The notes: generated by a model from the sequence alone, not told the origin. DNA of 64,000 nt from Microcoleus sp. FACHB-1515 (GCF_014696105.1 NZ_JACJPO010000058.1:1-64000); one strand, 5' to 3'; shown: positions 1-64,000, counted from the stretch's first letter. Program-made: numbers and translations.

Positions 1-41
1 GTATGTGGGTTACTTTGAATAAACTGTTCGAGCGTTTCCAT
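1..41 (-). CDS. 5' end of a minus-strand gene cut by the window start; possibly IS630-type helix-turn-helix protein
   Basis: An ATG on the minus strand at 41 opens a frame that runs off the window. Only 13 codons are visible, reading METLEQFIQSNPH. The pattern (a short acidic stretch, then F-I-x-S-N-P) resembles the N-terminus of the helix-turn-helix ORF of cyanobacterial IS630-like elements as I remember it. Thirteen residues are too few to be sure. No clear Shine-Dalgarno sequence is seen upstream. Confidence 0.35.
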   Translation of the reverse strand, partial: METLEQFIQSNPH

Positions 42-246
42 TGTCTGAGAGGGTAGAGTTTGAGGCACACCCTCAGCCTACCATTTGTTCACATCCTATT
101 TAGGCTGCCTGTAGCCGAAGTTACTTTTTCTTTCGCCTATCTTTCAGTAGATGTCAGGGCGATCGCCCTTCGTTAACTTGTGTACCTGGAACAGGCAAAA
201 TGCTGTTGTTCTCAGGTCAACCATTGCTTAATTGAGGAAATTAGAG

Positions 247-597
247 ATGAGCTTGTTTCAACGGGGTCGGAAGTTGGCGATCGCGATCGTTGCCGTCGTA
301 ATTGTTTTGCTCGTGAGTGTTCCAGCCAAGGCAATTGCTGCAAGTTTGTCCAATTCGCAACTGGTCGCTTCGACCGAAATAGAGCGGCGAGCAGAAGCAG
401 CCGATCGCGAACTCGAAGGCTATATGCAAAAGGAAAATGGCGATGCAGTGGGTAGTCCTGCTGATCAGGTGGCGGGTCGCGCCAAGCAAGCAACAGGCGC
501 AGCCCAAACTCGCCTAGAAGATGCGACAAGTGAAGCCAAAGAGCAAGGCGAAAGTCTAGTCGATCGCGTCAAGGAGTTTTTTGAGAGCGACGATTAA
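247..597 (+). CDS. CsbD-like stress protein with N-terminal membrane anchor or signal
   Basis: A 116-residue protein. The ATG at 247 is preferred over the in-frame TTG at 232 because a GAGG box lies 9 bases before it. Residues 8-30 form a hydrophobic segment ending in PAKAIAAS, so the protein is probably exported or membrane-anchored. The C-terminal half (about 70-112) has the CsbD-like pattern of repeated G-x-A-x-Q-A-x-G-A with alternating acidic and basic helix residues. CsbD proteins are general-stress proteins of unknown biochemical role. An exported version is less common than the cytosolic one. A strong hairpin terminator follows at 665-690. Confidence 0.6.
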   Translation: MSLFQRGRKLAIAIVAVVIVLLVSVPAKAIAASLSNSQLVASTEIERRAEAADRELEGYMQKENGDAVGSPADQVAGRAKQATGAAQTRLEDATSEAKEQGESLVDRVKEFFESDD

Positions 598-664
598 TCT
601 CGTAGCGATCGATCGCGCCTTTGCTGCTTGAAAGTGCCGTAATCGGATTAATCCAAAAGGTTAG

Positions 665-700
665 GCTGAGCTGTCTTCGGGCAGTTCAGCTTGTTTGCTT
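665..700 (+). terminator. Intrinsic terminator with UUCG tetraloop
   Basis: An 11-bp stem (665-675 with 680-690, including G-T wobbles) closes on a TTCG tetraloop and is followed by the T-rich run TTGTTTGCTT. It lies about 70 bases after the CsbD-like gene on the same strand and probably ends its transcript. Confidence 0.65.
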
Positions 701-856
701 ATGTTCGATCGCTCATCCGTCGATTTTCATCTGCTGTGTATTGAGTGTGATTGAGGTTTGCTATCGATCGGTAGAAGTTAAAGTGCGATCGCCTGTTTTA
801 CGATCAGTATCCCGTGAACTCTGTGAATCCCAGCGATCGTGTGAGGAGAAATTAAA

Positions 857-1285
857 ATGGTAGCTGAACCGACGAGAGGACAATTAGAACGTGCGCTTGG
901 ACAGCGCATTCAAACGATTTTTCGCGATCGGATTGGGCAGCGGCCTGCGAAAGCAGTTTGTCAGATGTTTGATGAAAGCTTAACGATCGTGCTGGAAGAC
1001 ACTACTTCACCTGCCGAACGCACTTTGATCGACAGTGGAAAAACAGAAATTGCAAAGCAACTGCGGCTACATTTGCAAGAATCAATCAAAGATGCGCTCA
1101 AAGTTGAAATTGCCCAAATTGTTGAACAAGAAGTTTTGGCCGTGTTGGTAGATGCCGATTTGGACAGCGGCTATGCCAGCGTAACCGCCATTTTGCAGGC
1201 TCCGCCTAGCGTTCGCGATCCGCAGTCGATTCCAAAGCTGAAGCGCGATCGACTCGAAGGCGCATCTGAGCCATCGTTCGATTAG
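857..1285 (+). CDS. DUF2294 domain protein
   Basis: A 142-residue soluble protein. Residues 5-115 fit the DUF2294 pattern: an N-terminal G-Q-L-E-x-x-L-x-x-x-I, the central motif [11 protein letters not shown]-x-x-x-x-x-E-R-T-L, and a long helix leading to a strand around [17 protein letters not shown]. The family's function is unknown. GAGGAGAA sits a few bases before the ATG. The gene converges on hisA and their stop codons share 4 bases (1282-1285). The C-terminal tail (about 115-142) looks disordered. Confidence 0.75.
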
Positions 1286-2055
1286 GCGATCGCGGACGAC
1301 CCAAAATCCGGCGGCACATCGATCAGTCGGGCTGGCCCCACTGCCTGCACTGCTTCTTTGAGCGAAATGGCTCCGGTGTAGATGGCGCGTCCGACGATCG
1401 CTCCCGTGACGCCGATGGTTTCGAGCGGCATGAGCCTGAGTAAATCGCGGACGGAACTGATTCCGCCTGAAGCAATCACGGGAATCTCGATCGCTTCGGC
1501 CAAGCTGCGGAGCGCTTCCCGGTTGGGACCTTGCATCGTGCCATCGCGGTGAATGTCGGTGTAGATAATCGCGCTCGCGCCGGACTGCTGCATCTGTCGG
1601 GCAAGGTCGATCGCCTCCACTTCTGACGTTTCCAGCCAGCCGTGCGTTGCCACTTTGCCGTTCCGCGCATCGATGCCAATCACAATTTGCCCTGGAAATT
1701 CGCGGCACACCTGCTTGACCAGTTCCGGCTGTTCAACCGCAACGGTTCCCAAAATCACCCGCCGTACACCCAGCTTCAGCAGATTCGCCACGCTGTCGCG
1801 AGTCCGCAAGCCGCCGCCGACCTGCACAGGCACATCGACCGCCCGCACGATCGCCGCGATCGTCTCGTGATTCACCGGATGCCCGACTTTTGCACCGTCC
1901 AAATCGACCAGATGTAGCCATTGTGCGCCCTGCTCGACCCACTGCCGCGCCACTGCGATCGGATTTTCGTCGAACACTTCCGACTGGGCATAGTCGCCTT
2001 GATACAGTCGCACACAGCGTCCTTCCAGCAAATCGATCGCGGGGATCACGTCCAT
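1282..2055 (-). CDS. hisA: HisA, phosphoribosylformimino-5-aminoimidazole carboxamide ribotide isomerase
   Basis: A 257-residue (beta/alpha)8 barrel enzyme that performs the Amadori isomerisation of ProFAR to PRFAR, the fourth step of histidine synthesis. The N-terminus has the diagnostic [20 protein letters not shown] with the catalytic Asp of strand 1. Later motifs include [17 protein letters not shown], the phosphate-binding [10 protein letters not shown] with the second catalytic Asp, and VIASGGISS. Length is normal. AAGGAG lies 5 bases before the ATG. No other his gene is adjacent; hisIE is 39 kb away, which fits the scattered biosynthetic genes of cyanobacteria. Confidence 0.97.
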
Positions 2056-2154
2056 GTCTTCTCCTTTTGATGCGGCGGGTCAAGTTTGATATTGTAGCGT
2101 CCGTTCGATCGCTTCCACCTAAAATAAAGGCAGTTTTTACTCAAAGAAACTGCA

Positions 2155-2580
2155 ATGCAGCCAGAGCTATCGATCGAAATTACAGCGAAACCAAAATTGG
2201 ATGAAGCGGATTTTATTCTTCAACAACTGATTCGATTCAATCATTGCTGTGCTGGTGAACAAAACTACCAAAAGCTAGCCGTTTTCCTTCGAGACATGGA
2301 TGAGAAATTGGTCGGCGGATTAGTTGGATGTACCTATTGGCAATGGCTGTATATTGATGTGTTTTGGATAGATGAATTCTATAGAAAAAGCGGTTATGGA
2401 ACAACATTGATCGCAGCAGCAGAAGCCGAAGCAATTCAGCGTGGCTGTCAATATGCCTATCTTGATACTTTTAGCTTTCAAGCCCCAGAATTTTATCAAA
2501 AGCTTGGCTACGTCATATTTGGAGAACTTCCGAACTTCCCTGAAGGACAAAGCCGATTTTTCTTAACGAAAGCGCTGTAG
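2155..2580 (+). CDS. GNAT-family N-acetyltransferase
   Basis: A 141-residue protein with the GNAT fold order. Residues about 45-65 (VGGLVGCTYWQWLYIDVFWI) form the central strands. The acetyl-CoA pyrophosphate loop is at about 75-85 (RKSGYGTTLI, matching R-x-x-G-x-G/A). The C-terminal strand pair FYQKLGYVIFGELPNFPEG is typical of the family. Substrate is unknown. It lies about 100 bases from the start of the divergent hisA, so the two share a promoter region. Confidence 0.8.
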   Translation: MQPELSIEITAKPKLDEADFILQQLIRFNHCCAGEQNYQKLAVFLRDMDEKLVGGLVGCTYWQWLYIDVFWIDEFYRKSGYGTTLIAAAEAEAIQRGCQYAYLDTFSFQAPEFYQKLGYVIFGELPNFPEGQSRFFLTKAL

Positions 2581-2665
2581 CGAAGCAGGGCTTTTCGATC
2601 GACTCGGCAAACAGGCGATAATAAAGTCGCACGAAATACAGTCTGTCATCTCTACTGGGGCAGAA

Positions 2666-5600
2666 TTGAAGAAGACTTCGCCACCGCCAGCTATGACTCT
2701 CGATCGCTCCCCCGCTGCCACCGCTCGATCGCTCGATGCCTACTACCAAGAAGTCAAAGCGCTGATTCTGTCGCGCCAAAGTCCGATTACGGGATTGCTG
2801 CCCGCCAGCACTGCCATCACCGCACATGGCGACTACACAGATGCTTGGGTGCGCGACAATGTGTACAGCATTTTGGCTGTTTGGGGATTGGCGATCGCCT
2901 ATCGCAAGCTGGATGCCAATCAGGGACGCGCCTACGAACTGGAACACAGCGTCGTGAAATTGATGCGCGGCTTGCTGTTTGCGATGATGCGACAGGCGCA
3001 CAAAGTCGAATTTTTCAAAGCCACACAAGCTCCGCTCGACGCGCTCCACGCCAAATACGACACGGAAACGGGCGATACGGTCGTGGGCGATGGTGAATGG
3101 GGACATTTGCAGCTAGACGCCACGTCGCTGTATCTGCTGATGCTCTCACAGATGACCGCATCGGGACTGCAAATCATTTTCACGATCGATGAAGTCAATT
3201 TCATTCAAAATCTTGTCTACTACATCGGTCGCACCTATCGCACTCCCGATTACGGCATCTGGGAACGGGGAAATAAGCTCAATCACGGCTACCCGGAACT
3301 GAATGCCAGTTCGATCGGCATGGCAAAAGCCGCCCTGGAAGCGATCAACGGACTCGATCTGTTTGGCGTGCGCGGCAGTCAGGCATCGGTGATTCACGTT
3401 TTGCCCGACGAAATTGCCCGCGCTCGCATGACGTTGGAATCCTTGCTGCCTCGCGAATCGAGTTCCAAGGAAGTCGATGCCGCCTTACTCAGCGTGATTA
3501 GCTATCCGGCGTTTGCGATCGAGGCCGAGAGCTTGGTCGATCGCACTCGCAACGATGTCGTCCGCAAGCTGCAAGGCAAATACGGCTGCAAGCGGTTTTT
3601 GCGCGACGGACATCAAACGGTGATTGAAGATATTCACCGCCTGCACTACGAACCTTGGGAACTGAGGCAGTTTGAGCATATCGAATGCGAATGGCCGCTG
3701 TTTTTCACCTATTTGCTGCTGGATGCTGTGTTTCGCGGCGATCGCACCGCTGCCGACGATTACGCCGCCCGCCTCGAAAATTTGCTGATTGAAGTGGACG
3801 GTTGGGGCTTGCTGCCGGAATTGTATCTCGTTCCGGGCGATCGACTCGATGCCGAACGCGCCAACCCGCATAGTCAGCTACGCATTCCCAACGAAAATAT
3901 TCCGCTCGTTTGGGCGCAGAGCCTCTACATTCTGGGACGACTTCTAAGGGATGGGTTGTTGGCGATCGGAGATATCGATCCGCTGGGACGACATTTGCGA
4001 CTGGGCTATCAGCCTGCTCCCGTCGTGCAGATTGCGCTGCTAGCCGAAGATACCGACCTGCAAACGGAACTGGCAACGTATGGCATCGACACGCAAACGC
4101 CGCAGCAGGTCGCCCCAATTCAAGTGCGGCAAGCTGGAGAACTCTCGGCAATCTATTCGCAAATTGGCCGCAACGACAAGCTGAAACTATCCGGTCGTCC
4201 GATTCGCCGTTTACGCAGCTTGACGACTTCGCGAGTCTTTCAGATTCGCGGCGAAACGATCGTCTTTCTCCCCGCCCTGCTCGATCAGCAGCAGTTTTAC
4301 CTTGCATTAGACGATCAGTTTTTGGTCGATCAAATTAAAAGCGAAATCGCCTACATTCAGCGACATTGGTATCAGCTTGGTCGGCCAACGTTGACGCTGC
4401 TGCTTACGCACGTCATGTTTGCTGACATCAATTCTCCAATGCTGAGCTTGATGAAAGATCTGCGCGAAGAAATTTGCGAAGGTGTGACGATCAAGCTAGG
4501 CCGACTGCACCAGCTTTTATTGACAGCCGGAACCGAGCGCGTCGATTTTCTGCATAATTTTGAATTCAAGCAGTCTTCGGTACAGCATCCGGTGATCGTA
4601 CCGCACTACTTGGTTTTTCGACTCGATCGCAACGGCATTCTTAGCCCCACGCAGGAATTTCTGCTCGAATGCGAAACCAACATCAATTTGCTGCTCGATA
4701 GCCTCAAACAATCCGAAAACCTTTACGAACAAATTGAACTGCTCGAAACCCTAACTCGGCTACGCGGACTCGATTTTGATACGGGTTTTGGTGGGCCTGG
4801 GATCAAGGTGACGGTGGCCGATTTGCTCAACGAAGTTTACAACAACGCCGGACAAATTCGCCTGTGGGCAGTGATTCGGCGGGCAGCAGGTTTGCTCAAC
4901 AAAGTCGATATTGGTTTGTCGGATGCCGTGACGGATATTTTGGTGCGGCAAAAGCAAATTGCGATCGGCAAAGCCTACAGCGAAGCCTCGCTGATTACCA
5001 GCCCGATGCCGCATGGCGAACTGATGGAAAAAATTCGCGAATTTGTGCGACAAGATATTCGCGATCGCCCCTTAACTCAAGAAATTTTGATCTATCTCAG
5101 CGTCCTTCTCAAAGCCGAGCCACACCTGTTTGATGGGCTATTAACCTTACGAGTTGGCTATCTGATTCTGTTAATTACCAGCGAACTCGCGCAAGAATTC
5201 AATCTGACACAAGACGAAGCCTATGAACAACTGATGCAGCTTAGTCCCTGTGAAGTGAAATCGCGGTTGCGGCAGGTTTTGGCGCAATATGCCGGACATA
5301 ATCAAACGCTGCTTCAGCAAGAATCGCTGCATATTCGACAGCAGCAGGCGATCGAATGGTCAATTCCCACTGGCGCGATCGAACTGGTCGAACCTGCGGC
5401 GAAAAGCTGGCGGCAGCAACGACAGCGCGACGGTGCAACCAATCGCGTTCCCAAAGAATTTTATCCAAATGTTTGGAAGGTGATGCAGCACTGCAAAGGT
5501 TTGGTAATTGGTGACAAGCTGGAGCGTCGTAACCGTCTCGACAGCGAATTAATTTTGGCAGAAATGACGCCGGGCGAGAAAAATTTCGCCTTGCGGGTTG

Positions 5601-5908
5601 AGCATTTGCTGAACAAAATTGAAGCGCCCGAATATCGTCAGGTGAACATCGAAACTCTGATGGAACTAGCCGCGATCGCTCAGCGCAACCCTGCCCTGCA
5701 AATCGACGATTCGATCGTGCTGGATGTTTTGATCGGTCACGCGGTTCGACTGTGCTGGCTCGATCGCCATCCCGAACACATTCACAGCTATGACGAACAC
5801 AAAGCGACCGCATGGCACAATTTCTATGAAACTTCGCCCGCCCTGTGCGCCCGCTTCATTGCGGAAGCCTTGCGGTATTTGACCCAGTTAAGCCAGCTCA
5901 GCGCGTGA
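2666..5908 (+). CDS. Phosphorylase-kinase alpha-subunit-like / GH15-related protein
   Basis: A very long protein of about 1080 residues. The first ATG is at 2693; a TTG at 2666 with GGGG just upstream is the alternative, so the start is uncertain. Residues about 20-440 resemble the glucoamylase-like (GH15) domain of phosphorylase kinase alpha and beta subunits: TGLLPAS near the start, YTDAWVRDNVYSILAVWGLA, WGHLQLDATSLYLL, and GIWERGNKLNHGYPELNASS, giving an alpha/alpha barrel with acidic residues. The remaining 600 residues are helical and match the regulatory part of such proteins. Known family members bind or regulate glucan metabolism. Whether this one is catalytic cannot be said. It stands alone between an acetyltransferase and a TPR protein. 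Confidence 0.75.
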   Translation: MKKTSPPPAMTLDRSPAATARSLDAYYQEVKALILSRQSPITGLLPASTAITAHGDYTDAWVRDNVYSILAVWGLAIAYRKLDANQGRAYELEHSVVKLMRGLLFAMMRQAHKVEFFKATQAPLDALHAKYDTETGDTVVGDGEWGHLQLDATSLYLLMLSQMTASGLQIIFTIDEVNFIQNLVYYIGRTYRTPDYGIWERGNKLNHGYPELNASSIGMAKAALEAINGLDLFGVRGSQASVIHVLPDEIARARMTLESLLPRESSSKEVDAALLSVISYPAFAIEAESLVDRTRNDVVRKLQGKYGCKRFLRDGHQTVIEDIHRLHYEPWELRQFEHIECEWPLFFTYLLLDAVFRGDRTAADDYAARLENLLIEVDGWGLLPELYLVPGDRLDAERANPHSQLRIPNENIPLVWAQSLYILGRLLRDGLLAIGDIDPLGRHLRLGYQPAPVVQIALLAEDTDLQTELATYGIDTQTPQQVAPIQVRQAGELSAIYSQIGRNDKLKLSGRPIRRLRSLTTSRVFQIRGETIVFLPALLDQQQFYLALDDQFLVDQIKSEIAYIQRHWYQLGRPTLTLLLTHVMFADINSPMLSLMKDLREEICEGVTIKLGRLHQLLLTAGTERVDFLHNFEFKQSSVQHPVIVPHYLVFRLDRNGILSPTQEFLLECETNINLLLDSLKQSENLYEQIELLETLTRLRGLDFDTGFGGPGIKVTVADLLNEVYNNAGQIRLWAVIRRAAGLLNKVDIGLSDAVTDILVRQKQIAIGKAYSEASLITSPMPHGELMEKIREFVRQDIRDRPLTQEILIYLSVLLKAEPHLFDGLLTLRVGYLILLITSELAQEFNLTQDEAYEQLMQLSPCEVKSRLRQVLAQYAGHNQTLLQQESLHIRQQQAIEWSIPTGAIELVEPAAKSWRQQRQRDGATNRVPKEFYPNVWKVMQHCKGLVIGDKLERRNRLDSELILAEMTPGEKNFALRVEHLLNKIEAPEYRQVNIETLMELAAIAQRNPALQIDDSIVLDVLIGHAVRLCWLDRHPEHIHSYDEHKATAWHNFYETSPALCARFIAEALRYLTQLSQLSA

Positions 5909-5941
5909 GGGTAGTCCTATTTCTTAAAGGAGCAGAGAATC

Positions 5942-6100
5942 ATGACCATTTTTAGAAGCGTTGTCAGGTCAGGCTTTCAGAATTTAGCTTTTTCTCTACT
6001 CTTTACGAAATACCACTACCGCTTGCGGAACGGTATCGCTCCCTCACCCTCCAGCACTCACGCTTCGATAATCAATCGATCGCGCCGCAATTTCTTGTGA
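5942..6100 (+). CDS. Possible small protein, 52 residues, no recognised family
   Basis: A short ORF whose ATG is preceded, 9 bases away, by AAGGAG (5927-5932), the consensus ribosome binding site. It starts 33 bases after the stop of the GH15-like gene. The product begins MTIFRSVVRSGFQNLAFSLL, an amphipathic to hydrophobic N-terminus, and has a basic C-terminus. The frame reads through a perfect nested hairpin at 6010-6036. It may be a real small protein or chance. Confidence 0.3.
   Translation: MTIFRSVVRSGFQNLAFSLLFTKYHYRLRNGIAPSPSSTHASIINRSRRNFL
6010..6036. repeat. Nested inverted repeat (hairpin) downstream of the GH15-like gene
   Basis: ATACC (6010-6014) pairs with GGTAT (6032-6036), and inside them CCGC (6019-6022) pairs with GCGG (6025-6028) around a TT loop. 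No T run follows, so it is not a standard terminator. Confidence 0.4.
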
Positions 6101-6162
6101 CGAATCACCCACTAATCGACTAAGCTATCTGACAGTCCTTTTGTTTTTTCACTTGAAACATC

Positions 6163-7050
6163 GTGTCAAAGCGTTTTGCGGTTCCGCTTTTGCTGCTGAT
6201 CATGTGCGGCACGGCCACCCCCGTCTCTGCCCAAGCACTGGTTCCGCACGTGCTGCAACTTGACAGCGATCGCCTCGAAGAGCAAGGACTCAACCTTGCC
6301 CAAGAAGCCGCCCAGCTTGCCCAATTTCAACGCATCGATCTTGCCCTGCCTCGCGCCCAGCTTGCCACCCAGCTTGCCCCCAACAATCCCGATGTTTGGG
6401 CACTGTTGGGCAACCTTTATCTGGAAATTGACGAGGTGAATCGAGCGATCGTCGTCCTCCAAGAAGCCAACTCGATTCAGCGCAACAGCCCCGCGATCTT
6501 ATACTCGCTCGGTTCCGCCTACCTGCAAAAAGAAAACTACACCGAAGCCGCCCGCTATCTTGAAGCCGGACTGCGCGTCACAGGCGACATTCCCGGTGCG
6601 CTGTTTGACCTCGGAAATGCTTACTACAAGCTGAATCGCTACGACGACGCGATCGAACAGTTTGAGCAAGCCGCCAAGCTCGATGAAACCTTTTGGCCTG
6701 CCGTCAACAACATCGGACTGGTGCTGTACGAACAAGGCGATGTCGAAGGCGCGATCGAAAAATGGCAAGCCGCCCTCGAAATCGACGATCAGCAAGCCGA
6801 ACCGCTGCTTGCCCTTGCCGTTGCCTACTATGGATTGGGCGACGAAGAGCAAGCCTTGCAACTGGGCGAAACCGCTCTAACGCTCGACATCCAATATGCT
6901 GAAGAAGACTTTCAGCGGCAGAACTTGTGGGGCGATCGGCTCGTAACCGCAGCTCAACAGTTTCTCGAAACGCCACAGATGCAAGCCACGATCGCCCGTC
7001 TGACTGGCTCGAACACCTCCGCAACCTCTCCAGAAACGCCGCCCCAGTAA
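6163..7050 (+). CDS. Exported TPR-repeat protein
   Basis: A 295-residue protein starting with GTG. Residues 1-24 form a Sec signal peptide with a probable cut after SAQA. From about residue 38 to 245 there are about six tetratricopeptide repeats, visible as repeated A-x-x-x-L-G-N-x-Y and A-I-x-x-x-E-x-A motifs. The last 20 residues are Thr/Ser/Pro-rich. TPR proteins of this kind act as periplasmic or membrane scaffolds; the partner is not known. The stop codon lies 1 base from the stop of the convergent glycosidase-like gene. Confidence 0.85.
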   Translation: MSKRFAVPLLLLIMCGTATPVSAQALVPHVLQLDSDRLEEQGLNLAQEAAQLAQFQRIDLALPRAQLATQLAPNNPDVWALLGNLYLEIDEVNRAIVVLQEANSIQRNSPAILYSLGSAYLQKENYTEAARYLEAGLRVTGDIPGALFDLGNAYYKLNRYDDAIEQFEQAAKLDETFWPAVNNIGLVLYEQGDVEGAIEKWQAALEIDDQQAEPLLALAVAYYGLGDEEQALQLGETALTLDIQYAEEDFQRQNLWGDRLVTAAQQFLETPQMQATIARLTGSNTSATSPETPPQ

Positions 7051-7051
7051 A

Positions 7052-8212
7052 TTAGCTGCTTAGTGTGGGTCGCCTTGCCGCAGTGGGAAACATGAATCGA
7101 AAGTCGCGATCGCGCTGTCCCAACGTTTCGTAGAAGAAAAACGACACGCCTGCTAAACGGCGATCGCGGGCGGCTTGCACTTGCGATCGAATTTGGGCGA
7201 TCGGCACGTCACGATTTCTGAGTCCGGCCAAGATGCCGACTGCGGTGGGAATGTGTGTTTGGGCAGCGCGGACTTCGGGGCGATCGAGTTCGGCAGCAAA
7301 GTTCGTCAAACTGTCGCGATACACCTGCACGATCAGTTCTTCGATGTAGCCTGCGCGTTCCCACCGCTGCCAGTCCGCCAGATACGCACTGTAGGAAAAC
7401 TGCTGCGGATTCGGAGAAACCGATACGATGCAGTCCGGCTTGACCGCCTTGATCGCGAAAAACACCTGCGACATGAACTGCGTAATTTTGTCGGCTCGCC
7501 AGCGCGTCCAAGCGGCATCTTGGAAGTTGGCGGGCGCAGTCCGGCCTGTTTCCTGTCGATACAGTCCGATCGTGTAGGCATCGTAGCCGAGTTCAGCCGG
7601 AAGCCCAAAGTGGTCGTCAAACTGGATGCCGTCGATGTCGTAATTCGTGACAATTTCGCGAATGAAGGCCAGCATCGTTTGCTGTACGTCTGGCAAAAAC
7701 GGATTCAGCCAAACTCGCGGATGTGTTCCTTCCATGACGATTTGTGTGCCATCGCGCCGACTCGTGATCCAAGTGGGATGCCGCTTTGCCAAGTCGGAAT
7801 CGGCAGGAGCCATAAAGCCAAACTCAAACCAGGGAATCACGGCCATGTTGCGCTGATGACCGCGATCGACTACTTCGCGCAGCATATCGCGTCCTTGAAG
7901 TCCCGGAGTCGGGTCAAGCGATCGCCCAATCACCTGCTGAGCCACGCGACTCGGATACAGCGTATAGCCCCAATTCCACACGGTCGGGTAGAGCGTGTTG
8001 AAGTTCATCGCGGCCAGACGACGAATCGATCGCGTCACATTCCAGCGCGAAAACAGCACATCGCTGTCAATGTTGGTGAGCCAAACGCCGCGCAGTTCCG
8101 TGACGGTTGGTGTGGTTTGGGCGAGGCTGGGGGACTGAAGCGCGATCGCCAGCCCGAAGCTGAAGATCAGCAACAGCGGTAGAAGGCGGCGTTTAAGTTT
8201 GAGGGAAATCAC
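7052..8212 (-). CDS. Exported GHL10-type glycoside hydrolase-like protein
   Basis: A 386-residue protein starting with GTG and carrying a signal peptide (residues 1-31, ending SLAQT). The rest is a TIM barrel of the GHL10 (PF02638) family. Typical motifs are ELRGVWLTNIDSDVL, a central NFNTLYPTVWNWG, NMAVIPWFEFGFM, ITNYDIDGIQFDDHFG with the probable catalytic acids, and VSVSPNPQ. The family is thought to act on cell-wall or extracellular polysaccharides, but the substrate is rarely known. The protein probably works in the periplasm. Confidence 0.85.
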   Translation of the reverse strand: MISLKLKRRLLPLLLIFSFGLAIALQSPSLAQTTPTVTELRGVWLTNIDSDVLFSRWNVTRSIRRLAAMNFNTLYPTVWNWGYTLYPSRVAQQVIGRSLDPTPGLQGRDMLREVVDRGHQRNMAVIPWFEFGFMAPADSDLAKRHPTWITSRRDGTQIVMEGTHPRVWLNPFLPDVQQTMLAFIREIVTNYDIDGIQFDDHFGLPAELGYDAYTIGLYRQETGRTAPANFQDAAWTRWRADKITQFMSQVFFAIKAVKPDCIVSVSPNPQQFSYSAYLADWQRWERAGYIEELIVQVYRDSLTNFAAELDRPEVRAAQTHIPTAVGILAGLRNRDVPIAQIRSQVQAARDRRLAGVSFFFYETLGQRDRDFRFMFPTAARRPTLSS

Positions 8213-8365
8213 AGGAGAGGTGCGAAGAAATACGAGGATTGAGACGCAGATCGATCGCTCAAGTTGCGCGATTCCATCGACCCAGTATCCTACGGGATTT
8301 CCGCACCAAATTCCCGATTCATCAAAAACTTGTCAAAATAGTACGTATGCACTTAAGATGATCAG

Positions 8366-8764
8366 CTATTCGGGCGGCAGGAGGGCGAGAATTTGATCAA
8401 CAAACTGCTGATGATCCACAACAGGCTTTGAGATGTAGCCGTCTGCGCCGCTTTGCTTGAGGAAATTTTCGCGATCGCCCTCCATCGCGTGGGCAGTCAC
8501 CAAAATGATCGGCAGATTTACAGTTTGCGGATCGGCCTTGAGCATCTGCGTAATCTTGATGCCGTCTACTGGTTTACCCTGGTAGACGCTGCGCGAAAGC
8601 GACACATCCATCAAGATGATGTCGGCAGCTCCTGACTGAGCGACCTGCATCACTTCCTCGACATCTTCGGTATGCTTCACATCAAGGCCACCACGCTTGG
8701 TGAGAATTTTGGAGAAGACTCTGGCATTGATTAAATCGTCTTCCACAATTAGAACGGTTCTCAT
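8366..8764 (-). CDS. Stand-alone response-regulator receiver (CheY/DivK type)
   Basis: A 132-residue protein consisting of one receiver domain. The ATG at 8764 has GGAGG 6 bases upstream; the TTG at 8767 is less likely. All active residues are present: the acidic pair in VLIVEDD, the phospho-acceptor Asp in IILMDVSLS, Thr in LVTAHA and Lys in YISKP. A 7-residue insertion (SVYQGKP) after the acceptor loop is a feature of the subgroup that includes DivK-like proteins. No output domain or kinase is adjacent, so the partner kinase is elsewhere. Confidence 0.92.
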   Translation of the reverse strand: MRTVLIVEDDLINARVFSKILTKRGGLDVKHTEDVEEVMQVAQSGAADIILMDVSLSRSVYQGKPVDGIKITQMLKADPQTVNLPIILVTAHAMEGDRENFLKQSGADGYISKPVVDHQQFVDQILALLPPE

Positions 8765-9007
8765 CAAATTCCTCCGCTTTGATTGGAATGAAGCATTTCA
8801 AGCCTTGCGGTTTGATATTACTGTGAGACAAAGGACGCGAGACAGGGAAAAGTGTGTTAGGAATACCGTCGGCGGTGAACGAGACTCGCGCGGGCGATCG
8901 CCCTTAACGCCACAATCTTAAACCAGGGTTCGGCCAGGAAACCAAAGCTTGATATTCTAATTTGCTGCTCTCAGCGCGACCGAAACGATTTGCAAGGTAA
9001 AAGACTC

Positions 9008-11425
9008 ATGGCAAGACAGTTAAACATGCTTCCATCTGGACAGGTGATTACGACCGCTCTGCACACCGAAGTGCAGCGATCGTACCTGGAATATGCCATG
9101 AGCGTCATCGTGGGTCGCGCCCTGCCCGATGTGCGCGATGGCCTCAAACCTGTTCACCGCCGCATTCTCTACGCGATGCACGAGTTGGGCTTGACGCCCG
9201 ATCGCCCTTACCGCAAATGCGCCCGCGTCGTCGGTGACGTGCTGGGGAAATATCACCCGCACGGCGATCAAGCGGTCTACGATGCCTTGGTGCGGCTGGT
9301 TCAAGACTTTTCAACTCGCTACCCTCTGCTGGGCGGACACGGAAATTTCGGCTCGGTGGACAACGATCCTCCAGCGGCGATGCGGTATACGGAGACGCGA
9401 CTGGCGGCGATCGGTCACGAAGCGATGCTGAGCGAAATCGGAGATGCCACTGTTGACTTCATTGGCAACTTTGACAACTCGCAGCAAGAACCGATCGTTT
9501 TGCCCGCGCAACTGCCGTTCCTCGTCCTGAATGGCTCATCGGGGATCGCGGTCGGCATGGCGACGAACATTCCGCCGCACAACGTCTCGGAAGTGATTGA
9601 CGGTCTAGTTGCCCTGATCGATCAGCCAGATCTCTCGGACGACGATTTATTCGCTTTGATCCCCGCACCCGACTTTCCCACCGGAGGCGAAATCATTGGC
9701 ACAGCCGGAATCCGCGAAGCCTACACGACCGGACGCGGCTCGATTACGATGCGCGGCATTGCCAGCTTTGAGGAAGTTGCAGCCGGACGCGGACGACATC
9801 GACGCACGGCGATCGTCGTCACCGAATTGCCCTATCAGGTCAACAAAGCCGCCTGGATCGAAAAGATTGCCGAACTGGTGAACCAAGGCAAAATCGAGGG
9901 GATTGCCGATATTCGCGATGAAAGCGATCGCGACGGAATGCGCGTCGTGATCGAACTGCGGCGCGAAGCGTCTCCCCAGCGCATCCTCACCCAGCTTCAC
10001 AAGCAAACGCCGCTGCAATCTAACTTCGGCGCGATCATGCTCGCCCTGGTAGACGGTCAGCCGCGCCAACTGCCCTTGCGCGAACTGCTGCAACAGTTCC
10101 TCAACTTCCGCGAAACAACTCTAACGCGCCAGTATCAGTACGAACTCGATCAGGCCGAAAGTCGATCGCACCTGGTCGAAGGACTGTTGGGCGCACTCTC
10201 CAACCTCGATGCCGTGATCGATATTCTGCGGAACGCGCCGGACGGCAGTACGGCCAAAGGCTTGATGCAAGAGCAGTTTGGCTTTAGCGATCGCCAATCT
10301 GACGCGATCCTCTCAATGCCCTTGCGCCGACTGACCGGACTGGAGCGGCAAAATTTGCAAAATGAATTTGACGAACTCAACAAGCGGATGCAGGAATTGC
10401 GAAAGCTGCTGGGCGATCGCCGCGAGCTGCTCAAATCGCTGAAAAAAGACCTCAGAGCGTTGAAGCGCAAGTTTGGAGACGATCGCCGCACTCGGATTCA
10501 GGCCGACGCGATCGAAGTGGAAGCGATCGAACCGGAAGTGAGCAGCGAACCGGAACAGCCCGTCGTCCTGGAATTCACCCAGCGCGGCTATATCCGTCGT
10601 CGCACTCCCAAGCAGAAACAGGCAGAAGGCAACGAGGACGATCCGATCGTGAAAATCGAATCGGCTACCACCCATCAGGAAATGCTGGTGCTAACGAAGA
10701 GCGGCAAAGCGTATTCGATCGCCATTCGCGATATTCCGCAAACGCCGCGCCACGCAAAGGGAACGGCGATCGCGTCCCTCCTGCCCAATGCCGAAGCGGT
10801 TCTGACGCAGTTCGTTCTCACACCCGAAACGCAAGGCCGCGATTTAATTCTGCTCACGCAGCAAGGCCGGATCAAACGTTTGCCGCTGAATGAATTTACG
10901 AACCTGACCGGACGCGGACTTACAGCCGCCAAACTGAAAGACGACGACGAACTTCAGCTTGCACTCTTGGCAAAGCCGAACGACCAAATCATTCTCGCCG
11001 CATCCGGCGGACGACTGCTCAGCTTTGCGCTCAACGACGAACAGCTACCGATTCAAGCCCGCACCACGCAAGGCTTGCAGGCGATGCGCGTCGGCAAGCA
11101 AGAAACGATCGTTGGCTGTGTGGCGATCGAACCGACTGCCAGCTTTACGCTGATCACCAGCCTCGGCTACGCCAAACGCCTACCTGCCAGCGTCCTCAAA
11201 CCCGCCAATCGCGGCGGATTGGGAATGCAGGCGATTCAGTTCGCCACGAAGACGGATGCGATCGCCGGACTCACCAGTGGCAACGCCAACGTCTTGACCA
11301 GTGACGATCGCCTCCTGCCGCTCTTAGTGGACGATTTGAAGCCGCGTGGTAAGGAAGGAGCAGGCGATCGCGTTTTCAAGCTCAACAAGGCTGAAAAGAT
11401 TGTGACCGTCTTGGGCGGGGCATAA
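9008..11425 (+). CDS. Type IIA topoisomerase subunit A (GyrA/ParC family) without GyrA box
   Basis: An 805-residue DNA cutting-and-rejoining subunit. The ATG at 9008 is chosen over the TTG at 8990 because AAGG lies 10 bases before it. The breakage-reunion domain is intact: [32 protein letters not shown], and the catalytic Tyr in [11 protein letters not shown] coiled coil and six beta-pinwheel repeats follow (about 510-800). The family motif Q-R-R-G-G-K-G (GyrA box), needed for DNA wrapping and negative supercoiling, is not found where expected after [17 protein letters not shown] is there instead. This suggests a ParC-like decatenase, or a gyrase paralogue with altered wrapping. Cyanobacteria often encode two GyrA-like proteins. 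Confidence 0.9.
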
Positions 11426-11482
11426 GGGTCGATCGATTCTGACCTACGATAAGCTGTCAAAGCACCTTTAACGGCTTTTCTC

Positions 11483-14400
11483 ATGCACCGCATCGCTGCC
11501 GCTCCGGGCGGTTGGAATCCTGAAGCTGAAGGCGTTGTGGCGATCGAGCAAACGCCCGCCCCGATCGTATTTCTCACCGCCGCCGACACCGAGATTCAAA
11601 CTTTGGCGCAGGCGATCGACCAGCTACCACCAGACTTTCCTGCCGTCCGCGTCACGAATTTGCTGAACCTCCAGCAGCAATTTTCGATCGACGATTACGG
11701 CGAAAATGTTCTCGGTTCGGCCAAGGCGATCGTGCTGCGCTTGCTGGGTGGACGCGCCTACTGGCCGTATGGTCTGGAAGTGGCAAAACAAATTGCTGAA
11801 CAAACCCAGGTGGATTTGTGGGTGCTGCCAGGAGACGATCGCCCCGATCCCGAACTTGCCAGCCATTCCACCGTTCCTCTCGCCGCAGCCGATCAGCTTT
11901 GGCGCTATTTCTGCGAAGGCGGCATCGAAAACACCATCAACGCGCTGAAATTTATCGGCAATATCAGCCTGAACTTGCCCGGATCGATCGACTCGCCGCA
12001 GCCGATTCCGCGAGTGGGGATTTATCCGTTTGCCGCGTCGATCGATCCCGATGCGCCACAGGTCGGCGTGTTGTTTTATCGATCGCACTACCTTTCCGGC
12101 AATACCGCTGCGATCGATGCGCTCTGTTCGGCGTTGGTCGATCGCCACTTGCAGCCCGTCCCGATTTTCCTGTCCTCGTTGCGCGAAATTGAAGTGCAGC
12201 AGGCGCTTTTGCAGCAGTTCTCGTCTGGAAATCTGGCCGTTTTGCTGAATGCGACGAGTTTTTCGCTGGCTCAGATTGACGGGGATGCGCCGGACTTGTG
12301 GCGATCGCTGGATGTGCCAATTCTGCAAGTCATCCTCAGCGGTGGCACGATCGAGCAGTGGCAAGATTCCACGCAGGGACTTTCCGCCCGCGATGTGGCG
12401 ATGAATGTTGCCCTGCCGGAAGTCGATGGCCGGATTATTACTCGTGCCATTTCTTTCAAAGCAGTGCAAACGAGAAGCAGTGCTTTGGAAACAGATGTGG
12501 TCGTGTATGAACCTGTGCCGGATCGCGTCGCCTTTGTTGCCGATCTTGCCGCAGCTTGGGCGAAGTTAAGCAATACAGTGGTGAGCGATCGCCGCATCGC
12601 CCTGATTCTGGCAAACTACCCAACCCGTGATGCTCGTCTTGCCAATGGCGTCGGCCTTGATACGCCTGCAAGCTGTGTGGAACTGCTTAAAGCAATGGCA
12701 GAAGCGGGATACACCATCTCAAATTGGCCGAAAGACAGCGACGAACTGATTGCTCGCCTCACTGCCACCATCACCAACGATGCAGAAGGCGATTGGCGCA
12801 AAATTTCGCAAACCTTGCCGCGCTCGATCTACGCAGATTTTTTCAACAGTTTGCCTCTCGCGGTTCAGCAAGCCGTCCTCGATCGCTGGGGCGTACCCGC
12901 ATCTGAAGATCTGATCGTGTCTGGAATTCAATTGGACAATGTGTTTGTCGGCGTTCAGCCTGCGCGGGGATACGATCGCGACCCCAGCTTGAACTACCAC
13001 GCACCGGATCTCGTGCCGCCGCATCGCTATCTGGCCTTCTACGCTTGGGTGCGGCTTCAGTGGCAAGCGCAGGCGATCGTCCATGTGGGCAAACACGGCA
13101 ATCTCGAATGGCTTCCGGGTAAGAGCGTTGCGCTTTCGGAAAATTGCTTTCCCGAAGTGGCGATCGGCGCACTGCCGCACCTGTATCCGTTCATCGTCAA
13201 CGATCCGGGCGAAGGTTCTCAGGCGAAACGCCGCGCTCAAGCCGTGATCATCGACCACCTGACGCCTCCGATGACGCGAGCCGAACTGTACGGATCGCTT
13301 CAGCAGCTAGAAAATCTGATTGATGAGTATTACGAAGCGCAAAGCCTTGACCCGACCCGATTGCCCTTGATTCGATCGAGCATCATCTCGCTGATTCAAC
13401 AGGAAAATTTCACCTCCGATCTCGCCATCTCCCCCGACGACTGGACAAACCTGCTGACGCGCACCGACGGCTATTTGTGCGAACTCAAGGAAGCCCAAAT
13501 CCGCGACGGACTGCATATTCTCGGCCAATGTCCCAACGATCGACAGTTGCGCGATTTGATCATCGCCATTGCTCGCCATCCAAGCGCGGGACGGCTGGGG
13601 TTGACGCGGGCGATCGCGCTTGATCTAGGCTGGGATTTTGATCCGCTGACTGCCGAGCCAACCGAACCTTTTTCTGATTCGCTGCGGACGATCGGAGATG
13701 CGATCGCTCACCTTGAAGACGACGCCGCCAACCTGATCAATCACTGGCTGCAATCAGCCGACACCCGACACCCGACACTCGACACTCTCGTCGATCGCGA
13801 ACTTCACTGGATCGCTACGACCCTCCTTCCCGCCCTCCGCCAAACGCCGCAAGAAATCACGAATCTCCTACACGGACTTGATGGCGGCTACGTTCCCAGT
13901 GGGGCATCGGGCGCACCGACACGAGGGCGATCGGAAGTTCTGCCAACTGGACGCAACTTCTACTCCGTTGATATTCGGGCGATTCCGACAGAAACGGCTT
14001 GGTCAGTCGGGCGGGCGGCGGCTGAGGCGGTAATCGAGCGCTATACGCAGGAGAACGGGGAATATCCTCGATCGATCGCCCTTTCGGTCTGGGGCACGTC
14101 TACCATGCGAACAGGTGGCGACGACATTGCCGAAGCGCTGGCTCTGATTGGCGTTCAGCCGATTTGGGACGGTTCAGCAAGAAGGATAATTGACTTTGAG
14201 ATTTTGCCGCTTGCGGTCTTGCAGCGTCCCCGCGTCGATGTCACCCTACGGATTTCTGGCTTCTTCCGCGATGCTTTTCCCAATTTGATCACGCTGTTTC
14301 ATCAGGCAGTGCAGGCCGTTTCCACCCTGGATGAACCTGCCGACCAAAATCCGATCGCCGCTCAAATCCGACAAGATACGGAAGCTTGGCAGGCGGAAGG

Positions 14401-15160
14401 GTTAACCCAGGAGCAGGCGATCGATCGCGCCGCTTACCGCATCTTCGGCTCAAAACCTGGAGCATACGGAGCCGGACTGCAAGGCTTGATCGACGCGCAA
14501 AACTGGACATCTGAGGAGGATTTGGCGCGAGCCTACATCAACTGGAGCAGTTACGCTTACAGTTCAGGGGAAGGCAAAGCTGCGCCAGAAGCGTTCGAGC
14601 AGCGGTTGCGACAACTGCAAATTGTGCTGCACAACCAGGACAACCGTGAACATGATTTGCTCGATTCAGATGACTACTATCAGTTTCAGGGCGGCTTAAC
14701 GGTGGCCGTTCGGTCACTGACAGGCCAAAATCCGCAAACTTACTTTGGGGATCATGCCCTGCCGGAAAATCCAAAAGTTCGATCGCTGCGAGAAGAAATT
14801 GCGCGTGTATATCGATCGCGAGTCGTGAATCCCAAGTGGATTGCAGGCGCGATGCGGCACGGCTACAAAGGCGCATTCGAGCTAGCCGCGACCGTAGACT
14901 ATCTGTTTGCCTACGATGCGACTGCCCGATGTGTTGAAGATTTCATGTATGACGGCGTTGCTCAAGCTTATTTGCTCGATCGATCCGTTCAGGAATTTGT
15001 GCAGCAGAAAAATCCCTGGGCACTGCGCGACATGGCCGAACGCTTGCTCGAAGCAAATCAGCGCGGCTTGTGGGCGACCGCTTCTGATCAGATGCTCGAT
15101 CAGTTGAGAGCGATCGCCCTGGAAGCCGAAGCTGGAATTGAAACAGGCTTACGACCGTGA
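11483..15160 (+). CDS. cobN: CobN, cobaltochelatase large subunit
   Basis: A 1225-residue protein of the CobN/ChlH magnesium-chelatase superfamily. CobN inserts cobalt into hydrogenobyrinate a,c-diamide in aerobic cobalamin synthesis. The opening MHRIAAAPGGW, the core VHVGKHGNLEWLPGKSVALS, LPHLYPFIVNDPGEGSQAKRR, and the C-terminal DNREHDLLDSDDYYQFQGG and PKWIAGAMRHGYKGAFEL are all CobN features. No cobS or cobT is nearby. In cyanobacteria CobN is generally thought to borrow ChlI/ChlD-type AAA partners; that is inference here. A heptamer repeat sits inside the gene at 13758-13785. Its end overlaps the convergent lipoprotein gene by 12 bases. Confidence 0.92.
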   Translation: MHRIAAAPGGWNPEAEGVVAIEQTPAPIVFLTAADTEIQTLAQAIDQLPPDFPAVRVTNLLNLQQQFSIDDYGENVLGSAKAIVLRLLGGRAYWPYGLEVAKQIAEQTQVDLWVLPGDDRPDPELASHSTVPLAAADQLWRYFCEGGIENTINALKFIGNISLNLPGSIDSPQPIPRVGIYPFAASIDPDAPQVGVLFYRSHYLSGNTAAIDALCSALVDRHLQPVPIFLSSLREIEVQQALLQQFSSGNLAVLLNATSFSLAQIDGDAPDLWRSLDVPILQVILSGGTIEQWQDSTQGLSARDVAMNVALPEVDGRIITRAISFKAVQTRSSALETDVVVYEPVPDRVAFVADLAAAWAKLSNTVVSDRRIALILANYPTRDARLANGVGLDTPASCVELLKAMAEAGYTISNWPKDSDELIARLTATITNDAEGDWRKISQTLPRSIYADFFNSLPLAVQQAVLDRWGVPASEDLIVSGIQLDNVFVGVQPARGYDRDPSLNYHAPDLVPPHRYLAFYAWVRLQWQAQAIVHVGKHGNLEWLPGKSVALSENCFPEVAIGALPHLYPFIVNDPGEGSQAKRRAQAVIIDHLTPPMTRAELYGSLQQLENLIDEYYEAQSLDPTRLPLIRSSIISLIQQENFTSDLAISPDDWTNLLTRTDGYLCELKEAQIRDGLHILGQCPNDRQLRDLIIAIARHPSAGRLGLTRAIALDLGWDFDPLTAEPTEPFSDSLRTIGDAIAHLEDDAANLINHWLQSADTRHPTLDTLVDRELHWIATTLLPALRQTPQEITNLLHGLDGGYVPSGASGAPTRGRSEVLPTGRNFYSVDIRAIPTETAWSVGRAAAEAVIERYTQENGEYPRSIALSVWGTSTMRTGGDDIAEALALIGVQPIWDGSARRIIDFEILPLAVLQRPRVDVTLRISGFFRDAFPNLITLFHQAVQAVSTLDEPADQNPIAAQIRQDTEAWQAEGLTQEQAIDRAAYRIFGSKPGAYGAGLQGLIDAQNWTSEEDLARAYINWSSYAYSSGEGKAAPEAFEQRLRQLQIVLHNQDNREHDLLDSDDYYQFQGGLTVAVRSLTGQNPQTYFGDHALPENPKVRSLREEIARVYRSRVVNPKWIAGAMRHGYKGAFELAATVDYLFAYDATARCVEDFMYDGVAQAYLLDRSVQEFVQQKNPWALRDMAERLLEANQRGLWATASDQMLDQLRAIALEAEAGIETGLRP
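13758..13785 (+). repeat. Heptanucleotide tandem repeat inside cobN
   Basis: Three exact copies of CCGACAC and one TCGACAC lie head to tail. They encode the stretch ADTRHPTLDT in CobN. Repeats of this length resemble the short tandemly repeated repetitive (STRR) heptamers known from cyanobacteria, normally between genes. Confidence 0.8.
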
Positions 15161-16426
15161 ATTCCATTCTTCTGCGGCATCTGCGATCGCCTGATCGACT
15201 GATTTCTCATCGAGCATGGCGGCTTGCAGATTGTCGTAGAGGATTTTTTGCAGTTCTTTCACATCTGCGATCGGCGGGCTGAGCGGCCTGGCATCGGTCA
15301 TTTGCGTGGCGCTAATCTGACGGGCTTTGTCAAGTGGAGCCGTTCCGGTTTTGAAGTAGCTATCTTGCAAAGCGGCTGTCGTCGAGGGCAGGACGTTTGC
15401 GGCTTTGGCAAACTCAAGCTGATTGGCGTTGTTGGTGACAAACAGCGCAAACTTGACGGCAGCATCCGGCTGATCGGTGTCGCGGGGAATGACAAGATTC
15501 ATCACGGCGACGTTTTTCGCTCCGGTTGATCCGGTGATCTGCGGTGCGGCAGTCGAGACTTTTGCCACAGCAGGCGCATTCGTTTCGATCGCCTTGAGAA
15601 ACTGCGGCCCCGTTGAGAGAAGCGCCGTTTGGCCGGACTGGTAGAGTTCGATCGCCCGTCTGTGCCCTTGCGTCAGCACTTCACGCGGCAGCAAATCATT
15701 TTTATACAAATCCGTCCAGTATTGAAAAACGGCTTTGCCTTCTGGCGTGTTGAAGGCGGCTTTGCCCTGATCGTCCAGCAGCGTTGCGCCCATCTGCACA
15801 AACGACTGCATCACCTCAGCCGAATCTTCCGGTACAAAAGTGGTGAAGAAAGCGTATTTTCCGGTTCTTTCTTTCACCTGACGGGCGACGGTTGCCAGTT
15901 CCTCGTAGGTTTTGGGCGGCGTGGCGATTCCGGCTTGATTCATCAGGTCAGTGTTGACGATCGCCACGCTCGTCGTCAGATACCAGGGAATCCCAAACGT
16001 TTGACCGTCCAGCGTTCCCGCTTCCCAGATTTTCGGCAAATACTGCTGCTTCACGTCAGCCGGAACTTTGTCATCGAGCGGGAGCCAAGCGTTGCGTCCG
16101 GCCAATTGCGAGGCGAAATCCGGGTTGAGATTGACGACATCCGGCGCGGTTTTGGCGGAAACGGCGGTGAGAATTTTGCTTTGCATATCCGCCCAAGGCA
16201 CATCCACCCAGCGCACGGTCACGCCCGGATTTTCGGTTTGAAAGTCGGCAATGAGCTGGTTGAAATAGTCGGTGAACTGCGGCTGTAGCTGCATCGTCCA
16301 AAACTCGACTTCCGGATTGGCCGAGGTCGATCGCTCCTGCCCGCCGGGACTACAGCTTGCGATCGCCCAGCTTAAAACCAATCCCAGCAGGGCAAACACG
16401 CCAATTTGTTTCCAATTTCTTCTCAT
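15149..16426 (-). CDS. Sugar ABC-transporter substrate-binding lipoprotein
   Basis: A 425-residue periplasmic solute-binding protein of family 1 (maltose/oligosaccharide type). Residues 1-25 are a lipoprotein signal with lipobox IASC. The mature part has the SBP pattern VEFWTMQLQP, FQTENPGVTVRWVDVPWADM, VVNLNPDFASQLA and a Pro-rich hinge LSPPIADVKELQ. No permease or ATPase gene is adjacent, so it must work with components encoded elsewhere. It is the last gene of the minus-strand run trpB to lipoprotein, 18 bases after purT, an odd partner. Confidence 0.88.
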   Translation of the reverse strand: MRRNWKQIGVFALLGLVLSWAIASCSPGGQERSTSANPEVEFWTMQLQPQFTDYFNQLIADFQTENPGVTVRWVDVPWADMQSKILTAVSAKTAPDVVNLNPDFASQLAGRNAWLPLDDKVPADVKQQYLPKIWEAGTLDGQTFGIPWYLTTSVAIVNTDLMNQAGIATPPKTYEELATVARQVKERTGKYAFFTTFVPEDSAEVMQSFVQMGATLLDDQGKAAFNTPEGKAVFQYWTDLYKNDLLPREVLTQGHRRAIELYQSGQTALLSTGPQFLKAIETNAPAVAKVSTAAPQITGSTGAKNVAVMNLVIPRDTDQPDAAVKFALFVTNNANQLEFAKAANVLPSTTAALQDSYFKTGTAPLDKARQISATQMTDARPLSPPIADVKELQKILYDNLQAAMLDEKSVDQAIADAAEEWNSRS

Positions 16427-16444
16427 AAAAATGTCAGCTTCGAG

Positions 16445-17629
16445 TTAAACAATCACTTTAACTTCAGCAGCGCAGGCTTTGGCGCGATCGCGTGCCGCTT
16501 CGATCGAATCTCCCAAGGCTAGCGCAACTCCCATCCGGCGATTTTTGTAAGCTTTGGGTTTGCCGAAAATTCGCAGTTTGCTCGTCGGAATTTGCAGGGC
16601 GCGATCGATGCCTTCATATCGCGGAGATTCGCCTGCCTCGGTTGCCAGAATCACGGCGGAGGCTCCCGGTTGGATGACCGTAATCGGGTCGATCGGCAAT
16701 CCCAAAATTGCCCGCACGTGCAGTTCAAACTCCGATTGATTTTGGCTAATCAGCGTCACCATTCCGGTATCGTGCGGGCGCGGGCTGACTTCGCTAAAGT
16801 AAACCGTTTCGCCTTGAATGAACAGTTCCACGCCGAAGAGTCCCCAGCCGCCGAGCGCTTCGGTGATTTGAGCCGCGATCGCCTCACAATCTCGCAATGT
16901 ACTTTCTGAGAGCGGGCAAGGTTGCCACGATTCGCGATAGTCGCCGCTGATTTGGACATGACCGATCGGCGGACAAAAATGCGTCCCGTCGATCGCCCTC
17001 ACCGTTAGCAGTGTAATTTCCGTCTCGAATTCGACAAAGCCTTCGACAATGACGCGATCGCTCCTCGTCCGTCCGCCGCTGTGAGCATAGTTCCACGCCG
17101 TTTCGATTTCCGATTCCTGACGCACGATCGATTGCCCTTTGCCGGACGAACTCATGACGGGCTTGACGACGCAGGGAAGTCCAAGGGCAGCGATCGCGTC
17201 TCGATATTCAGTTTCGGTATCCGCAAACCGATACGGCGAAGTTTTCAAGCCCAATTCTTCTGCGGCTAATCGGCGAATGCCTTCGCGGTTCATCGTTAGC
17301 TGCGTTGCTTTGGCGGTGGGAATGACGCGCCAGCCTTCTTGCTCCAGTTCGATTAGCGTGGCAGTGGCGATCGCTTCGACTTCCGGGACGATCAAGCTGG
17401 GCTGTTCACGCTCCACCAGTTCGCGCAGTTGGTCGCCATCGAGCATATTGATCACTGAGGACTTGTGGGCGATTTGCATCGCGGGCGCATTCGCGTAGGC
17501 GTCAGCGGCGATCACTTCGACGCCCAACCGCATCGCTTCGATCGCCACCTCGCGACCCAATTCACCCGAACCGAGCAGCAGCAGACGCTTGGCCTCAGTC
17601 GTGCAGGGCGTTCCCCAAGTTGCAGTCAT
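16445..17629 (-). CDS. purT: PurT, formate-dependent phosphoribosylglycinamide formyltransferase
   Basis: A 394-residue ATP-grasp enzyme that uses formate and ATP to formylate GAR, an alternative to folate-dependent PurN. Motifs: [21 protein letters not shown] at the N-terminus, [10 protein letters not shown], the ATP-grasp loop [32 protein letters not shown], and the metal site GLFGVELFI with [14 protein letters not shown]. Length is normal. It starts 21 bases after RNase D on the same strand. Confidence 0.96.
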
Positions 17630-17650
17630 TTCAACACCTCGATCGCTGCT

Positions 17651-18289
17651 TTAATGTTCAAACACATTGGGGTATTGCAGCAAGTCCAGCGAGGCGATCG
17701 TCGGCAAACAGGCGAAACACTCCTGCGCCAGTTCCCAGCGGTCTTCGCGCTGAAGCATTTCCATCAGTTTCGATCGCACCTTCAGCAAATAGCGCACATC
17801 GTTGGCGGCATAGCGCAACTGCTGCGCCGACAGGCTCGCCACATTTCCCCAGTCGGAACTTTGAGCGCTTTTGTCCAGTTCAATTTGCTCCAGTTCCATC
17901 ACCACATCTTTCAAGCCGTGACGATTTGTGTAGGTGCGGGCGAGCTTGCTGGCGATTTTCGTGCAGAAAATTGGCGCGACGTGAATGCCCAAATGATGCC
18001 GCAGCGTGGTGATGTCGAAGCGGGCAAAGTGAAACACTTTACAAGCGGGCGATTCCATTAGCTGCTTCAAATTCGGTGCTTCCGTCTGTCCTTTAGCGAT
18101 GCGAATGGCGGCAACTTGGCCTTGCGGATTGCAAAGCTGCACAAGGCACAATCGATCGCGCAACGGCAAAAGTCCCATCGTTTCGGTATCAACGGCGATC
18201 GAGTCTGCTTCCAGAAACTGATCGAGGGCATCGTCGGGCAGGTCGCGATCGCAAACCAAGAAGTCTTCTTTTTGGGCTTCAAATTCCAT
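17651..18289 (-). CDS. RNase D-type 3'-5' exonuclease, catalytic domain only
   Basis: A 212-residue protein with the DEDDy exonuclease fold: DTETMGL (first acidic pair), FHFARFDITTLRHHLG, and YAANDVRYLL holding the final Tyr and Asp. RNase D trims 3' ends of tRNA and other structured RNAs. The C-terminal HRDC domains of E. coli RNase D are missing, as is usual for short cyanobacterial and plant-like forms. Its ATG overlaps the stop of the upstream CAP gene (TAATG), so translation is probably coupled. Confidence 0.93.
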   Translation of the reverse strand: MEFEAQKEDFLVCDRDLPDDALDQFLEADSIAVDTETMGLLPLRDRLCLVQLCNPQGQVAAIRIAKGQTEAPNLKQLMESPACKVFHFARFDITTLRHHLGIHVAPIFCTKIASKLARTYTNRHGLKDVVMELEQIELDKSAQSSDWGNVASLSAQQLRYAANDVRYLLKVRSKLMEMLQREDRWELAQECFACLPTIASLDLLQYPNVFEH

Positions 18290-18864
18290 TAGAGCAATCG
18301 CCGGATAAAAATTTGCGTGAAGTAGTATTTGCCGTCGGCTGTGCGCGTCACGCCAATTCCCGTCAGGTTAAATTGTCCTTCCATGTTGACGCGATGGCCG
18401 GGACTTTCGATCCAGCCCTGCACGGCTTGCTCGACTGGAGTTGAGTAGCCTTGGTTGTAGGCTACATTTTCGGCAGCAGAGCGATAGGGAACGGCACGGG
18501 CGATCGATCGCACCCGACTTTCAAAGCCAGCGTGACCGAACTCAACTCGCCCTGCGGCCATGTCTGCGCTGTGCTGGCGGGCAATTTCGCTGATGCGTGG
18601 ATCGAGCGTCAGCGGTGGTAAGCCTTGCTCAGCCCGATATTCGTTTACCTGATCGTGAACCGCTTGTTCCAGATTGGCGTATTGACTGGTAGCGGCAACG
18701 GCGGGCGGCGGCACATCAGTCACCTGATCGCGCAGTCGGCCTAGCTGTTCGGCAAATTCGGTGGGCGTGAGCGGGGTTCCGGTTTGTTCAGAGAGCAGGA
18801 GCCAGCCGGAAGCAAGCAGAGCAGTGGCTCCAGTGAGAGCGATCGAGAATAGTCGAAACATCAA
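18289..18864 (-). CDS. Exported CAP-domain (SCP/PR-1-like) protein
   Basis: A 191-residue protein with a hydrophobic N-terminal signal or anchor (residues 4-24) and a CAP domain from about 68 to 190. Recognisable pieces are [42 protein letters not shown] with the CAP His, AENVAYNQG with the Glu, and [11 protein letters not shown] with the second His. Bacterial CAP proteins are extracellular and their activity is mostly unknown. Its start overlaps the trpB stop by 4 bases (ATGA), and its stop overlaps the RNase D start. Confidence 0.9.
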
Positions 18865-20099
18865 GTGAGATTAAGAACTCTGGCGATCGTTTGCATGTCT
18901 TTGTCTCCGCGACCGGAGCAGTTGATTACGATGCGCGGACTGCCGGAAAGTTCCGGGCAGAGTCGATCGAGGTAGGCGATCGCGTGTGCCGTTTCCAAAG
19001 CCGGAATGATGCCTTCCAGTCGCGACACAAGCTGAAGCCCTTCAAGTGCCTGTGCATCCGTGATTCCGTAGTATTCCACCCGACCAGAATCCTTGAAGTA
19101 GCTGTGTTCTGGCCCCACACCCGGATAGTCCAATCCCGCGCTGATCGAATAGGGTTCGATCACCTGTCCGTCTTCGTCTTGCAGCAAATAGCTCATCGCG
19201 CCGTGCAAAACGCCGACTCGTCCCGCCGTCAGCGTGGCGGCGTGTTTGCCCGTTTCGACACCTTCACCTGCTGCCTCAATGCCGATCATGCGGACACTGG
19301 ATTCGTTGACAAATTCGTGAAACAGTCCCATCGCGTTTGAACCGCCGCCGACGCAGGCCAGCAAAATATCCGGCAGTCCGCCCCATTTTTCTTGAGCCTG
19401 AGCGCGGGTTTCTTCACCGATCACCGCTTGAAAGTCTCGGACGATCATCGGGTAGGGATGCGGCCCCGCCACCGAACCGAGAATGTAGTGCGTGGATTCG
19501 ACATTCGTCACCCAGTCGCGAATCGCCTCCGACGTAGCATCTTTGAGCGTTCCGGTTCCCGATGCGACCGGACGCACTTCCGCCCCCATCAGGCGCATCC
19601 GAAAGACGTTGAGCGCCTGCCGTTCCATGTCGTGAACGCCCATGTAGATAATGCAGTTCAAGCCAAAGCGGGCGCAAACCGTAGCAGTGGCAACGCCGTG
19701 CTGTCCGGCTCCGGTTTCGGCAATGATCCGCTGTTTGCCCATCCGTTTGGCAAGCAGGACTTGAGCGAGGGCGTTGTTGATTTTGTGCGCTCCCGTATGG
19801 TTGAGGTCTTCGCGCTTTAGGTAAATTTGCGGACTTCCTTTGGAAGTGGCGTAATGCTCAGTCAATCGTTCCGCGAAGTACAGAGGACTCGGACGACCAA
19901 CATAGTCGCGCATCAAGCCCTGCAATTCAAGTTGAAATTCTGGCTGATGTCGATATTCGTAAAAGGCTGCTTCTAACTCGCTCAAAGCGGGCATCAGCGT
20001 TTCTGGAACGTATTTGCCGCCAAAGCGTCCAAACCGCCCGATCGCGTCTGGTGTAGATGGGGTGGTCTGCTGATTGGGAGAGAGCGGAGTTTGTGTCAC
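18861..20099 (-). CDS. trpB: TrpB, tryptophan synthase beta chain
   Basis: A 412-residue PLP enzyme that joins indole and serine to make tryptophan. Motifs: [38 protein letters not shown] with the PLP Lys, [14 protein letters not shown], the phosphate loop [12 protein letters not shown], and the C-terminal [10 protein letters not shown]. It starts with GTG. It is the first gene of a tight minus-strand run and is not next to trpA. The SUI1 gene lies divergently about 65 bases away. Confidence 0.98.
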
Positions 20100-20164
20100 G
20101 AAGCTGTGCCTAGAACGAAGGGGACAACGCTTATTATAAGAAAGTCTCCGACTTGCAAATCGCT

Positions 20165-20548
20165 ATGGCGTCTGCAAAACGCAAATCCAATTCATCTCAA
20201 GGCGATATCGTTCCACAAGCTCGCGATCGCATTGTCTACTCAGAATTTGGTGACAATCCAGCCGCCTTTGAACGCGCCACCCCAGACCTGCCGCCCAATC
20301 AGCAAAATCTGCGCGTCCAAGCGTCTCGCAAAGGGCGCGGCGGCAAAACCGTCACGGTGATTTCTGGTTTTCAGTCGAATGAAGAGACGCTGACGGCACT
20401 GTTGAAGAAGCTGAAAGCGCAGTGTGGAGCAGGCGGAACGCTGAAAGACAACGAAATTGAAATTCAAGGCGATCACGCGCAAAAGCTCACGCAAATTCTC
20501 GTTGGTCTTGGCTATAAGGCGAAAGTGAGCGGTGGATCGGGCAAGTAG
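20165..20548 (+). CDS. SUI1/eIF1-family translation factor (YciH type)
   Basis: A 127-residue protein. The C-terminal 75 residues are a SUI1 domain: LRVQASRKGRGGKTVTVISGF, LLKKLKAQCGAGGTLKDNEIEIQGDH, and the final LVGLGYKAK. The GRGGK and GAGGT motifs are the RNA/ribosome-binding signature of bacterial YciH and eukaryotic eIF1. Bacterial homologues are thought to influence start-codon fidelity. The N-terminal 50 residues are variable. ATG at 20165 is chosen over TTG at 20153. Confidence 0.92.
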   Translation: MASAKRKSNSSQGDIVPQARDRIVYSEFGDNPAAFERATPDLPPNQQNLRVQASRKGRGGKTVTVISGFQSNEETLTALLKKLKAQCGAGGTLKDNEIEIQGDHAQKLTQILVGLGYKAKVSGGSGK

Positions 20549-20813
20549 GTTTGCAAGGAATTGAGCGGTTGCTGTTTGAGCGGCGAGAAGTTGGCTAGGG
20601 CTGAATCGACGCAAGAATTTGACCAGACGATGTGGCTTGGCGATCGCTCATCGGGGTATGTCAGTGCCGTGACCGACGGGCGATCGCGCAATTTGGTAAG
20701 CAGAGCAGTGACAATTTGCGCTGAGCAACGGTTGACAGCCTCGCTATAATGGCTTGACTGATTGCGTTCAAAATAACCATTTCATTCAACTTGCCTGATT
20801 AGCTCCCCCTGCA

Positions 20814-21200
20814 ATGGATATCAACAATTTGCCTCCGTACAACAATGAAACGATATTAGCTTTCGCTTTTGACGACAGAGACCCGCTACATCGTCGCTGG
20901 ATTGAAGCGCTCAATTTGCAGCCCTACACGCAATATTCGCTGGAAGACGTGCAGGAAGCACTTGCAGCCGTGCTGGAAACAGGTGATCTAGAAGCCTGCG
21001 AACAAGCAGTGCGGGCTTTTGAATCATTTCGCGGCTATTTGGGCAAATGGCTAGAGCAGCAGCTTGAGCGCATGAATTTGTTAGCAACTGAGCATGGTGA
21101 TGATGCTGTTTTTGCACTTGAAGTCGATTGGGAAGGCAATCTTTACAGCATGAATGTGCTCGAAAACGAAGCGAATTCTGAATCTTCTAGCAGTGACTAG
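20814..21200 (+). CDS. Unknown acidic protein, probably cyanobacterial
   Basis: A 128-residue soluble, acidic protein that I cannot assign to a family. It is mainly helical (about 45-85: a regular EACEQAVRAFESFRGYLGKWL helix) and ends in a strand pair (about 98-118: VFALEVDWEGNLYSMNVLE) and an acidic serine tail. The ATG is at 20814; a TATAAT hexamer lies about 65 bases before it. A hairpin follows at 21252-21280. Confidence 0.65.
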   Translation: MDINNLPPYNNETILAFAFDDRDPLHRRWIEALNLQPYTQYSLEDVQEALAAVLETGDLEACEQAVRAFESFRGYLGKWLEQQLERMNLLATEHGDDAVFALEVDWEGNLYSMNVLENEANSESSSSD

Positions 21201-21251
21201 ATGCACGGTTCAGCTCGTCTGTTCAAATCTTTCCATGAAAGTTTGAAAAGA

Positions 21252-21280
21252 AATACTTCAGCTCATTTTCTTGAAGTATT
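21252..21280. terminator. Hairpin after the unknown gene, possible terminator
   Basis: AATACTTCA (21252-21260) and TGAAGTATT (21272-21280) form a 9-bp stem. An A run follows on the plus strand and T-rich sequence follows on the minus strand, so if it terminates it does so better for minus-strand transcripts. It may also stabilise the upstream mRNA. Confidence 0.4.
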
Positions 21281-21484
21281 CAAAAAAATCGATCGCCTCT
21301 TTATCAGATTTGTCCGGGAATCGATCGCGGTTCGCCGTATGGTCTGATCGATCGCTCTAAATTTAAGAAAGGCATCGATCGCTTTGCAGCCAGTTTTTTG
21401 ACTGGCACATGCGAGAGATTACGGAATGAATGCGATCGTCACTGAAGCTGGTTTGGTATGCAACTCGATGAAGGAACTGGGAAG

Positions 21485-22171
21485 ATGCGAAATTGTGGTG
21501 TGAGAAATTTGGGTTTGGCGCTGATGGCAACCTTGACATTCGGCAGCTTGACGATTGGAGCGATCGCGCCTGTTTCGGCTCAGGTTTTGCTGGAGCAGCA
21601 GGGCAACTTGCAGCCTGCCGAAGATGAATACACCTTCTCTGGTCAGGCTGGGCAAACGGTTGTGATTTCGCTGACCAGTCCGGATTTTGATACGGTGGTG
21701 CGTCTGCTCGATCCGAGCAATCAAGAAATTGCCGTCAACGACGATTATGGCCGCAGCCTCAATTCTCAAATTGTGCTGACGCTGCCTCGCACCGGAACCT
21801 ACAAAGTAATGGCTCGCGCTTTCTCTGGCGGCGGCGGCAACTACTCAGTGACGGTTCGGCCTGCCACCGAGTACGATGAGGCGTTCGATCGCGCCTACAA
21901 ATCGCTGCTTGAAGGCGACATGCAAACCGCGCTCACCAATTACGACAGCGCGATTCGCCTTGATCCAAATCAGCCAGATGCTTATCTGGGTCGGGCAGAT
22001 GTACGGATTGCGCTAGCAGAAGGCCAATTTGGGGAAGAGGCGATCGCAGACTATCGCCGCGCTGCCGCACTGTATGAAGAATCGGGCAATCGCGAAATGG
22101 CTCAAATGCTGCGCGACCAGATTGAATACATGCTCAATCCGCCCGCTCCGATCGAGGAACCCACGCCCTAG
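21485..22171 (+). CDS. Exported PPC-domain plus TPR protein
   Basis: A 228-residue protein. ATG at 21485 is chosen because AAGGA (21471-21475) lies 9 bases upstream; an in-frame ATG at 21458 lacks one. Residues 1-31 are a signal peptide ending VSAQ. Residues about 35-115 match a bacterial pre-peptidase C-terminal (PPC) beta-sandwich: YTFSGQAGQTVVISLTSPDFDTVVRLLDP, IAVNDDYG, GTYKVMARAFS. Two TPR-like repeats follow (about 125-200). The C-terminus is Pro-rich. Probably a periplasmic or surface protein; the role is unknown. Confidence 0.85.
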   Translation: MRNCGVRNLGLALMATLTFGSLTIGAIAPVSAQVLLEQQGNLQPAEDEYTFSGQAGQTVVISLTSPDFDTVVRLLDPSNQEIAVNDDYGRSLNSQIVLTLPRTGTYKVMARAFSGGGGNYSVTVRPATEYDEAFDRAYKSLLEGDMQTALTNYDSAIRLDPNQPDAYLGRADVRIALAEGQFGEEAIADYRRAAALYEESGNREMAQMLRDQIEYMLNPPAPIEEPTP

Positions 22172-22203
22172 CCGCAATCTGCAAGATAGTTAAATCGCTC
22201 GTC

Positions 22204-22234
22204 AGCGCCAGAGGATATCACTCTGGCGCTTTTT
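22204..22234 (+). terminator. Strong intrinsic terminator, possibly bidirectional
   Basis: AGCGCCAGAG (22204-22213) pairs perfectly with CTCTGGCGCT (22221-22230) around a 7-base loop and is followed by TTTT. It lies between the convergent PPC/TPR and GST genes and can serve the plus strand. Confidence 0.88.
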
Positions 22235-22247
22235 GCGATCGATGCCG

Positions 22248-22874
22248 CTATCCGCAGACTTTCTGCACGGTGGGATGCTGACTCACCGAATCCCACCACG
22301 ATCGCAGCTTGGGCGTTTCCGACGTGATTTCGGCAAATTCTGGCGTTTTTGCCAGATAGATGAAAACGGGAATCACGTAGAAGTCCGCGATCGTCAGGTT
22401 GCTGCCGAGCAAATAAGGATTGAATTTGCCCAGCGATTCGATCGCTTCGGCGGCGGTTTTGGCAGGGGCGATCGCATCTTTGACTTTGTTTTCATCGGTT
22501 TGACCACCTTGAGACGGCACAATTAACCGCTGAATCACGATCGACTGAATCGCAGGCGCATAAAGGTGGCTGTCTACAATGCCCATCATCTGCCGCATTC
22601 GAGCGAGTTGCAGCGGTTCGGCAGGGCTGAACTTGCTGCTGGCAAAAACAGCGTCAAGATAGCCAACGATCGCCGCCGTTTCATACAGAAATTCTCCGTC
22701 AATTTCGATCGTTGGCACTTTGCCAAACGGATTTTTGCGGAGATAGTCGGGCGATCGATTTTCCCCAAAAATATCAACTGATTGAAGCTGATAGTCTGCG
22801 CCTGCTTCTTCAAGCAGCAAGCGAACAATGCGGACATAGACACTAATTGGAGTGCCGTAAACAGTCAGTGTCAT
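22248..22874 (-). CDS. Glutathione S-transferase family protein
   Basis: A 208-residue protein with the two-domain GST layout. The thioredoxin-like N-terminal domain has LTVYGTPISVYVRIVRLLLEE, with Ser/Tyr candidates for thiolate stabilisation, NPFGKVPTIEIDGEFLYETAAI with the cis-Pro and the glutathione-binding Glu-Thr, and a helical C-terminal domain with LLGSNLTIADFYVIP (N-capping box). It would conjugate glutathione to electrophiles or act in redox protection. The substrate is unknown. Confidence 0.9.
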   Translation of the reverse strand: MTLTVYGTPISVYVRIVRLLLEEAGADYQLQSVDIFGENRSPDYLRKNPFGKVPTIEIDGEFLYETAAIVGYLDAVFASSKFSPAEPLQLARMRQMMGIVDSHLYAPAIQSIVIQRLIVPSQGGQTDENKVKDAIAPAKTAAEAIESLGKFNPYLLGSNLTIADFYVIPVFIYLAKTPEFAEITSETPKLRSWWDSVSQHPTVQKVCG

Positions 22875-22949
22875 TGCTTGTGATTCAACCCAAAAGCTAA
22901 CAGCGCTTACAATAGCAATTTTTGCAAGCGATCGCTTCTACCCAAGTAT

Positions 22950-24434
22950 TTATCCGCAGCTTGCTGCCAGTTCGATCGCACTGTCACGCGCTCGCGCCAT
23001 CGGCAGTTCGATCGTAAATTCCGTTCCGCTTCCCAAGCTGGATCGGCAAATTAATTGACCGTCGTGATTCATCACAATTTGATAGCTAATTGACAGTCCC
23101 AGTCCAGTTCCTTTGCCAAGCGGTTTGGTGGTGAAAAACGGATCGAAAATGTGCTTTTGGAGGCTGGCATCCATTCCAGTGCCGTTGTCGGCAATTGCAA
23201 TGCAGACGCGATCGCTCTCGACAAACGTGCGAATCGACAATTGAGGCTGCTGGCTGTGCCTCGCATCGATCGCGTCGATCGCGTTGCTGATTAAATTCAT
23301 GAACACCTGATTAAGCTGACCGATGCAGCAGGCGATCGGCGGCAAATCGCCATCGTTGCGATCGACGCGAATCTCTGGTCGGGTCGATGTGGCTTTGAGG
23401 CGATGGCGCAGCAGCATCAACGTATTGTCGAGGCCAACGTGCAGATCGGCCAATTTGTGTCGCTCGTCGCTGCGAGAAAACTGCCGCAGCGAATCGACAA
23501 TTTCGCGGATGCGATCGGCTCCGACCTGCAACGAGTTCAGCAGCTTCGGCAAATCTTCGCTCAAATAGTCCAGTTCGATTTGCTCGGTGACGGTCGCGAT
23601 CGCCGCAGGCGGAACGGGAAAATGATTTTGGTAGACTTTCACCAGATGCAGCAAGTTCTGCATGTAGTCGCGCACGTGGGGCAAATTGCCGGAAATGAAG
23701 CTGAGCGGATTGTTGATCTCGTGTGCGACTCCGGCTACAAGCTGGCCGAGTGAAGCAATCTTTTCGGCGTGAATTAGTTGCGTTTGTGTTTGCTGAAGCT
23801 GATGGAGCGTGTGTTGCAGTTCTTGGGTTTGCAGTTGCAGTTGGGCGGTGCGCTGCTGCACACGTGCCTCTAGCTCTGCATTCAGCCGACGAACTTGTGC
23901 TTCGGCCTGTTGGCGATCGACGGTTTCCTGCGCGAGTTCTTTCAGGTTTCGCCGTAGCTCAAGCTGCGCGACGATCTGGCGGCTCAGCGCTTGCAGAGCG
24001 CTTGTTTGCCGATCAGTCAACTGGCGCGGCTGAAAGTCAATCACACAGAGCGTTCCCAGCGTGAACCCATCAGGCGTAACGAGGGGCGCACCTGCATAAA
24101 AGCGAATCTTTGGCGCATCCGTTACCAGCGAATTATCAGTAAAGCGATCGTCTTTTTGGGCATCTGAAACGACCAGCACGCGATCGGGCATCAGAATGGC
24201 ATGGCTGCAAAACGACAAATCACGATGCGTCTGATCAACGCCGATCCCGACTCGCGATTTGAACCACTGGCGATCGCGATCGACCAAGCTGATCAGGGCG
24301 ATCGGCGTTTCGCAGATATGGGCAGCAACCAGGGCAACATCGTCGTAAGCCGATTCTTCGATTGAATCTAAGATTTCATAGCTTCGCAGTTTTTTAAGGC
24401 GCTGTTCTTCGTTGCTGGGCAAAAACGCTTTCAT
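22950..24434 (-). CDS. GAF-domain sensor histidine kinase
   Basis: A 494-residue cytosolic kinase. The ATG at 24434 (MKAFLPSNEEQRLKKL) is the family-typical start; an upstream in-frame start at 24515 adds an atypical leader. Residues about 10-165 form a GAF domain (SLVDRDRQWFKSRVG, CSHAIL, FYAGAPLVTPDGFTLGTLCVID). A coiled coil (about 175-230) leads to the phospho-accepting His in LVAGVAHEINNPLSF. The ATPase domain has NLISNAIDAID, IADNGTGMD and GKGTGLGLSISY. No transmembrane segment is seen. No response regulator is adjacent. Confidence 0.93.
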   Translation of the reverse strand: MKAFLPSNEEQRLKKLRSYEILDSIEESAYDDVALVAAHICETPIALISLVDRDRQWFKSRVGIGVDQTHRDLSFCSHAILMPDRVLVVSDAQKDDRFTDNSLVTDAPKIRFYAGAPLVTPDGFTLGTLCVIDFQPRQLTDRQTSALQALSRQIVAQLELRRNLKELAQETVDRQQAEAQVRRLNAELEARVQQRTAQLQLQTQELQHTLHQLQQTQTQLIHAEKIASLGQLVAGVAHEINNPLSFISGNLPHVRDYMQNLLHLVKVYQNHFPVPPAAIATVTEQIELDYLSEDLPKLLNSLQVGADRIREIVDSLRQFSRSDERHKLADLHVGLDNTLMLLRHRLKATSTRPEIRVDRNDGDLPPIACCIGQLNQVFMNLISNAIDAIDARHSQQPQLSIRTFVESDRVCIAIADNGTGMDASLQKHIFDPFFTTKPLGKGTGLGLSISYQIVMNHDGQLICRSSLGSGTEFTIELPMARARDSAIELAASCG

Positions 24435-24762
24435 GTCTGAGTAAACTAACCTAAAACTAGGCGATTGCAGCAAGTCATTTGGTAGATTGCTCCGACAAGC
24501 AAAGCTTGCGGTCAAGCAGGACGAAAGCAGCAGAAATGAACGTTATTGGGCAATCGCGAAACAGGAAATTAGCGCACCAAGCCTAAACTAACATATCCCT
24601 TTGTGTAGAGAAGTCCGAGAAATATAAAGTAATGGTGTGATTTATGTGACGCTCGATCGCATGATCTGACAACTTTTGTAATTTAGAATACATCATCGCT
24701 TTACATAGCGCGAATCATTTTTCTGCTTCTATAGTTGAAGGTGAAGAATTTAAGAAAAGTAG
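24435..24762. promoter_or_regulatory. Divergent intergenic region with an NtcA-like palindrome
   Basis: This 328-base stretch separates the GAF kinase and the aldo/keto reductase, which are transcribed away from each other. At 24678-24691 it holds GTA-N8-TAC, the consensus of the cyanobacterial nitrogen regulator NtcA, 72 bases before the reductase ATG. A TATAGT hexamer is at 24730-24735, but its distance from the palindrome does not match the classical 22-base spacing. No ORF or RNA gene was seen here. Confidence 0.4.
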
Positions 24763-25728
24763 ATGCAAACGCGCAAACTGGGCAGTTCACAAATTGAAAT
24801 CACACCGATTATTTTTGGCACTTGGCAAGCTGGAAAAAGCGGCTGGGTCGGCATTGAAGACGATGCGGTGATTGAGGCAATGCAGGCCGCACTTGCCAGC
24901 GGCATTACCACATTTGATACGGCTGAAGTATATGGCAATGGCTACTCTGAACAGCTTGTGGGTAAAGCATTGGTGAACGATCGCAATCGCGTCATTCTCG
25001 CTACCAAAGTGTTTGCCAATCATCTCAAGAAAGATCAGGTGATTGAAGCGTGCGATCGCTCGCTAAAGAATCTGCAAACTGACTACATTGACCTGTATCA
25101 AATTCATTGGCCGACAGGTAGTTTCAATACTGAAATTGTGCCGATTGCTGAAACAATGGAAGCATTAAATATGCTCAAGCAGCAAGGTAAAATTCGGGCG
25201 ATCGGCGTTTCCAATTTTTCTCGCAACCAGCTTGCCGAAGCGATGCAGTACGGTCGAGTTGACAGCTTGCAGCCGCCCTACAATCTGTTTTGGCGCGGTG
25301 TTGAACAAGACTTGATGCCCTACTGCGTTGAGCAAAATATTTCGATCGTCGCCTATTCGCCCCTCGCCCAAGGATTGCTGACCGGAAAATTCAAAGCCGA
25401 TCACCAATTTCAAGAAGGCGACATTCGCCTCAAAAACAAACTGTTCAAAGGCGAAAATTACGATCGCGCTCAAGCCGCTTTGGATCAACTTAGACCAGTC
25501 GCCGATCGCTACCGCTGCACGCTCGGACAGCTCGCGATCGCGTGGCTGATCGCGCAGCCGCAAACCAGCGCGATCGTCGGTGCTCGCAATTCTGACCAAG
25601 CTCAACAAAACGCGCAAGCGGCCAACATCCAGCTTTCACCCGAAGATTTGGCGGCGATCGATGCGATCGGACGCAGCGTCACCGATCACCTGGACGACAA
25701 TCCGGTGATGTGGGACTTTGCAGCTTGA
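24763..25728 (+). CDS. Aldo/keto reductase
   Basis: A 321-residue NADPH-dependent oxidoreductase with the AKR barrel. Visible motifs: ITTFDTAEVYGNGYSEQLVGKAL (catalytic Asp and Tyr), VILATKVFANH with the catalytic Lys, DYIDLYQIHWP with the His, IRAIGVSNFS, and the cofactor-binding VGARNSDQAQQNAQAANIQLS. It belongs to the YajO/IolS-like group. Substrate unknown. Its stop lies 2 bases from the convergent DUF4230 gene. Confidence 0.94.
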   Translation: MQTRKLGSSQIEITPIIFGTWQAGKSGWVGIEDDAVIEAMQAALASGITTFDTAEVYGNGYSEQLVGKALVNDRNRVILATKVFANHLKKDQVIEACDRSLKNLQTDYIDLYQIHWPTGSFNTEIVPIAETMEALNMLKQQGKIRAIGVSNFSRNQLAEAMQYGRVDSLQPPYNLFWRGVEQDLMPYCVEQNISIVAYSPLAQGLLTGKFKADHQFQEGDIRLKNKLFKGENYDRAQAALDQLRPVADRYRCTLGQLAIAWLIAQPQTSAIVGARNSDQAQQNAQAANIQLSPEDLAAIDAIGRSVTDHLDDNPVMWDFAA

Positions 25729-25730
25729 GC

Positions 25731-26516
25731 TTACGGGGTGGACGGCAGCGGCGTGGCGATCGGCGCTTCTGCGGGCGTAGAGGCGGCAGGCGCGGTGACA
25801 GCGCAGGCGGCGGGCGGTTGCGTTTCCACAATGAACTGCTGCGAGCTTTCCGCTGTCTCTAAAAGCTGGGTGATGGCAAGATCCGCTTTCTGATTGGCCG
25901 TGTTGAGAATGCCTTGGTCGCAAGCGGTTTGCGTAATTTTTTGCAGCGTTTCTTGCTGCGCGATCGACTGAAGTTGCGGAGCGATGTCTGGCCCCAAGCC
26001 GAGGAAACCGCGATCGTAATCGAAAACGCGCGATCGAGTCACGTCAATTTTGCTGTCGAGAATTTGCGGAGCAGGCAGGCGCAGTGTCACAACATCGCCT
26101 GTCACCTGCACATCGTCTGGTCGCAGTTGGCTCAGGTCAATTCCGGCTCGCACTTCGCCATAGGCAATGTAGATCAGCTTGGTTGTTCCAACAACGTAGC
26201 CGCCAAAGGTGCGATCGCGACTGGTCGGCACAACCGCTTCCATCGCAAAAACCGCTGTGGTCAGTTCGCTCACCTGCTGAACGCGATCGACCACAATCGA
26301 TCGGATATCCACCTGCGGAGCGGGCTGTGGCGGATTCAGGAGCGATCGTAAATCTTGAATGAAGCGATCGCCCGCTCGCCACAGGCCAAAGCCTACGAAC
26401 GTGCCGCCGACCAGCAGGCCACCTGTCATCAGCAAAGACAACTGACTGATCAGCCCGACCAGCGGGCGCGGTTGGGATCGATCGAGTGGCTGGCGTGATC
26501 CTGTCATGGCTTGCAA
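25731..26516 (-). CDS. DUF4230 membrane-anchored protein
   Basis: A 261-residue protein with one hydrophobic segment at about 23-46 (LISQLSLLMTGGLLVGGTFV) after a short basic N-terminus. Residues about 68-225 match DUF4230: VVDRVQQVSELTTAVFAMEAVV, KLIYIAYGEVRAGIDLSQL, VTLRLPAPQILDSKIDVTRSRVFDY and a long helix with CDQGILNTANQKAD. The C-terminus is Ala/Pro-rich. The domain's function is unknown; it probably faces the periplasm or lumen. Confidence 0.8.
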   Translation of the reverse strand: MQAMTGSRQPLDRSQPRPLVGLISQLSLLMTGGLLVGGTFVGFGLWRAGDRFIQDLRSLLNPPQPAPQVDIRSIVVDRVQQVSELTTAVFAMEAVVPTSRDRTFGGYVVGTTKLIYIAYGEVRAGIDLSQLRPDDVQVTGDVVTLRLPAPQILDSKIDVTRSRVFDYDRGFLGLGPDIAPQLQSIAQQETLQKITQTACDQGILNTANQKADLAITQLLETAESSQQFIVETQPPAACAVTAPAASTPAEAPIATPLPSTP

Positions 26517-26652
26517 CCAGTTGGAACAAATGTACTAATCAATCTAGCATGGCGGAGATAAAAGATCGATCGCAATTTTGCTAGCAAGTTGCTAACGGTT
26601 GCTGCCGATCTTCTGTAAGAATAACGGTAAATCCCGAATCCTTCGACATTTT

Positions 26653-27003
26653 ATGCTGATTAAGTCTACGACTCGCCATATTCGCATTTTTGCGGCTGAA
26701 GTTGATGGAAATGAAGCGTTTGTGGAGTCGTCCGATCGCCTAACGATCGACGTTGATCCCGACAACGAACTCATTTGGAACGACGACGCACTGCAAACGG
26801 TTTATCGCAAGTTTGAAGAACTCGTCGCGGGCTATGAAGGTGCAGATCTAACCGACTATAATTTGCGGCGGATTGGCTCGGATCTAGAGCATTTGGTGCG
26901 ATCGCTGTTGCAGTCCGGCCAGATTTCCTACAATCTCAAAAGCCGAGTGCGAAACTACAGCCTTGGCTTGCCTCGCGTTTCGGCAGACGGCCCCGCCCTT
27001 TAA
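26653..27003 (+). CDS. ndhM: NdhM, NAD(P)H-quinone oxidoreductase subunit M
   Basis: A 116-residue subunit of the NDH-1 complex found only in cyanobacteria and chloroplasts. It sits in the peripheral arm and is needed for respiration and cyclic electron flow. Diagnostic text: STTRHIRIFAAEV, LTIDVDPDNELIWND, KFEELVAGYEGADLTDYNLRRIGSDLEH and NLKSRVRNYSLGLPRV. ATG at 26653 gives the normal length; the longer frame from 26599 does not match the family. It is divergent from the DUF4230 gene. Confidence 0.95.
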   Translation: MLIKSTTRHIRIFAAEVDGNEAFVESSDRLTIDVDPDNELIWNDDALQTVYRKFEELVAGYEGADLTDYNLRRIGSDLEHLVRSLLQSGQISYNLKSRVRNYSLGLPRVSADGPAL

Positions 27004-27098
27004 ACGGTTCGAGCGGTATTGCGATCGAGTGGGATGATGGCGCAAGCAGGGTTGAGCTATCCTGATAAGACCCAACCTGGATGTGAAATGCCAAGGTA

Positions 27099-29372
27099 AT
27101 GCTCTACTGCCCCAACTATAGCTGCCAGACTCCCAACCCGGAAACGCACAAGTTTTGCCAAAAGTGCCGAACGACGCTGCCAAAGCACTACCTGTGGGCG
27201 ATCGGTGAACAGGTGGCGGCCACCAAACCAGGGGAACTGGTGCAAAGCCGTTTCTTGTGCAAGGTTCCAGGCGTTTTTCTTGACACCAAACCTGGGCTAA
27301 TTGGCGAGCCTGCGATCGAAGTGCCGCCTTCCTTCACCAGCTATCTTAGGCTGTCGCCCTACCAGCTTCATGTCCCCCAGGTGTATGAAGTGCTGGACGC
27401 CAAAACCGTCATGCTCGACGAAGCAGCGGTCGCGGTGATGGCGAACGGCGAAGTGCAGGTGCTTCCAGCTTTGAAAGAAGTTTGGTCGCAAGCCTCCGCC
27501 CTGCGGCAGCTAAGCTGGCTGTGGCAAATTGCTTCCTTGTGGCAGCCGTTGTCGATCGAACACACCGCCGCCAGTTTGCTGCAAAATCAACTGCTTAGAG
27601 CAGAAGGCGGCATCGTTCGCCTGCTAGAGCTTGTGCCACCGCAAGACACCTCGCCAACATTGATGCAGCTTGGCGAACAGTGGGCACTGTGGACGCAAAC
27701 TGCCGACCCAGCGATCGCCGAGTTTTTCGATCGCCTCTGCCATCAGTTGATTACCGGAGAAATTCGGCAGTCCGAACAGTTGGTCGATCTGCTCGATCGA
27801 GCGATGGAGACAATCGCCCAGGGGCAGCAGTTACAAATTCACATCGCCACCCGCACCGACCAAGGCCCGACGCGCCAGCGCAACGAAGACGCTTGCTTTC
27901 CGCCCAGCGGCACGGTGAAAACCTTGACGATTAGCGCCAATCAAACCGCTGCTGATCCGGCTTTGGCGATCGTCTGTGACGGCATCGGCGGACATCAAGG
28001 CGGCGATGTCGCGTCAAATCTGGCGATCGATACGTTGGGTGAACAGCTACAGGGCATTCACGCCGAACAATTGAATCCGGCTGAATTAACCGCCGCGCTG
28101 GAAGCCGCAGTTTGGGCAGCCAACGATCGCATCAGTCAGCGCAACGATAGCGAACAGCGGCTCGATCGCCAGCGCATGGGTACAACCCTTGTCATGAGCT
28201 TGGTGCGCGGCCACGAGCTATACACCACGCATGTCGGTGACAGCCGCGCCTATCGAATTACGCGCTGGGGCTGTCGGCAAGTCACGCTGGATGATGACAT
28301 CGCCTCGCGGGAAGTGCGATTGGGCTACAGTGCTTACCGCGAAGCGCTGCAAAATCCCGGTTCCGGTTCGCTGATTCAAGCCCTGGGCATGGGCGCATCA
28401 CACAGTCTGCATCCGACCGTGCAGCGGTTTGTGCTGGATGAAGACTGCGTATTTCTGTTGTGTTCGGATGGACTGAGCGATAACGATCGCGTCCACGAAA
28501 TTTGGGACAGCGAAATTTTGCCGCTGCTCAACGGCGGCAATCTCAGCCGCGTCTGCGATCGACTCGTCGAACTAGCCAACACGCGCAACGGCCACGATAA
28601 CGTCACGGTTGCTCTGCTGCACTGTCAGGTGAGCGATCGCGGTGTCGTCCCGCCGCTGAATCTGCCTGCGCTGCAATCGGTGACGACCTCACCAACTGCT
28701 ACCGTTCCGGTTGCGCCCAAGGCGATCGCTCCCGCTACTGCCGCTCCACCACCTGCCGCCGCACCCAATTCAACCCTGAAAACGCAAATTGTTAAACCTG
28801 CGTCCACCAAACCACGCCTGCTACCGCTGCTGCTGAGCATTGTGATTTTGCTGGGCATTGGAGGCGGCTTGGCGGCCTTGCTGTTTCCCAGTTTGTTTGG
28901 CCGCCGGATTGCCTCGAATCCGTCTGATCCGCCAGATCCATCTCCAACAACTTCACCGACTGCAACTGCTTCGCCTGTTCCGCCGCTGCAAGTCAATTCG
29001 TTTTTGGCGATCGCCCCTGCCACCAATTCGCTCCCGCTCCTCGCTGAGCCGAGTACCGCAGGTTCAGCCGATGCCGTGCGGCAGCTACCAGTGGGAACAG
29101 TTTTGCAGGTGTTGAAGCGCCAAAGCAGCAATCAGGAGCGCTGGGTGCAGGTGCGCGTTTGTACGCTGCCCGATGCGCCTGCGGCGGGAACGCCCGCAAC
29201 GGCGATCGACAAACTCAACGTCAAGCCTGGCGACACAGGCTGGCTGGCTGAAGCGACTGCTGCCCCGCTTGTCGCTCAGTCGCCTGCCACGATCGAGCAA
29301 GGCGCTTGCACACCCGCCGCTTCTCCGCCTGCTTCCCCCGCTTCAACTCCAGCAGGGAACCAGATAGACTGA
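27099..29372 (+). CDS. Zinc-ribbon PP2C Ser/Thr phosphatase with membrane anchor
   Basis: A 757-residue protein. The N-terminus has a zinc ribbon (Cys at about 4, 9, 21 and 24: YCPNYSC...FCQKC). A helical region spans about 40-240. A PP2C phosphatase domain lies at about 250-510 with intact metal sites: DQGPTRQRNEDACF, VCDGIGGHQGGDVAS, GTTLVMSL, HVGDSRAYRI and LLCSDGLSDN. A Pro/Ala-rich linker leads to one transmembrane segment (about 570-590). The last 150 residues include an SH3-like part (PVGTVLQVLKRQ, ERWVQVRVC). It should remove phosphate from Ser/Thr in the cytosol. The CHAT-FHA gene follows after 51 bases. Confidence 0.92.
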   Translation: MLYCPNYSCQTPNPETHKFCQKCRTTLPKHYLWAIGEQVAATKPGELVQSRFLCKVPGVFLDTKPGLIGEPAIEVPPSFTSYLRLSPYQLHVPQVYEVLDAKTVMLDEAAVAVMANGEVQVLPALKEVWSQASALRQLSWLWQIASLWQPLSIEHTAASLLQNQLLRAEGGIVRLLELVPPQDTSPTLMQLGEQWALWTQTADPAIAEFFDRLCHQLITGEIRQSEQLVDLLDRAMETIAQGQQLQIHIATRTDQGPTRQRNEDACFPPSGTVKTLTISANQTAADPALAIVCDGIGGHQGGDVASNLAIDTLGEQLQGIHAEQLNPAELTAALEAAVWAANDRISQRNDSEQRLDRQRMGTTLVMSLVRGHELYTTHVGDSRAYRITRWGCRQVTLDDDIASREVRLGYSAYREALQNPGSGSLIQALGMGASHSLHPTVQRFVLDEDCVFLLCSDGLSDNDRVHEIWDSEILPLLNGGNLSRVCDRLVELANTRNGHDNVTVALLHCQVSDRGVVPPLNLPALQSVTTSPTATVPVAPKAIAPATAAPPPAAAPNSTLKTQIVKPASTKPRLLPLLLSIVILLGIGGGLAALLFPSLFGRRIASNPSDPPDPSPTTSPTATASPVPPLQVNSFLAIAPATNSLPLLAEPSTAGSADAVRQLPVGTVLQVLKRQSSNQERWVQVRVCTLPDAPAAGTPATAIDKLNVKPGDTGWLAEATAAPLVAQSPATIEQGACTPAASPPASPASTPAGNQID

Positions 29373-29423
29373 AGAAGGAGAAGAAATTTAAGTCTTGCCA
29401 GGTTTTAACATCAGCGGTTTTAT

Positions 29424-31034
29424 ATGCCAGAGAGTCCTTGCCTGAGCGTGGCTATCGATCGCCTCACCGCAGCCCGACCCGACCACTACGCCATTTGGGT
29501 ATTGCAGCCGCCTTATCCCAGCGGCTACGGCCATTTCGATCGAATTTGGCCGGACTCGCTGACGCAGATTTGGCAAACCTGGCACAGCCTCTATTCGATG
29601 CGCGGTCTGCCGGAAATTCCGAGAGTTCCGGTTGAGTACGTGGTTGCGCCGCCGCCGATCGCAACAGACGCCCAACCGAATATTCCGCCCGCCAGTCAGG
29701 GCAGCCGCGTCATGCAGCAGTTGGGCGTCTCGCTGTGGAAATGGCTGTTTGACGGTCCAATTCAAAGCAGCTTCGATCAAAGTCGCGGCATGGCGATCGG
29801 TCAAGGACTGCCGCTGCGCCTCAGGCTCGACATTCGCGACCCGGATTTGATCGCGCTGCCCTGGGAAATTATGCAGCCGCAAGAAGGAATGCAGGCAGTT
29901 TCGCTCAGCCAGCAGTTGCTCTTTAGCCGCACCAGTAGCGCAGTCGAGCCGCTGCCCGACTTGCGATCGGAACAAAGCCTCAACATTTTGCTCGTCCTGG
30001 GCTTGGAGCAAGATGGACAAAGCAACGCTCGGCTCCAGCTTGATGAAGAAGCCAGTGCCCTGTCGCGAATTTTGCAGCGATCGACCCTGGAGCAATCGAC
30101 CGATGCGGCGACTGCTGCGCCGCCCTGCCGCTGCCAGGTGAAAACGCTGTTGCAGCCGAGCGCCGCTGAACTGGCACAGCACCTCGAAACCGAGCAGTAC
30201 AACGTCTTTTTCTATTCGGGACATGGCGAAGTTGGTGCAGATGGTGGCCTGCTGTTTTTGGCCGACGATGCCACGATGAACGGTACGGAACTGGCGCAGG
30301 TGTTGAGCCGCTGCCGTGTCAAGCTGGCCGTGTTCAATTCCTGCTGGGGCGCACAGCCCGACGAAACGCAAAAAAAAGCGATGCCGCGATCGAGTCTGGC
30401 CGAAGTGCTGCTGCATCACGGCGTTCCGGCTGTGCTGGCGATGCGCGATTCGATCGAAGACCGCGAAGCCCTCAGCTTCATTCAAGTCTTTGCCCGCGAA
30501 CTGGCGCAGCGCAAATCGATCGATCGGGCGGTGGCGATCGCTCGTCAGCATTTGCTCACCGAATACAAATTCAACTGGCCTGCCTGGACGCTTCCGGTTC
30601 TCTACATGCATCCGCAGTTTGATGGCGAACTGATTGCGGTCGATCGCAGCCGCACCGTCTTTCGCGAAAAAGAAGGCCGCAAGCCGCCGACCCCAACGGC
30701 AATTTTGCGATCGCTGGTTCCGCCCGCGAAAGTTTGCTCGATGCAGGGCGGCCTCATTCGGATTGGCCGCAGCGACAACAACGACTTTGTGCTCAGCGAA
30801 GAAGGAGTGTCGCGCGACCACGCCACGATCGTTCGCACGGCGATGGGCAATGGCACCCAGCCCGCTTACTTCTTGCGCGATTCGTCTCGCTATGGCACAT
30901 ACGTCGCCGAATCAAACGGCTGGCATCTCGTGCATCAGCGCGAAATTCCACTGCGATCGAAAATGCAGCTAAAATTTGGCAGCGAAGACAATTCGCCGCA
31001 CGAATTTGTCATCCACGAGCCAGCGGCGAACTAA
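29424..31034 (+). CDS. CHAT (caspase-like) plus FHA domain protein
   Basis: A 536-residue protein with no signal or membrane segment. Residues about 110-400 form a CHAT domain, a caspase-HetF-associated peptidase fold. The catalytic His is in FFYSGHGEV and the Cys in AVFNSCWGAQ, both present; GVPAVLAMRDSI and FIQVFARELAQ complete the fold. The C-terminal 120 residues form an FHA domain (IRIGRSDNNDFVLSEEGVSRDHA) that reads phosphothreonine. Proximity to the PP2C gene suggests that FHA binding, and so protease targeting, is set by the phosphatase; this is inference. A terminator follows at 31046-31070. Confidence 0.9.
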   Translation: MPESPCLSVAIDRLTAARPDHYAIWVLQPPYPSGYGHFDRIWPDSLTQIWQTWHSLYSMRGLPEIPRVPVEYVVAPPPIATDAQPNIPPASQGSRVMQQLGVSLWKWLFDGPIQSSFDQSRGMAIGQGLPLRLRLDIRDPDLIALPWEIMQPQEGMQAVSLSQQLLFSRTSSAVEPLPDLRSEQSLNILLVLGLEQDGQSNARLQLDEEASALSRILQRSTLEQSTDAATAAPPCRCQVKTLLQPSAAELAQHLETEQYNVFFYSGHGEVGADGGLLFLADDATMNGTELAQVLSRCRVKLAVFNSCWGAQPDETQKKAMPRSSLAEVLLHHGVPAVLAMRDSIEDREALSFIQVFARELAQRKSIDRAVAIARQHLLTEYKFNWPAWTLPVLYMHPQFDGELIAVDRSRTVFREKEGRKPPTPTAILRSLVPPAKVCSMQGGLIRIGRSDNNDFVLSEEGVSRDHATIVRTAMGNGTQPAYFLRDSSRYGTYVAESNGWHLVHQREIPLRSKMQLKFGSEDNSPHEFVIHEPAAN

Positions 31035-31045
31035 GCTTAACTTTG

Positions 31046-31070
31046 ATCTCCGTCATTTGGCGGAGATTTT
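31046..31070 (+). terminator. Intrinsic terminator after the CHAT-FHA gene
   Basis: ATCTCCG (31046-31052) pairs with CGGAGAT (31061-31067) around an 8-base loop, followed by TTTTAA. It is 11 bases after the stop codon and should end the PP2C/CHAT-FHA transcript. Confidence 0.75.
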
Positions 31071-31150
31071 AACCAGTTGCGGAACTGGCCGGATTGGAAA
31101 TGTAGGTATGTATCGTTAACCCCTAGATGATTAGGCATTAGGAGCAGGTC

Positions 31151-31732
31151 ATGGCAGATTCGATGTTTTCTCGTGCAGAAATTGAACAAGATCTGCTGCA
31201 ACTGATTTTGCAAGAGCAGGTGCAGTATCCTTGGAATCCGGCTGAGTCGGAAGCGTTTTTTGCGGGGATTGAAGCTGCAACTGCCGACGAGTGGGAAACT
31301 GGAGAACTCGCCGCACGAGGACACGCGATCGCCAGTCAGCTTGATTCGCTTTGGGCGCAGATCGATCAAACCGCCGCGACTCCCCAGGTCGCCACCTTGT
31401 TCTCGCGCGTTGCAGGCCGCGTCCCGCAGCAAATTATCGCGGGCATCGTGCAGCGATCGCAGCAGTTGATTACGTCAAATTTGTCGCTCACCGAGCGGAT
31501 GGTGCAGTGTGTGCAGGAGTTTGTCGCGGACTGTAATCCCGAAGATCTGCTGCTGACCAGTCGGAAATTTGCGGTTGTGCGATCGCGCGGCACCACGAAC
31601 AACTTTGTAGACACGGCATTACAGCAGGTGCGTGAAGCAGACTGGAGCGAACTTTCTGCTGGAGAGCAAGCCTTTTTGAGTTTGGCGATCGCTCATGCTG
31701 CCCTGACCGACGAACCTAAGGCAAGCGAGTAA
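31151..31732 (+). CDS. Unknown helical protein between CHAT-FHA and FHA-PrsW
   Basis: A 193-residue soluble protein that I do not recognise. AGGAG sits about 7 bases before the ATG. It looks almost entirely helical, with one segment of mixed charge (CNPEDLLLTSRKFAVVRSRG, about 124-146). There is no signal peptide or membrane segment. Its stop overlaps the 3' end of the convergent FHA-PrsW gene by 17 bases. The terminator before it suggests its own promoter in 31071-31140. Confidence 0.75.
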   Translation: MADSMFSRAEIEQDLLQLILQEQVQYPWNPAESEAFFAGIEAATADEWETGELAARGHAIASQLDSLWAQIDQTAATPQVATLFSRVAGRVPQQIIAGIVQRSQQLITSNLSLTERMVQCVQEFVADCNPEDLLLTSRKFAVVRSRGTTNNFVDTALQQVREADWSELSAGEQAFLSLAIAHAALTDEPKASE

Positions 31733-33002
31733 AGCGGGTCGCAAAGTTAGAAGGTCGATTGGGCGAGAGCGCTCTGGCTTTGAGAATCGCCGCCGCCAAA
31801 AATGCGTAAGACAAGACGCCAACGATCGCCAGAACGACAATATTAAACACACCTGTCGCATTCCAAAGCGCGTGCAAACTTGCCGCACTTAGATAGCCGA
31901 CTCCCAAAATTCGCCACCGATGATTCGGCTTCAGCACGCTCAAGCCGATGAAATAGCCAAAGTAGCCGCTGTAGGCCATGTGTCCAGCCACCAATCCCAG
32001 GATGCGCGGAATCAGCAGTTGCAAACCCAGCAGTTCACCCGACTGAATCGGCAGTGACGATTCTTGTGCGATCGCCGGAACGTACTGCCGCAAAGTTTCG
32101 ATCAGCGCAAAGCCGACCGCAGCCGCCGCTCCCAGCAAAATACCGTCTAGCGGTTCGCTCACCTCGATCGACTTCCAGCGACGCGGCAAAATTGGCGTCA
32201 CGCCGCACAGGACGAGAACCGGAATCGCTTTGAGCAGTTCTTCCATTAAGCCTGCGCCAAAAAACATCCGCACCAGCAGAACCGGAAACGGAATGAATTC
32301 GTCCGGAGCGGGAATTGCACCAGGCAGCAATTGGCGAAACACAAAGCCAAACACGGTCAGAATTGGGCTAAGCAAAATCAGCATCATGCTGGCTGCCACG
32401 CCCAGCAGCAGCCACCAGGGTTTGTGCTTGCCGCAAAGCTGGTAGACAAAATAAAACGCCGCGCCCGCTAGATACGCCGCCAGCAGCAAATTAAACGCGG
32501 TTGGCCGACCGATCGCCACAAACAGCAGCACGACAAACGCCACGTTCAACATCGCCGGAATCAAAAAGGCTTTGCGCGTTAAATCGCGCCCAGTCGAAAC
32601 GATCGGCAAAAGCTGACTGAGCGTTACCTGATCGGGCGACGCGATCGAACTGGCCGCAGACGCGATCGACGCAGACTGCGGCTGCTCAAAGATAAACTGC
32701 GGTTCGCCCAAACCTAAAGCAATGCGATCGCCATTTTGCAGCAGCCGACAGCCGGAAACGCGCTGACCGTTGACAAACGTACCGTTGGCGCTGTTCAAAT
32801 CGCAAATTTGCCAGCCGAATTCGATCGCGCAAACTTTCGCGTGCTGACGTGAAATGCCGCCAAAAAGCTGCGAGTCAAACACAATTTGACACTGCGGGTC
32901 GCGCCCGATTAGCACGTCTGCCGCATCGAGAGCAATGATGGGTGCGCCTGTGGCGATCGCAGCGGGCAGTCGTCGCAGTCGGGCTGAAGAAACAGAATTC
33001 AT
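31716..33002 (-). CDS. FHA domain fused to PrsW-family intramembrane metalloprotease
   Basis: A 428-residue protein starting at the ATG at 33002; the in-frame start at 33041 lies inside a terminator and is rejected. Residues about 20-105 are an FHA domain (VLIGRDPQCQIVFDS, ISRQHAKV, DLNSANGTFVNGQRVSG). About eight membrane segments follow. The PrsW motifs are present: GLMEELLKAIPVLVL, GHMAYSGYFGYFIGL and LHALWNATGVF, giving the Glu-Glu and His metal ligands. PrsW in Bacillus cleaves the anti-sigma factor RsiW. Here the cytosolic FHA domain probably couples cleavage to phosphothreonine binding. Confidence 0.9.
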   Translation of the reverse strand: MNSVSSARLRRLPAAIATGAPIIALDAADVLIGRDPQCQIVFDSQLFGGISRQHAKVCAIEFGWQICDLNSANGTFVNGQRVSGCRLLQNGDRIALGLGEPQFIFEQPQSASIASAASSIASPDQVTLSQLLPIVSTGRDLTRKAFLIPAMLNVAFVVLLFVAIGRPTAFNLLLAAYLAGAAFYFVYQLCGKHKPWWLLLGVAASMMLILLSPILTVFGFVFRQLLPGAIPAPDEFIPFPVLLVRMFFGAGLMEELLKAIPVLVLCGVTPILPRRWKSIEVSEPLDGILLGAAAAVGFALIETLRQYVPAIAQESSLPIQSGELLGLQLLIPRILGLVAGHMAYSGYFGYFIGLSVLKPNHRWRILGVGYLSAASLHALWNATGVFNIVVLAIVGVLSYAFLAAAILKARALSPNRPSNFATRFTRLP

Positions 33003-33005
33003 ACG

Positions 33006-33038
33006 CAACAAAAAAGAGCAGCGTTTTGGCCGCTCTTT
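33006..33038 (-). terminator. Intrinsic terminator directly before the FHA-PrsW start codon
   Basis: On the minus strand GAAAGAGCGGC and GCTGCTCTTT form a 10-bp stem with one mismatch and a 6-base loop, followed by TTTTTT. The T run ends 8 bases before the FHA-PrsW ATG. It should end the def and small-membrane-protein transcript. Confidence 0.85.
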
Positions 33039-33066
33039 CACAATACGCTCATCAATTCATCATCCG

Positions 33067-33264
33067 CTACAGATTGGCTCGCGCATCGCGCACGGCGGCA
33101 AAGAAGCACACAACCGTCAGCGGAATGCTCAAGGCGAGGGTGACAGCGGTTGCAACCGTGCCCCACTGCGGCGCACCCGAAGAAAGCTCAAAGACCGAAC
33201 CGACTGCGGCAATTCCCGCGATGCAAGAGCCAGCGAGAAACGCGCCGCTTTTGGGAGTCATCAT
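33067..33264 (-). CDS. Small two-helix membrane protein
   Basis: A 65-residue protein. Two ATGs (33264, 33261) follow AAGGA by about 10 bases; the longer frame from 33366 would run inside def and is rejected. Two hydrophobic helices (about 8-24 and 31-53) are joined by a short loop, and the C-terminus is AAVRDARANL. No family recognised. It starts 13 bases after def ends and is probably cotranscribed with it. Confidence 0.6.
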   Translation of the reverse strand: MMTPKSGAFLAGSCIAGIAAVGSVFELSSGAPQWGTVATAVTLALSIPLTVVCFFAAVRDARANL

Positions 33265-33277
33265 GGTGAGATTTTCC

Positions 33278-33841
33278 TTATGCGATCGGTTTGACGGCTT
33301 GAGCAGAAAAGCCATACTTGGCGAGTTCTTGATTGAGCGCCAAAGTATTTTCGACGCGATCGACAAACATAATGCCGTTCAGGTGGTCAATCTCGTGCTG
33401 AATCACTCGCGCCAGCAGACCTTTGGCCGTGAAGCGCTGAAGCCGTCCGTTTTCGTCTTTGTAGGACACTTCCACGACTTCCGGGCGCGTCACATCGAGG
33501 AACACCTTGGGAATGCTGAGGCAGCCTTCTTGGATGACGCAGGTGTCACGGCTTTCCTGCTTAATTTCCGGGTTGATCATCACGATCGGCGGCGTCGCGG
33601 CTTCTTCGAGGTTGATATCGACCACGAGAATTTGCTTGCTGATGCCAATTTGTGGAGCGGCGAGGCCGATGCCGTCTTCGCTGTACATCGTTTGCAGCAT
33701 TTCCTTCGCCAACTGCCGCACTTCGCTGTCGATTTTGCTGATGCGCTTGGCGGGCTGACGCAGGACTCGATCGCCCAGATAGTGCAGCTTTAACGGAGCC
33801 TTTGCCAGCTTTTTCTTTTCAACCAGAATTGGAGAGGTCAT
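33278..33841 (-). CDS. def: Peptide deformylase
   Basis: A 187-residue metalloenzyme that removes the formyl group from new proteins. The three motifs are intact: GIGLAAPQIG, EGCLSIP with the metal Cys, and QHEIDHLNG with the two metal His and catalytic Glu. The N-terminus has the basic leader usual for bacterial PDF1B-type enzymes. Length normal. Confidence 0.97.
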   Translation of the reverse strand: MTSPILVEKKKLAKAPLKLHYLGDRVLRQPAKRISKIDSEVRQLAKEMLQTMYSEDGIGLAAPQIGISKQILVVDINLEEAATPPIVMINPEIKQESRDTCVIQEGCLSIPKVFLDVTRPEVVEVSYKDENGRLQRFTAKGLLARVIQHEIDHLNGIMFVDRVENTLALNQELAKYGFSAQAVKPIA

Positions 33842-33930
33842 GGACTCGCAAACAAACGCAACTGTTCTCTTTTCATCTTAATCAATCTGATGCCGCTAGG
33901 GAAGTGGGTGAAGTTCGCCAAATTACGCTG

Positions 33931-34443
33931 CTACTGGCGCTGGCGAAATAGCTGTTGCAGCCGAATTTTGCTGGCGACATACAGCGGTAGCTGATAGTGT
34001 TCGGCCATCAGCCAAAACACCATCAAAAAGTGAATGGTGAAGGTGCCGATCGCCCAAGCAAGCGGAAACCACGCCCAAGCGCTATCTGGCAGAGGTGGAA
34101 ACGTATAGGCCGACAGCCACACCAGAGCCGGAGGCAGCACGACTAAGACCGTACTGACAATCCAAATTACTGCCGTGAGATTAAACTCGTCGCGGTGGGC
34201 AACTTGCCAAGTCCGGCCATTCCAGCGCCAGGACATCGGCTGCGAACTATCCACCACCTGTAGCGATTGATCGTTCAAATTTGCCGTAAAAATATGCCGA
34301 CAAAAATCGCAGGCAAACGCATCCATCAGCGTCAATCCGGCGATCTGCCCGTGACGGCAAACCGGACACAAATACTGTCCTTGAAAATTTAGCGGCCTGA
34401 GTTCGCGGCTCGCAGTTTTGTTGGCGCGGAATTCAGTTCGGCT
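33931..34443 (-). CDS. Zinc-ribbon membrane protein
   Basis: A 170-residue protein with start at ATG 34443 (MSRTEFRANK); a further start at 34458 is possible. Residues about 22-45 hold two C-x-x-C pairs (CPVC and CDFC) that form a zinc ribbon. Two hydrophobic segments (about 93-117 and 126-148) follow. The C-terminus is basic. No function known. It is likely a cyanobacterial inner-membrane protein. Confidence 0.65.
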   Translation of the reverse strand, partial: SRTEFRANKTASRELRPLNFQGQYLCPVCRHGQIAGLTLMDAFACDFCRHIFTANLNDQSLQVVDSSQPMSWRWNGRTWQVAHRDEFNLTAVIWIVSTVLVVLPPALVWLSAYTFPPLPDSAWAWFPLAWAIGTFTIHFLMVFWLMAEHYQLPLYVASKIRLQQLFRQRQ

Positions 34444-34490
34444 CATAGTTCTTCGCACACACTCAATTCATAGTAGCGATTTGCTGAACG

Positions 34491-35264
34491 CTACTGCACA
34501 CCTGCCCCAACCGATCGACTCACCTCCACGCCATCCTGCTCAAAAACGACGATCGCCTCTTCGCCCGTGCCCACCTCGATCCGCTTCACCAAAACGCGCC
34601 CGCCCGCCAAGCGATCGCCCACGCTGACATAGCGACTGCCTTCTTGCGGAGATTGCACGATTGCACTGGTTTGTCCGCTTGTCTGCACGACGCCGCTCAC
34701 TGCAATCGATCGGGCAAGTTCCGCAGTGGGTCTGATAGGAGTTGCTTGTGGTGTAGGAGAACTAGGGGCAGGACGAACGGCAACGGGTGCAACAGGACTC
34801 GGATTGCTTTGTAAACTGGGACGGGCAGCGGTCGATGCGTTTGGAGTCGTCGGACGATTTGAACGCGCTGGGAGCGATGCTGGACTCGATCGCACTGAAG
34901 CCGCAGCCTGAACCGCCACCGTCGGAGTGGAACTGCGTGGACGGGCGGCTGGCGAAACGGTGACGCGGGGCGTTGTCGTCACGTTTGCATAAGGGTTGCT
35001 GCGTCCTGCATCAATTTGGGAAACGCGAGCAGTGGCCGAAGTCGGTGGAATCAAATTGGGGACGGGCAAAACGGACGGGGCGGGCGGAACTGCACCCAGC
35101 GGCGAAGCTACTGACCCGGTCGGAGACTGAGCCGCTTGGGGAGCAGCCAGTGGCGATACGACAACAGTTGTCGTCGGTGCAGTTTGATTTGAGGCTTGGT
35201 GTTGTCCGCAGCTTGCGATCGCCAGCAACAGCCCGATCGAGCCGATCCAACTGTTTGTCTTCAT
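34491..35264 (-). CDS. Pro/Ala/Ser-rich lipoprotein
   Basis: A 257-residue protein with a lipoprotein signal (lipobox IASC at about 17-20). Most of the mature chain is low-complexity Pro, Ala, Ser and Thr. Only the last 75 residues look folded (ELARSIAVSGVVQTSGQTSA, SPQEGSRYVSVGDRLAGGRVLVKRIEV, EAIVVFEQDGVEVSRSV). The pattern S-V-G-D-x-L-x-x-G-x-V-x-V-x-x-I recalls the C-terminal domains of pilus and secretion accessory proteins (PilP-like). Assignment is weak. Confidence 0.75.
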   Translation of the reverse strand: MKTNSWIGSIGLLLAIASCGQHQASNQTAPTTTVVVSPLAAPQAAQSPTGSVASPLGAVPPAPSVLPVPNLIPPTSATARVSQIDAGRSNPYANVTTTPRVTVSPAARPRSSTPTVAVQAAASVRSSPASLPARSNRPTTPNASTAARPSLQSNPSPVAPVAVRPAPSSPTPQATPIRPTAELARSIAVSGVVQTSGQTSAIVQSPQEGSRYVSVGDRLAGGRVLVKRIEVGTGEEAIVVFEQDGVEVSRSVGAGVQ

Positions 35265-35353
35265 GGCAGCGCTACCCTAAAAAACATTTTTCCTAGAATA
35301 GCGATAATCGCCCGACCGAGGCCGAGCGATCTGCAAAGAAACGTTACGACAGT

Positions 35354-36403
35354 TTATTCGCGATGGGCGTGATGCTGCGTGAACGATCGATAGACCGCAT
35401 CGCGATCGTACAGATGGCAGCGATCGACAATTTCGCGCATCATTTTCCAGGAGAACTGGCGCTCTGGCTGCATCCAGGCTCCCCAAAATTGCTGCAAACT
35501 GCGATGCGCCATCCACAAATTGTAGGAAGGAATTGCCGTTGAAATATGGTGCGGCACATGCACGCTGATGTCGTGGCAGAGCCATTCTACCCAGCGCGGA
35601 TAGTTGCAGTGAACCGTTCCCATGAGCTGAGCTTGAGCGGCATTCCAAGAGGCGATCGGCTCAAAGGCAATGTCAGGATCGGTGTGATGCACAAGCGTAA
35701 AGGTACTCATCCAGAAATGATAGGCCAGCCAAGGCATCAGCCAGAATTTAACAAAGCCCCAAAGTCCTGTTGTGGCAAGCAGGAGGGGAAAAGCGATCGC
35801 GGCAAACGTGACCACAGCGGCGATCGAAACAGCAACCTTTTTACGGTCTTTCGCTGCGAAGTTGCGTAGATCAAAATGCAGGCCGACCCAGTGGACGATC
35901 GAAGCAATCCACCACAGGCGACCGCGCAAAGCCGCATAGCCTTTGCGACCCAAAACGTTCATCTGGTCGTAATCGTCCGGTTGCCAAGGCTGCCAAGCAT
36001 TATCGATGTCGAGCTTGTTGGTGTGCTTGTGGTGGAAGTCGTGCAGGATGCGCCAGCTATGAAACGGGTAGACCAGCGGCAGCATCAGCAGATGGCCGAC
36101 CCAATCATTCACCCAGCGGCGTTTGGCGAACGATCGATGTCCGCAGTCATGCGCCAGCACAAACAGTCCGGTTGCCGCTGTTCCGGTAAACAACCAGGCG
36201 ATCGGCAGCAAAAACCAAGGAGAAAAGGCGATCGCCAGTTCGCCCAAGCTCACCATCGCAAGGCTGATTGCAACTGCCGTCCACGCTTTGCGCGGCTGCT
36301 TCTCGAAGCATTCTTTGGGGAGCGTGCGTAAAATTTGTTTTAAGTGAGTGGGAGGCAACTGTGGCAGATCAGTCGCGATCGGTTTTACCGGGGATACAGT
36401 CAT
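35354..36403 (-). CDS. desA: DesA-type acyl-lipid delta-12 fatty acid desaturase
   Basis: About 349 residues from the ATG at 36403, matching cyanobacterial DesA in length and start; an in-frame upstream start at 36487 is less likely. Three His boxes bind the di-iron centre: HDCGH, HDFHHKH and HVPHH. Other family text is [34 protein letters not shown] and [19 protein letters not shown]. DesA puts a second double bond into oleoyl lipids of thylakoid and plasma membranes, and its genes are typically cold-induced. No other desaturase gene is adjacent. Confidence 0.92.
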
Positions 36404-36745
36404 GGATGGAAAAACTTTCTCCAGATCAATTGGCAGACATGGCAAGCGCCCCGTCGATGAGGCGGGAAGATCAAGGCTTAAACTCAAATTTGTCAGGTTT
36501 CAACCCGACTTAATCTGTAACGAAATATGAATCAAGCCTTCATTTTTATACCATGCGCTGAGGGCAATCGCGCAGCTATCCAAAAGCAATGCGGCGATCG
36601 CATGGCAGACAAATTGCAGTTGAACTACGGCTTGAGTCGCGATTGCCTGTCATCGGATCTACGCGATGTGACCGCAACAAAACAGGTTAGAAACAGCAGA
36701 ATTGCTTCTTGTTCCTAACCTGTTTCGCTTTGCCGAATTTGCCAG
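36404..36745. other. Intergenic stretch upstream of desA
   Basis: This 342-base region should contain the desA promoter on the minus strand. A 63-codon plus-strand frame (36527-36718) has no ribosome binding site and runs into a hairpin, so it is not called. The hairpin is listed separately. Nothing else was seen. Confidence 0.5.
36680..36725. terminator. Large hairpin, probable terminator of the small minus-strand gene
   Basis: AAACAGGTTAG (36680-36690) pairs with CTAACCTGTTT (36715-36725), with further pairing inside after one mismatch. On the minus strand the stem is followed by TGTTGCGG after TTTT, and it lies 21 bases after the stop of the 62-residue ORF. Confidence 0.65.
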
Positions 36746-36934
36746 CTACAAATCCGACTTCATCGTGGAAAGCCGCTGCTCTTTGAGGGCTTGAAGCTGC
36801 TGCAACAGCGCTTCGGCGTCGGCCTGGAGATGCTGTAGCTCGGTGGCGCAGTTGCCGTGTAGCGGCAGGCGAGAACTGCTAGCGGGCTGGGGGGCAGACT
36901 GGGAGACTTGGGGGATTAATGTTTGACTAGTCAT
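36746..36934 (-). CDS. Small unknown protein with C-terminal coiled coil
   Basis: A 62-residue ORF. The first 30 residues are Ser/Pro/Gln-rich; residues about 31-57 form a regular leucine-rich helix (ELQHLQADAEALLQQLQALK). It is followed by a good hairpin terminator, which supports its being expressed. No family recognised. Confidence 0.5.
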   Translation of the reverse strand: MTSQTLIPQVSQSAPQPASSSRLPLHGNCATELQHLQADAEALLQQLQALKEQRLSTMKSDL

Positions 36935-37196
36935 TTGTACTTACTCACACCATTTCGGTATTGTAACGTAATCTGCTGATTTGAAGGTAGAGGATGTATC
37001 GATTTGTGCCAAGGGTTTTGTGCCGCTTTCAATTTCCGCTAGAAGTGGAACAGAAGCACAAATTCATGTTCTTTGTTGATTGAGTCCGATCGCCCGCAAT
37101 CATACATCTGCCCTGTGGATGATGCCCCTTTTGTGTCGCGAAGTGACTGCGCTAAACTAAGAGACTGCTTCCTTTGCAATTGAGCTTGTTGACGCC

Positions 37197-38297
37197 GTGA
37201 CTTTCAGTTTGTTCTCCAATCCTGCTTCGATTTCTCACTCTTCAACTTGGCCGGGACTGATCCGGGCGTATCAAGCTTATTTGCCTGTCACGGAACAAAC
37301 GCCGATCGTCACGCTGCTCGAAGGCAATACGCCGCTGATTCCCGCTCCGGCCATTGCGCGGGCGATCGATCGCGATGTGCAGGTTTGGCTGAAGTACGAT
37401 GGCCTCAATCCGACAGGCAGCTTCAAAGATCGCGGCATGACAATGGCGATCTCAAAAGCCAAAGAAGCCAAAGCAGAAGCCGTGATCTGCGCCAGTACCG
37501 GAAACACTTCAGCCGCTGCTGCTGCCTATGCCCGACGCGGCGGAATGCGAGCCTATGTCTTGATCCCCGATGGCTATGTGGCAACAGGCAAGCTGGCTCA
37601 GGCGTTGCTGTATGGAGCGGAAGTTCTGTCAATTCAGGGAAATTTCGATCGCGCCCTGTCGATCGCCCGCAAGGTGGCCGATGAATATCCGGTTACGCTC
37701 GTCAATTCGCTCAATCCCTATCGGCTGGAAGGTCAAAAAACCGCTGCTTTTGAAATTATTGATGTTTTGGGCACGGCTCCCGACTGGCTCTGCATTCCCG
37801 TTGGGGCGGCAGGAAATATCAGCGCCTACTGGATGGGCTTTTGTCAGTATCATCAAGACGGCAAGAGCGATCGCCTGCCTCGGATGATGGGCTTTCAGGC
37901 GGCGGGCGCGGCTCCACTGGTAGGCGGCGAACCGATCGAGCATCCCGAAACGATCGCGACCGCGATTCGGATTGGCAATCCGGCCAGTTGGGGCAAAGCG
38001 ATCGCCGTCCGCGATGCCAGTCAAGGCGAATTTCATGCCGTGACGGATGAAGAAATTTTGGCGGCTTATCGAATGCTGGCTTCGGAAGAAGGCATTTTTT
38101 GCGAGCCTGCCAGCGCTGCCTCGGTTGCTGGACTGCTGAAGGTGAAAGACCGAGTGCCAGCGGGCGCAAAAATCGTCTGCGTCCTGACCGGAAACGGACT
38201 GAAAGATCCCGACACGGCGATCGCCCACTGCAACGTGCAGCTCAAAGGCGGCATCACTCCGACGCTGGAGGCGGTGGCGCAGGCAATGGGTTTTTAG
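37197..38297 (+). CDS. thrC: Threonine synthase
   Basis: A 366-residue PLP enzyme that converts phosphohomoserine to threonine. It starts with GTG. Motifs: [33 protein letters not shown] with the PLP Lys, [31 protein letters not shown], and the C-terminal [17 protein letters not shown] and [13 protein letters not shown]. The length is that of the short bacterial class. A 262-base leader separates it from the divergent small gene, enough for a promoter. Its 3' end overlaps the convergent coiled-coil gene by 44 bases. Confidence 0.97.
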
Positions 38298-38715
38298 CGC
38301 GTTCTTTCGCCAGCAAATCCACCGTATCGCCCAAGGCGCTCGTCAGGTCTTTGCGCGTCTTGGCATGTTCGGCTTGCTCGGCGCGAAGCGCTTGCATCAG
38401 GCGATCGCACTCGCTCAAAGCGGTGGCCAGCCGTTCTTTCAGCGCATCCGGCGGCATTTCGGCAATGGATTCGATCGATCCCGCATCAACAGCGATGCTG
38501 GAGGGAGAACGCAGGACATCAAGTTCTGCTTGCAGGCGGGCGATCGACTGTTGGGCAATAGCGGCATCGCTGCGGCGCTGTTTGGCTTCGGTTTCGTAGA
38601 GCGATCGCCATCGGGCAGCACTCGCATAGGCTTCTTCGCGTTCTTGGTTGGCGCGATCGATGCTTTGCCGTAACGATTCAATTTCTGCGAGCCACTGCCG
38701 GACATCCTGAGTCAT
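38254..38715 (-). CDS. Coiled-coil protein of unknown function
   Basis: A 153-residue protein from the ATG at 38715; upstream in-frame sequence lies inside the S2P gene and is not coding in this frame. Residues about 1-70 and 90-135 are strongly helical with heptad spacing and many Glu, Arg and Gln. It ends in a Pro-rich tail ([12 protein letters not shown]). No family known. It starts 29 bases after the protease gene on the same strand, so the two are probably cotranscribed, and it overlaps thrC antisense. Confidence 0.65.
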
Positions 38716-38744
38716 CGCTGTTTCATGCCGAGATGGGTAGAAGT

Positions 38745-40232
38745 CTAGAACAAAATCTGCGTCACTGCGGGCGGAGCCGGAAGCACAATCAGGACGAGCA
38801 GCGAAAGCGCCATCAGGCCAAGGAAGTCGCGGCGGTTGTCGAGATCGCTCACGTCGTTCAGCGCAGGCTCGTCCACGACGGGCATAAAGAACAGCAAAAT
38901 CGCCCACAGCAAATATTCTTGCACCTTCAAGGCAAGCGCCAGCACAATCAGGCGTGACACCTGCCCAATGACTGCACCAACCCGCTGACCAAACATCGCG
39001 TGAACCATGTGGCCGCCGTCAAGCTGACCCACAGGCATCAGGTTTAGAGCGGTCACGACCAAGCCTAAGCAGCCTGCAACGGCGATCGGATGCAGCTTCA
39101 GCGCGCTTTCTGCCGTAAACTGACTGCCCAGCGCCATTTTCGAGAGCAGCGTCAGCAACAGTGAATTGGTCGGCGTAAATGACGTGAAATTGAGCAGGCT
39201 GGAGGTTTCTCCGAGTTCGGTCGGCGTGGAGTGTGCCAAGCCCCAAATCAACAGCGGCAGGGCAACGAGAAATCCGGCCAGGGGGCCAGCAATGCCGACA
39301 TCGAATAGCGCTTTGCGGTTGGGGACGGGCGATCGCATCTGAATAAACGCGCCAAACGTGCCAAACGGAAAAAACGCCGCTGGCGGAACCGGAATGAAAT
39401 AAGGCAGCGTAGCGCGAATTCGATAGCGCCGGGCGGCGAAATAGTGCGCGAGTTCATGCGTTCCCAAAATTGCCATTAGTGAGAGCGCATACGGCAATCC
39501 TTGCCGCAACAAGCCGATATTGTCCTGAAGCTGTTCCTCCGTCACACCTGCAATCACGGTTCCCGCCAAGGTGGTCGTGAAAATGGTTGCCAGCAGCAGC
39601 CCGATCGCCCAGCCCGGACGAGTCAATCGCGCCTGCGATTGCGTTTGCGCGATCGTGTTTGGCACAAGCGCAAAGAACGGTTTGCCGTTGAGTCCTTCTT
39701 GAAAAACGACCAGGAATCGATCGCCAAACTGCTGCTGAATATTTTCCTGAATCGTTTTGTAGGCGACTTCGGGCGAAGTGCGGAGTTGACCACGACAGAT
39801 CAAAGCTTGCGGGCGATATTCGACATTTTGCAGATAGTAGACCGACCAGGGGAAGCAGTTTTGCAGCGCGGCTTCTTCTTCTTTGTCGATCGGGCGCAGA
39901 ACCGGACGGGGATCAAGCGCGGGGATGGGCGATCGCTGCTGCGAGGCGGTTGCTTCGGGTTGTCCAGGCTGCGAGGTGGCAGCAGATTTGGCGGGTCTGC
40001 CCCACTGAATCAGCAAGTAGTAAAGAATTGGACAGGCGATGAAGGGGCCAAACAGCAGCAGCACAGGCATTCGTTCGTTTTCGCCATTCATCAAAATCCA
40101 GCCCGTCCAAATAAAAGCAGGTGTCATCATCACCAGCCACAGCACCCAGACAGGCGTGCGCGTAATGTTGGCGACGCTGCGCTGCACGATTAGATAGGTA
40201 AAAAGTCCTAACAAAAGTAGCCAGATGATCAT
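38745..40232 (-). CDS. Site-2 protease family (M50, EGY-like) intramembrane metalloprotease
   Basis: A 495-residue protein with about eight membrane segments. N-terminal helices (about 1-70) are followed by a soluble part (about 90-210) with FLVVFQEGLNGKPFFALVPN, as in plant chloroplast EGY proteins. The metalloprotease site is at about 250 (GTHELAHYFAARRYRI, the HExxH motif) and the distal Asp lies in NLMPVGQLDGGHMV. FGTFGAFIQMRSPVPNRKALFDVGIAGPL is the EGY hallmark. EGY proteins cleave membrane proteins in plastids and are needed for normal thylakoids; the substrate here is unknown. Confidence 0.9.
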   Translation of the reverse strand: MIIWLLLLGLFTYLIVQRSVANITRTPVWVLWLVMMTPAFIWTGWILMNGENERMPVLLLFGPFIACPILYYLLIQWGRPAKSAATSQPGQPEATASQQRSPIPALDPRPVLRPIDKEEEAALQNCFPWSVYYLQNVEYRPQALICRGQLRTSPEVAYKTIQENIQQQFGDRFLVVFQEGLNGKPFFALVPNTIAQTQSQARLTRPGWAIGLLLATIFTTTLAGTVIAGVTEEQLQDNIGLLRQGLPYALSLMAILGTHELAHYFAARRYRIRATLPYFIPVPPAAFFPFGTFGAFIQMRSPVPNRKALFDVGIAGPLAGFLVALPLLIWGLAHSTPTELGETSSLLNFTSFTPTNSLLLTLLSKMALGSQFTAESALKLHPIAVAGCLGLVVTALNLMPVGQLDGGHMVHAMFGQRVGAVIGQVSRLIVLALALKVQEYLLWAILLFFMPVVDEPALNDVSDLDNRRDFLGLMALSLLVLIVLPAPPAVTQILF

Positions 40233-40390
40233 GCTGTGGCTTTGGGTGAAGTGAACACAAATGCTGTCGATCGATCAAACCAAACAGCATACCTCAATCT
40301 TTAGGATACCTTTTTGGAGAAAAGCTTGAATTGACGCGATCGAAAGCTTTTCTTTTAAGATCAAATTCGCACCCTTAAGCCGCAACCCTT

Positions 40391-41086
40391 GTGCAGATTC
40401 AAACTCGCTGGCCGCGATCGATTTTCGATTCGATTTTTGCTTTCGCGCCCAATCGCGACACCTTGGGCGGAACAGCCTATTTGATTGTAGAAAATTCTGC
40501 CGACGCAGCCAAAGATGCCAGCACAGCCAAAAATTTATTAATCGATGCGCCTGCCTGGAACGACGAAACGCAAGAGTTTTTGCAGCAGCAGGGTGGCGTT
40601 CAGCGCTTGTTTCTCACCCATCGCGGCGGACATGGCAAGGCGATCGAAATTCAAAAAACCTTTGGCTGTGAAATTGTCGTGCAAGAGCAGGAAGCTTACT
40701 TGCTGCCGAATCTGGAGGTCACGACGTTTGAGCGAGAGATGCAGTTGAGCAGTTCCGCCCGCGCCCTTTGGACACCCGGACATTCTCCCGGTTCCGCCTG
40801 CCTGCACTGGAGCGCTCAGGGCGGCATTTTGTTTACGGGACGGCATCTTTTGCCGACGGCACAGGCCGATCCCGCTCCATTGCGATCGGCCAAAACTTTT
40901 CACTGGCCGCGCCAAATTCAAAGTACCCGCCGCATTCTTGAAGCATTTTCACCCGAATCGCTGGCGTTCATTTGTCCGGGGGCAAGCAGCGGCTATCTGC
41001 GCGGGAAGGGAGCGATCGATCGCGCTTACGATCGCTTGGCGCAACTCGACCTCGATGCCCTCCAGCAAACAAAAGTTCTGATGTAG
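40391..41086 (+). CDS. Metallo-beta-lactamase-fold protein with degenerate metal site
   Basis: A 231-residue protein starting with GTG. The fold is recognised from GGTAYLIVEN, NLLIDAPAW, LFLTHRGGHGKA, LWTPGHSPGSACLHW, GILFTGRHLLP and a late CPGAS. In active members the first motif is H-x-H-x-D-H and the later one T-G-D. Here the former is HRGGHG and the latter TGR, so most zinc ligands are gone while the GHSPGS His is kept. It is probably not a normal hydrolase. It lies just upstream of hisIE on the same strand. Confidence 0.8.
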   Translation: MQIQTRWPRSIFDSIFAFAPNRDTLGGTAYLIVENSADAAKDASTAKNLLIDAPAWNDETQEFLQQQGGVQRLFLTHRGGHGKAIEIQKTFGCEIVVQEQEAYLLPNLEVTTFEREMQLSSSARALWTPGHSPGSACLHWSAQGGILFTGRHLLPTAQADPAPLRSAKTFHWPRQIQSTRRILEAFSPESLAFICPGASSGYLRGKGAIDRAYDRLAQLDLDALQQTKVLM

Positions 41087-41121
41087 CTCGATAATAAAAT
41101 CTGTTGCTTTTCTCGTGCTTC

Positions 41122-41751
41122 ATGTCAGTTGCTTCCATTTCCGCCGATCGAATTCGCTTTAACGAGCAAGGCTTGGTTCCTGCGATCGTGCAGGACTATC
41201 TTGACGGCACTGTGTTGATGCTGGCCTGGATGAATCGCGACTCGCTACAAAAAACGATCGACACGGGCGAAACTTGGTTCTGGAGTCGATCGCGATCGGA
41301 ACTTTGGCACAAGGGCGCAACTTCCGGCCATCTTCAGCAGATCAAGTCGATGCGCTATGACTGCGACAGCGATGCGCTGCTGATTGGCGTGGAGCAAATT
41401 GGCGAGATTGCCTGTCACACCGGAGAGCGAAGCTGCTTTCATCAGGTGGAAGGGGCGATCGCTGCGCCACCCGCCGACACGCTTTCGCAGGTGTTTGACG
41501 TAATTTGCGATCGACGTGACCAGCCGAATCCCGATTCCTACACCTGCAAGCTGTTGGCCGGAGGAGACAACAAAATTCTCAAAAAAATTGGCGAAGAAGC
41601 CGCTGAAGTCGTCATGGCCTGCAAAGACGACGATGCGGACGCGATCGCCTCAGAAGCGGCAGACTTGTTTTATCACACGCTGGTCGCTCTGGCACATCAC
41701 AAAGTCGATTTGCGATCGGTCTACCGCAAATTGCAGGAACGCCGCCGCTAG
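41122..41751 (+). CDS. hisIE: HisIE, phosphoribosyl-AMP cyclohydrolase / phosphoribosyl-ATP pyrophosphatase
   Basis: A 209-residue fusion enzyme for steps 2 and 3 of histidine synthesis. The ATG at 41122 is chosen over TTG at 41104. The HisI domain (about 1-115) shows [38 protein letters not shown], the zinc site CDSDALL and [10 protein letters not shown]. The HisE domain (about 125-209) shows [21 protein letters not shown] and [13 protein letters not shown]. Confidence 0.96.
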
Positions 41752-41812
41752 AAGCATCAGCGATCGCTAGGCCGTGCTACAACAAGGGTAATTCCGTGAA
41801 GGACGAGGGGTT

Positions 41813-42508
41813 ATGACAGCCGCAACGCACGATCGCAGCCCGCGTGTTTTGCTGATCGAAACGGATGAAACTTTGGCGCAGCATGTCAGCTTTGACCTGC
41901 AAGAATCCGGCTATGAAACCGCGATCGCGCATGACACTTCGACCGGAATGCACCAGGTTGAAGAATTTCAGCCGTCGTTGATCGTGATCGATCGCTTGTT
42001 GGCCGGAGAGTCGGGGCTGTCGCTGTGTCACCAGTTGCGATCGCAGGGCGCACGGATGCCCGTGTTGCTGATGATGGCGCGAGACAGCGTGGACGATCGC
42101 GCCGCTGCCCTGGAAGCGGGAGCCGATGATTATTTCCTCAAGCCGTATCGCAGTGAGGAATTTCTCAAGCTCGTCAAGCTGTATTTGCAGCCGGATAAAG
42201 TTGGTAGCGAACAGTTGCGCTTTGGCGATCTCTCGCTCGATTTGGCAACGCGGCGGGCGTTTCGGCATGAGCGGGCGATCGATTTGACGATGAAAGAATT
42301 TGACCTGCTCAAATATCTCATGGAGCATCCGCGTGAAGTTTTGACTCGCGAACAGATTCTCGAAAACGTCTGGGGCTATGACTTCATGGGCGAATCGAAC
42401 GTGATTGAAGTCTACATTCGCTATCTCAGGCTGAAGATTGAAGATGAAGGCGAAAAGCGCCTGATTCAAACGGTGCGCGGCGTCGGCTACGTGTTACGCG
42501 AATCATAG
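41813..42508 (+). CDS. nblR: OmpR-type response regulator with atypical receiver, NblR-like
   Basis: A 231-residue DNA-binding regulator. The receiver (about 10-125) keeps the acceptor Asp (IVIDRLL) and Lys (FLKPY), but the usual acidic pair is Glu-Thr (LLIETDE) and the Thr/Ser is Met (LLMMARDS). The winged-helix domain (about 135-230) is complete: LTMKEFDLLKYLMEHPREVL, VIEVYIRYLRLKIE and VRGVGYVLRES. NblR, which triggers phycobilisome breakdown on nutrient stress, is known for a receiver unable to be phosphorylated normally. That match supports the name, but other RpaB-like regulators are possible. Confidence 0.7.
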   Translation: MTAATHDRSPRVLLIETDETLAQHVSFDLQESGYETAIAHDTSTGMHQVEEFQPSLIVIDRLLAGESGLSLCHQLRSQGARMPVLLMMARDSVDDRAAALEAGADDYFLKPYRSEEFLKLVKLYLQPDKVGSEQLRFGDLSLDLATRRAFRHERAIDLTMKEFDLLKYLMEHPREVLTREQILENVWGYDFMGESNVIEVYIRYLRLKIEDEGEKRLIQTVRGVGYVLRES

Positions 42509-42564
42509 GGCACTTGCGAACGGCGATCGGCGTCAAGCAACGCACATTCTTTTTGTTAGGAACG

Positions 42565-43077
42565 ATGAATCGGAAGTTTGTTAAAGTCTTTGGCCTGAGT
42601 TTGGCGATCGCGCTGTTGGGCTGCACTCCTACGCCTTCGGTCAGTGCGCCGCCAGAACCGAATGAGGCGATCGTGGCGCAGGCGATCGACAGGCCGCAGT
42701 CGCTGCCGCTGACCTTGCAGTTTGAGGCGAACGGTCAAACGATTCGGCTGGAAGAAGCCCGGACGCCGCGCCAGCGCGAAATTGGTCTGATGTTTCGCCG
42801 CAGGCTAGGAGCAAATCGCGGCATGTTGTTCACGTTTGATTCGGTGCAGCCTTTACGCTTTTGGATGCGGAATACGCTGATTCCGCTTGACATGGTGTTC
42901 TTGCGGAACGGCGTGATTCAAGGAATTGTCCGCAGTGCGCCGCCCTGCACAACGCCGACCTGTCCGACCTATGGCCCCGATGCGCCGAGCAATCAGGTGA
43001 TCGAACTGCGGGGCGGGCGAGCCGCAGAGCTACGGCTGCGGGTCGGGCAGCGACTCGATATCAGGCCGATCGAGTAG
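42565..43077 (+). CDS. DUF192 lipoprotein
   Basis: A 170-residue protein from ATG 42565, with a lipobox LLGC at about 15-18. Residues about 55-168 are a DUF192 domain: EARTPRQREIGLMFRRRLGANRGMLF, FWMRNTLIPLDMVFL, and a final strand pair IELRGGRAAELRLRVGQRL. The family is exported and of unknown function. It follows the response regulator by 56 bases on the same strand. Confidence 0.9.
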   Translation: MNRKFVKVFGLSLAIALLGCTPTPSVSAPPEPNEAIVAQAIDRPQSLPLTLQFEANGQTIRLEEARTPRQREIGLMFRRRLGANRGMLFTFDSVQPLRFWMRNTLIPLDMVFLRNGVIQGIVRSAPPCTTPTCPTYGPDAPSNQVIELRGGRAAELRLRVGQRLDIRPIE

Positions 43078-43372
43078 CGATCGATTTCACAAAAATTTCG
43101 CGAAAAATATTGATGCCTAAATTTGACCGTTGCCTGCTACGATATCCGCTTTAGAAAGCGATTCGTGTGAACTGTTTTTTCGCGAAAAGTTCATGAAATT
43201 GCTTGGCATCTACGGGTAATCTTTACCCTGGTTAGTGAATAATAAATTACCTGCTCGGCAGGAGTCAGCGGAGTTGCAAAGCGCTTGATGCCTTGCGGTT
43301 CGCTGGTTTTGGCTGGAGCAGGTGCATTCGGTTCACTTTGTCAAAAAAAGAAGCATCAGGGAGGTGATTCTC

Positions 43373-43561
43373 ATGACGCCAGCAACTTATTCGCGCTTTA
43401 TTCGGTTTTTGCGAGAAGATTTGGCAATTTCAGATTCCTCGATCGCGATCGCCCAGCGGCAAGGTCAAGACCCCGGCCTGCTGCCGATGATTCTGTGGCA
43501 GTACGGGCTGGTGACGATCGATCAGCTTGACAAAATTTTTGACTGGCTTGAATCAGCGTAG
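43373..43561 (+). CDS. DUF2949 protein
   Basis: A 62-residue protein. The start at 43373 is set by GGGAGGTGATT a few bases upstream, one of the best ribosome binding sites in the window. It matches DUF2949, a cyanobacterial family: FIRFLREDLAIS, AIAQRQGQDPGLLPMILWQYGLVTIDQLDKIFDWLE. The fold resembles the N-terminal domain of type II secretion ATPases. Function unknown. Confidence 0.8.
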   Translation: MTPATYSRFIRFLREDLAISDSSIAIAQRQGQDPGLLPMILWQYGLVTIDQLDKIFDWLESA

Positions 43562-43593
43562 GGGCGATCAGCCTTGGCAAACCGCCCCAAAAA

Positions 43594-43614
43594 TGACGAA
43601 TGACGAACTACGAA
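43594..43614. repeat. Heptamer repeat at the aminotransferase stop codon
   Basis: TGACGAA (43594-43600), TGACGAA (43601-43607) and CTACGAA (43608-43614) follow one another. On the minus strand the third copy supplies the stop codon and part of the last Asn/Ser codons of the aminotransferase. Similar TTCGTCA/TTCGTAA heptamers are familiar cyanobacterial STRR units. Confidence 0.65.
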
Positions 43615-44756
43615 TTAATGGCTTGAGCAGCGGCAGCAATGCCTGCACCCGGATTGAAATTCTCGAATCCGAGTTCCTGTAGAACCGCTTCGAGTGCGCC
43701 GATCGCCGTCAGGATGTCCCGATCGCTGACAAATCCCAGATGGCCGACGCGGAAAATTTTGCCTTTCAGATGATCTTGGCCTCCGGCTGTGGCGATGTCG
43801 AAGCGTTTTTTCAGCAGCGATCGAATCTGTTCGGCATCGACTCCGGTAGGAGCGATCGCGGTAATGGCCGGACTCGACGCACCATCAGCCGCAAATAACG
43901 GCAAACTCAAAGCTTTTGCGGCGGCTCTGGTCGCTCGCATGTGGCGCTGATGTCGGGCAAAGATTGCTTCAAGTCCTTCCGCCTGCATCATCTTCAGAGC
44001 GGCTTGCAGACCGAAATACATGTTCACGGGTGGCGTGAATGGATGGCTGTTTTTGGCGGCTTCTTTGCGATATTTGCCCAAATCGAGGTAGAACTTCGGC
44101 AGTTTTGCGGTTGCGTAGGCTTCCCAGGCTTTCGGGCTGACGGCGACAAAGCCGAGTCCGGGCGGCAGCATGTAGCCTTTTTGCGATCCCGACGCGACCA
44201 CATCTAAGCCCCACTGGTCGATCGGCAGATGCACGGCTCCCAAACTCGTCACGGCATCGACCATGATCAGTGCACCGTGCGCTTTGACGTGGCGGTTGAT
44301 CGTTTCTAAGTCGTTGAGAACGCCTGTTGAGGTTTCGCTGTGGGTGATGACGACGGCTTTGATCGTGCGCTCTGTATCCGCTTCTAATTTTTCGCGAAAG
44401 ACTTCCGGGTCGAGCGGTTTGCCCCATTCTGCGGTCACGGGTTCGACGTTTAATCCGTAGGCTTCGGCCACTTTCACCCACCGTTCGCCAAATTTGCCGT
44501 TGTTGCCGACTAAGACGCGATCGCCCGGACTCAAAAAGTTAATCATGCCTGCTTCCATTGCGCCTGTGCCGCTCGCGGTAAGGATCAGCACGTCGCTTTC
44601 GGTTTGGTGCAGCCACTTTAAGCCCTGTGTGACTTCCGCGATGATGCTCTCAAAGTCTTTGGTGCGGTGGCCGATCGGATGCTTTGCCATTGCCAGCAAG
44701 ACTTTTTCGGGCACGGGAGTCGGCCCCGGAATCATCAGCATGAGTTTGTCGTCCAT
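43608..44756 (-). CDS. Alanine/serine-glyoxylate aminotransferase family protein
   Basis: A 382-residue class V PLP aminotransferase from the ATG at 44756, with AAGGA just upstream; the longer frame to 45068 has no family match. Motifs: MLMIPGPTPVPEKVLLAM, ILTASGTGAMEAGM, VDAVTSLGAVHLPID, and the PLP Lys in GSQKGYMLPPGLGF. Such enzymes act in photorespiratory glyoxylate metabolism. Cyanobacterial homologues have historically been annotated as a soluble hydrogenase 42-kDa subunit, which the sequence does not support. Confidence 0.93.
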   Translation of the reverse strand: MDDKLMLMIPGPTPVPEKVLLAMAKHPIGHRTKDFESIIAEVTQGLKWLHQTESDVLILTASGTGAMEAGMINFLSPGDRVLVGNNGKFGERWVKVAEAYGLNVEPVTAEWGKPLDPEVFREKLEADTERTIKAVVITHSETSTGVLNDLETINRHVKAHGALIMVDAVTSLGAVHLPIDQWGLDVVASGSQKGYMLPPGLGFVAVSPKAWEAYATAKLPKFYLDLGKYRKEAAKNSHPFTPPVNMYFGLQAALKMMQAEGLEAIFARHQRHMRATRAAAKALSLPLFAADGASSPAITAIAPTGVDAEQIRSLLKKRFDIATAGGQDHLKGKIFRVGHLGFVSDRDILTAIGALEAVLQELGFENFNPGAGIAAAAQAINS

Positions 44757-45290
44757 CAGTTCCTTCCTGCTTCTAGGTTGAGTAATTCTTGCGCCAGCGC
44801 TCAAAAATTCGGTGCATTGGTTCGTCGGATGCGGCTGCGGACGAAGCCCAAAGTTCGCAAGCGTATGATCCAGAATGCCATAAGTTCTGATGGACTGAGC
44901 GCGATCGATTGGCGGCAGCGATCGCACGTCAATCAAATCATTCTTTTTGCGAATTGGATCGATTCCTGCGGACAGCGCTTCGCGGCCAGCAAAGCTGATC
45001 CGGAACGGATCGCCCTTCAGACTACTTCTGGTTTCCGAGCCAGTGGAGTGTTGGGGTTGCCCCCACACACACCTCCAACCCCAGCAGGGAGAGTCCTCCC
45101 ATGCACCCGACGCAAGGGGTTACTCGCAAGGTTATGTCGCGCTTCGCATTTGCTTTCCCGCCGCGTCCCTCGTGCTACTCGCTTCCCTCACGCTCACCCC
45201 TCACCCCTAACTTGCGGTAGACGCTGAACTGTCTAAAATCGAGGATATCTAGGGCAGACTGAATCTCGATCGACTCCACTCGGTAGTGCA
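44757..45290. other. Intergenic region with a compositionally distinct block
   Basis: This 534-base stretch lies between the aminotransferase and the divergent acyltransferase. From about 45045 to 45212 the plus strand is unusually C-rich and contains inverted repeat TGGGGTTG (45052-45059) and CAACCCCA (45076-45083), then CCCTCACGCTCACCCCTCACCCC. It looks like a dispersed intergenic repeat, but this cannot be tested within the window. Frames that cross it are not convincing. The aminotransferase promoter must lie here. Confidence 0.5.
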
Positions 45291-46310
45291 ATGAAGACAA
45301 CCCTAACTCCGCTCATGGTCGTTCAGCCTGCATTCGGCGATCGCTGGAGTTGGTTCGATCGATTCTGTCTGTGGTATCCGCCTGCCTGGTTGATTTTGTT
45401 TAATCGCCACTGGCAGCACTATCACGATGATCCCGACGGCTGGAACTGGCTGGAATATGCTTTGTTTTTGGTTCCCGCAGGCTTTTACGTCGCGCTGCTG
45501 ATTCGCTGGCTGCGGTTGGGCTGTCGATCGCCCCGTCCTTCGGATCAGCCTGTGGATTTGCAGTATCAGCAGGCGTTTCGCGATGAAATTTTAGTGCCGA
45601 TCGTCGATCGCTACTTTCGTGCTGAACTGCATCAGGCTGAAAATTTGCCTGCGGCAGGTTCAATTCTCGTCACGCTCAATCATGCCGGAATGTGCTTTCC
45701 CTGGGATTTCATCGCGCTGGGTGTGCTGCTGGGTCGTGAACGGGATTGGACGGTGCAGCCTGTAGCGCATGAATTGTTTTTCGATCATCCCTGGCTGCGC
45801 TGGTGGCTTCCCTCTGGCTGGTCGCAAGTTTTGGGCGGGGTGCGGGCAGAGCGCGAACCGTTTGCTGAAGCGATCGCCACGCTTGCCGATACTCCAAATC
45901 AAGCATTACTCTATGCCCCGGAAGGCTGGCGCGGTCTGGCAAAAGGCTGGCGGCATCGCTATCAGCTCACGACGTTTGATCCCAGCTTTGTGCGACTGTG
46001 CGATCGCCACCAAGTTCCGATCCTGCCCACCATCTGCATCGGCAGCGAAAATCTGCATCCGTTCACCGTCAATCTTGCGAAGCTCGGACGCTGGCTGAAG
46101 CTGCCGCTGTTTCCCATTTCGCCCCTCGTTGTAGCGTTTGTGCTGTTTCCTTCGCTGGGCGTTTGGGCGGTGCGATCGCGTCTGCACTACTTCATTCAGC
46201 CGATCGAGCGACTCGATCAAGATTCATTTCAATCCACTTCTGATGCGTATGCTTGGGCGCAACGGTTGCGATCGAAACTGCAAGCAGCGATCGATCGACT
46301 CCGGCAGTAG
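45291..46310 (+). CDS. PlsC-like acyltransferase
   Basis: A 339-residue protein. Residues about 50-75 form a membrane segment (ALFLVPAGFYVALLIRWL). The acyltransferase domain (about 115-320) has ILVTLNHAGMCFPWDFIAL, VAHELFFDHPWLRWWLPS, GGVRAEREP and LLYAPEGWRGLAKG (matching F-P-E-G-x-R). The first motif has seven residues between His and Asp in place of the usual four. It probably transfers acyl chains to glycerolipids; its exact acceptor is not known. Confidence 0.85.
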   Translation: MKTTLTPLMVVQPAFGDRWSWFDRFCLWYPPAWLILFNRHWQHYHDDPDGWNWLEYALFLVPAGFYVALLIRWLRLGCRSPRPSDQPVDLQYQQAFRDEILVPIVDRYFRAELHQAENLPAAGSILVTLNHAGMCFPWDFIALGVLLGRERDWTVQPVAHELFFDHPWLRWWLPSGWSQVLGGVRAEREPFAEAIATLADTPNQALLYAPEGWRGLAKGWRHRYQLTTFDPSFVRLCDRHQVPILPTICIGSENLHPFTVNLAKLGRWLKLPLFPISPLVVAFVLFPSLGVWAVRSRLHYFIQPIERLDQDSFQSTSDAYAWAQRLRSKLQAAIDRLRQ

Positions 46311-46369
46311 ACATTATCGTGATGATTGAAGAATAATCAAGTCAGATTTTTAGTTCTGGAGCCTGTGGA

Positions 46370-46984
46370 ATGGTGCAGATCGATCGCGCAAATACAATCA
46401 GCGTTGGCCTGGATCTGTACACGGTTGCCGATCGTCATCAGGCGGATTTAGTCGAAGCGATCGCGGAGCAGATTCAAGCCTGGAGCGCGAATCCTTTCTT
46501 TCGATCGACCAGCGTTCACCGCAGTCTCGATGGTGTTCGTGTTTTCACTTACAGCCAGTGGGAGCCGAAGTTTGATCACCGCAGCTTGAATCGTCTGGAG
46601 CGATTTGCCGAATTTTTCCCGCCCGATGCGCTTCAGCTTGAAGTAACTGCCAGTCGATCAACGTCTACCGAGGTGGAAATCAAGGTCGGTACAACGATCA
46701 CTCACTTGGCCGAATTTAGAATGCAGCCTGTCAACCAACCGGAAATGGTGAAGCGCACAACTGAAGAACTCGATCGCGCCATGAGTTCACCCGGCTTGAT
46801 CTCAGCCACCTTTCACCGCAGTCTCGACGGCACACGCATGTTCAACTACGGCCAATGGGAAAGTCAAGCAGCGTTTGAGGCAATTTTGAAACAGCCCGGA
46901 TTCAACCCGGATGAACCATATTGGAAGGGTTTGGCTCGCAATGAGTTTCATCTGTATCAAGTGACGCACGTGGTTGGTGGCTGA
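46370..46984 (+). CDS. Double antibiotic-biosynthesis-monooxygenase (ABM) domain protein
   Basis: A 204-residue protein made of two ABM ferredoxin-like domains (about 10-92 and 108-200). The halves are related: F-R-S-T-S-V-H-R-S-L-D-G-V-R-V-F-T-Y-S-Q-W-E matches I-S-A-T-F-H-R-S-L-D-G-T-R-M-F-N-Y-G-Q-W-E. ABM domains make cofactor-free oxygenases or heme-degrading folds, but many have unknown activity. It follows the acyltransferase by 59 bases on the same strand. Confidence 0.85.
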   Translation: MVQIDRANTISVGLDLYTVADRHQADLVEAIAEQIQAWSANPFFRSTSVHRSLDGVRVFTYSQWEPKFDHRSLNRLERFAEFFPPDALQLEVTASRSTSTEVEIKVGTTITHLAEFRMQPVNQPEMVKRTTEELDRAMSSPGLISATFHRSLDGTRMFNYGQWESQAAFEAILKQPGFNPDEPYWKGLARNEFHLYQVTHVVGG

Positions 46985-46989
46985 AAGGT

Positions 46990-47715
46990 TCACTCGATCG
47001 CCCAGCCCAACCGCGTCGGCTGCTGATAAATTCGCTTGAGCGTGTTTACGTCTCTGGCAGAAATTGCGGCTGGATTGCGAACCTGAGAAAAGTACAGCGC
47101 GTCAGTCGGCTCCAAGCTGTGTCCCCAGATTCCCAAAGCGTGACCGAGTTCGTGACGGGCGGCAGCTTGCAGATAATTCGCCGTTTGGTCAGGACGCAGC
47201 CAGATTTGCAAGCGGTGCGCGAGAAGTGGGGGATCGGTGGAGCGATCGATCCCCACTTCAAATCGTGTCTCTGCCGATCGCACCCGTCCCAATTCGCCTC
47301 GGTTCCACTGTAAGGGCGGCGTTCTGCACCAAATCGCAATGTCGGCAGTTTCAGCGCGATCGACCGTCACCAGCGGCAAATACACCGTCCACTCTCCGAT
47401 CGCCTGCTGCACAGCGTCCACCCAGTTCGATCGATCGGACGGTTCGACAAAGACGCGAATCGGAAAGCGCGACCAGATGAGATAGCCCATTGCGATCGGT
47501 TCGATTTGCTCGAAGTAGTCGCCTTGATCGTCAGGTTGCCAGCGATTGAGAGAGGCAGGAAGCGGATGCACCTGTGGGATAGGTGCGATGTCGCTCGATC
47601 GCGGATTGGAATCAAAGAACGATTCTTGCGCGTGAACGGGAAGCAGCAGGCTCAGTGAAAGGGAGGCGATCAGCGCGATCGCCCAGCAGAGCGCTCTACG
47701 CCAGCCAGCCCGCAC
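46990..47715 (-). CDS. Exported zinc metallopeptidase, matrixin-like
   Basis: A 241-residue protein with a signal peptide (about 1-30, ending VHAQ). The active site AARHELGHALGIWGHS is the full HExxHxxGxxH zinc signature of metzincins. Upstream text VFVEPSDRSNWVDAVQQAIGEW and IAIWCRTPP fits the matrixin fold, and the C-terminus has RDVNTLKRIYQQP, as in M10 peptidases. It probably works in the periplasm or outside the cell. Its ATG lies inside the end of secG, so translation is probably coupled. Confidence 0.9.
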   Translation of the reverse strand: MRAGWRRALCWAIALIASLSLSLLLPVHAQESFFDSNPRSSDIAPIPQVHPLPASLNRWQPDDQGDYFEQIEPIAMGYLIWSRFPIRVFVEPSDRSNWVDAVQQAIGEWTVYLPLVTVDRAETADIAIWCRTPPLQWNRGELGRVRSAETRFEVGIDRSTDPPLLAHRLQIWLRPDQTANYLQAAARHELGHALGIWGHSLEPTDALYFSQVRNPAAISARDVNTLKRIYQQPTRLGWAIE

Positions 47716-47926
47716 TGAGAATCACCGTCAAGCCCATAAACAAAACGGTCAGCGTCCACGTCACGCGATTGAGCGTGGTTTCGGCGCTTTTGGTGCTGGT
47801 GAACAGTTGCGCCTGTCCGCCCAAGCCGCCCAAGCCGTCGCCTTTGGGACTGTGCAGGAGGACAAGCACGATCAGGCCAACAGCGGCGATCGCCCAAATT
47901 ACTTGAAGAATGGTTGTCAGGGTCAT
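47696..47926 (-). CDS. secG: SecG, preprotein translocase subunit
   Basis: A 76-residue protein with two membrane helices (about 5-21 and 51-72) joined by the conserved loop HSPKGDGLGGLGGQAQLFTSTKSAE. SecG assists SecYE-driven export. The ATG at 47926 is chosen over 47950. It follows gpmI by 56 bases, a gene order often seen in bacteria, and overlaps the next gene by 20 bases. Confidence 0.95.
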   Translation of the reverse strand: MTLTTILQVIWAIAAVGLIVLVLLHSPKGDGLGGLGGQAQLFTSTKSAETTLNRVTWTLTVLFMGLTVILSAGWLA

Positions 47927-47982
47927 AGTCTCAACGTCACGGGAATCCAAAAGGTGCAGTAGTTTCTATTGTTCCACATCGC

Positions 47983-49581
47983 CTAGAGAGAGAGGCGAAC
48001 CGGAGTGCGATTGGCGCGAACGTCGAATTCAACTGGAACGATCATCGATCGACCCGTCATTTCTTCGGGCTGCGGCAGTTGCAAAATGTCAAGAATCGTC
48101 GGCGCAATGTCGGACAGGCGACCATCCGATCGCAAATTCACGTCTGTGCCATGACCGGGAATTTTGCGCTTTTCGCCTTCTACCAAAATAAACGGAACCG
48201 GATTAGTCGTGTGTGCCGTCCAGGGATTGCCCTGCTCATCAAACATGACTTCGGCGTTGCCGTGATCCGCGATGATGATCGTCGTTCCGCCTGCGCGAAT
48301 GATGCTGTCCAAAAGCCGACCAAGCTGGCGATCGACCGTTTCCAGTGCTTTCACCGTTGCGTCCATCTGCCCCGTGTGGCCGACCATATCGGGATTCGCG
48401 TAGTTGATCACAATCAGCGAATAGATTTGCTTTTCGACCGCTTTGATCGCAACATCGGTGGCGGCGGCGGCAGACATGGCCGGAGCGCGATCGTAAGTCG
48501 CCACCATCGGACTTTGCACGAGTTCGCGGTCTTCACCGGGGAACGGATCTTCGATGCCGCCGTTGAAGAAGTAGGTGACGTGGGCGTATTTTTCGGTTTC
48601 TGCCGTGCGGAACTGCTTCAGGTTGTGCTGGGCGATCACCTGGCCGAGGATGTTGTTGAGGTTTTGCGGCTCAAAGGCGACTGCAACCGGAAAGCTGGGA
48701 TCGTACTGGGTGAACGTGGCGTAGGCCAAAGGTGCGATCAAGTCGCGATCGAAGCCCTTGAAATCGGGATCGATTAAAGCTTGCGTCAGTTCGCGGGCGC
48801 GATCGGGTCGGAAGTTGTAGAAAATCACGCCGTCGCTGGGAGCGATCGCTCCGGGCGCGAGGCGCACAGGCGGAATAAATTCGTCGGTTGTGCCCTCGGC
48901 GTAGGCGGCTTGCAGAATTTCGGTTGCCGATTTGCCTGCGCCTGCGCCGTCTGTGGTGATCACGTCGTACATCTGCTTGACGCGATCCCATCTGTGGTCA
49001 CGATCCATTGCGAAGTAGCGTCCGCCCATTGTCACCATTTGACCGACGCCGATTTCAGCGATGTAGCGGTTGATGGTGGCGATCGCCTCAATGCCGTCCG
49101 TCGGCTTTGTATCGCGTCCATCCGTAATGACATGGATGCAAACTTCCGAGATGCCTTGCGCTTTGGCAAGCTGAAGCAGGCCGCGCAAATGGCTGATGTG
49201 CGAGTGAACGCCGCCCTCAGAACACAAGCCGATCAGGTGCAGCTTGCCGGACGAGTGGCGCACTTTGTCACAGGTTTGCAGCAGTGCTTGATTTTGCAGA
49301 ATCGAGCCGTCTTCGACCGCATCCGTAATCCGCACGAGTTCCTGCGGCACGACGCGCCCCGCGCCGATGTTGAGATGTCCGACTTCGGAGTTGCCCATCT
49401 GTCCGTCTGGCAGACCAACATCTTTGCCCGATGTGCGAATCAAGGTGTGAGGATATGCTGCCCACAGGCTGTCCATCACGGGCGTATTGGCCGCAGCAAC
49501 GGCATTTCCCTCCGCGTCTTCTCGATATCCCCAACCATCTAAAATCACCAGCACCACAGGAGAAACTGGCGGTTGTGCCAT
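47983..49581 (-). CDS. gpmI: GpmI, cofactor-independent phosphoglycerate mutase
   Basis: A 532-residue glycolytic enzyme that interconverts 3- and 2-phosphoglycerate. The ATG at 49581 gives the usual start MAQPPVSPVVLVILDGWGYRE; the frame to 49686 is an extension. Alkaline-phosphatase-type metal sites and other markers are present: ILDGWG with the Asp, PDGQMGNSEVGHLNIGAGR with the phosphoserine, VITDGRDTKPTDG, FNFRPDRARELTQAL in part, and ADHGNAEVMFD with GHTGQMDA. Confidence 0.97.
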   Translation of the reverse strand: MAQPPVSPVVLVILDGWGYREDAEGNAVAAANTPVMDSLWAAYPHTLIRTSGKDVGLPDGQMGNSEVGHLNIGAGRVVPQELVRITDAVEDGSILQNQALLQTCDKVRHSSGKLHLIGLCSEGGVHSHISHLRGLLQLAKAQGISEVCIHVITDGRDTKPTDGIEAIATINRYIAEIGVGQMVTMGGRYFAMDRDHRWDRVKQMYDVITTDGAGAGKSATEILQAAYAEGTTDEFIPPVRLAPGAIAPSDGVIFYNFRPDRARELTQALIDPDFKGFDRDLIAPLAYATFTQYDPSFPVAVAFEPQNLNNILGQVIAQHNLKQFRTAETEKYAHVTYFFNGGIEDPFPGEDRELVQSPMVATYDRAPAMSAAAATDVAIKAVEKQIYSLIVINYANPDMVGHTGQMDATVKALETVDRQLGRLLDSIIRAGGTTIIIADHGNAEVMFDEQGNPWTAHTTNPVPFILVEGEKRKIPGHGTDVNLRSDGRLSDIAPTILDILQLPQPEEMTGRSMIVPVEFDVRANRTPVRLSL

Positions 49582-49689
49582 GTGGATAGCCCTTGTTTCG
49601 ATTGTGTAGAAGTTTTTCTCAGCAATAATAGCATCGAAGCCCTGATGGAGTTTCGCAATTGCTACGGTAGCGCCTGTTGTGATCACCGA

Positions 49690-51396
49690 TTAAGCTTTTT
49701 TCGCCTTTTCCTTCTGCTTTTGCTTTTCACGCTTAGCAGCGGCTTTGGCAGCTTTTTCGGCTTCGATCGCTTCCAGTCTGGCTTTGTCTTTTTCCTCGGC
49801 CAGCTTATCTAAATAGTAGTGATAGTCGCCTCGATAGAGGCGCAGTTCTCCATCGCGAATTTCGACAATTTTGTTCGCCACTTGCGAAATGAAGTAGCGA
49901 TCGTGCGACACGACAATCACCGTCCCATCGTAGTTTTGAATGGCCGATTCCAGCATTTCTTTGGCCGGAATGTCGAGGTGATTGGTCGGCTCATCGAGGA
50001 TCAAAAGATTCGCGGGACGCAGCAGCATCTTTGCCAGTGCAAGCCGCGCTTTTTCTCCACCGCTGAGGGCTGAAACTAACTTGAAGACCGTATCGCTGCT
50101 GAACAAAAATCGTCCCAGGAGCGTCCGAACTTCTTCATTTGTCCAGTCCGGTACTTCGTCGTGAATGGTGTCCATCACCGACTTTTCTAAGTCTAGTGCT
50201 TCCGCTTGATTCTGTTCAAAATAACCGGGGATCACGTTATGGTTTCCTAACATCACCGTGCCCTCGGTCGGCTCCTCCATGCCCATGATCAAATGCAGGA
50301 GGGTCGATTTTCCGGCTCCGTTGGGACCCACAAAGGCAATCCGATCGCCCCGCTCAATCAATAACTCCGCCCCCAAAAACAGAATTTTCTCGCCATAGGT
50401 ATGCGTCAAATCTTTAATCTCCACAACTTCGCGCCCGCTACGCGGAGCCGGAGGAAACCGAAATTGCAGCGATCGCACATCGCTATCCGGCGCTTCAATT
50501 CGCTCAATTTTCTCCAATTGCTTTTCACGACTTTTTGCCTGGGTGCTGCGCGTCGCACTGGCGCGGAATCGATCGACAAACGCCTGCTGTTTTTCTAATT
50601 CTTTTTGCTGCCGCTCAAAAGCGCTCAGTTGCGCGAGTTTTGCTTCTTCTTTCTGTGCCAGATAAGCCGAATAATTACCCAGATAAGTGGTGGAAACGCC
50701 GCGTTCAGTTTCGACAATTTGCGTACAGAGTCGATCGAGAAATTCCCGGTCGTGAGAGACAATCACCATCGGGGTTGTTAAGCCTTTGAGATAGATTTCC
50801 AGCCATTCGATCGTCTCCAGATCGAGATGGTTTGTCGGTTCGTCCAGCAGCAGCAAATCCGGCGACTGCAAGAGAATTTTTCCTAAACTCATTCGCATCT
50901 GCCAGCCGCCGCTGAAGGCACTCACCAGTCGATCGCCATCTTCCGCTTCAAAGCCCAATTCCGGCAGAATTTTCTCGATTCGCGCTTCTAGGCCGTAGCC
51001 ATCCATGCCTTCAAACTGACGCTGAAGCTTATCCATTTTGTGAATCAGGCGATCGAGTTCTTTCGCATCCGCCGTTTCCATCTGCCGATGCACTTCGCCT
51101 AAAGCTTCATGAACGCGATTGGCTTCCCCAAACGCCCGCCAAAATTCTTCGCGTACCGTCCGTGTGGGATCAACCTCGAATTCCTGAGTGAGATAGGCAA
51201 TGTGGAGACTGTTGGGGCGGATGACTTCGCCGCTGGTTGGTTCAATTTCTCCGGCAATGATCTTGAGCTGCGTCGATTTTCCGGCTCCGTTGACACCCAC
51301 TAAGCCGATCCGATCGCCCACCTTCACTTCCCAACTGACATCCTTGAGGACTTCGCCAGTCGGATAAATTTTACTGATATGTTCGAGTCGCAGCAT
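49690..51396 (-). CDS. ABC-F family ATPase
   Basis: A 568-residue soluble protein with two ABC ATPase domains and no membrane segments. Walker A sites are GVNGAGKST and GPNGAGKST, with signatures FSGGWQMRMSLGK and LSGGEKARLALAK and Walker B sites LLLLDEPTNHLD and LLILDEPTNHLD. The linker helices (about 235-300) are charged, and a Lys-rich C-terminal tail (about 540-568) follows. ABC-F proteins bind the ribosome and relieve stalling or confer drug resistance. Which subgroup is not certain; the fold resembles Uup or YdiF. Confidence 0.95.
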   Translation of the reverse strand: MLRLEHISKIYPTGEVLKDVSWEVKVGDRIGLVGVNGAGKSTQLKIIAGEIEPTSGEVIRPNSLHIAYLTQEFEVDPTRTVREEFWRAFGEANRVHEALGEVHRQMETADAKELDRLIHKMDKLQRQFEGMDGYGLEARIEKILPELGFEAEDGDRLVSAFSGGWQMRMSLGKILLQSPDLLLLDEPTNHLDLETIEWLEIYLKGLTTPMVIVSHDREFLDRLCTQIVETERGVSTTYLGNYSAYLAQKEEAKLAQLSAFERQQKELEKQQAFVDRFRASATRSTQAKSREKQLEKIERIEAPDSDVRSLQFRFPPAPRSGREVVEIKDLTHTYGEKILFLGAELLIERGDRIAFVGPNGAGKSTLLHLIMGMEEPTEGTVMLGNHNVIPGYFEQNQAEALDLEKSVMDTIHDEVPDWTNEEVRTLLGRFLFSSDTVFKLVSALSGGEKARLALAKMLLRPANLLILDEPTNHLDIPAKEMLESAIQNYDGTVIVVSHDRYFISQVANKIVEIRDGELRLYRGDYHYYLDKLAEEKDKARLEAIEAEKAAKAAAKREKQKQKEKAKKA

Positions 51397-51801
51397 GAAA
51401 TTGAAGTCTCCAGGGTGGAAAATGGCCGATCGATTGCCTTCATAAATGTTAACCGTTCATGAATCACCTTGCTTGGTTTTCTGCGGCTTCAAAAACCTTC
51501 AATTGAAAATCATCAAGAATTTACACAGTTGCTCTGCAACTCAGTAGAAATTCCTAAGTAAAATCAAGGAGGCTAGAAGTGTTATATCCCTTACTCTGCA
51601 AAGAACCGATTCGGGGTTCACCCGCTTCTATGATTCCTGCATCTATTCCGGACTTCAGGTTTGCATCACGAAAATTTGATTGAATGCTTCACAAAGCTTT
51701 ATTTTTGTGGCGATTTTTCAAGCTAGCGATCGAGCTTCGCTGGCGGCGCATTGCTAATTTCACGGTTCTGCTGCAATTTCTTCACTCTTTGATCGACTCG
51801 C
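51397..51801. promoter_or_regulatory. Divergent intergenic region between ABC-F and GGDEF-EAL genes
   Basis: A 405-base AT-rich stretch carrying the promoters of both genes. It contains a short ORF with a consensus ribosome binding site (listed separately). No clear terminator or RNA gene was seen. Confidence 0.5.
51579..51683 (+). CDS. Possible leader peptide, 34 residues
   Basis: A GTG-started frame preceded by AAGGAGG (51566-51572) with 6 bases spacing, a near-perfect ribosome binding site. The product starts MLYPLLCKEPIRGSPAS. It ends 118 bases before the GGDEF-EAL ATG. It may be a leader or upstream ORF, or chance. Confidence 0.3.
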   Translation: MLYPLLCKEPIRGSPASMIPASIPDFRFASRKFD

Positions 51802-53895
51802 ATGAACATTTCGTCGGCTGTTGCATCTGATGACCCTCACAATGCATCTGCCTCAGTCGCTTTGTCTGCCCATCTGCTTGCTCTGACCAATCTTGCTTCA
51901 GAAGCACTATGGTCGATCGATTCCAGCTATTGCCTCGTCGCGGGCAACTCGGCCTTTCAACAGTGGTTTGAAGCCGCCTATCAGATCTTGCCGATTGCCG
52001 GATTGAACTTGGTGACTTGCCTGCCAACTGAGGCGCGATCGCGCTGGGCAACCTGCTACGATCGCGCCCTGCAAGGCGCTGCTTTCACCACAGAACTAGC
52101 AGAACTGAGCATCACGCTTGAGCCGATCAGCGTGGATGGACAAGCGATCGCTGTGGCGGTTCGAGGCCGATCGATCGCTCCAGAGCATGAGCGCGTCAAA
52201 GCCGACTTGCAGCAGGCGCAAAATCAGCTTCAGGCCGTGCTCGATGCAGTTCCGGCCTGCGTTTCCTGGTTCAGCGCCGACCTGCGCTATTTGGGGATCA
52301 ATCGCTATCTAGCAGCAACGTTCAAGCTTGATCCTGCTCAGGTGATTGGTCAACCGCTTGGCTTCATGGATGCGCGATTTCAGTCGGACAGCACGCCAAA
52401 ATCAAGCTTTGCTGAATTTGTGCGATCGTTCATTGGCAATTCAGACACCGCAGGTGCGATCGAAATCGACACAACGATCGACGGCATCCCGCGCAGCTTT
52501 TTAATTGCCGCCCAAAAATATTCGCAAAATCAAGCCGCCGTCTTTGTCGGACTAGACATCAGCGATCGCAAACAGGCTGAAGCCAAACTGCGCCACGATG
52601 CTTTGCACGACAGCTTGACCGGACTGGCAAATCGCACCTTATTTTTGCAGCGCCTCGAATCGCTGACGCAAACTGATCAGGCGTTTGCCGTGCTGTTTCT
52701 TGGACTTGACCACTTCAAAGTGATCAACGACAGTTTGGGGCACGGACTGGGCGATCAGCTTTTGGTGGCGATCGCGCGTCGTCTGCAATCCTGCCTGGAT
52801 GCCGAAGATACGATCGCGCGCTGGGGCGGCGATGAGTTCGCAATTTTGCTGCTGGATGCCGATCACTCGCAGGCCATTCACGTTGCCAACAGTTTGCGGC
52901 AACGGTTGCGATCGCCGTTTCGCCTGCGCGGACAAGAAGTATTCACCGCCGCCAGCATCGGCATTGCCCTGAAAGATGGCGTCAGCAGTCCCGAAGAACT
53001 GTTGCGAAATGCAGACACAGCGATGTATCAGGCGAAAGCTAGAGGCCGCGATCGCCATGCCGTTTTTGATCAGGCAATGCGCGATCGCGTCGTCGCGCTG
53101 CTGCAACTGGAAACCGATTTGCGTCGTGCTCTCAGCCGCGCTCCGCTTCAGCTTCCTGAATTTCAACTGCGCTATCAGCCGATCGTCGCGCTTGATACTC
53201 GCTGCATTGTGGGCTTTGAAGCGCTGGTGCGCTGGCAGCATCCCGATCGCGGCTGGATCGATCCGGCTGAATTCATTCCACTGGCCGAAGATACCGGACT
53301 GATTGTGCCGCTCGGCCAGTGGATTCTCACACAAGCCTGCGAGCAGTTGCGATCGTGGCAAGCGCAATTTCCGCACTGTCTGCCGCTGTCAATGAGCGTC
53401 AACCTCTCCACCAAACAGTTTACGCAGACGAACTTGATGGAGCAGGTTCACCAAATCTTGCAGCAAACCCAGATTCGCGGCTTGACGCTCGACCTGAAGC
53501 TGGAAATTACCGAAAGCGCGATCATGGAAAATCCCGATAAGGCGACGGCGCTTTTGCAACAGCTTAAAGATCTAGGCGTGAAATTGCTGATCGATGATTT
53601 CGGCACAGGCTACTCATCACTGAGCTACCTGCATCGATTTCCCTTCGACATGGTGAAGATCGATCAGTCGTTTGTCAGCGGCATGGATTCCAAAAGTGAC
53701 CAGTCAGAAATTGTCCGAGCGATCGTCTCTCTTGCCCACACGCTCGACATGAGCGTAATTGCCGAAGGTGTCGAAACTGTCGCGCAACTCGTTCAACTGC
53801 AAGCCCTCGGTGCAGAATACGGTCAGGGCTACCTGTTCGCTCAGCCACTCTCGGTCGAAGCAGTAGAGGCGATGCTGGGATCGATCGCGCCCTAG
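51802..53895 (+). CDS. PAS-GGDEF-EAL protein (c-di-GMP turnover)
   Basis: A 697-residue cytosolic protein. A PAS-like region spans about 20-110, another about 135-255 ([25 protein letters not shown]). The GGDEF domain (about 265-425) keeps the active site [11 protein letters not shown]. The EAL domain (about 445-690) keeps [11 protein letters not shown], the metal residues, [33 protein letters not shown] and [19 protein letters not shown]. Both cyclase and phosphodiesterase sites look intact, so it may make or break c-di-GMP, depending on the sensor signal. Confidence 0.95.
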
Positions 53896-53971
53896 CTCGC
53901 GCTTTATCTCCAGACAGATGCTCGAAATAGCTCAACTGTGGTAGTTTCTGAGGCAAAGTTTGGATAGTGCC

Positions 53972-54820
53972 ATGAGGTTTCTTGTTCGCTTGGCGATCGG
54001 GCTTTTGTTCGCGCTGTTTGGACTGATTAGCTATTGCAGCACTACCTCAGACAATCCGATTACCGGAGAGCAGCAGCGCATCCAGCTTTCTGCCCAGCAG
54101 GAAATTCAGCTTGGTTTGCAGGCGCGCCAGGAAATGGCCGCTCAGCACGGCGGACTATTTCCCGATCAGCAGCTTCAGCAGTACGTCGATACCGTTGGTG
54201 AAAGGATTGTGGAGCGATCGGCAGCAGGACAATCCCCCTATCCGTTCGAGTTCCACCTCTTGCGCGATCCCCAAACCGTCAACGCTTTTGCCCTTCCGGG
54301 TGGGCAAGTGTTCATCACCGCCGCCCTGCTGTCTCGACTTTCCACTGAAGCGCAACTTGCCGGAGTCCTTGGTCACGAAATTGGTCACGTGGTTGCCAGA
54401 CACGGAGCCGAACATCTTGCCAAACAGCAGCTAGGACAAGCTCTGGTGACGGCGATCGGCGTGGCGGCCAGCGACGGTGAAGACGGTGGACGGCAAGCGG
54501 CAGTTTTGGCGCAGGCAGTCAATCAAATGGTGAGCTTGCGCTATGGACGAGAAGATGAACTGGAAAGCGATCGCCTCGGTTTCCGGTTCATGACCGAAAC
54601 CGGATACAACCCAACGGGCATCGTGGAACTGATGCAAATCCTCGCCCAAGCGTCGCGTAGCGGACGGCAACCGGAATTTTTCAGCACGCACCCTGATCCG
54701 GGCAATCGCGTCCAGCGTCTCCAAGCTCTCATTTCTGAAACTTATCCAAACGGTGTGCCGCCCGAACTAGACAATGGACGCGATCGATTTGAGCAGCTTG
54801 TGCGTTCGCGACTTCGATAG
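53972..54820 (+). CDS. M48-family zinc metalloprotease, exported
   Basis: A 282-residue protein from ATG 53972 (TTG at 53960 is the alternative). The N-terminus is a signal or lipoprotein-like segment (about 4-24) ending LISYC; the Tyr before Cys makes lipidation uncertain. The M48 domain has GVLGHEIGHVVARHGAEHL with the HExxH site, and ELESDRLGFRFM with the third zinc ligand. FFSTHPDPGNRVQRL is typical of BepA/LoiP-type periplasmic quality-control proteases. Confidence 0.93.
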   Translation: MRFLVRLAIGLLFALFGLISYCSTTSDNPITGEQQRIQLSAQQEIQLGLQARQEMAAQHGGLFPDQQLQQYVDTVGERIVERSAAGQSPYPFEFHLLRDPQTVNAFALPGGQVFITAALLSRLSTEAQLAGVLGHEIGHVVARHGAEHLAKQQLGQALVTAIGVAASDGEDGGRQAAVLAQAVNQMVSLRYGREDELESDRLGFRFMTETGYNPTGIVELMQILAQASRSGRQPEFFSTHPDPGNRVQRLQALISETYPNGVPPELDNGRDRFEQLVRSRLR

Positions 54821-54916
54821 AAAACCAAAACGACTGCTGACTTTGGCACAGGTCGTGCGCCAGCGGACGGCTTACTCCTCAACTCTTGCTCTTCAAGTCC
54901 TGCTGCAACACAGGTT

Positions 54917-55378
54917 TTAGCGATTGCGCTGAATCTGCACCATTGCTTCTTGAATGCGGGCAGCAAGGTCAGGATCATTTTGCAAAGCGGCAGTAATAGC
55001 ATTGAAGCGATCGGCTGGCAACCCGTGACCCGCAGCAATTTGCACCGATCGATTGCAGTAATTCACGGCAATTTGCCGTACCTCGCGGCTGAGACGGTTC
55101 AGGCTCTCGGGCCGATTGCACATAATCGGCGGCACGTCCGATCCGGTGATGCGCTTAATTTGGTCGTAGGCGGCTTGACGGAGCGGTTCAATTTCAAGAA
55201 TCGATCGCGCGTAGTTTTGAACTTCTTGATTGCTGACGGCAGATTGCGCGTAAGCGGCTGTGACCCCAAAAACGGTCGGACGCAAACTTGGAACTGGAGC
55301 CAGCATCAGCATTCCCAGCAGCGATGCACCCGCCAGCAAGGGTGACAGCGGTTTTGGCAGGTGAAAAAACTTCTTCAT
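54917..55378 (-). CDS. DUF4168 exported protein
   Basis: A 153-residue protein with a signal peptide (about 14-45, ending AYAQ). The mature part is a DUF4168 helical domain: VSNQEVQNYARSILEIEPLRQAAYDQIKRI and the C-terminal RFNAITAALQNDPDLAARIQEAMVQIQ. Two Cys (CNRPESLNRL and YCNRS) could form a disulfide. The function is unknown. It converges on the M48 gene. Confidence 0.88.
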   Translation of the reverse strand: MKKFFHLPKPLSPLLAGASLLGMLMLAPVPSLRPTVFGVTAAYAQSAVSNQEVQNYARSILEIEPLRQAAYDQIKRITGSDVPPIMCNRPESLNRLSREVRQIAVNYCNRSVQIAAGHGLPADRFNAITAALQNDPDLAARIQEAMVQIQRNR

Positions 55379-56110
55379 GGCAGCGTTTAACGATTCAAAA
55401 ACTGAAACAACAGTAGCGTTCTCCTAATTTTGAATTATTCTAGGCCAGGAAGTTCCAGCCGCACGGAGATCATTCCCTTTTCCGTCTGATCGCTCCACCC
55501 CGGCACCAGTACGCCATCGAACCGGACGTGCAGACCGACGATCGCAAGTGGAATCTGTTTTATTTGTCGAAATCTTGGCGATGTGGAAGTTGTTGAGCAG
55601 CAGAAGCACCGTCAATTGAAAAATTCTGCATATTCTGTTGAAGCAAAGCCGCCAAGCTGAGCGATAATTTCAGACGACGAGGTTTAGCAAAGCGATACCG
55701 TTCGGCAAGCTTCGTGATTGCATCAAGCAGCCGTGCGTAGGAAGAGAATTTGCAAGCCGAATCAAAACAATGTCAAAAGAAATTCGATCGAGCACTGATG
55801 CTTTCGCAAAAATTAGTTTGTTGAGCGATCGCAGAATTGAAGTTTCAAAAGAGTTCTTTAAACATTCGATCGCCCAATCAGCTTGAAAAAACAAAAGTGC
55901 AGAAACAAATGAATCAACAAGTGATGATATGAGTTGACGACTGAGAACTTCAAATCTTTAATTTTGGTGAGATTTTGGCGATTATTTTATCCGGGTAAAC
56001 GAAGCCGCTATAAAAATTAGAGGCGACAAAGATCTTATAGAACGCTATATGATGCAGTCGATCGAAGCACGCGATCGCATCTCACATTCTCTAGAAATTC
56101 CCCTTTTGCT
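55379..56110. other. Long intergenic region before purM
   Basis: A 732-base stretch. The part from about 55435 to 55772 looks like a decayed minus-strand gene (listed separately). The rest, 55773-56110, is AT-rich and should hold the purM promoter; TATAAA occurs at about 56009. No tRNA or repeat was seen. Confidence 0.5.
55435..55772 (-). pseudogene. Possible frameshifted gene remnant
   Basis: Two overlapping minus-strand frames read like protein. The first (55560-55772) ends ...AAQQLPHRQDFDK and includes KLAERYRFAKPRRLKLSLSL. The second (55435-55611) ends VGLHVRFDGVLVPGW...ISVRLELPGLE and stops. One frameshift between 55560 and 55611 would join them into about 112 codons. The GC content of 55440-55560 is higher than its flanks. 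No start codon in good context and no family is recognised. Confidence 0.25.
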
Positions 56111-57124
56111 ATGGACTATAAATCAGCAGGTGTTGATGTTGAAGCAGGCCGCGCCTTTGTACAGCAAATTCGCAGCATGGTCGATCGCACTCGCCGCCCC
56201 GAAGTATTAGGAAATTTGGGCGGATTCAGCGGAATGTTTCAGCTTCCAGCAGGCTATCAAGAGCCAATTTTGGTTTCTGGAACGGACGGCGTTGGCACAA
56301 AATTAAAGCTGGCGCAGCAAATCGATCGGCACGATACGGTCGGCACTGATTTAGTTGCAATGTGCGTGAATGATGTGCTGACTTGTGGAGCCGAACCGCT
56401 GTTTTTTCTAGATTATTTGGCAACCGGAAAATTGCAGCCAGAACAGTTGGCGCAGGTTGTCAGCGGCATTGCGATCGGCTGTGAGCAGGCAGGCTGTGCG
56501 CTGCTTGGTGGCGAAACCGCAGAAATGCCCGGTTTCTATCAGCCTGGAGAATACGATTTGGCGGGATTTGCGGTTGGCATTGTCGAAAAAAGTCAAATTT
56601 TAGACAGTTCGCGAGTGCAGGTTGGCGATGTGGCGATCGGGCTGGCAAGCTCTGGCGTTCACAGCAACGGCTTTAGTTTGGTGCGAAAAATCATTGAGGG
56701 GCGCAGCTTAGACGCTGCGGCGTTTGGCGATCGCTCCTTAGCCGCAGAATTACTGACTCCAACTCGCATCTACGTTTCGTCAATTCTGGCAGCGCAAAAA
56801 GCCGGACTGGACATTCACGCAATGGCGCACATCACAGGCGGCGGCCTGCCAGAAAATCTACCGAGATCAATTCAATCGAATCAGGCGATCGCAATTCGTT
56901 CGACAAGCTGGCCGATTCCGCCCGTGTTCGAATGGTTGGAATCTCAAGGCAATGTCGATCGCTTGGAGATGTTCAACACCTTCAACATGGGAATCGGGTT
57001 TGTGCTGCTGGTTTCGCCCGATTGCGCTGCCGAAACGCTCAATTGGTTTGCGAATCGAGGCGAATCGGCTTGGGCGATCGGGGAAGTCGTGAACGGTTCT
57101 GGAGAACTGCAATTTGTCACCTAA
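56111..57124 (+). CDS. purM: PurM, phosphoribosylformylglycinamidine cyclo-ligase
   Basis: A 337-residue enzyme that closes the imidazole ring of AIR, step 5 of purine synthesis. Motifs: [89 protein letters not shown], and [13 protein letters not shown], all ATP or metal sites. Length is normal. purT is about 38 kb away; no other pur gene is adjacent. Confidence 0.98.
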
Positions 57125-57246
57125 ACTCAACCTCAAGATGGAGGAATCGTCTTACTTAGTGCTGAACTGATTGCGATCGCAGCGCGGCTATCTTGATGAT
57201 TGAGATACACCAGAACTCTCAGTTGTTGAGTTAACAAATTGCGATC

Positions 57247-57795
57247 ATGACATCAAGAAAACCTTCTACAAACGAATCGAATCAAAACGTGAATGGCCGC
57301 CCGGTTTCCTCTGACGAAATCAACTATCGAGACGGCTTTGTGCAAGGCCAAGTTGAGGAACAGCGCTATCAGTATGAACGTGAGCGTGCCAGCGAAAGCA
57401 ACGGTGCTGCGGCTGGCTTGCTGATTGGCACGCTGCTCGCTGCCTTGGTTGGCGGTGCGATCGCCCTGTTCTACTACAATTCCCAAGACCGTCAGCCCGA
57501 CGTGATCGTGCAGCCGACGACTGCTCCCACCTCACCTGCTCCTTCTCCACAAGCCCAGCAGTCGCCTTCGCCGCAACCCCAGCAAACCACGATCATTCAG
57601 CGCACGATCGAGCGCCAAGTGCCTGCGCCCGCACCCCAAGTCAACATTCAAGCACCTGCCCCCGCACCTGCTGCCCCCGCTGCGCCTGCACCTGCCGCTG
57701 AAGCTGCACCGCAAGAGGCTGCCCCCGCTGCCGAACCGCAGCCGCCTGCCGAGTCTGCTGCCCCGGATCAGCCGAGCGGTCAGACGGCTCCTTAA
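57247..57795 (+). CDS. Single-span membrane protein with Pro/Ala-rich tail
   Basis: A 182-residue protein. A polar N-terminus (1-55; SSDEINYRDGFVQGQVEEQRYQYERER) precedes one membrane helix (about 57-77, GLLIGTLLAALVGGAIALFYY). The remaining 100 residues are Pro, Ala, Gln and Ser low-complexity sequence that could span the cell wall or lumen. No family is known. A strong terminator follows. Confidence 0.75.
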   Translation: MTSRKPSTNESNQNVNGRPVSSDEINYRDGFVQGQVEEQRYQYERERASESNGAAAGLLIGTLLAALVGGAIALFYYNSQDRQPDVIVQPTTAPTSPAPSPQAQQSPSPQPQQTTIIQRTIERQVPAPAPQVNIQAPAPAPAAPAAPAPAAEAAPQEAAPAAEPQPPAESAAPDQPSGQTAP

Positions 57796-57808
57796 TCTTC
57801 AATTGTGG

Positions 57809-57834
57809 GGGTGGGCAGTCGCTCACCCTTTTTT
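57809..57834 (+). terminator. Intrinsic terminator
   Basis: GGGTGGGC (57809-57816) pairs with GCTCACCC (57821-57828), with one G-T wobble and a 4-base loop, and is followed by six T. It is 14 bases after the stop of the Pro/Ala-rich gene. Confidence 0.85.
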
Positions 57835-58019
57835 GTCGTTCCAACTGGCAGACGTAACGATCGTTACGGTTGTGAAAAGCGATCGCCGTTTGAATGGTTG
57901 GCATCGAGGCAGGTCGATTTTAAGGATTTCACAAAATGTTAAAAATCGGTGTGTCGATCGATGACTAATCCAGTAATGTGAAGAAACATTGCCCATTTTT
58001 GGCTCAACACAAGGCAGGT

Positions 58020-59348
58020 ATGACAGACGCTCCTCGGCATCGCGTGGTAATTATTGGTGGCGGATTTGGTGGCCTATACACTGCAAAAGCGCTCGGTGGC
58101 GCTGCGGTGGATGTAACGCTAATTGACAAGCGCAACTTTCATTTGTTTCAGCCGCTGCTGTATCAAGTAGCGACGGGCGGCTTGTCGGCAGGCGATATTT
58201 CCTCGCCGATTCGCGCCATCTTGAGCCGCTATCGCAATGTCAAAGTCCTGATGGATGAAGTCATCACGATCGATCCGCAGGCCAAGCGCGTCACGCTGCA
58301 AAACGGCGAACTCGAATACGACACGCTGATCGTTGCGACGGGCGTGAGCCATCACTATTTTGGCAATGACGACTGGGCAGCGATCGCGCCCGGACTCAAA
58401 ACGGTCGAGGATGCGCTGGAAATGCGCCGCCGCATTTTTCTGGCCTTTGAAGCCGCTGAAAAAGAAACCGACCCAGAAAAGCGACGGGCGTGGCTAACGT
58501 TTGTCGTCGTTGGCGGTGGCCCGACCGGAGTTGAACTGGCAGGCGCACTGGCCGAACTTGCATACAGCACCTTGAAGTCCGATTTTCGCAGCATTAATAC
58601 GAGTGAAGCGCGAATTTTGCTGCTAGAAGGGATGGATCGCGTCTTGCCGCCCTACCCGCCTGATCTATCGGCTGCCGCCGCCGATTCGCTGGAGCGGCTG
58701 GGCGTAACGGTGCAAACCAAAACGCTCGTCACCAAAATTGCCGATGATGTCGTCACGACGAAGCAGGGCGATGCGATCGAAGAAATTCCGGCTCGCACAA
58801 TCTTGTGGGCGGCAGGTGTCAAGGCGTCAGCAATGGGCAAAGTCTTGGCCGATCGCGCTCAGGCCGAACTCGATCGCGTCGGGCGCGTCATGGTGGCTCC
58901 GGATCTTTCGCTGCCAACTCATCCCGATATTTTTGTCGTTGGCGATTTGGCGCACTATGCCCACCAAGGCGACAAGCCGCTGCCCGGAGTTGCCCCGGTT
59001 GCGATGCAGCAAGGCAGCTATGTGGCAAAGCTGATCAAGGCGCGACTGGCTGGAAAATCGATCGACCCGTTCCGCTATCGCGACTATGGCAGTTTGGCTG
59101 TGATCGGTCGCAATGCTGCTGTTGTTGACCTGAAAGCGTTGCGTCTAACAGGATTGCCCGCCTGGTTAATCTGGGTGTTCATTCACATCTACTTCTTGAT
59201 CGAATTTGACAATAAGCTGCTGGTGATGATCCAGTGGGGCATCAACTACTTCACGCGCAAGCGAGGCGCAAGGTTGATTACGGGTGAAGAAGGCGATCCA
59301 GCGATCGCAGCCGCCGCCCTGCCGCAAAAGGAAATGGCAAACGTCTAG
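58020..59348 (+). CDS. Type II NADH dehydrogenase (NDH-2)
   Basis: A 442-residue FAD-dependent oxidoreductase. ATG 58020 is preferred because AAGGCAGG lies just upstream; a GTG at 57978 would extend it. The FAD site is VVIIGGGFGGLYTAKAL, and the NAD(P) site FVVVGGGPTGVELAGALAEL. Others are FQPLLYQVATGGLS and the C-terminal VVGDLAHYAHQGDKPLPGVAPVAMQQGSYVA, which places FAD. The last part (WLIWVFIHIYFLIEF) binds the membrane. NDH-2 passes electrons from NADH to quinone without pumping protons. Confidence 0.93.
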   Translation: MTDAPRHRVVIIGGGFGGLYTAKALGGAAVDVTLIDKRNFHLFQPLLYQVATGGLSAGDISSPIRAILSRYRNVKVLMDEVITIDPQAKRVTLQNGELEYDTLIVATGVSHHYFGNDDWAAIAPGLKTVEDALEMRRRIFLAFEAAEKETDPEKRRAWLTFVVVGGGPTGVELAGALAELAYSTLKSDFRSINTSEARILLLEGMDRVLPPYPPDLSAAAADSLERLGVTVQTKTLVTKIADDVVTTKQGDAIEEIPARTILWAAGVKASAMGKVLADRAQAELDRVGRVMVAPDLSLPTHPDIFVVGDLAHYAHQGDKPLPGVAPVAMQQGSYVAKLIKARLAGKSIDPFRYRDYGSLAVIGRNAAVVDLKALRLTGLPAWLIWVFIHIYFLIEFDNKLLVMIQWGINYFTRKRGARLITGEEGDPAIAAAALPQKEMANV

Positions 59349-59755
59349 TTCCAATCGTGCCAAACGAAGTACCAGTCCTGACTGATGCGGCGGTATTCTA
59401 GTTCGTTGGGAAGGCTGGCTGGCAGCGTTTTGTAGGCAGGCGCGTAGACGTAATCATGGCCGCTCGGCAGCACAAATGCTGCGCCGACTAGCGTTCCGTT
59501 TGCGTCATACTTCAGGTCTTGGATCAGATTCACCTGCACGCCTGTTGCAGCGATCGCTCGTTCCACCTGCTCAAAATCCTGCTGCGCCTGAGCGCCAAAC
59601 GGCTGCTGACTGCGGTAGCCTTCAACGCGCACTTGCTCCAGGGTGGCGAAGCTGCGAGGCAAGCGATCGACCTGCCGTCGCTGCTGAGCGGTGCTGGGTT
59701 GACAGCCAAACAGAATCAAACCAAGCAAGACAAACAGCAGAAATCTTTGCCGCAT
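59345..59755 (-). CDS. Small lipoprotein of unknown function
   Basis: A 136-residue protein with a lipoprotein signal (about 1-18, lipobox LFGC). The mature part has mixed strands and helices (QQDFEQVERAIAATGVQVNLIQDL and AAFVLPSGHDYVYAPAY) and ends YRRISQDWYFVWHDWN. No family recognised. It converges on the NDH-2 gene with a 4-base overlap of stops. Confidence 0.75.
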   Translation of the reverse strand: MRQRFLLFVLLGLILFGCQPSTAQQRRQVDRLPRSFATLEQVRVEGYRSQQPFGAQAQQDFEQVERAIAATGVQVNLIQDLKYDANGTLVGAAFVLPSGHDYVYAPAYKTLPASLPNELEYRRISQDWYFVWHDWN

Positions 59756-59851
59756 GGCAAGGGAAATGGAGGTCGTTCCGGTTATAGCTCAGCCGTTTTT
59801 AGATGCAGCCAGCATCCGCAGATCAACGCTGCGATCGCTGGCTTGCACAAG

Positions 59852-60106
59852 CTACTGGTTCACTTCGGTTTGCAGCCATTCATCGACAGGCTGACCGTCG
59901 CGGCGGCGCAGTTCCACCTCCACAACCATCACCGCACCGGAACCCGGAGGCGCAGGTCTTTGGTGAAAGATGATCTCATAGGCGTTGGGATCTTCGTTGC
60001 GTTCGCGCAGCCAGTCTTGCACTTTCGTTGTGGCAAAAAAAGACTGTCCCTGCTCAAACATGCGAGTAAGCTGCATTTGCAGAGTAAACGGATTGAATCG
60101 CGGCAT
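59852..60106 (-). CDS. Small unknown protein
   Basis: An 84-residue soluble protein. It begins MPRFNPFTLQMQLTRMFEQG, with a helix, then strands (NAYEIIFHQRPAPPGSGAVMVVEVELRRR). No family was recognised. It lies between two other minus-strand genes; 96 bases separate it from the lipoprotein gene. Confidence 0.65.
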   Translation of the reverse strand: MPRFNPFTLQMQLTRMFEQGQSFFATTKVQDWLRERNEDPNAYEIIFHQRPAPPGSGAVMVVEVELRRRDGQPVDEWLQTEVNQ

Positions 60107-60145
60107 GTTGGGTTTCTCGAACGCTGCCTTTGATTGTAGTGCGCT

Positions 60146-60472
60146 CTATCTCAGCAGGTTCGATCGCCACAGTCCGGCTCGACAAATGAAGCGGCTGTAG
60201 TGCCGGAGCAACTGCTGCTGCTGTGGCGTCGGAATGATTTTAGCGACTTCGTAGCGGACGATCGCCCAGGCCAGCAGTTTAGCAGTATCGATCGGCACGC
60301 CAACTTCGATGAGCTGTCGCCAGTAAACAGGCATCTTTTGACGGGCGCTTCTTTGGGTGCGCTGTTTTTGAGTAACAAGGAACTGATGGAGGTGCTGAAG
60401 ATAGTCAATTGCCGAAATCGATTCCGTATCAACACCGATCGATTGTGGGGGAACAACAGTGGAAGCAGTCAT
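60146..60472 (-). CDS. Small unknown helical protein
   Basis: A 108-residue protein from ATG 60472; ATG 60544 in the same frame is another possible start. Neither has a clear ribosome binding site. The C-terminal 70 residues are basic and helical (QKMPVYWRQLIEVGVPIDTAKLLAWAIVRYEVAKIIPTPQQQQLLRHY). No family recognised. It precedes the 84-residue gene by 39 bases on the same strand. Confidence 0.6.
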   Translation of the reverse strand: MTASTVVPPQSIGVDTESISAIDYLQHLHQFLVTQKQRTQRSARQKMPVYWRQLIEVGVPIDTAKLLAWAIVRYEVAKIIPTPQQQQLLRHYSRFICRAGLWRSNLLR

Positions 60473-60819
60473 GACGCAGTGAGAATTCAGGGGATTGTTA
60501 TTGTTAGTATGCCCAGGTTTTACGGAATCTTCTTGTGACGGCATCTCGATTAAATCGTGATTTTTACAGAGAAAATGGGTGATTTCTAGCAGGCAGCTCG
60601 GTGACAAGCAGCAGCAAATTGAGTGATACAAATCACACTAGTAGCTTCAAATATTTAATGTGCTTTTTATTACTGTTGCTTCAGTAATTTCCTGCACCTT
60701 GACCGATCGCGCCGTGCTTCAATACAATCTTGAAATTCCAGTGAGCTTTTCTGCTTTGCAGCCTGATTTTTCCACGCTGCCCGAAGCAGCGAGTCGTGCA
60801 GTGTCACCAGCTTTTGCTT
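60473..60819. other. Intergenic stretch upstream of the small helical gene
   Basis: This 347-base region is AT-rich up to about 60660 and presumably contains the promoter of the small minus-strand genes. The 107-codon plus-strand frame crossing 60660-60983 runs into pyrD and is a shadow. No RNA or repeat was seen. Confidence 0.45.
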
Positions 60820-61944
60820 TTAGCTTGGGCGGGCTTCAGGGGCAGAACCGATCGCGTCCTTCACGCTGCTCAATCCGTGCGCTTCTAACTTTTTCACCAG
60901 CCCTTCCAAAATGCGCCGCACCATCCAGGGACCTTCATAGATCCAGCCCGTATAAACCTGAATTAAGCTCGCTCCGGCTGTAATTTTTTCCCACGCATCG
61001 TCTGCGGTGAAGATGCCGCCCACGCCGACGATCGCCATTTGCCCGCTCGTGTGCTGATAAATTTGGCGGATCACTTCGGTCGATCGCTGTCTTACGGGTG
61101 CGCCAGAGATGCCGCCCGCTTCGGCTGAAACAGCATTTCCGGTGCGATCGATGATTTGGGTTTTTAGGTTGTCGCGGGCGATCGTCGTATTGGTTGCAAT
61201 GATCCCCGCCAGTTTGTAAAGCTGAACCAGTTCAACCACAGTCGCGATGTCTTCCCAGTCGAGATCCGGTGCGATTTTCACCAAAATTGGCTTGCCGTCT
61301 CGATTTTCTTGCTGAAGTGCATTCAGGATTGGCTCAAGCTGGGATCGGGCTTGAAGCGATCGCAGGCCGGGCGTGTTGGGCGAGGAAACGTTGACCACAA
61401 AGTAGTCACCCAGTTGGCGCAATCGGTGAAAACTCGATCGATAGTCGGCGGCGGCATCTTCAAGCGGCGTTACTTTCGATTTGCCCAAATTCACGCCCAA
61501 GGGAATCGGAACGGTGATGCGCTGGCGAAGCTGGGTGAGGCGATCGGCCAAAGCTGCTGCACCTTGATTGTTGAAGCCCATGCGGTTAAGGGCGGCGGAA
61601 TCCGCAGGCAGGCGGAACAAACGCGGCTGCGGATTTCCGGGTTGCGGCAGATGCGTCACCGTGCCCAATTCGGCAAAGCCAAAGCCCAAGCTTGCCCATG
61701 CACCAGCGGCGAGTCCGTCTTTGTCGAAACCTGCTGCCAGCCCGACCGGATTGGCAAAATTCAAGCCCCAAAGCGCTTGTTCTAAACTTGGATGCGCGAA
61801 GCCGCACGATCGCTCGACTTGGTGCGCGAGCCAAGATTGCGGAGTGAGCTTGCCCAAAGCGGCGATCGTTTGCTGATGTAGCCATTCGGGGTCGGCCTGA
61901 GAGCGAAACAGGAGCGGGCGGAGGCTCGATCGATAAATATCCAC
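60820..61944 (-). CDS. pyrD: PyrD, quinone-dependent dihydroorotate dehydrogenase
   Basis: A 374-residue class 2 enzyme starting with GTG. It oxidises dihydroorotate to orotate and passes electrons to quinone. The N-terminal helical part (about 1-45) docks to the membrane. FMN-binding and catalytic text: [67 protein letters not shown] with catalytic Ser, VKIAPDL, TNTT and [27 protein letters not shown]. Length is normal. Confidence 0.97.
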
Positions 61945-62234
61945 AGCGACAAACTTGCATCATTTCCCTTTATTATTCAAACAAGTTAGACGCACCTTCG
62001 GCTTTGGTAGTGCAGAATCGTGGCTGGGCATCCTAGGGACACAGGGATACTCGTGCATCTGCCGTTTCAATTGACTCAAAACACACTTAAAATCAGCGCG
62101 ATCGCTCCATTTCGCCGCAAAATCACGATGCAGTTTGGTAGATAGAGCTAAGATTGACTTGCCTGTCCTACCTGAATTGGCGTGGCAAAGCGGTTGGTGC
62201 AGCGATCGCCCGGAAGAGATCGGGAGTTTGAACT

Positions 62235-64000
62235 ATGGGGGCGCAGAGGGAGCCATCGACCTACGAACGACAGCTTGTTGCCTTGGGGCGTGTTCTCCAA
62301 TCCCTACGGGAGGCGGAGAGCGCCGAGCAACTGGTGGAAATTGCGCTGGGCTATTTGCAAAGCGAATTTTCCTACGCGCTCACCTGGATTGGGCTGTACG
62401 ATCGCGTCGAACATCGGCTAATCGGTCAAGGCGGCTCAACTCCCACAGGCGATCTTAGTTTCTTGAAGCAGCGCCTTGTCCTCAATCCCGGTGATTTGCT
62501 CGAACAAGTCGTGATTCAACAGCGGCTCGTTGGCGTCCCCGATTTGCGCGAAGAACCGCGTGCAGGCGAATGGCGCAAAGCCGCTCAAACCTTCAACATT
62601 CAAGGCACTATCATCTTTCCAATTCGCTACAAAGAACAGTGCTTTGGCGTCACGCTGCTCGGCTCAACCTTGTGGGGCGTATCGCCGCATTCCGAAGAAA
62701 AAGCCCGACTCTCAATGGTGTTAGGCGAGCTGGGAGCCGCTTTGTATCAGGCGGATGTGGAGCAGCAGCGGCAGCAAACCAAGCGACCGGACGAACCGCT
62801 GTTGACGCTGTTGGCACAGCTCCGATCGTTCACCTCACTCGGTCAACGCTTAGCGGCGATCGCGCAGCAAACTCAAGCTTTTGTTCAGTCCGATCGCACG
62901 AATATCTACTGGTTTGAACCAGAACGGCGCTACTTTTGGCGACGCATCGGCACGCGCGACTCGATCGAGACACCGGGGATCAACGTCCAGGAAGTCAACA
63001 GCTTTTATCAAGCACTTGCTGCCGATCAGCTTGTTTCGATTGGCGAGGCGCACAGTTCGCTCAAGGCAGATATTACCGGACGCTTGATGCAGCAGTTAGG
63101 AGCGCGATCGCTGCTTGCCGCGCCAATTTTGTTTCAAAACGAACTGTTGGGATTTTTAGCCGTTGAAGGCACAGAACCGCGCATTTGGAGCGAAGAAGAA
63201 AAAAGCTATGTGCGAGGAGCCGCGCAACTAGTCGCCCTGACTGCTCCGCTGGAAGCGATGGAAGAAAATATCCAGCGTGCCAAGCAAGACCAGCTATTGA
63301 CCGCAGAAATCGCCCGCGCCATCTACAGCGACGACGATTGGCGCAACACGCTCAACCACTGCGCCTTGGAGCTTTGTTCGCGCCTGAGAGCCGAGCGATT
63401 TTTGGTGCTGCTATATGACCAAGATCTAGAGCGATTTGAAATCTGCTACCAAAGCCAGCCGAACAGCCGCCGCCCGATCGCTTCTTTCCTGGAAGGACTC
63501 AATCAGGTCGATTGGCAGATGCTAGAGCGCAGCACAGAAGCAGTCGGCGTCGAAAATTTGGAAGACGACCTGAAGCTGATGGCGTGGCGCGAAGTATTTC
63601 TTGACTTAGGCGTTCAGTCGCTCCTCGTGTGCAGCACAGCGATCAATCATCCGCTAGAAGGCTTGGTCGTGATCGGCCATGAAGCGACTCGGACTTGGAA
63701 TCGATCGGAGCGCGATTTGCTCCGCATCGTCAGCCAGCAGATCGGCTTAATTTTGCACCAGTGGCAGTTGCAGCGGCAAACTGACCAGCAGCAGAAAACC
63801 TACCAAACGATTCAGTGGGGGCTGACAACGATGCAGCAAACCCACGATCTAGAGTTGCTAGAGCGATCGGCAATGGAGCATATCTCTCAGGTGCTTCAGG
63901 TTCCGCTCGCCACGCTGATCACCTGGCAGCCCGGACGCAAAACCGCCCGCATCGTTGCGCCCGTCATCACCAAAAGTCAGTTTGCCCTCAATGCCGATGT
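62235..64000 (+). CDS. Multi-GAF sensor protein (probable histidine kinase), cut by the window end
   Basis: From ATG 62235 (GGGAG upstream, 8 bases away) the frame stays open to the end of the window, giving at least 588 residues. It has three or four GAF-like domains: about 10-160 (SEFSYALTWIGLYDRVEHRL, TIIFPIRYKEQCFGVTLLGS), about 195-340 (FVQSDRTNIYWFEPERRYFWRRIG, SLLAAPILFQNELLGFLAVEG) and about 365-500 (ERFLVLLYDQDLERFEICYQSQ, SLLVCSTAINHPLEGLVVIGHE), with another starting near 540. Such cyanobacterial proteins usually end in a histidine kinase, but that part is outside the window. Confidence 0.8.
   Translation, partial: MGAQREPSTYERQLVALGRVLQSLREAESAEQLVEIALGYLQSEFSYALTWIGLYDRVEHRLIGQGGSTPTGDLSFLKQRLVLNPGDLLEQVVIQQRLVGVPDLREEPRAGEWRKAAQTFNIQGTIIFPIRYKEQCFGVTLLGSTLWGVSPHSEEKARLSMVLGELGAALYQADVEQQRQQTKRPDEPLLTLLAQLRSFTSLGQRLAAIAQQTQAFVQSDRTNIYWFEPERRYFWRRIGTRDSIETPGINVQEVNSFYQALAADQLVSIGEAHSSLKADITGRLMQQLGARSLLAAPILFQNELLGFLAVEGTEPRIWSEEEKSYVRGAAQLVALTAPLEAMEENIQRAKQDQLLTAEIARAIYSDDDWRNTLNHCALELCSRLRAERFLVLLYDQDLERFEICYQSQPNSRRPIASFLEGLNQVDWQMLERSTEAVGVENLEDDLKLMAWREVFLDLGVQSLLVCSTAINHPLEGLVVIGHEATRTWNRSERDLLRIVSQQIGLILHQWQLQRQTDQQQKTYQTIQWGLTTMQQTHDLELLERSAMEHISQVLQVPLATLITWQPGRKTARIVAPVITKSQFALNAD

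Follow-up and report, generated by a model that had tools for sequence, protein, structure and literature searches.

A gene cluster in the window, the 64,000-nt stretch of DNA analysed here, points to an undescribed protein-cutting switch. Its natural unit is a pair of genes encoding CHAT-FHA, a HetF-related, predicted CHAT cysteine protease with a C-terminal FHA domain, and H193, an unnamed all-helical protein of 193 amino acids, with a PP2C phosphatase as a frequent third member. The CHAT-FHA/H193 pairing is well supported. In the reading favoured here, at a probability of about 0.4, the unit would operate like the HetF-PatU3 pathway: H193 would be the dedicated partner of CHAT-FHA, most likely its substrate, and would be cut in or beside the variable loop that follows an invariant arginine (Arg146). 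For the upstream PP2C, a membrane-anchored protein with a zinc ribbon and a putative dead kinase-like domain, we infer the part of scaffold and switch, including recruitment and the direction of control: it would recruit or restrain CHAT-FHA at the membrane, via the kinase-like domain or a TQ[IVL] motif in its linker, and would alter the phosphorylation state of the CHAT-FHA complex.

The genes of the cluster lie on the plus strand in the order PP2C (positions 27099 to 29372, 757 amino acids, from the ORF call and Pfam), CHAT-FHA (29424 to 31034, 536 amino acids) and H193 (31151 to 31732), the last being a near-obligate companion of CHAT-FHA. A fourth gene, FHA-PrsW (31716 to 33002), encodes a predicted glutamic intramembrane protease and is a convergent neighbour outside the core; because it lies on the minus strand, tail to tail with H193 and overlapping it by 17 bp, it belongs to a separate transcription unit. 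These four open reading frames had been predicted from the DNA with the same domains; ORF calls confirmed the frames, and Pfam matches above the cut-offs the domains. The four genes are preceded on their 5' side by ndhM and followed on their 3' side by genes for a 99-aa hydrophobic protein and then peptide deformylase. The window is of cyanobacterial origin, as shown by ndhM, a cyanobacterial gene, and by the named close relatives, which are cyanobacteria. The hydrophobic protein, which is unnamed (33067 to 33366, minus strand), sits between PrsW and peptide deformylase and is kept alongside both in many genomes. The window was also correctly said to contain no Ser/Thr kinase: of the genome's 27 Pkinase matches, a single one lies on this contig, at position 102061, beyond the window. 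A kinase linked to the cluster was ruled out, since the window has none and all 27 matches are elsewhere in the genome.

In an even sample of 116 genomes from the class, H193 and CHAT-FHA are each present in 53 and FHA-PrsW in 71. CHAT-FHA and H193 occur together in 52 of the 54 genomes that have either one (phi 0.97, Fisher 8e-31, both computed over genomes without correction for phylogeny). One of the two exceptions is an incomplete assembly (G045, 87% complete); in the other (G037), CHAT-FHA is a decayed pseudogene with intact PP2C and H193 on either side. The G037 remnant (locus L066, 8730 to 9445) carries stops and represents a natural recent loss.

Gene order was followed in a second sample of 80 named loci, which comes partly from the same genomes and hence overlaps the first. 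H193 lies 3' of CHAT-FHA on the same strand in 66 of the 71 named loci with enough sequence. PP2C is directly upstream of CHAT-FHA in 43 of 65 (about two thirds), and also in 37 loci of another locus set. Some 100 to 200 bp typically separate neighbouring genes, but genes overlap in a few genomes, H193 and CHAT-FHA doing so in three. The order PP2C, CHAT-FHA, H193 is retained across many cyanobacterial families; thus, the cluster is not due to chance. In Microcoleus and Symplocastrum, CHAT-FHA and H193 adjoin each other in the same orientation amid unrelated genes, and some ten genomes retain both without linkage. Co-occurrence, gene order and these moved and unlinked cases together identify CHAT-FHA and H193 as the natural unit and PP2C as its frequent third member. 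The original prediction of a module was therefore right in that a conserved one exists, but its core is CHAT-FHA together with H193, a protein that the prediction had left out of its mechanism.

CHAT-FHA matches the Pfam models for CHAT (74.6 bits, cut-off 24) and FHA (47.1 bits, cut-off 20.7). Both domains are matched in all 46 relatives, and none of the 46 has a TPR match after CHAT. The catalytic residues His267 (codon at 30222 to 30224, plus strand) and Cys307 (30342 to 30344, plus strand) are invariant in 46/46; CHAT-FHA is predicted to be a cysteine protease. The closest NCBIfam model to its CHAT half is HetF (NF045509), whose equivalog cut-off is not reached (175.9 versus 1200 bits). 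The genome's own HetF-like protein is 33% identical to the CHAT half over 337 amino acids, and the catalytic His and Cys of the two proteins line up. By these comparisons, CHAT-FHA is a paralogue of HetF. HetF and CHAT-FHA thus have homologous CHAT domains with conserved His and Cys, and both are encoded by cyanobacterial chromosomal genes; however, in CHAT-FHA the C-terminal FHA domain takes the place of HetF's TM and TPR regions, and genomes hold both proteins. The regulator PatU3 has been reported as a cleavage target of HetF (PMC12288457). A similarly small, dedicated protein target is proposed for CHAT-FHA by analogy with HetF, which acts in cell division and heterocyst differentiation, and PatU3. 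The H193 gene adjoins its protease gene, whereas patU3 sits in the hetZ-patU5-patU3 cluster.

In the FHA domain of CHAT-FHA (30735 to 30980, plus strand), Ser463 is invariant (46/46), His466 is present in 45/46 and Gly448 is retained. The phosphothreonine-binding Arg of the GR motif (Arg449) is found in 34/46, the remaining 12 having Ser, Met or another residue, and in 45/46 the canonical Asn of the NG motif has given way to Tyr, Phe or some other residue. The family's FHA domain therefore does not hold the canonical set of phosphothreonine-binding residues. The window protein has the Arg, Ser and His, with Tyr490 in place of the Asn; because Arg and Ser are there, a phosphothreonine gate is possible for this protein, but it is not certain family-wide. 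Phosphorylation gating, as originally predicted, is thus possible for PP2C and CHAT-FHA, but the idea is weakened because the FHA domain on CHAT nearly always lacks the Asn and sometimes the Arg. CHAT-FHA and H193 might even cooperate without phosphorylation, the FHA domain being a phosphate-independent binding module and PP2C a conserved neighbour with a job of its own. The residue losses just described would fit this, as would the loci, about a third, in which PP2C is not upstream and the occurrence of the same PP2C type in genomes without CHAT-FHA. Such an arrangement is nevertheless unlikely in view of the conserved Ser463 and His466 and of the position of PP2C, which is kept immediately upstream, sometimes overlapping the next gene, across many families.

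H193 is all-helical in its predicted structure (pLDDT 84), as had been proposed, and searches of Pfam, NCBIfam and PDB folds gave no convincing relative. The protein evolves fast, its relatives being 28-44% identical to the window copy, and the conserved positions are D132, R138, R146, W165 and their neighbours. A conserved motif (31544 to 31591, plus strand), with the family consensus DLxVxARPxAxxMR, ends at R146 and is followed by G/S/D and a variable loop. R146 is invariant in 48/48 sequences and, in the second, overlapping sample from the named loci, in 56/56 distinct motif segments; the stretch from R146 to W165 is variable, with about 10 residues in some sequences and more than 20 in others. 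The motif ending at R146 is a candidate cleavage or docking site. Outside the animal caspases, caspase-like proteases commonly have Arg at P1, and R146 would therefore be the prime candidate for the cleavage site; counting against this, an Arg may also be invariant for structural reasons. The window copy of H193 differs from the consensus in having K139 instead of P, R144 instead of M and an extra S145, with R146 kept and CHAT-FHA intact.

H193 could instead be a stable regulator of CHAT-FHA, whether inhibitor, adaptor or chaperone, in which case DLxVxARPxAxxMR would be a binding surface and the true targets would lie elsewhere. This is a serious if doubtful alternative: near-obligate pairing and adjacency suit an inhibitor or adaptor equally well, the invariant residues include D132 and R138 in a helix besides the loop Arg, and H193 is intact in G037 despite the decay of CHAT-FHA. 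Against it, the abrupt shift from invariant to variable sequence at R146 is more like a processed linker, although this is a weak argument. H193 as substrate is thus preferred only narrowly over H193 as inhibitor or adaptor.

The PP2C protein consists of a zinc ribbon, a kinase-like domain, the PP2C domain, a disordered low-complexity linker, one predicted TM segment and a C-terminal tail. The phosphatase domain had been recognised in the original prediction, but the zinc ribbon and the putative dead kinase-like domain of the N-terminus were overlooked. Pfam matches PP2C_2 at 45.5 bits (cut-off 24), and in the catalytic domain (27831 to 28634, plus strand) the metal-binding residues D264, D294, D457 and D500 are invariant in 37/37 relatives. 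The four-Cys zinc ribbon (CPNYSC...FCQKC; 27099 to 27182, plus strand) resembles the '4-Cys prefix' of cyanobacterial Ser/Thr kinases, and Ser/Thr kinases of the same genome carry a similar one; its match to the NCBIfam model 4Cys_prefix_kin (E 5e-4) is below the cut-off, and its Cys residues are 90% or more conserved.

The domain of about 210 amino acids after the ribbon (27183 to 27821, plus strand) matches no Pfam family. Its AF2 model has a pLDDT of 94.7, and the 50 best PDB matches are all kinases or kinase-like proteins, led by PknG and including the MviN/Rv3910 pseudokinase; their probabilities reach 1.00, with TM scores of about 0.3-0.48 and only one E below 0.001. Sequence profiles match real kinases weakly (E 0.018), and the Gly-loop, HRD and DFG motifs are absent from the alignment columns. 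Model, PDB matches and motif columns together suggest a kinase-like fold that is catalytically dead, an assignment that calls for caution. A periplasmic SH3 domain on the PP2C tail was rejected as a family feature, being matched in only 1 of 37 members.

Some 15 residues ahead of the TM segment, the PP2C linker carries the motif KTQIVKP (28779 to 28799, plus strand; T562). The pattern T[QRK][IVL][IVLMA] occurs in 24/37 PP2C linkers versus 2.6 expected from shuffles, usually at this same distance from the membrane segment; as a linear motif, KTQ[IVL] just before the membrane is strongly enriched in the family. In its simple version, the TQ[IVL] motif as phosphothreonine ligand of the CHAT FHA domain was rejected, the motif being kept in 10/10 cases of FHA Arg loss. 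Because FHA residues are partly lost while the linker motif persists, a simple phosphothreonine-FHA dock between PP2C and CHAT-FHA is unsupported. In mycobacteria, MviN, when phosphorylated, attracts FhaA through the latter's FHA domain (PMC12599244). That system combines a dead kinase-like domain on a membrane protein with an FHA partner, as would the putative dead domain of PP2C and CHAT-FHA here; in the present case, however, the putative dead domain is part of a phosphatase, and the FHA domain of its candidate partner is partly degenerate and is attached to a protease.

FHA-PrsW has Pfam matches to FHA (65.0 bits, cut-off 20.7) and PrsW (116.7 bits, cut-off 23.5). Its PrsW residues E254, E255, H341 and H377 are invariant in 20/20 relatives, and its FHA domain is fully canonical, with the GR Arg, Ser, His and Asn in 20/20. 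The catalytic residues are thus intact in all three enzymes, as predicted (CHAT 46/46, PP2C 37/37 and PrsW 20/20 relatives). Fusions of FHA and PrsW were noted in 2012 (PMC3482391); the window protein is the same fusion and offers nothing new, and its 24.7 bits fall well short of the 225 set for the PrsW equivalog model. FHA-PrsW is adjacent to the cluster in 22/69 named loci, always convergently. It is found in 28 of the 63 sampled genomes without CHAT-FHA, and CHAT-FHA occurs without it in 10; the presence of the two is weakly associated (phi 0.38 over the 116 genomes). Away from the cluster, it adjoins peptide deformylase in some genomes or stands alone.

FHA-PrsW was therefore rejected as a core member on strand, linkage and phyletic pattern: it is a frequent neighbour, not a component. 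The conserved neighbourhood expected for all four genes accordingly holds for PP2C, CHAT-FHA and H193, but not for FHA-PrsW. In the four-part module first proposed, a kinase and PP2C would determine the marks by which substrates are brought to CHAT-FHA and FHA-PrsW alike, to be cleaved there. The adjacency in about a third of loci, the canonical FHA domain, the intact active site and the weak association with CHAT-FHA are in keeping with such a module, but the opposite strand, the locations beside peptide deformylase or alone, and the genomes that have one protein without the other make it very unlikely.

CHAT-FHA shares its protease fold with the TPR-CHAT of Craspase and other CHAT proteases that have a dedicated substrate. 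In these systems, the substrate gene is typically near the protease gene. Unlike Craspase, CHAT-FHA has no CRISPR effector, and it carries FHA instead of TPR. CHAT proteases are known in defence systems, and PADLOC reports weak similarity to SAVED_CHAT and TmtA, which would be compatible with a defence or programmed-death module whose caspase-like protease is released upon infection. This is exceedingly improbable, however: in many genomes ndhM and peptide deformylase, both housekeeping genes, flank the locus, there is one copy per genome, and the PADLOC models match nothing beyond the CHAT fold. A known defence system was rejected on the same weak CHAT-fold matches. Within the library of papers searched in full text, none names both 'FHA domain' and 'CHAT domain'.

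The physiological partners of bacterial caspase-like proteases are rarely known. Here, one such protease and an unnamed protein family are co-inherited almost perfectly in many families of cyanobacteria, and a candidate site is available. Also unusual would be the PP2C with its putative dead kinase-like domain, bringing phosphatase, FHA and protease into one cluster. The cluster might then represent a second general cyanobacterial switch beside HetF-PatU3, in which CHAT-FHA cuts H193 after Arg146 and a membrane phosphatase with a dead kinase domain couples Ser/Thr phosphorylation to caspase-like proteolysis; in this full form the proposal is speculative and rather improbable.

The PP2C of the cluster is related in its catalytic domain to the PRK14559 type (NF011149; best stretch 243-512), whose equivalog cut-off it does not reach (288 versus 374 bits). 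A possible counterpart of this PP2C is Anabaena All1758, for which links with diazotrophic growth, cell morphology and the synthesis of glycolipids have been reported (PMC6213207). Proteins of about 460-510 amino acids with the PP2C N-terminal domain (L192, L193, L194 and L195) occur in genomes without CHAT-FHA. The window's own genome encodes further PP2C paralogues, one with a related zinc-ribbon/kinase-like N-terminus (C27:35304-36035) and another that is a true PRK14559 member (C78:42784-44637); the latter ends shortly past the catalytic domain, whereas the PP2C of the cluster continues into a TM segment and a long tail.
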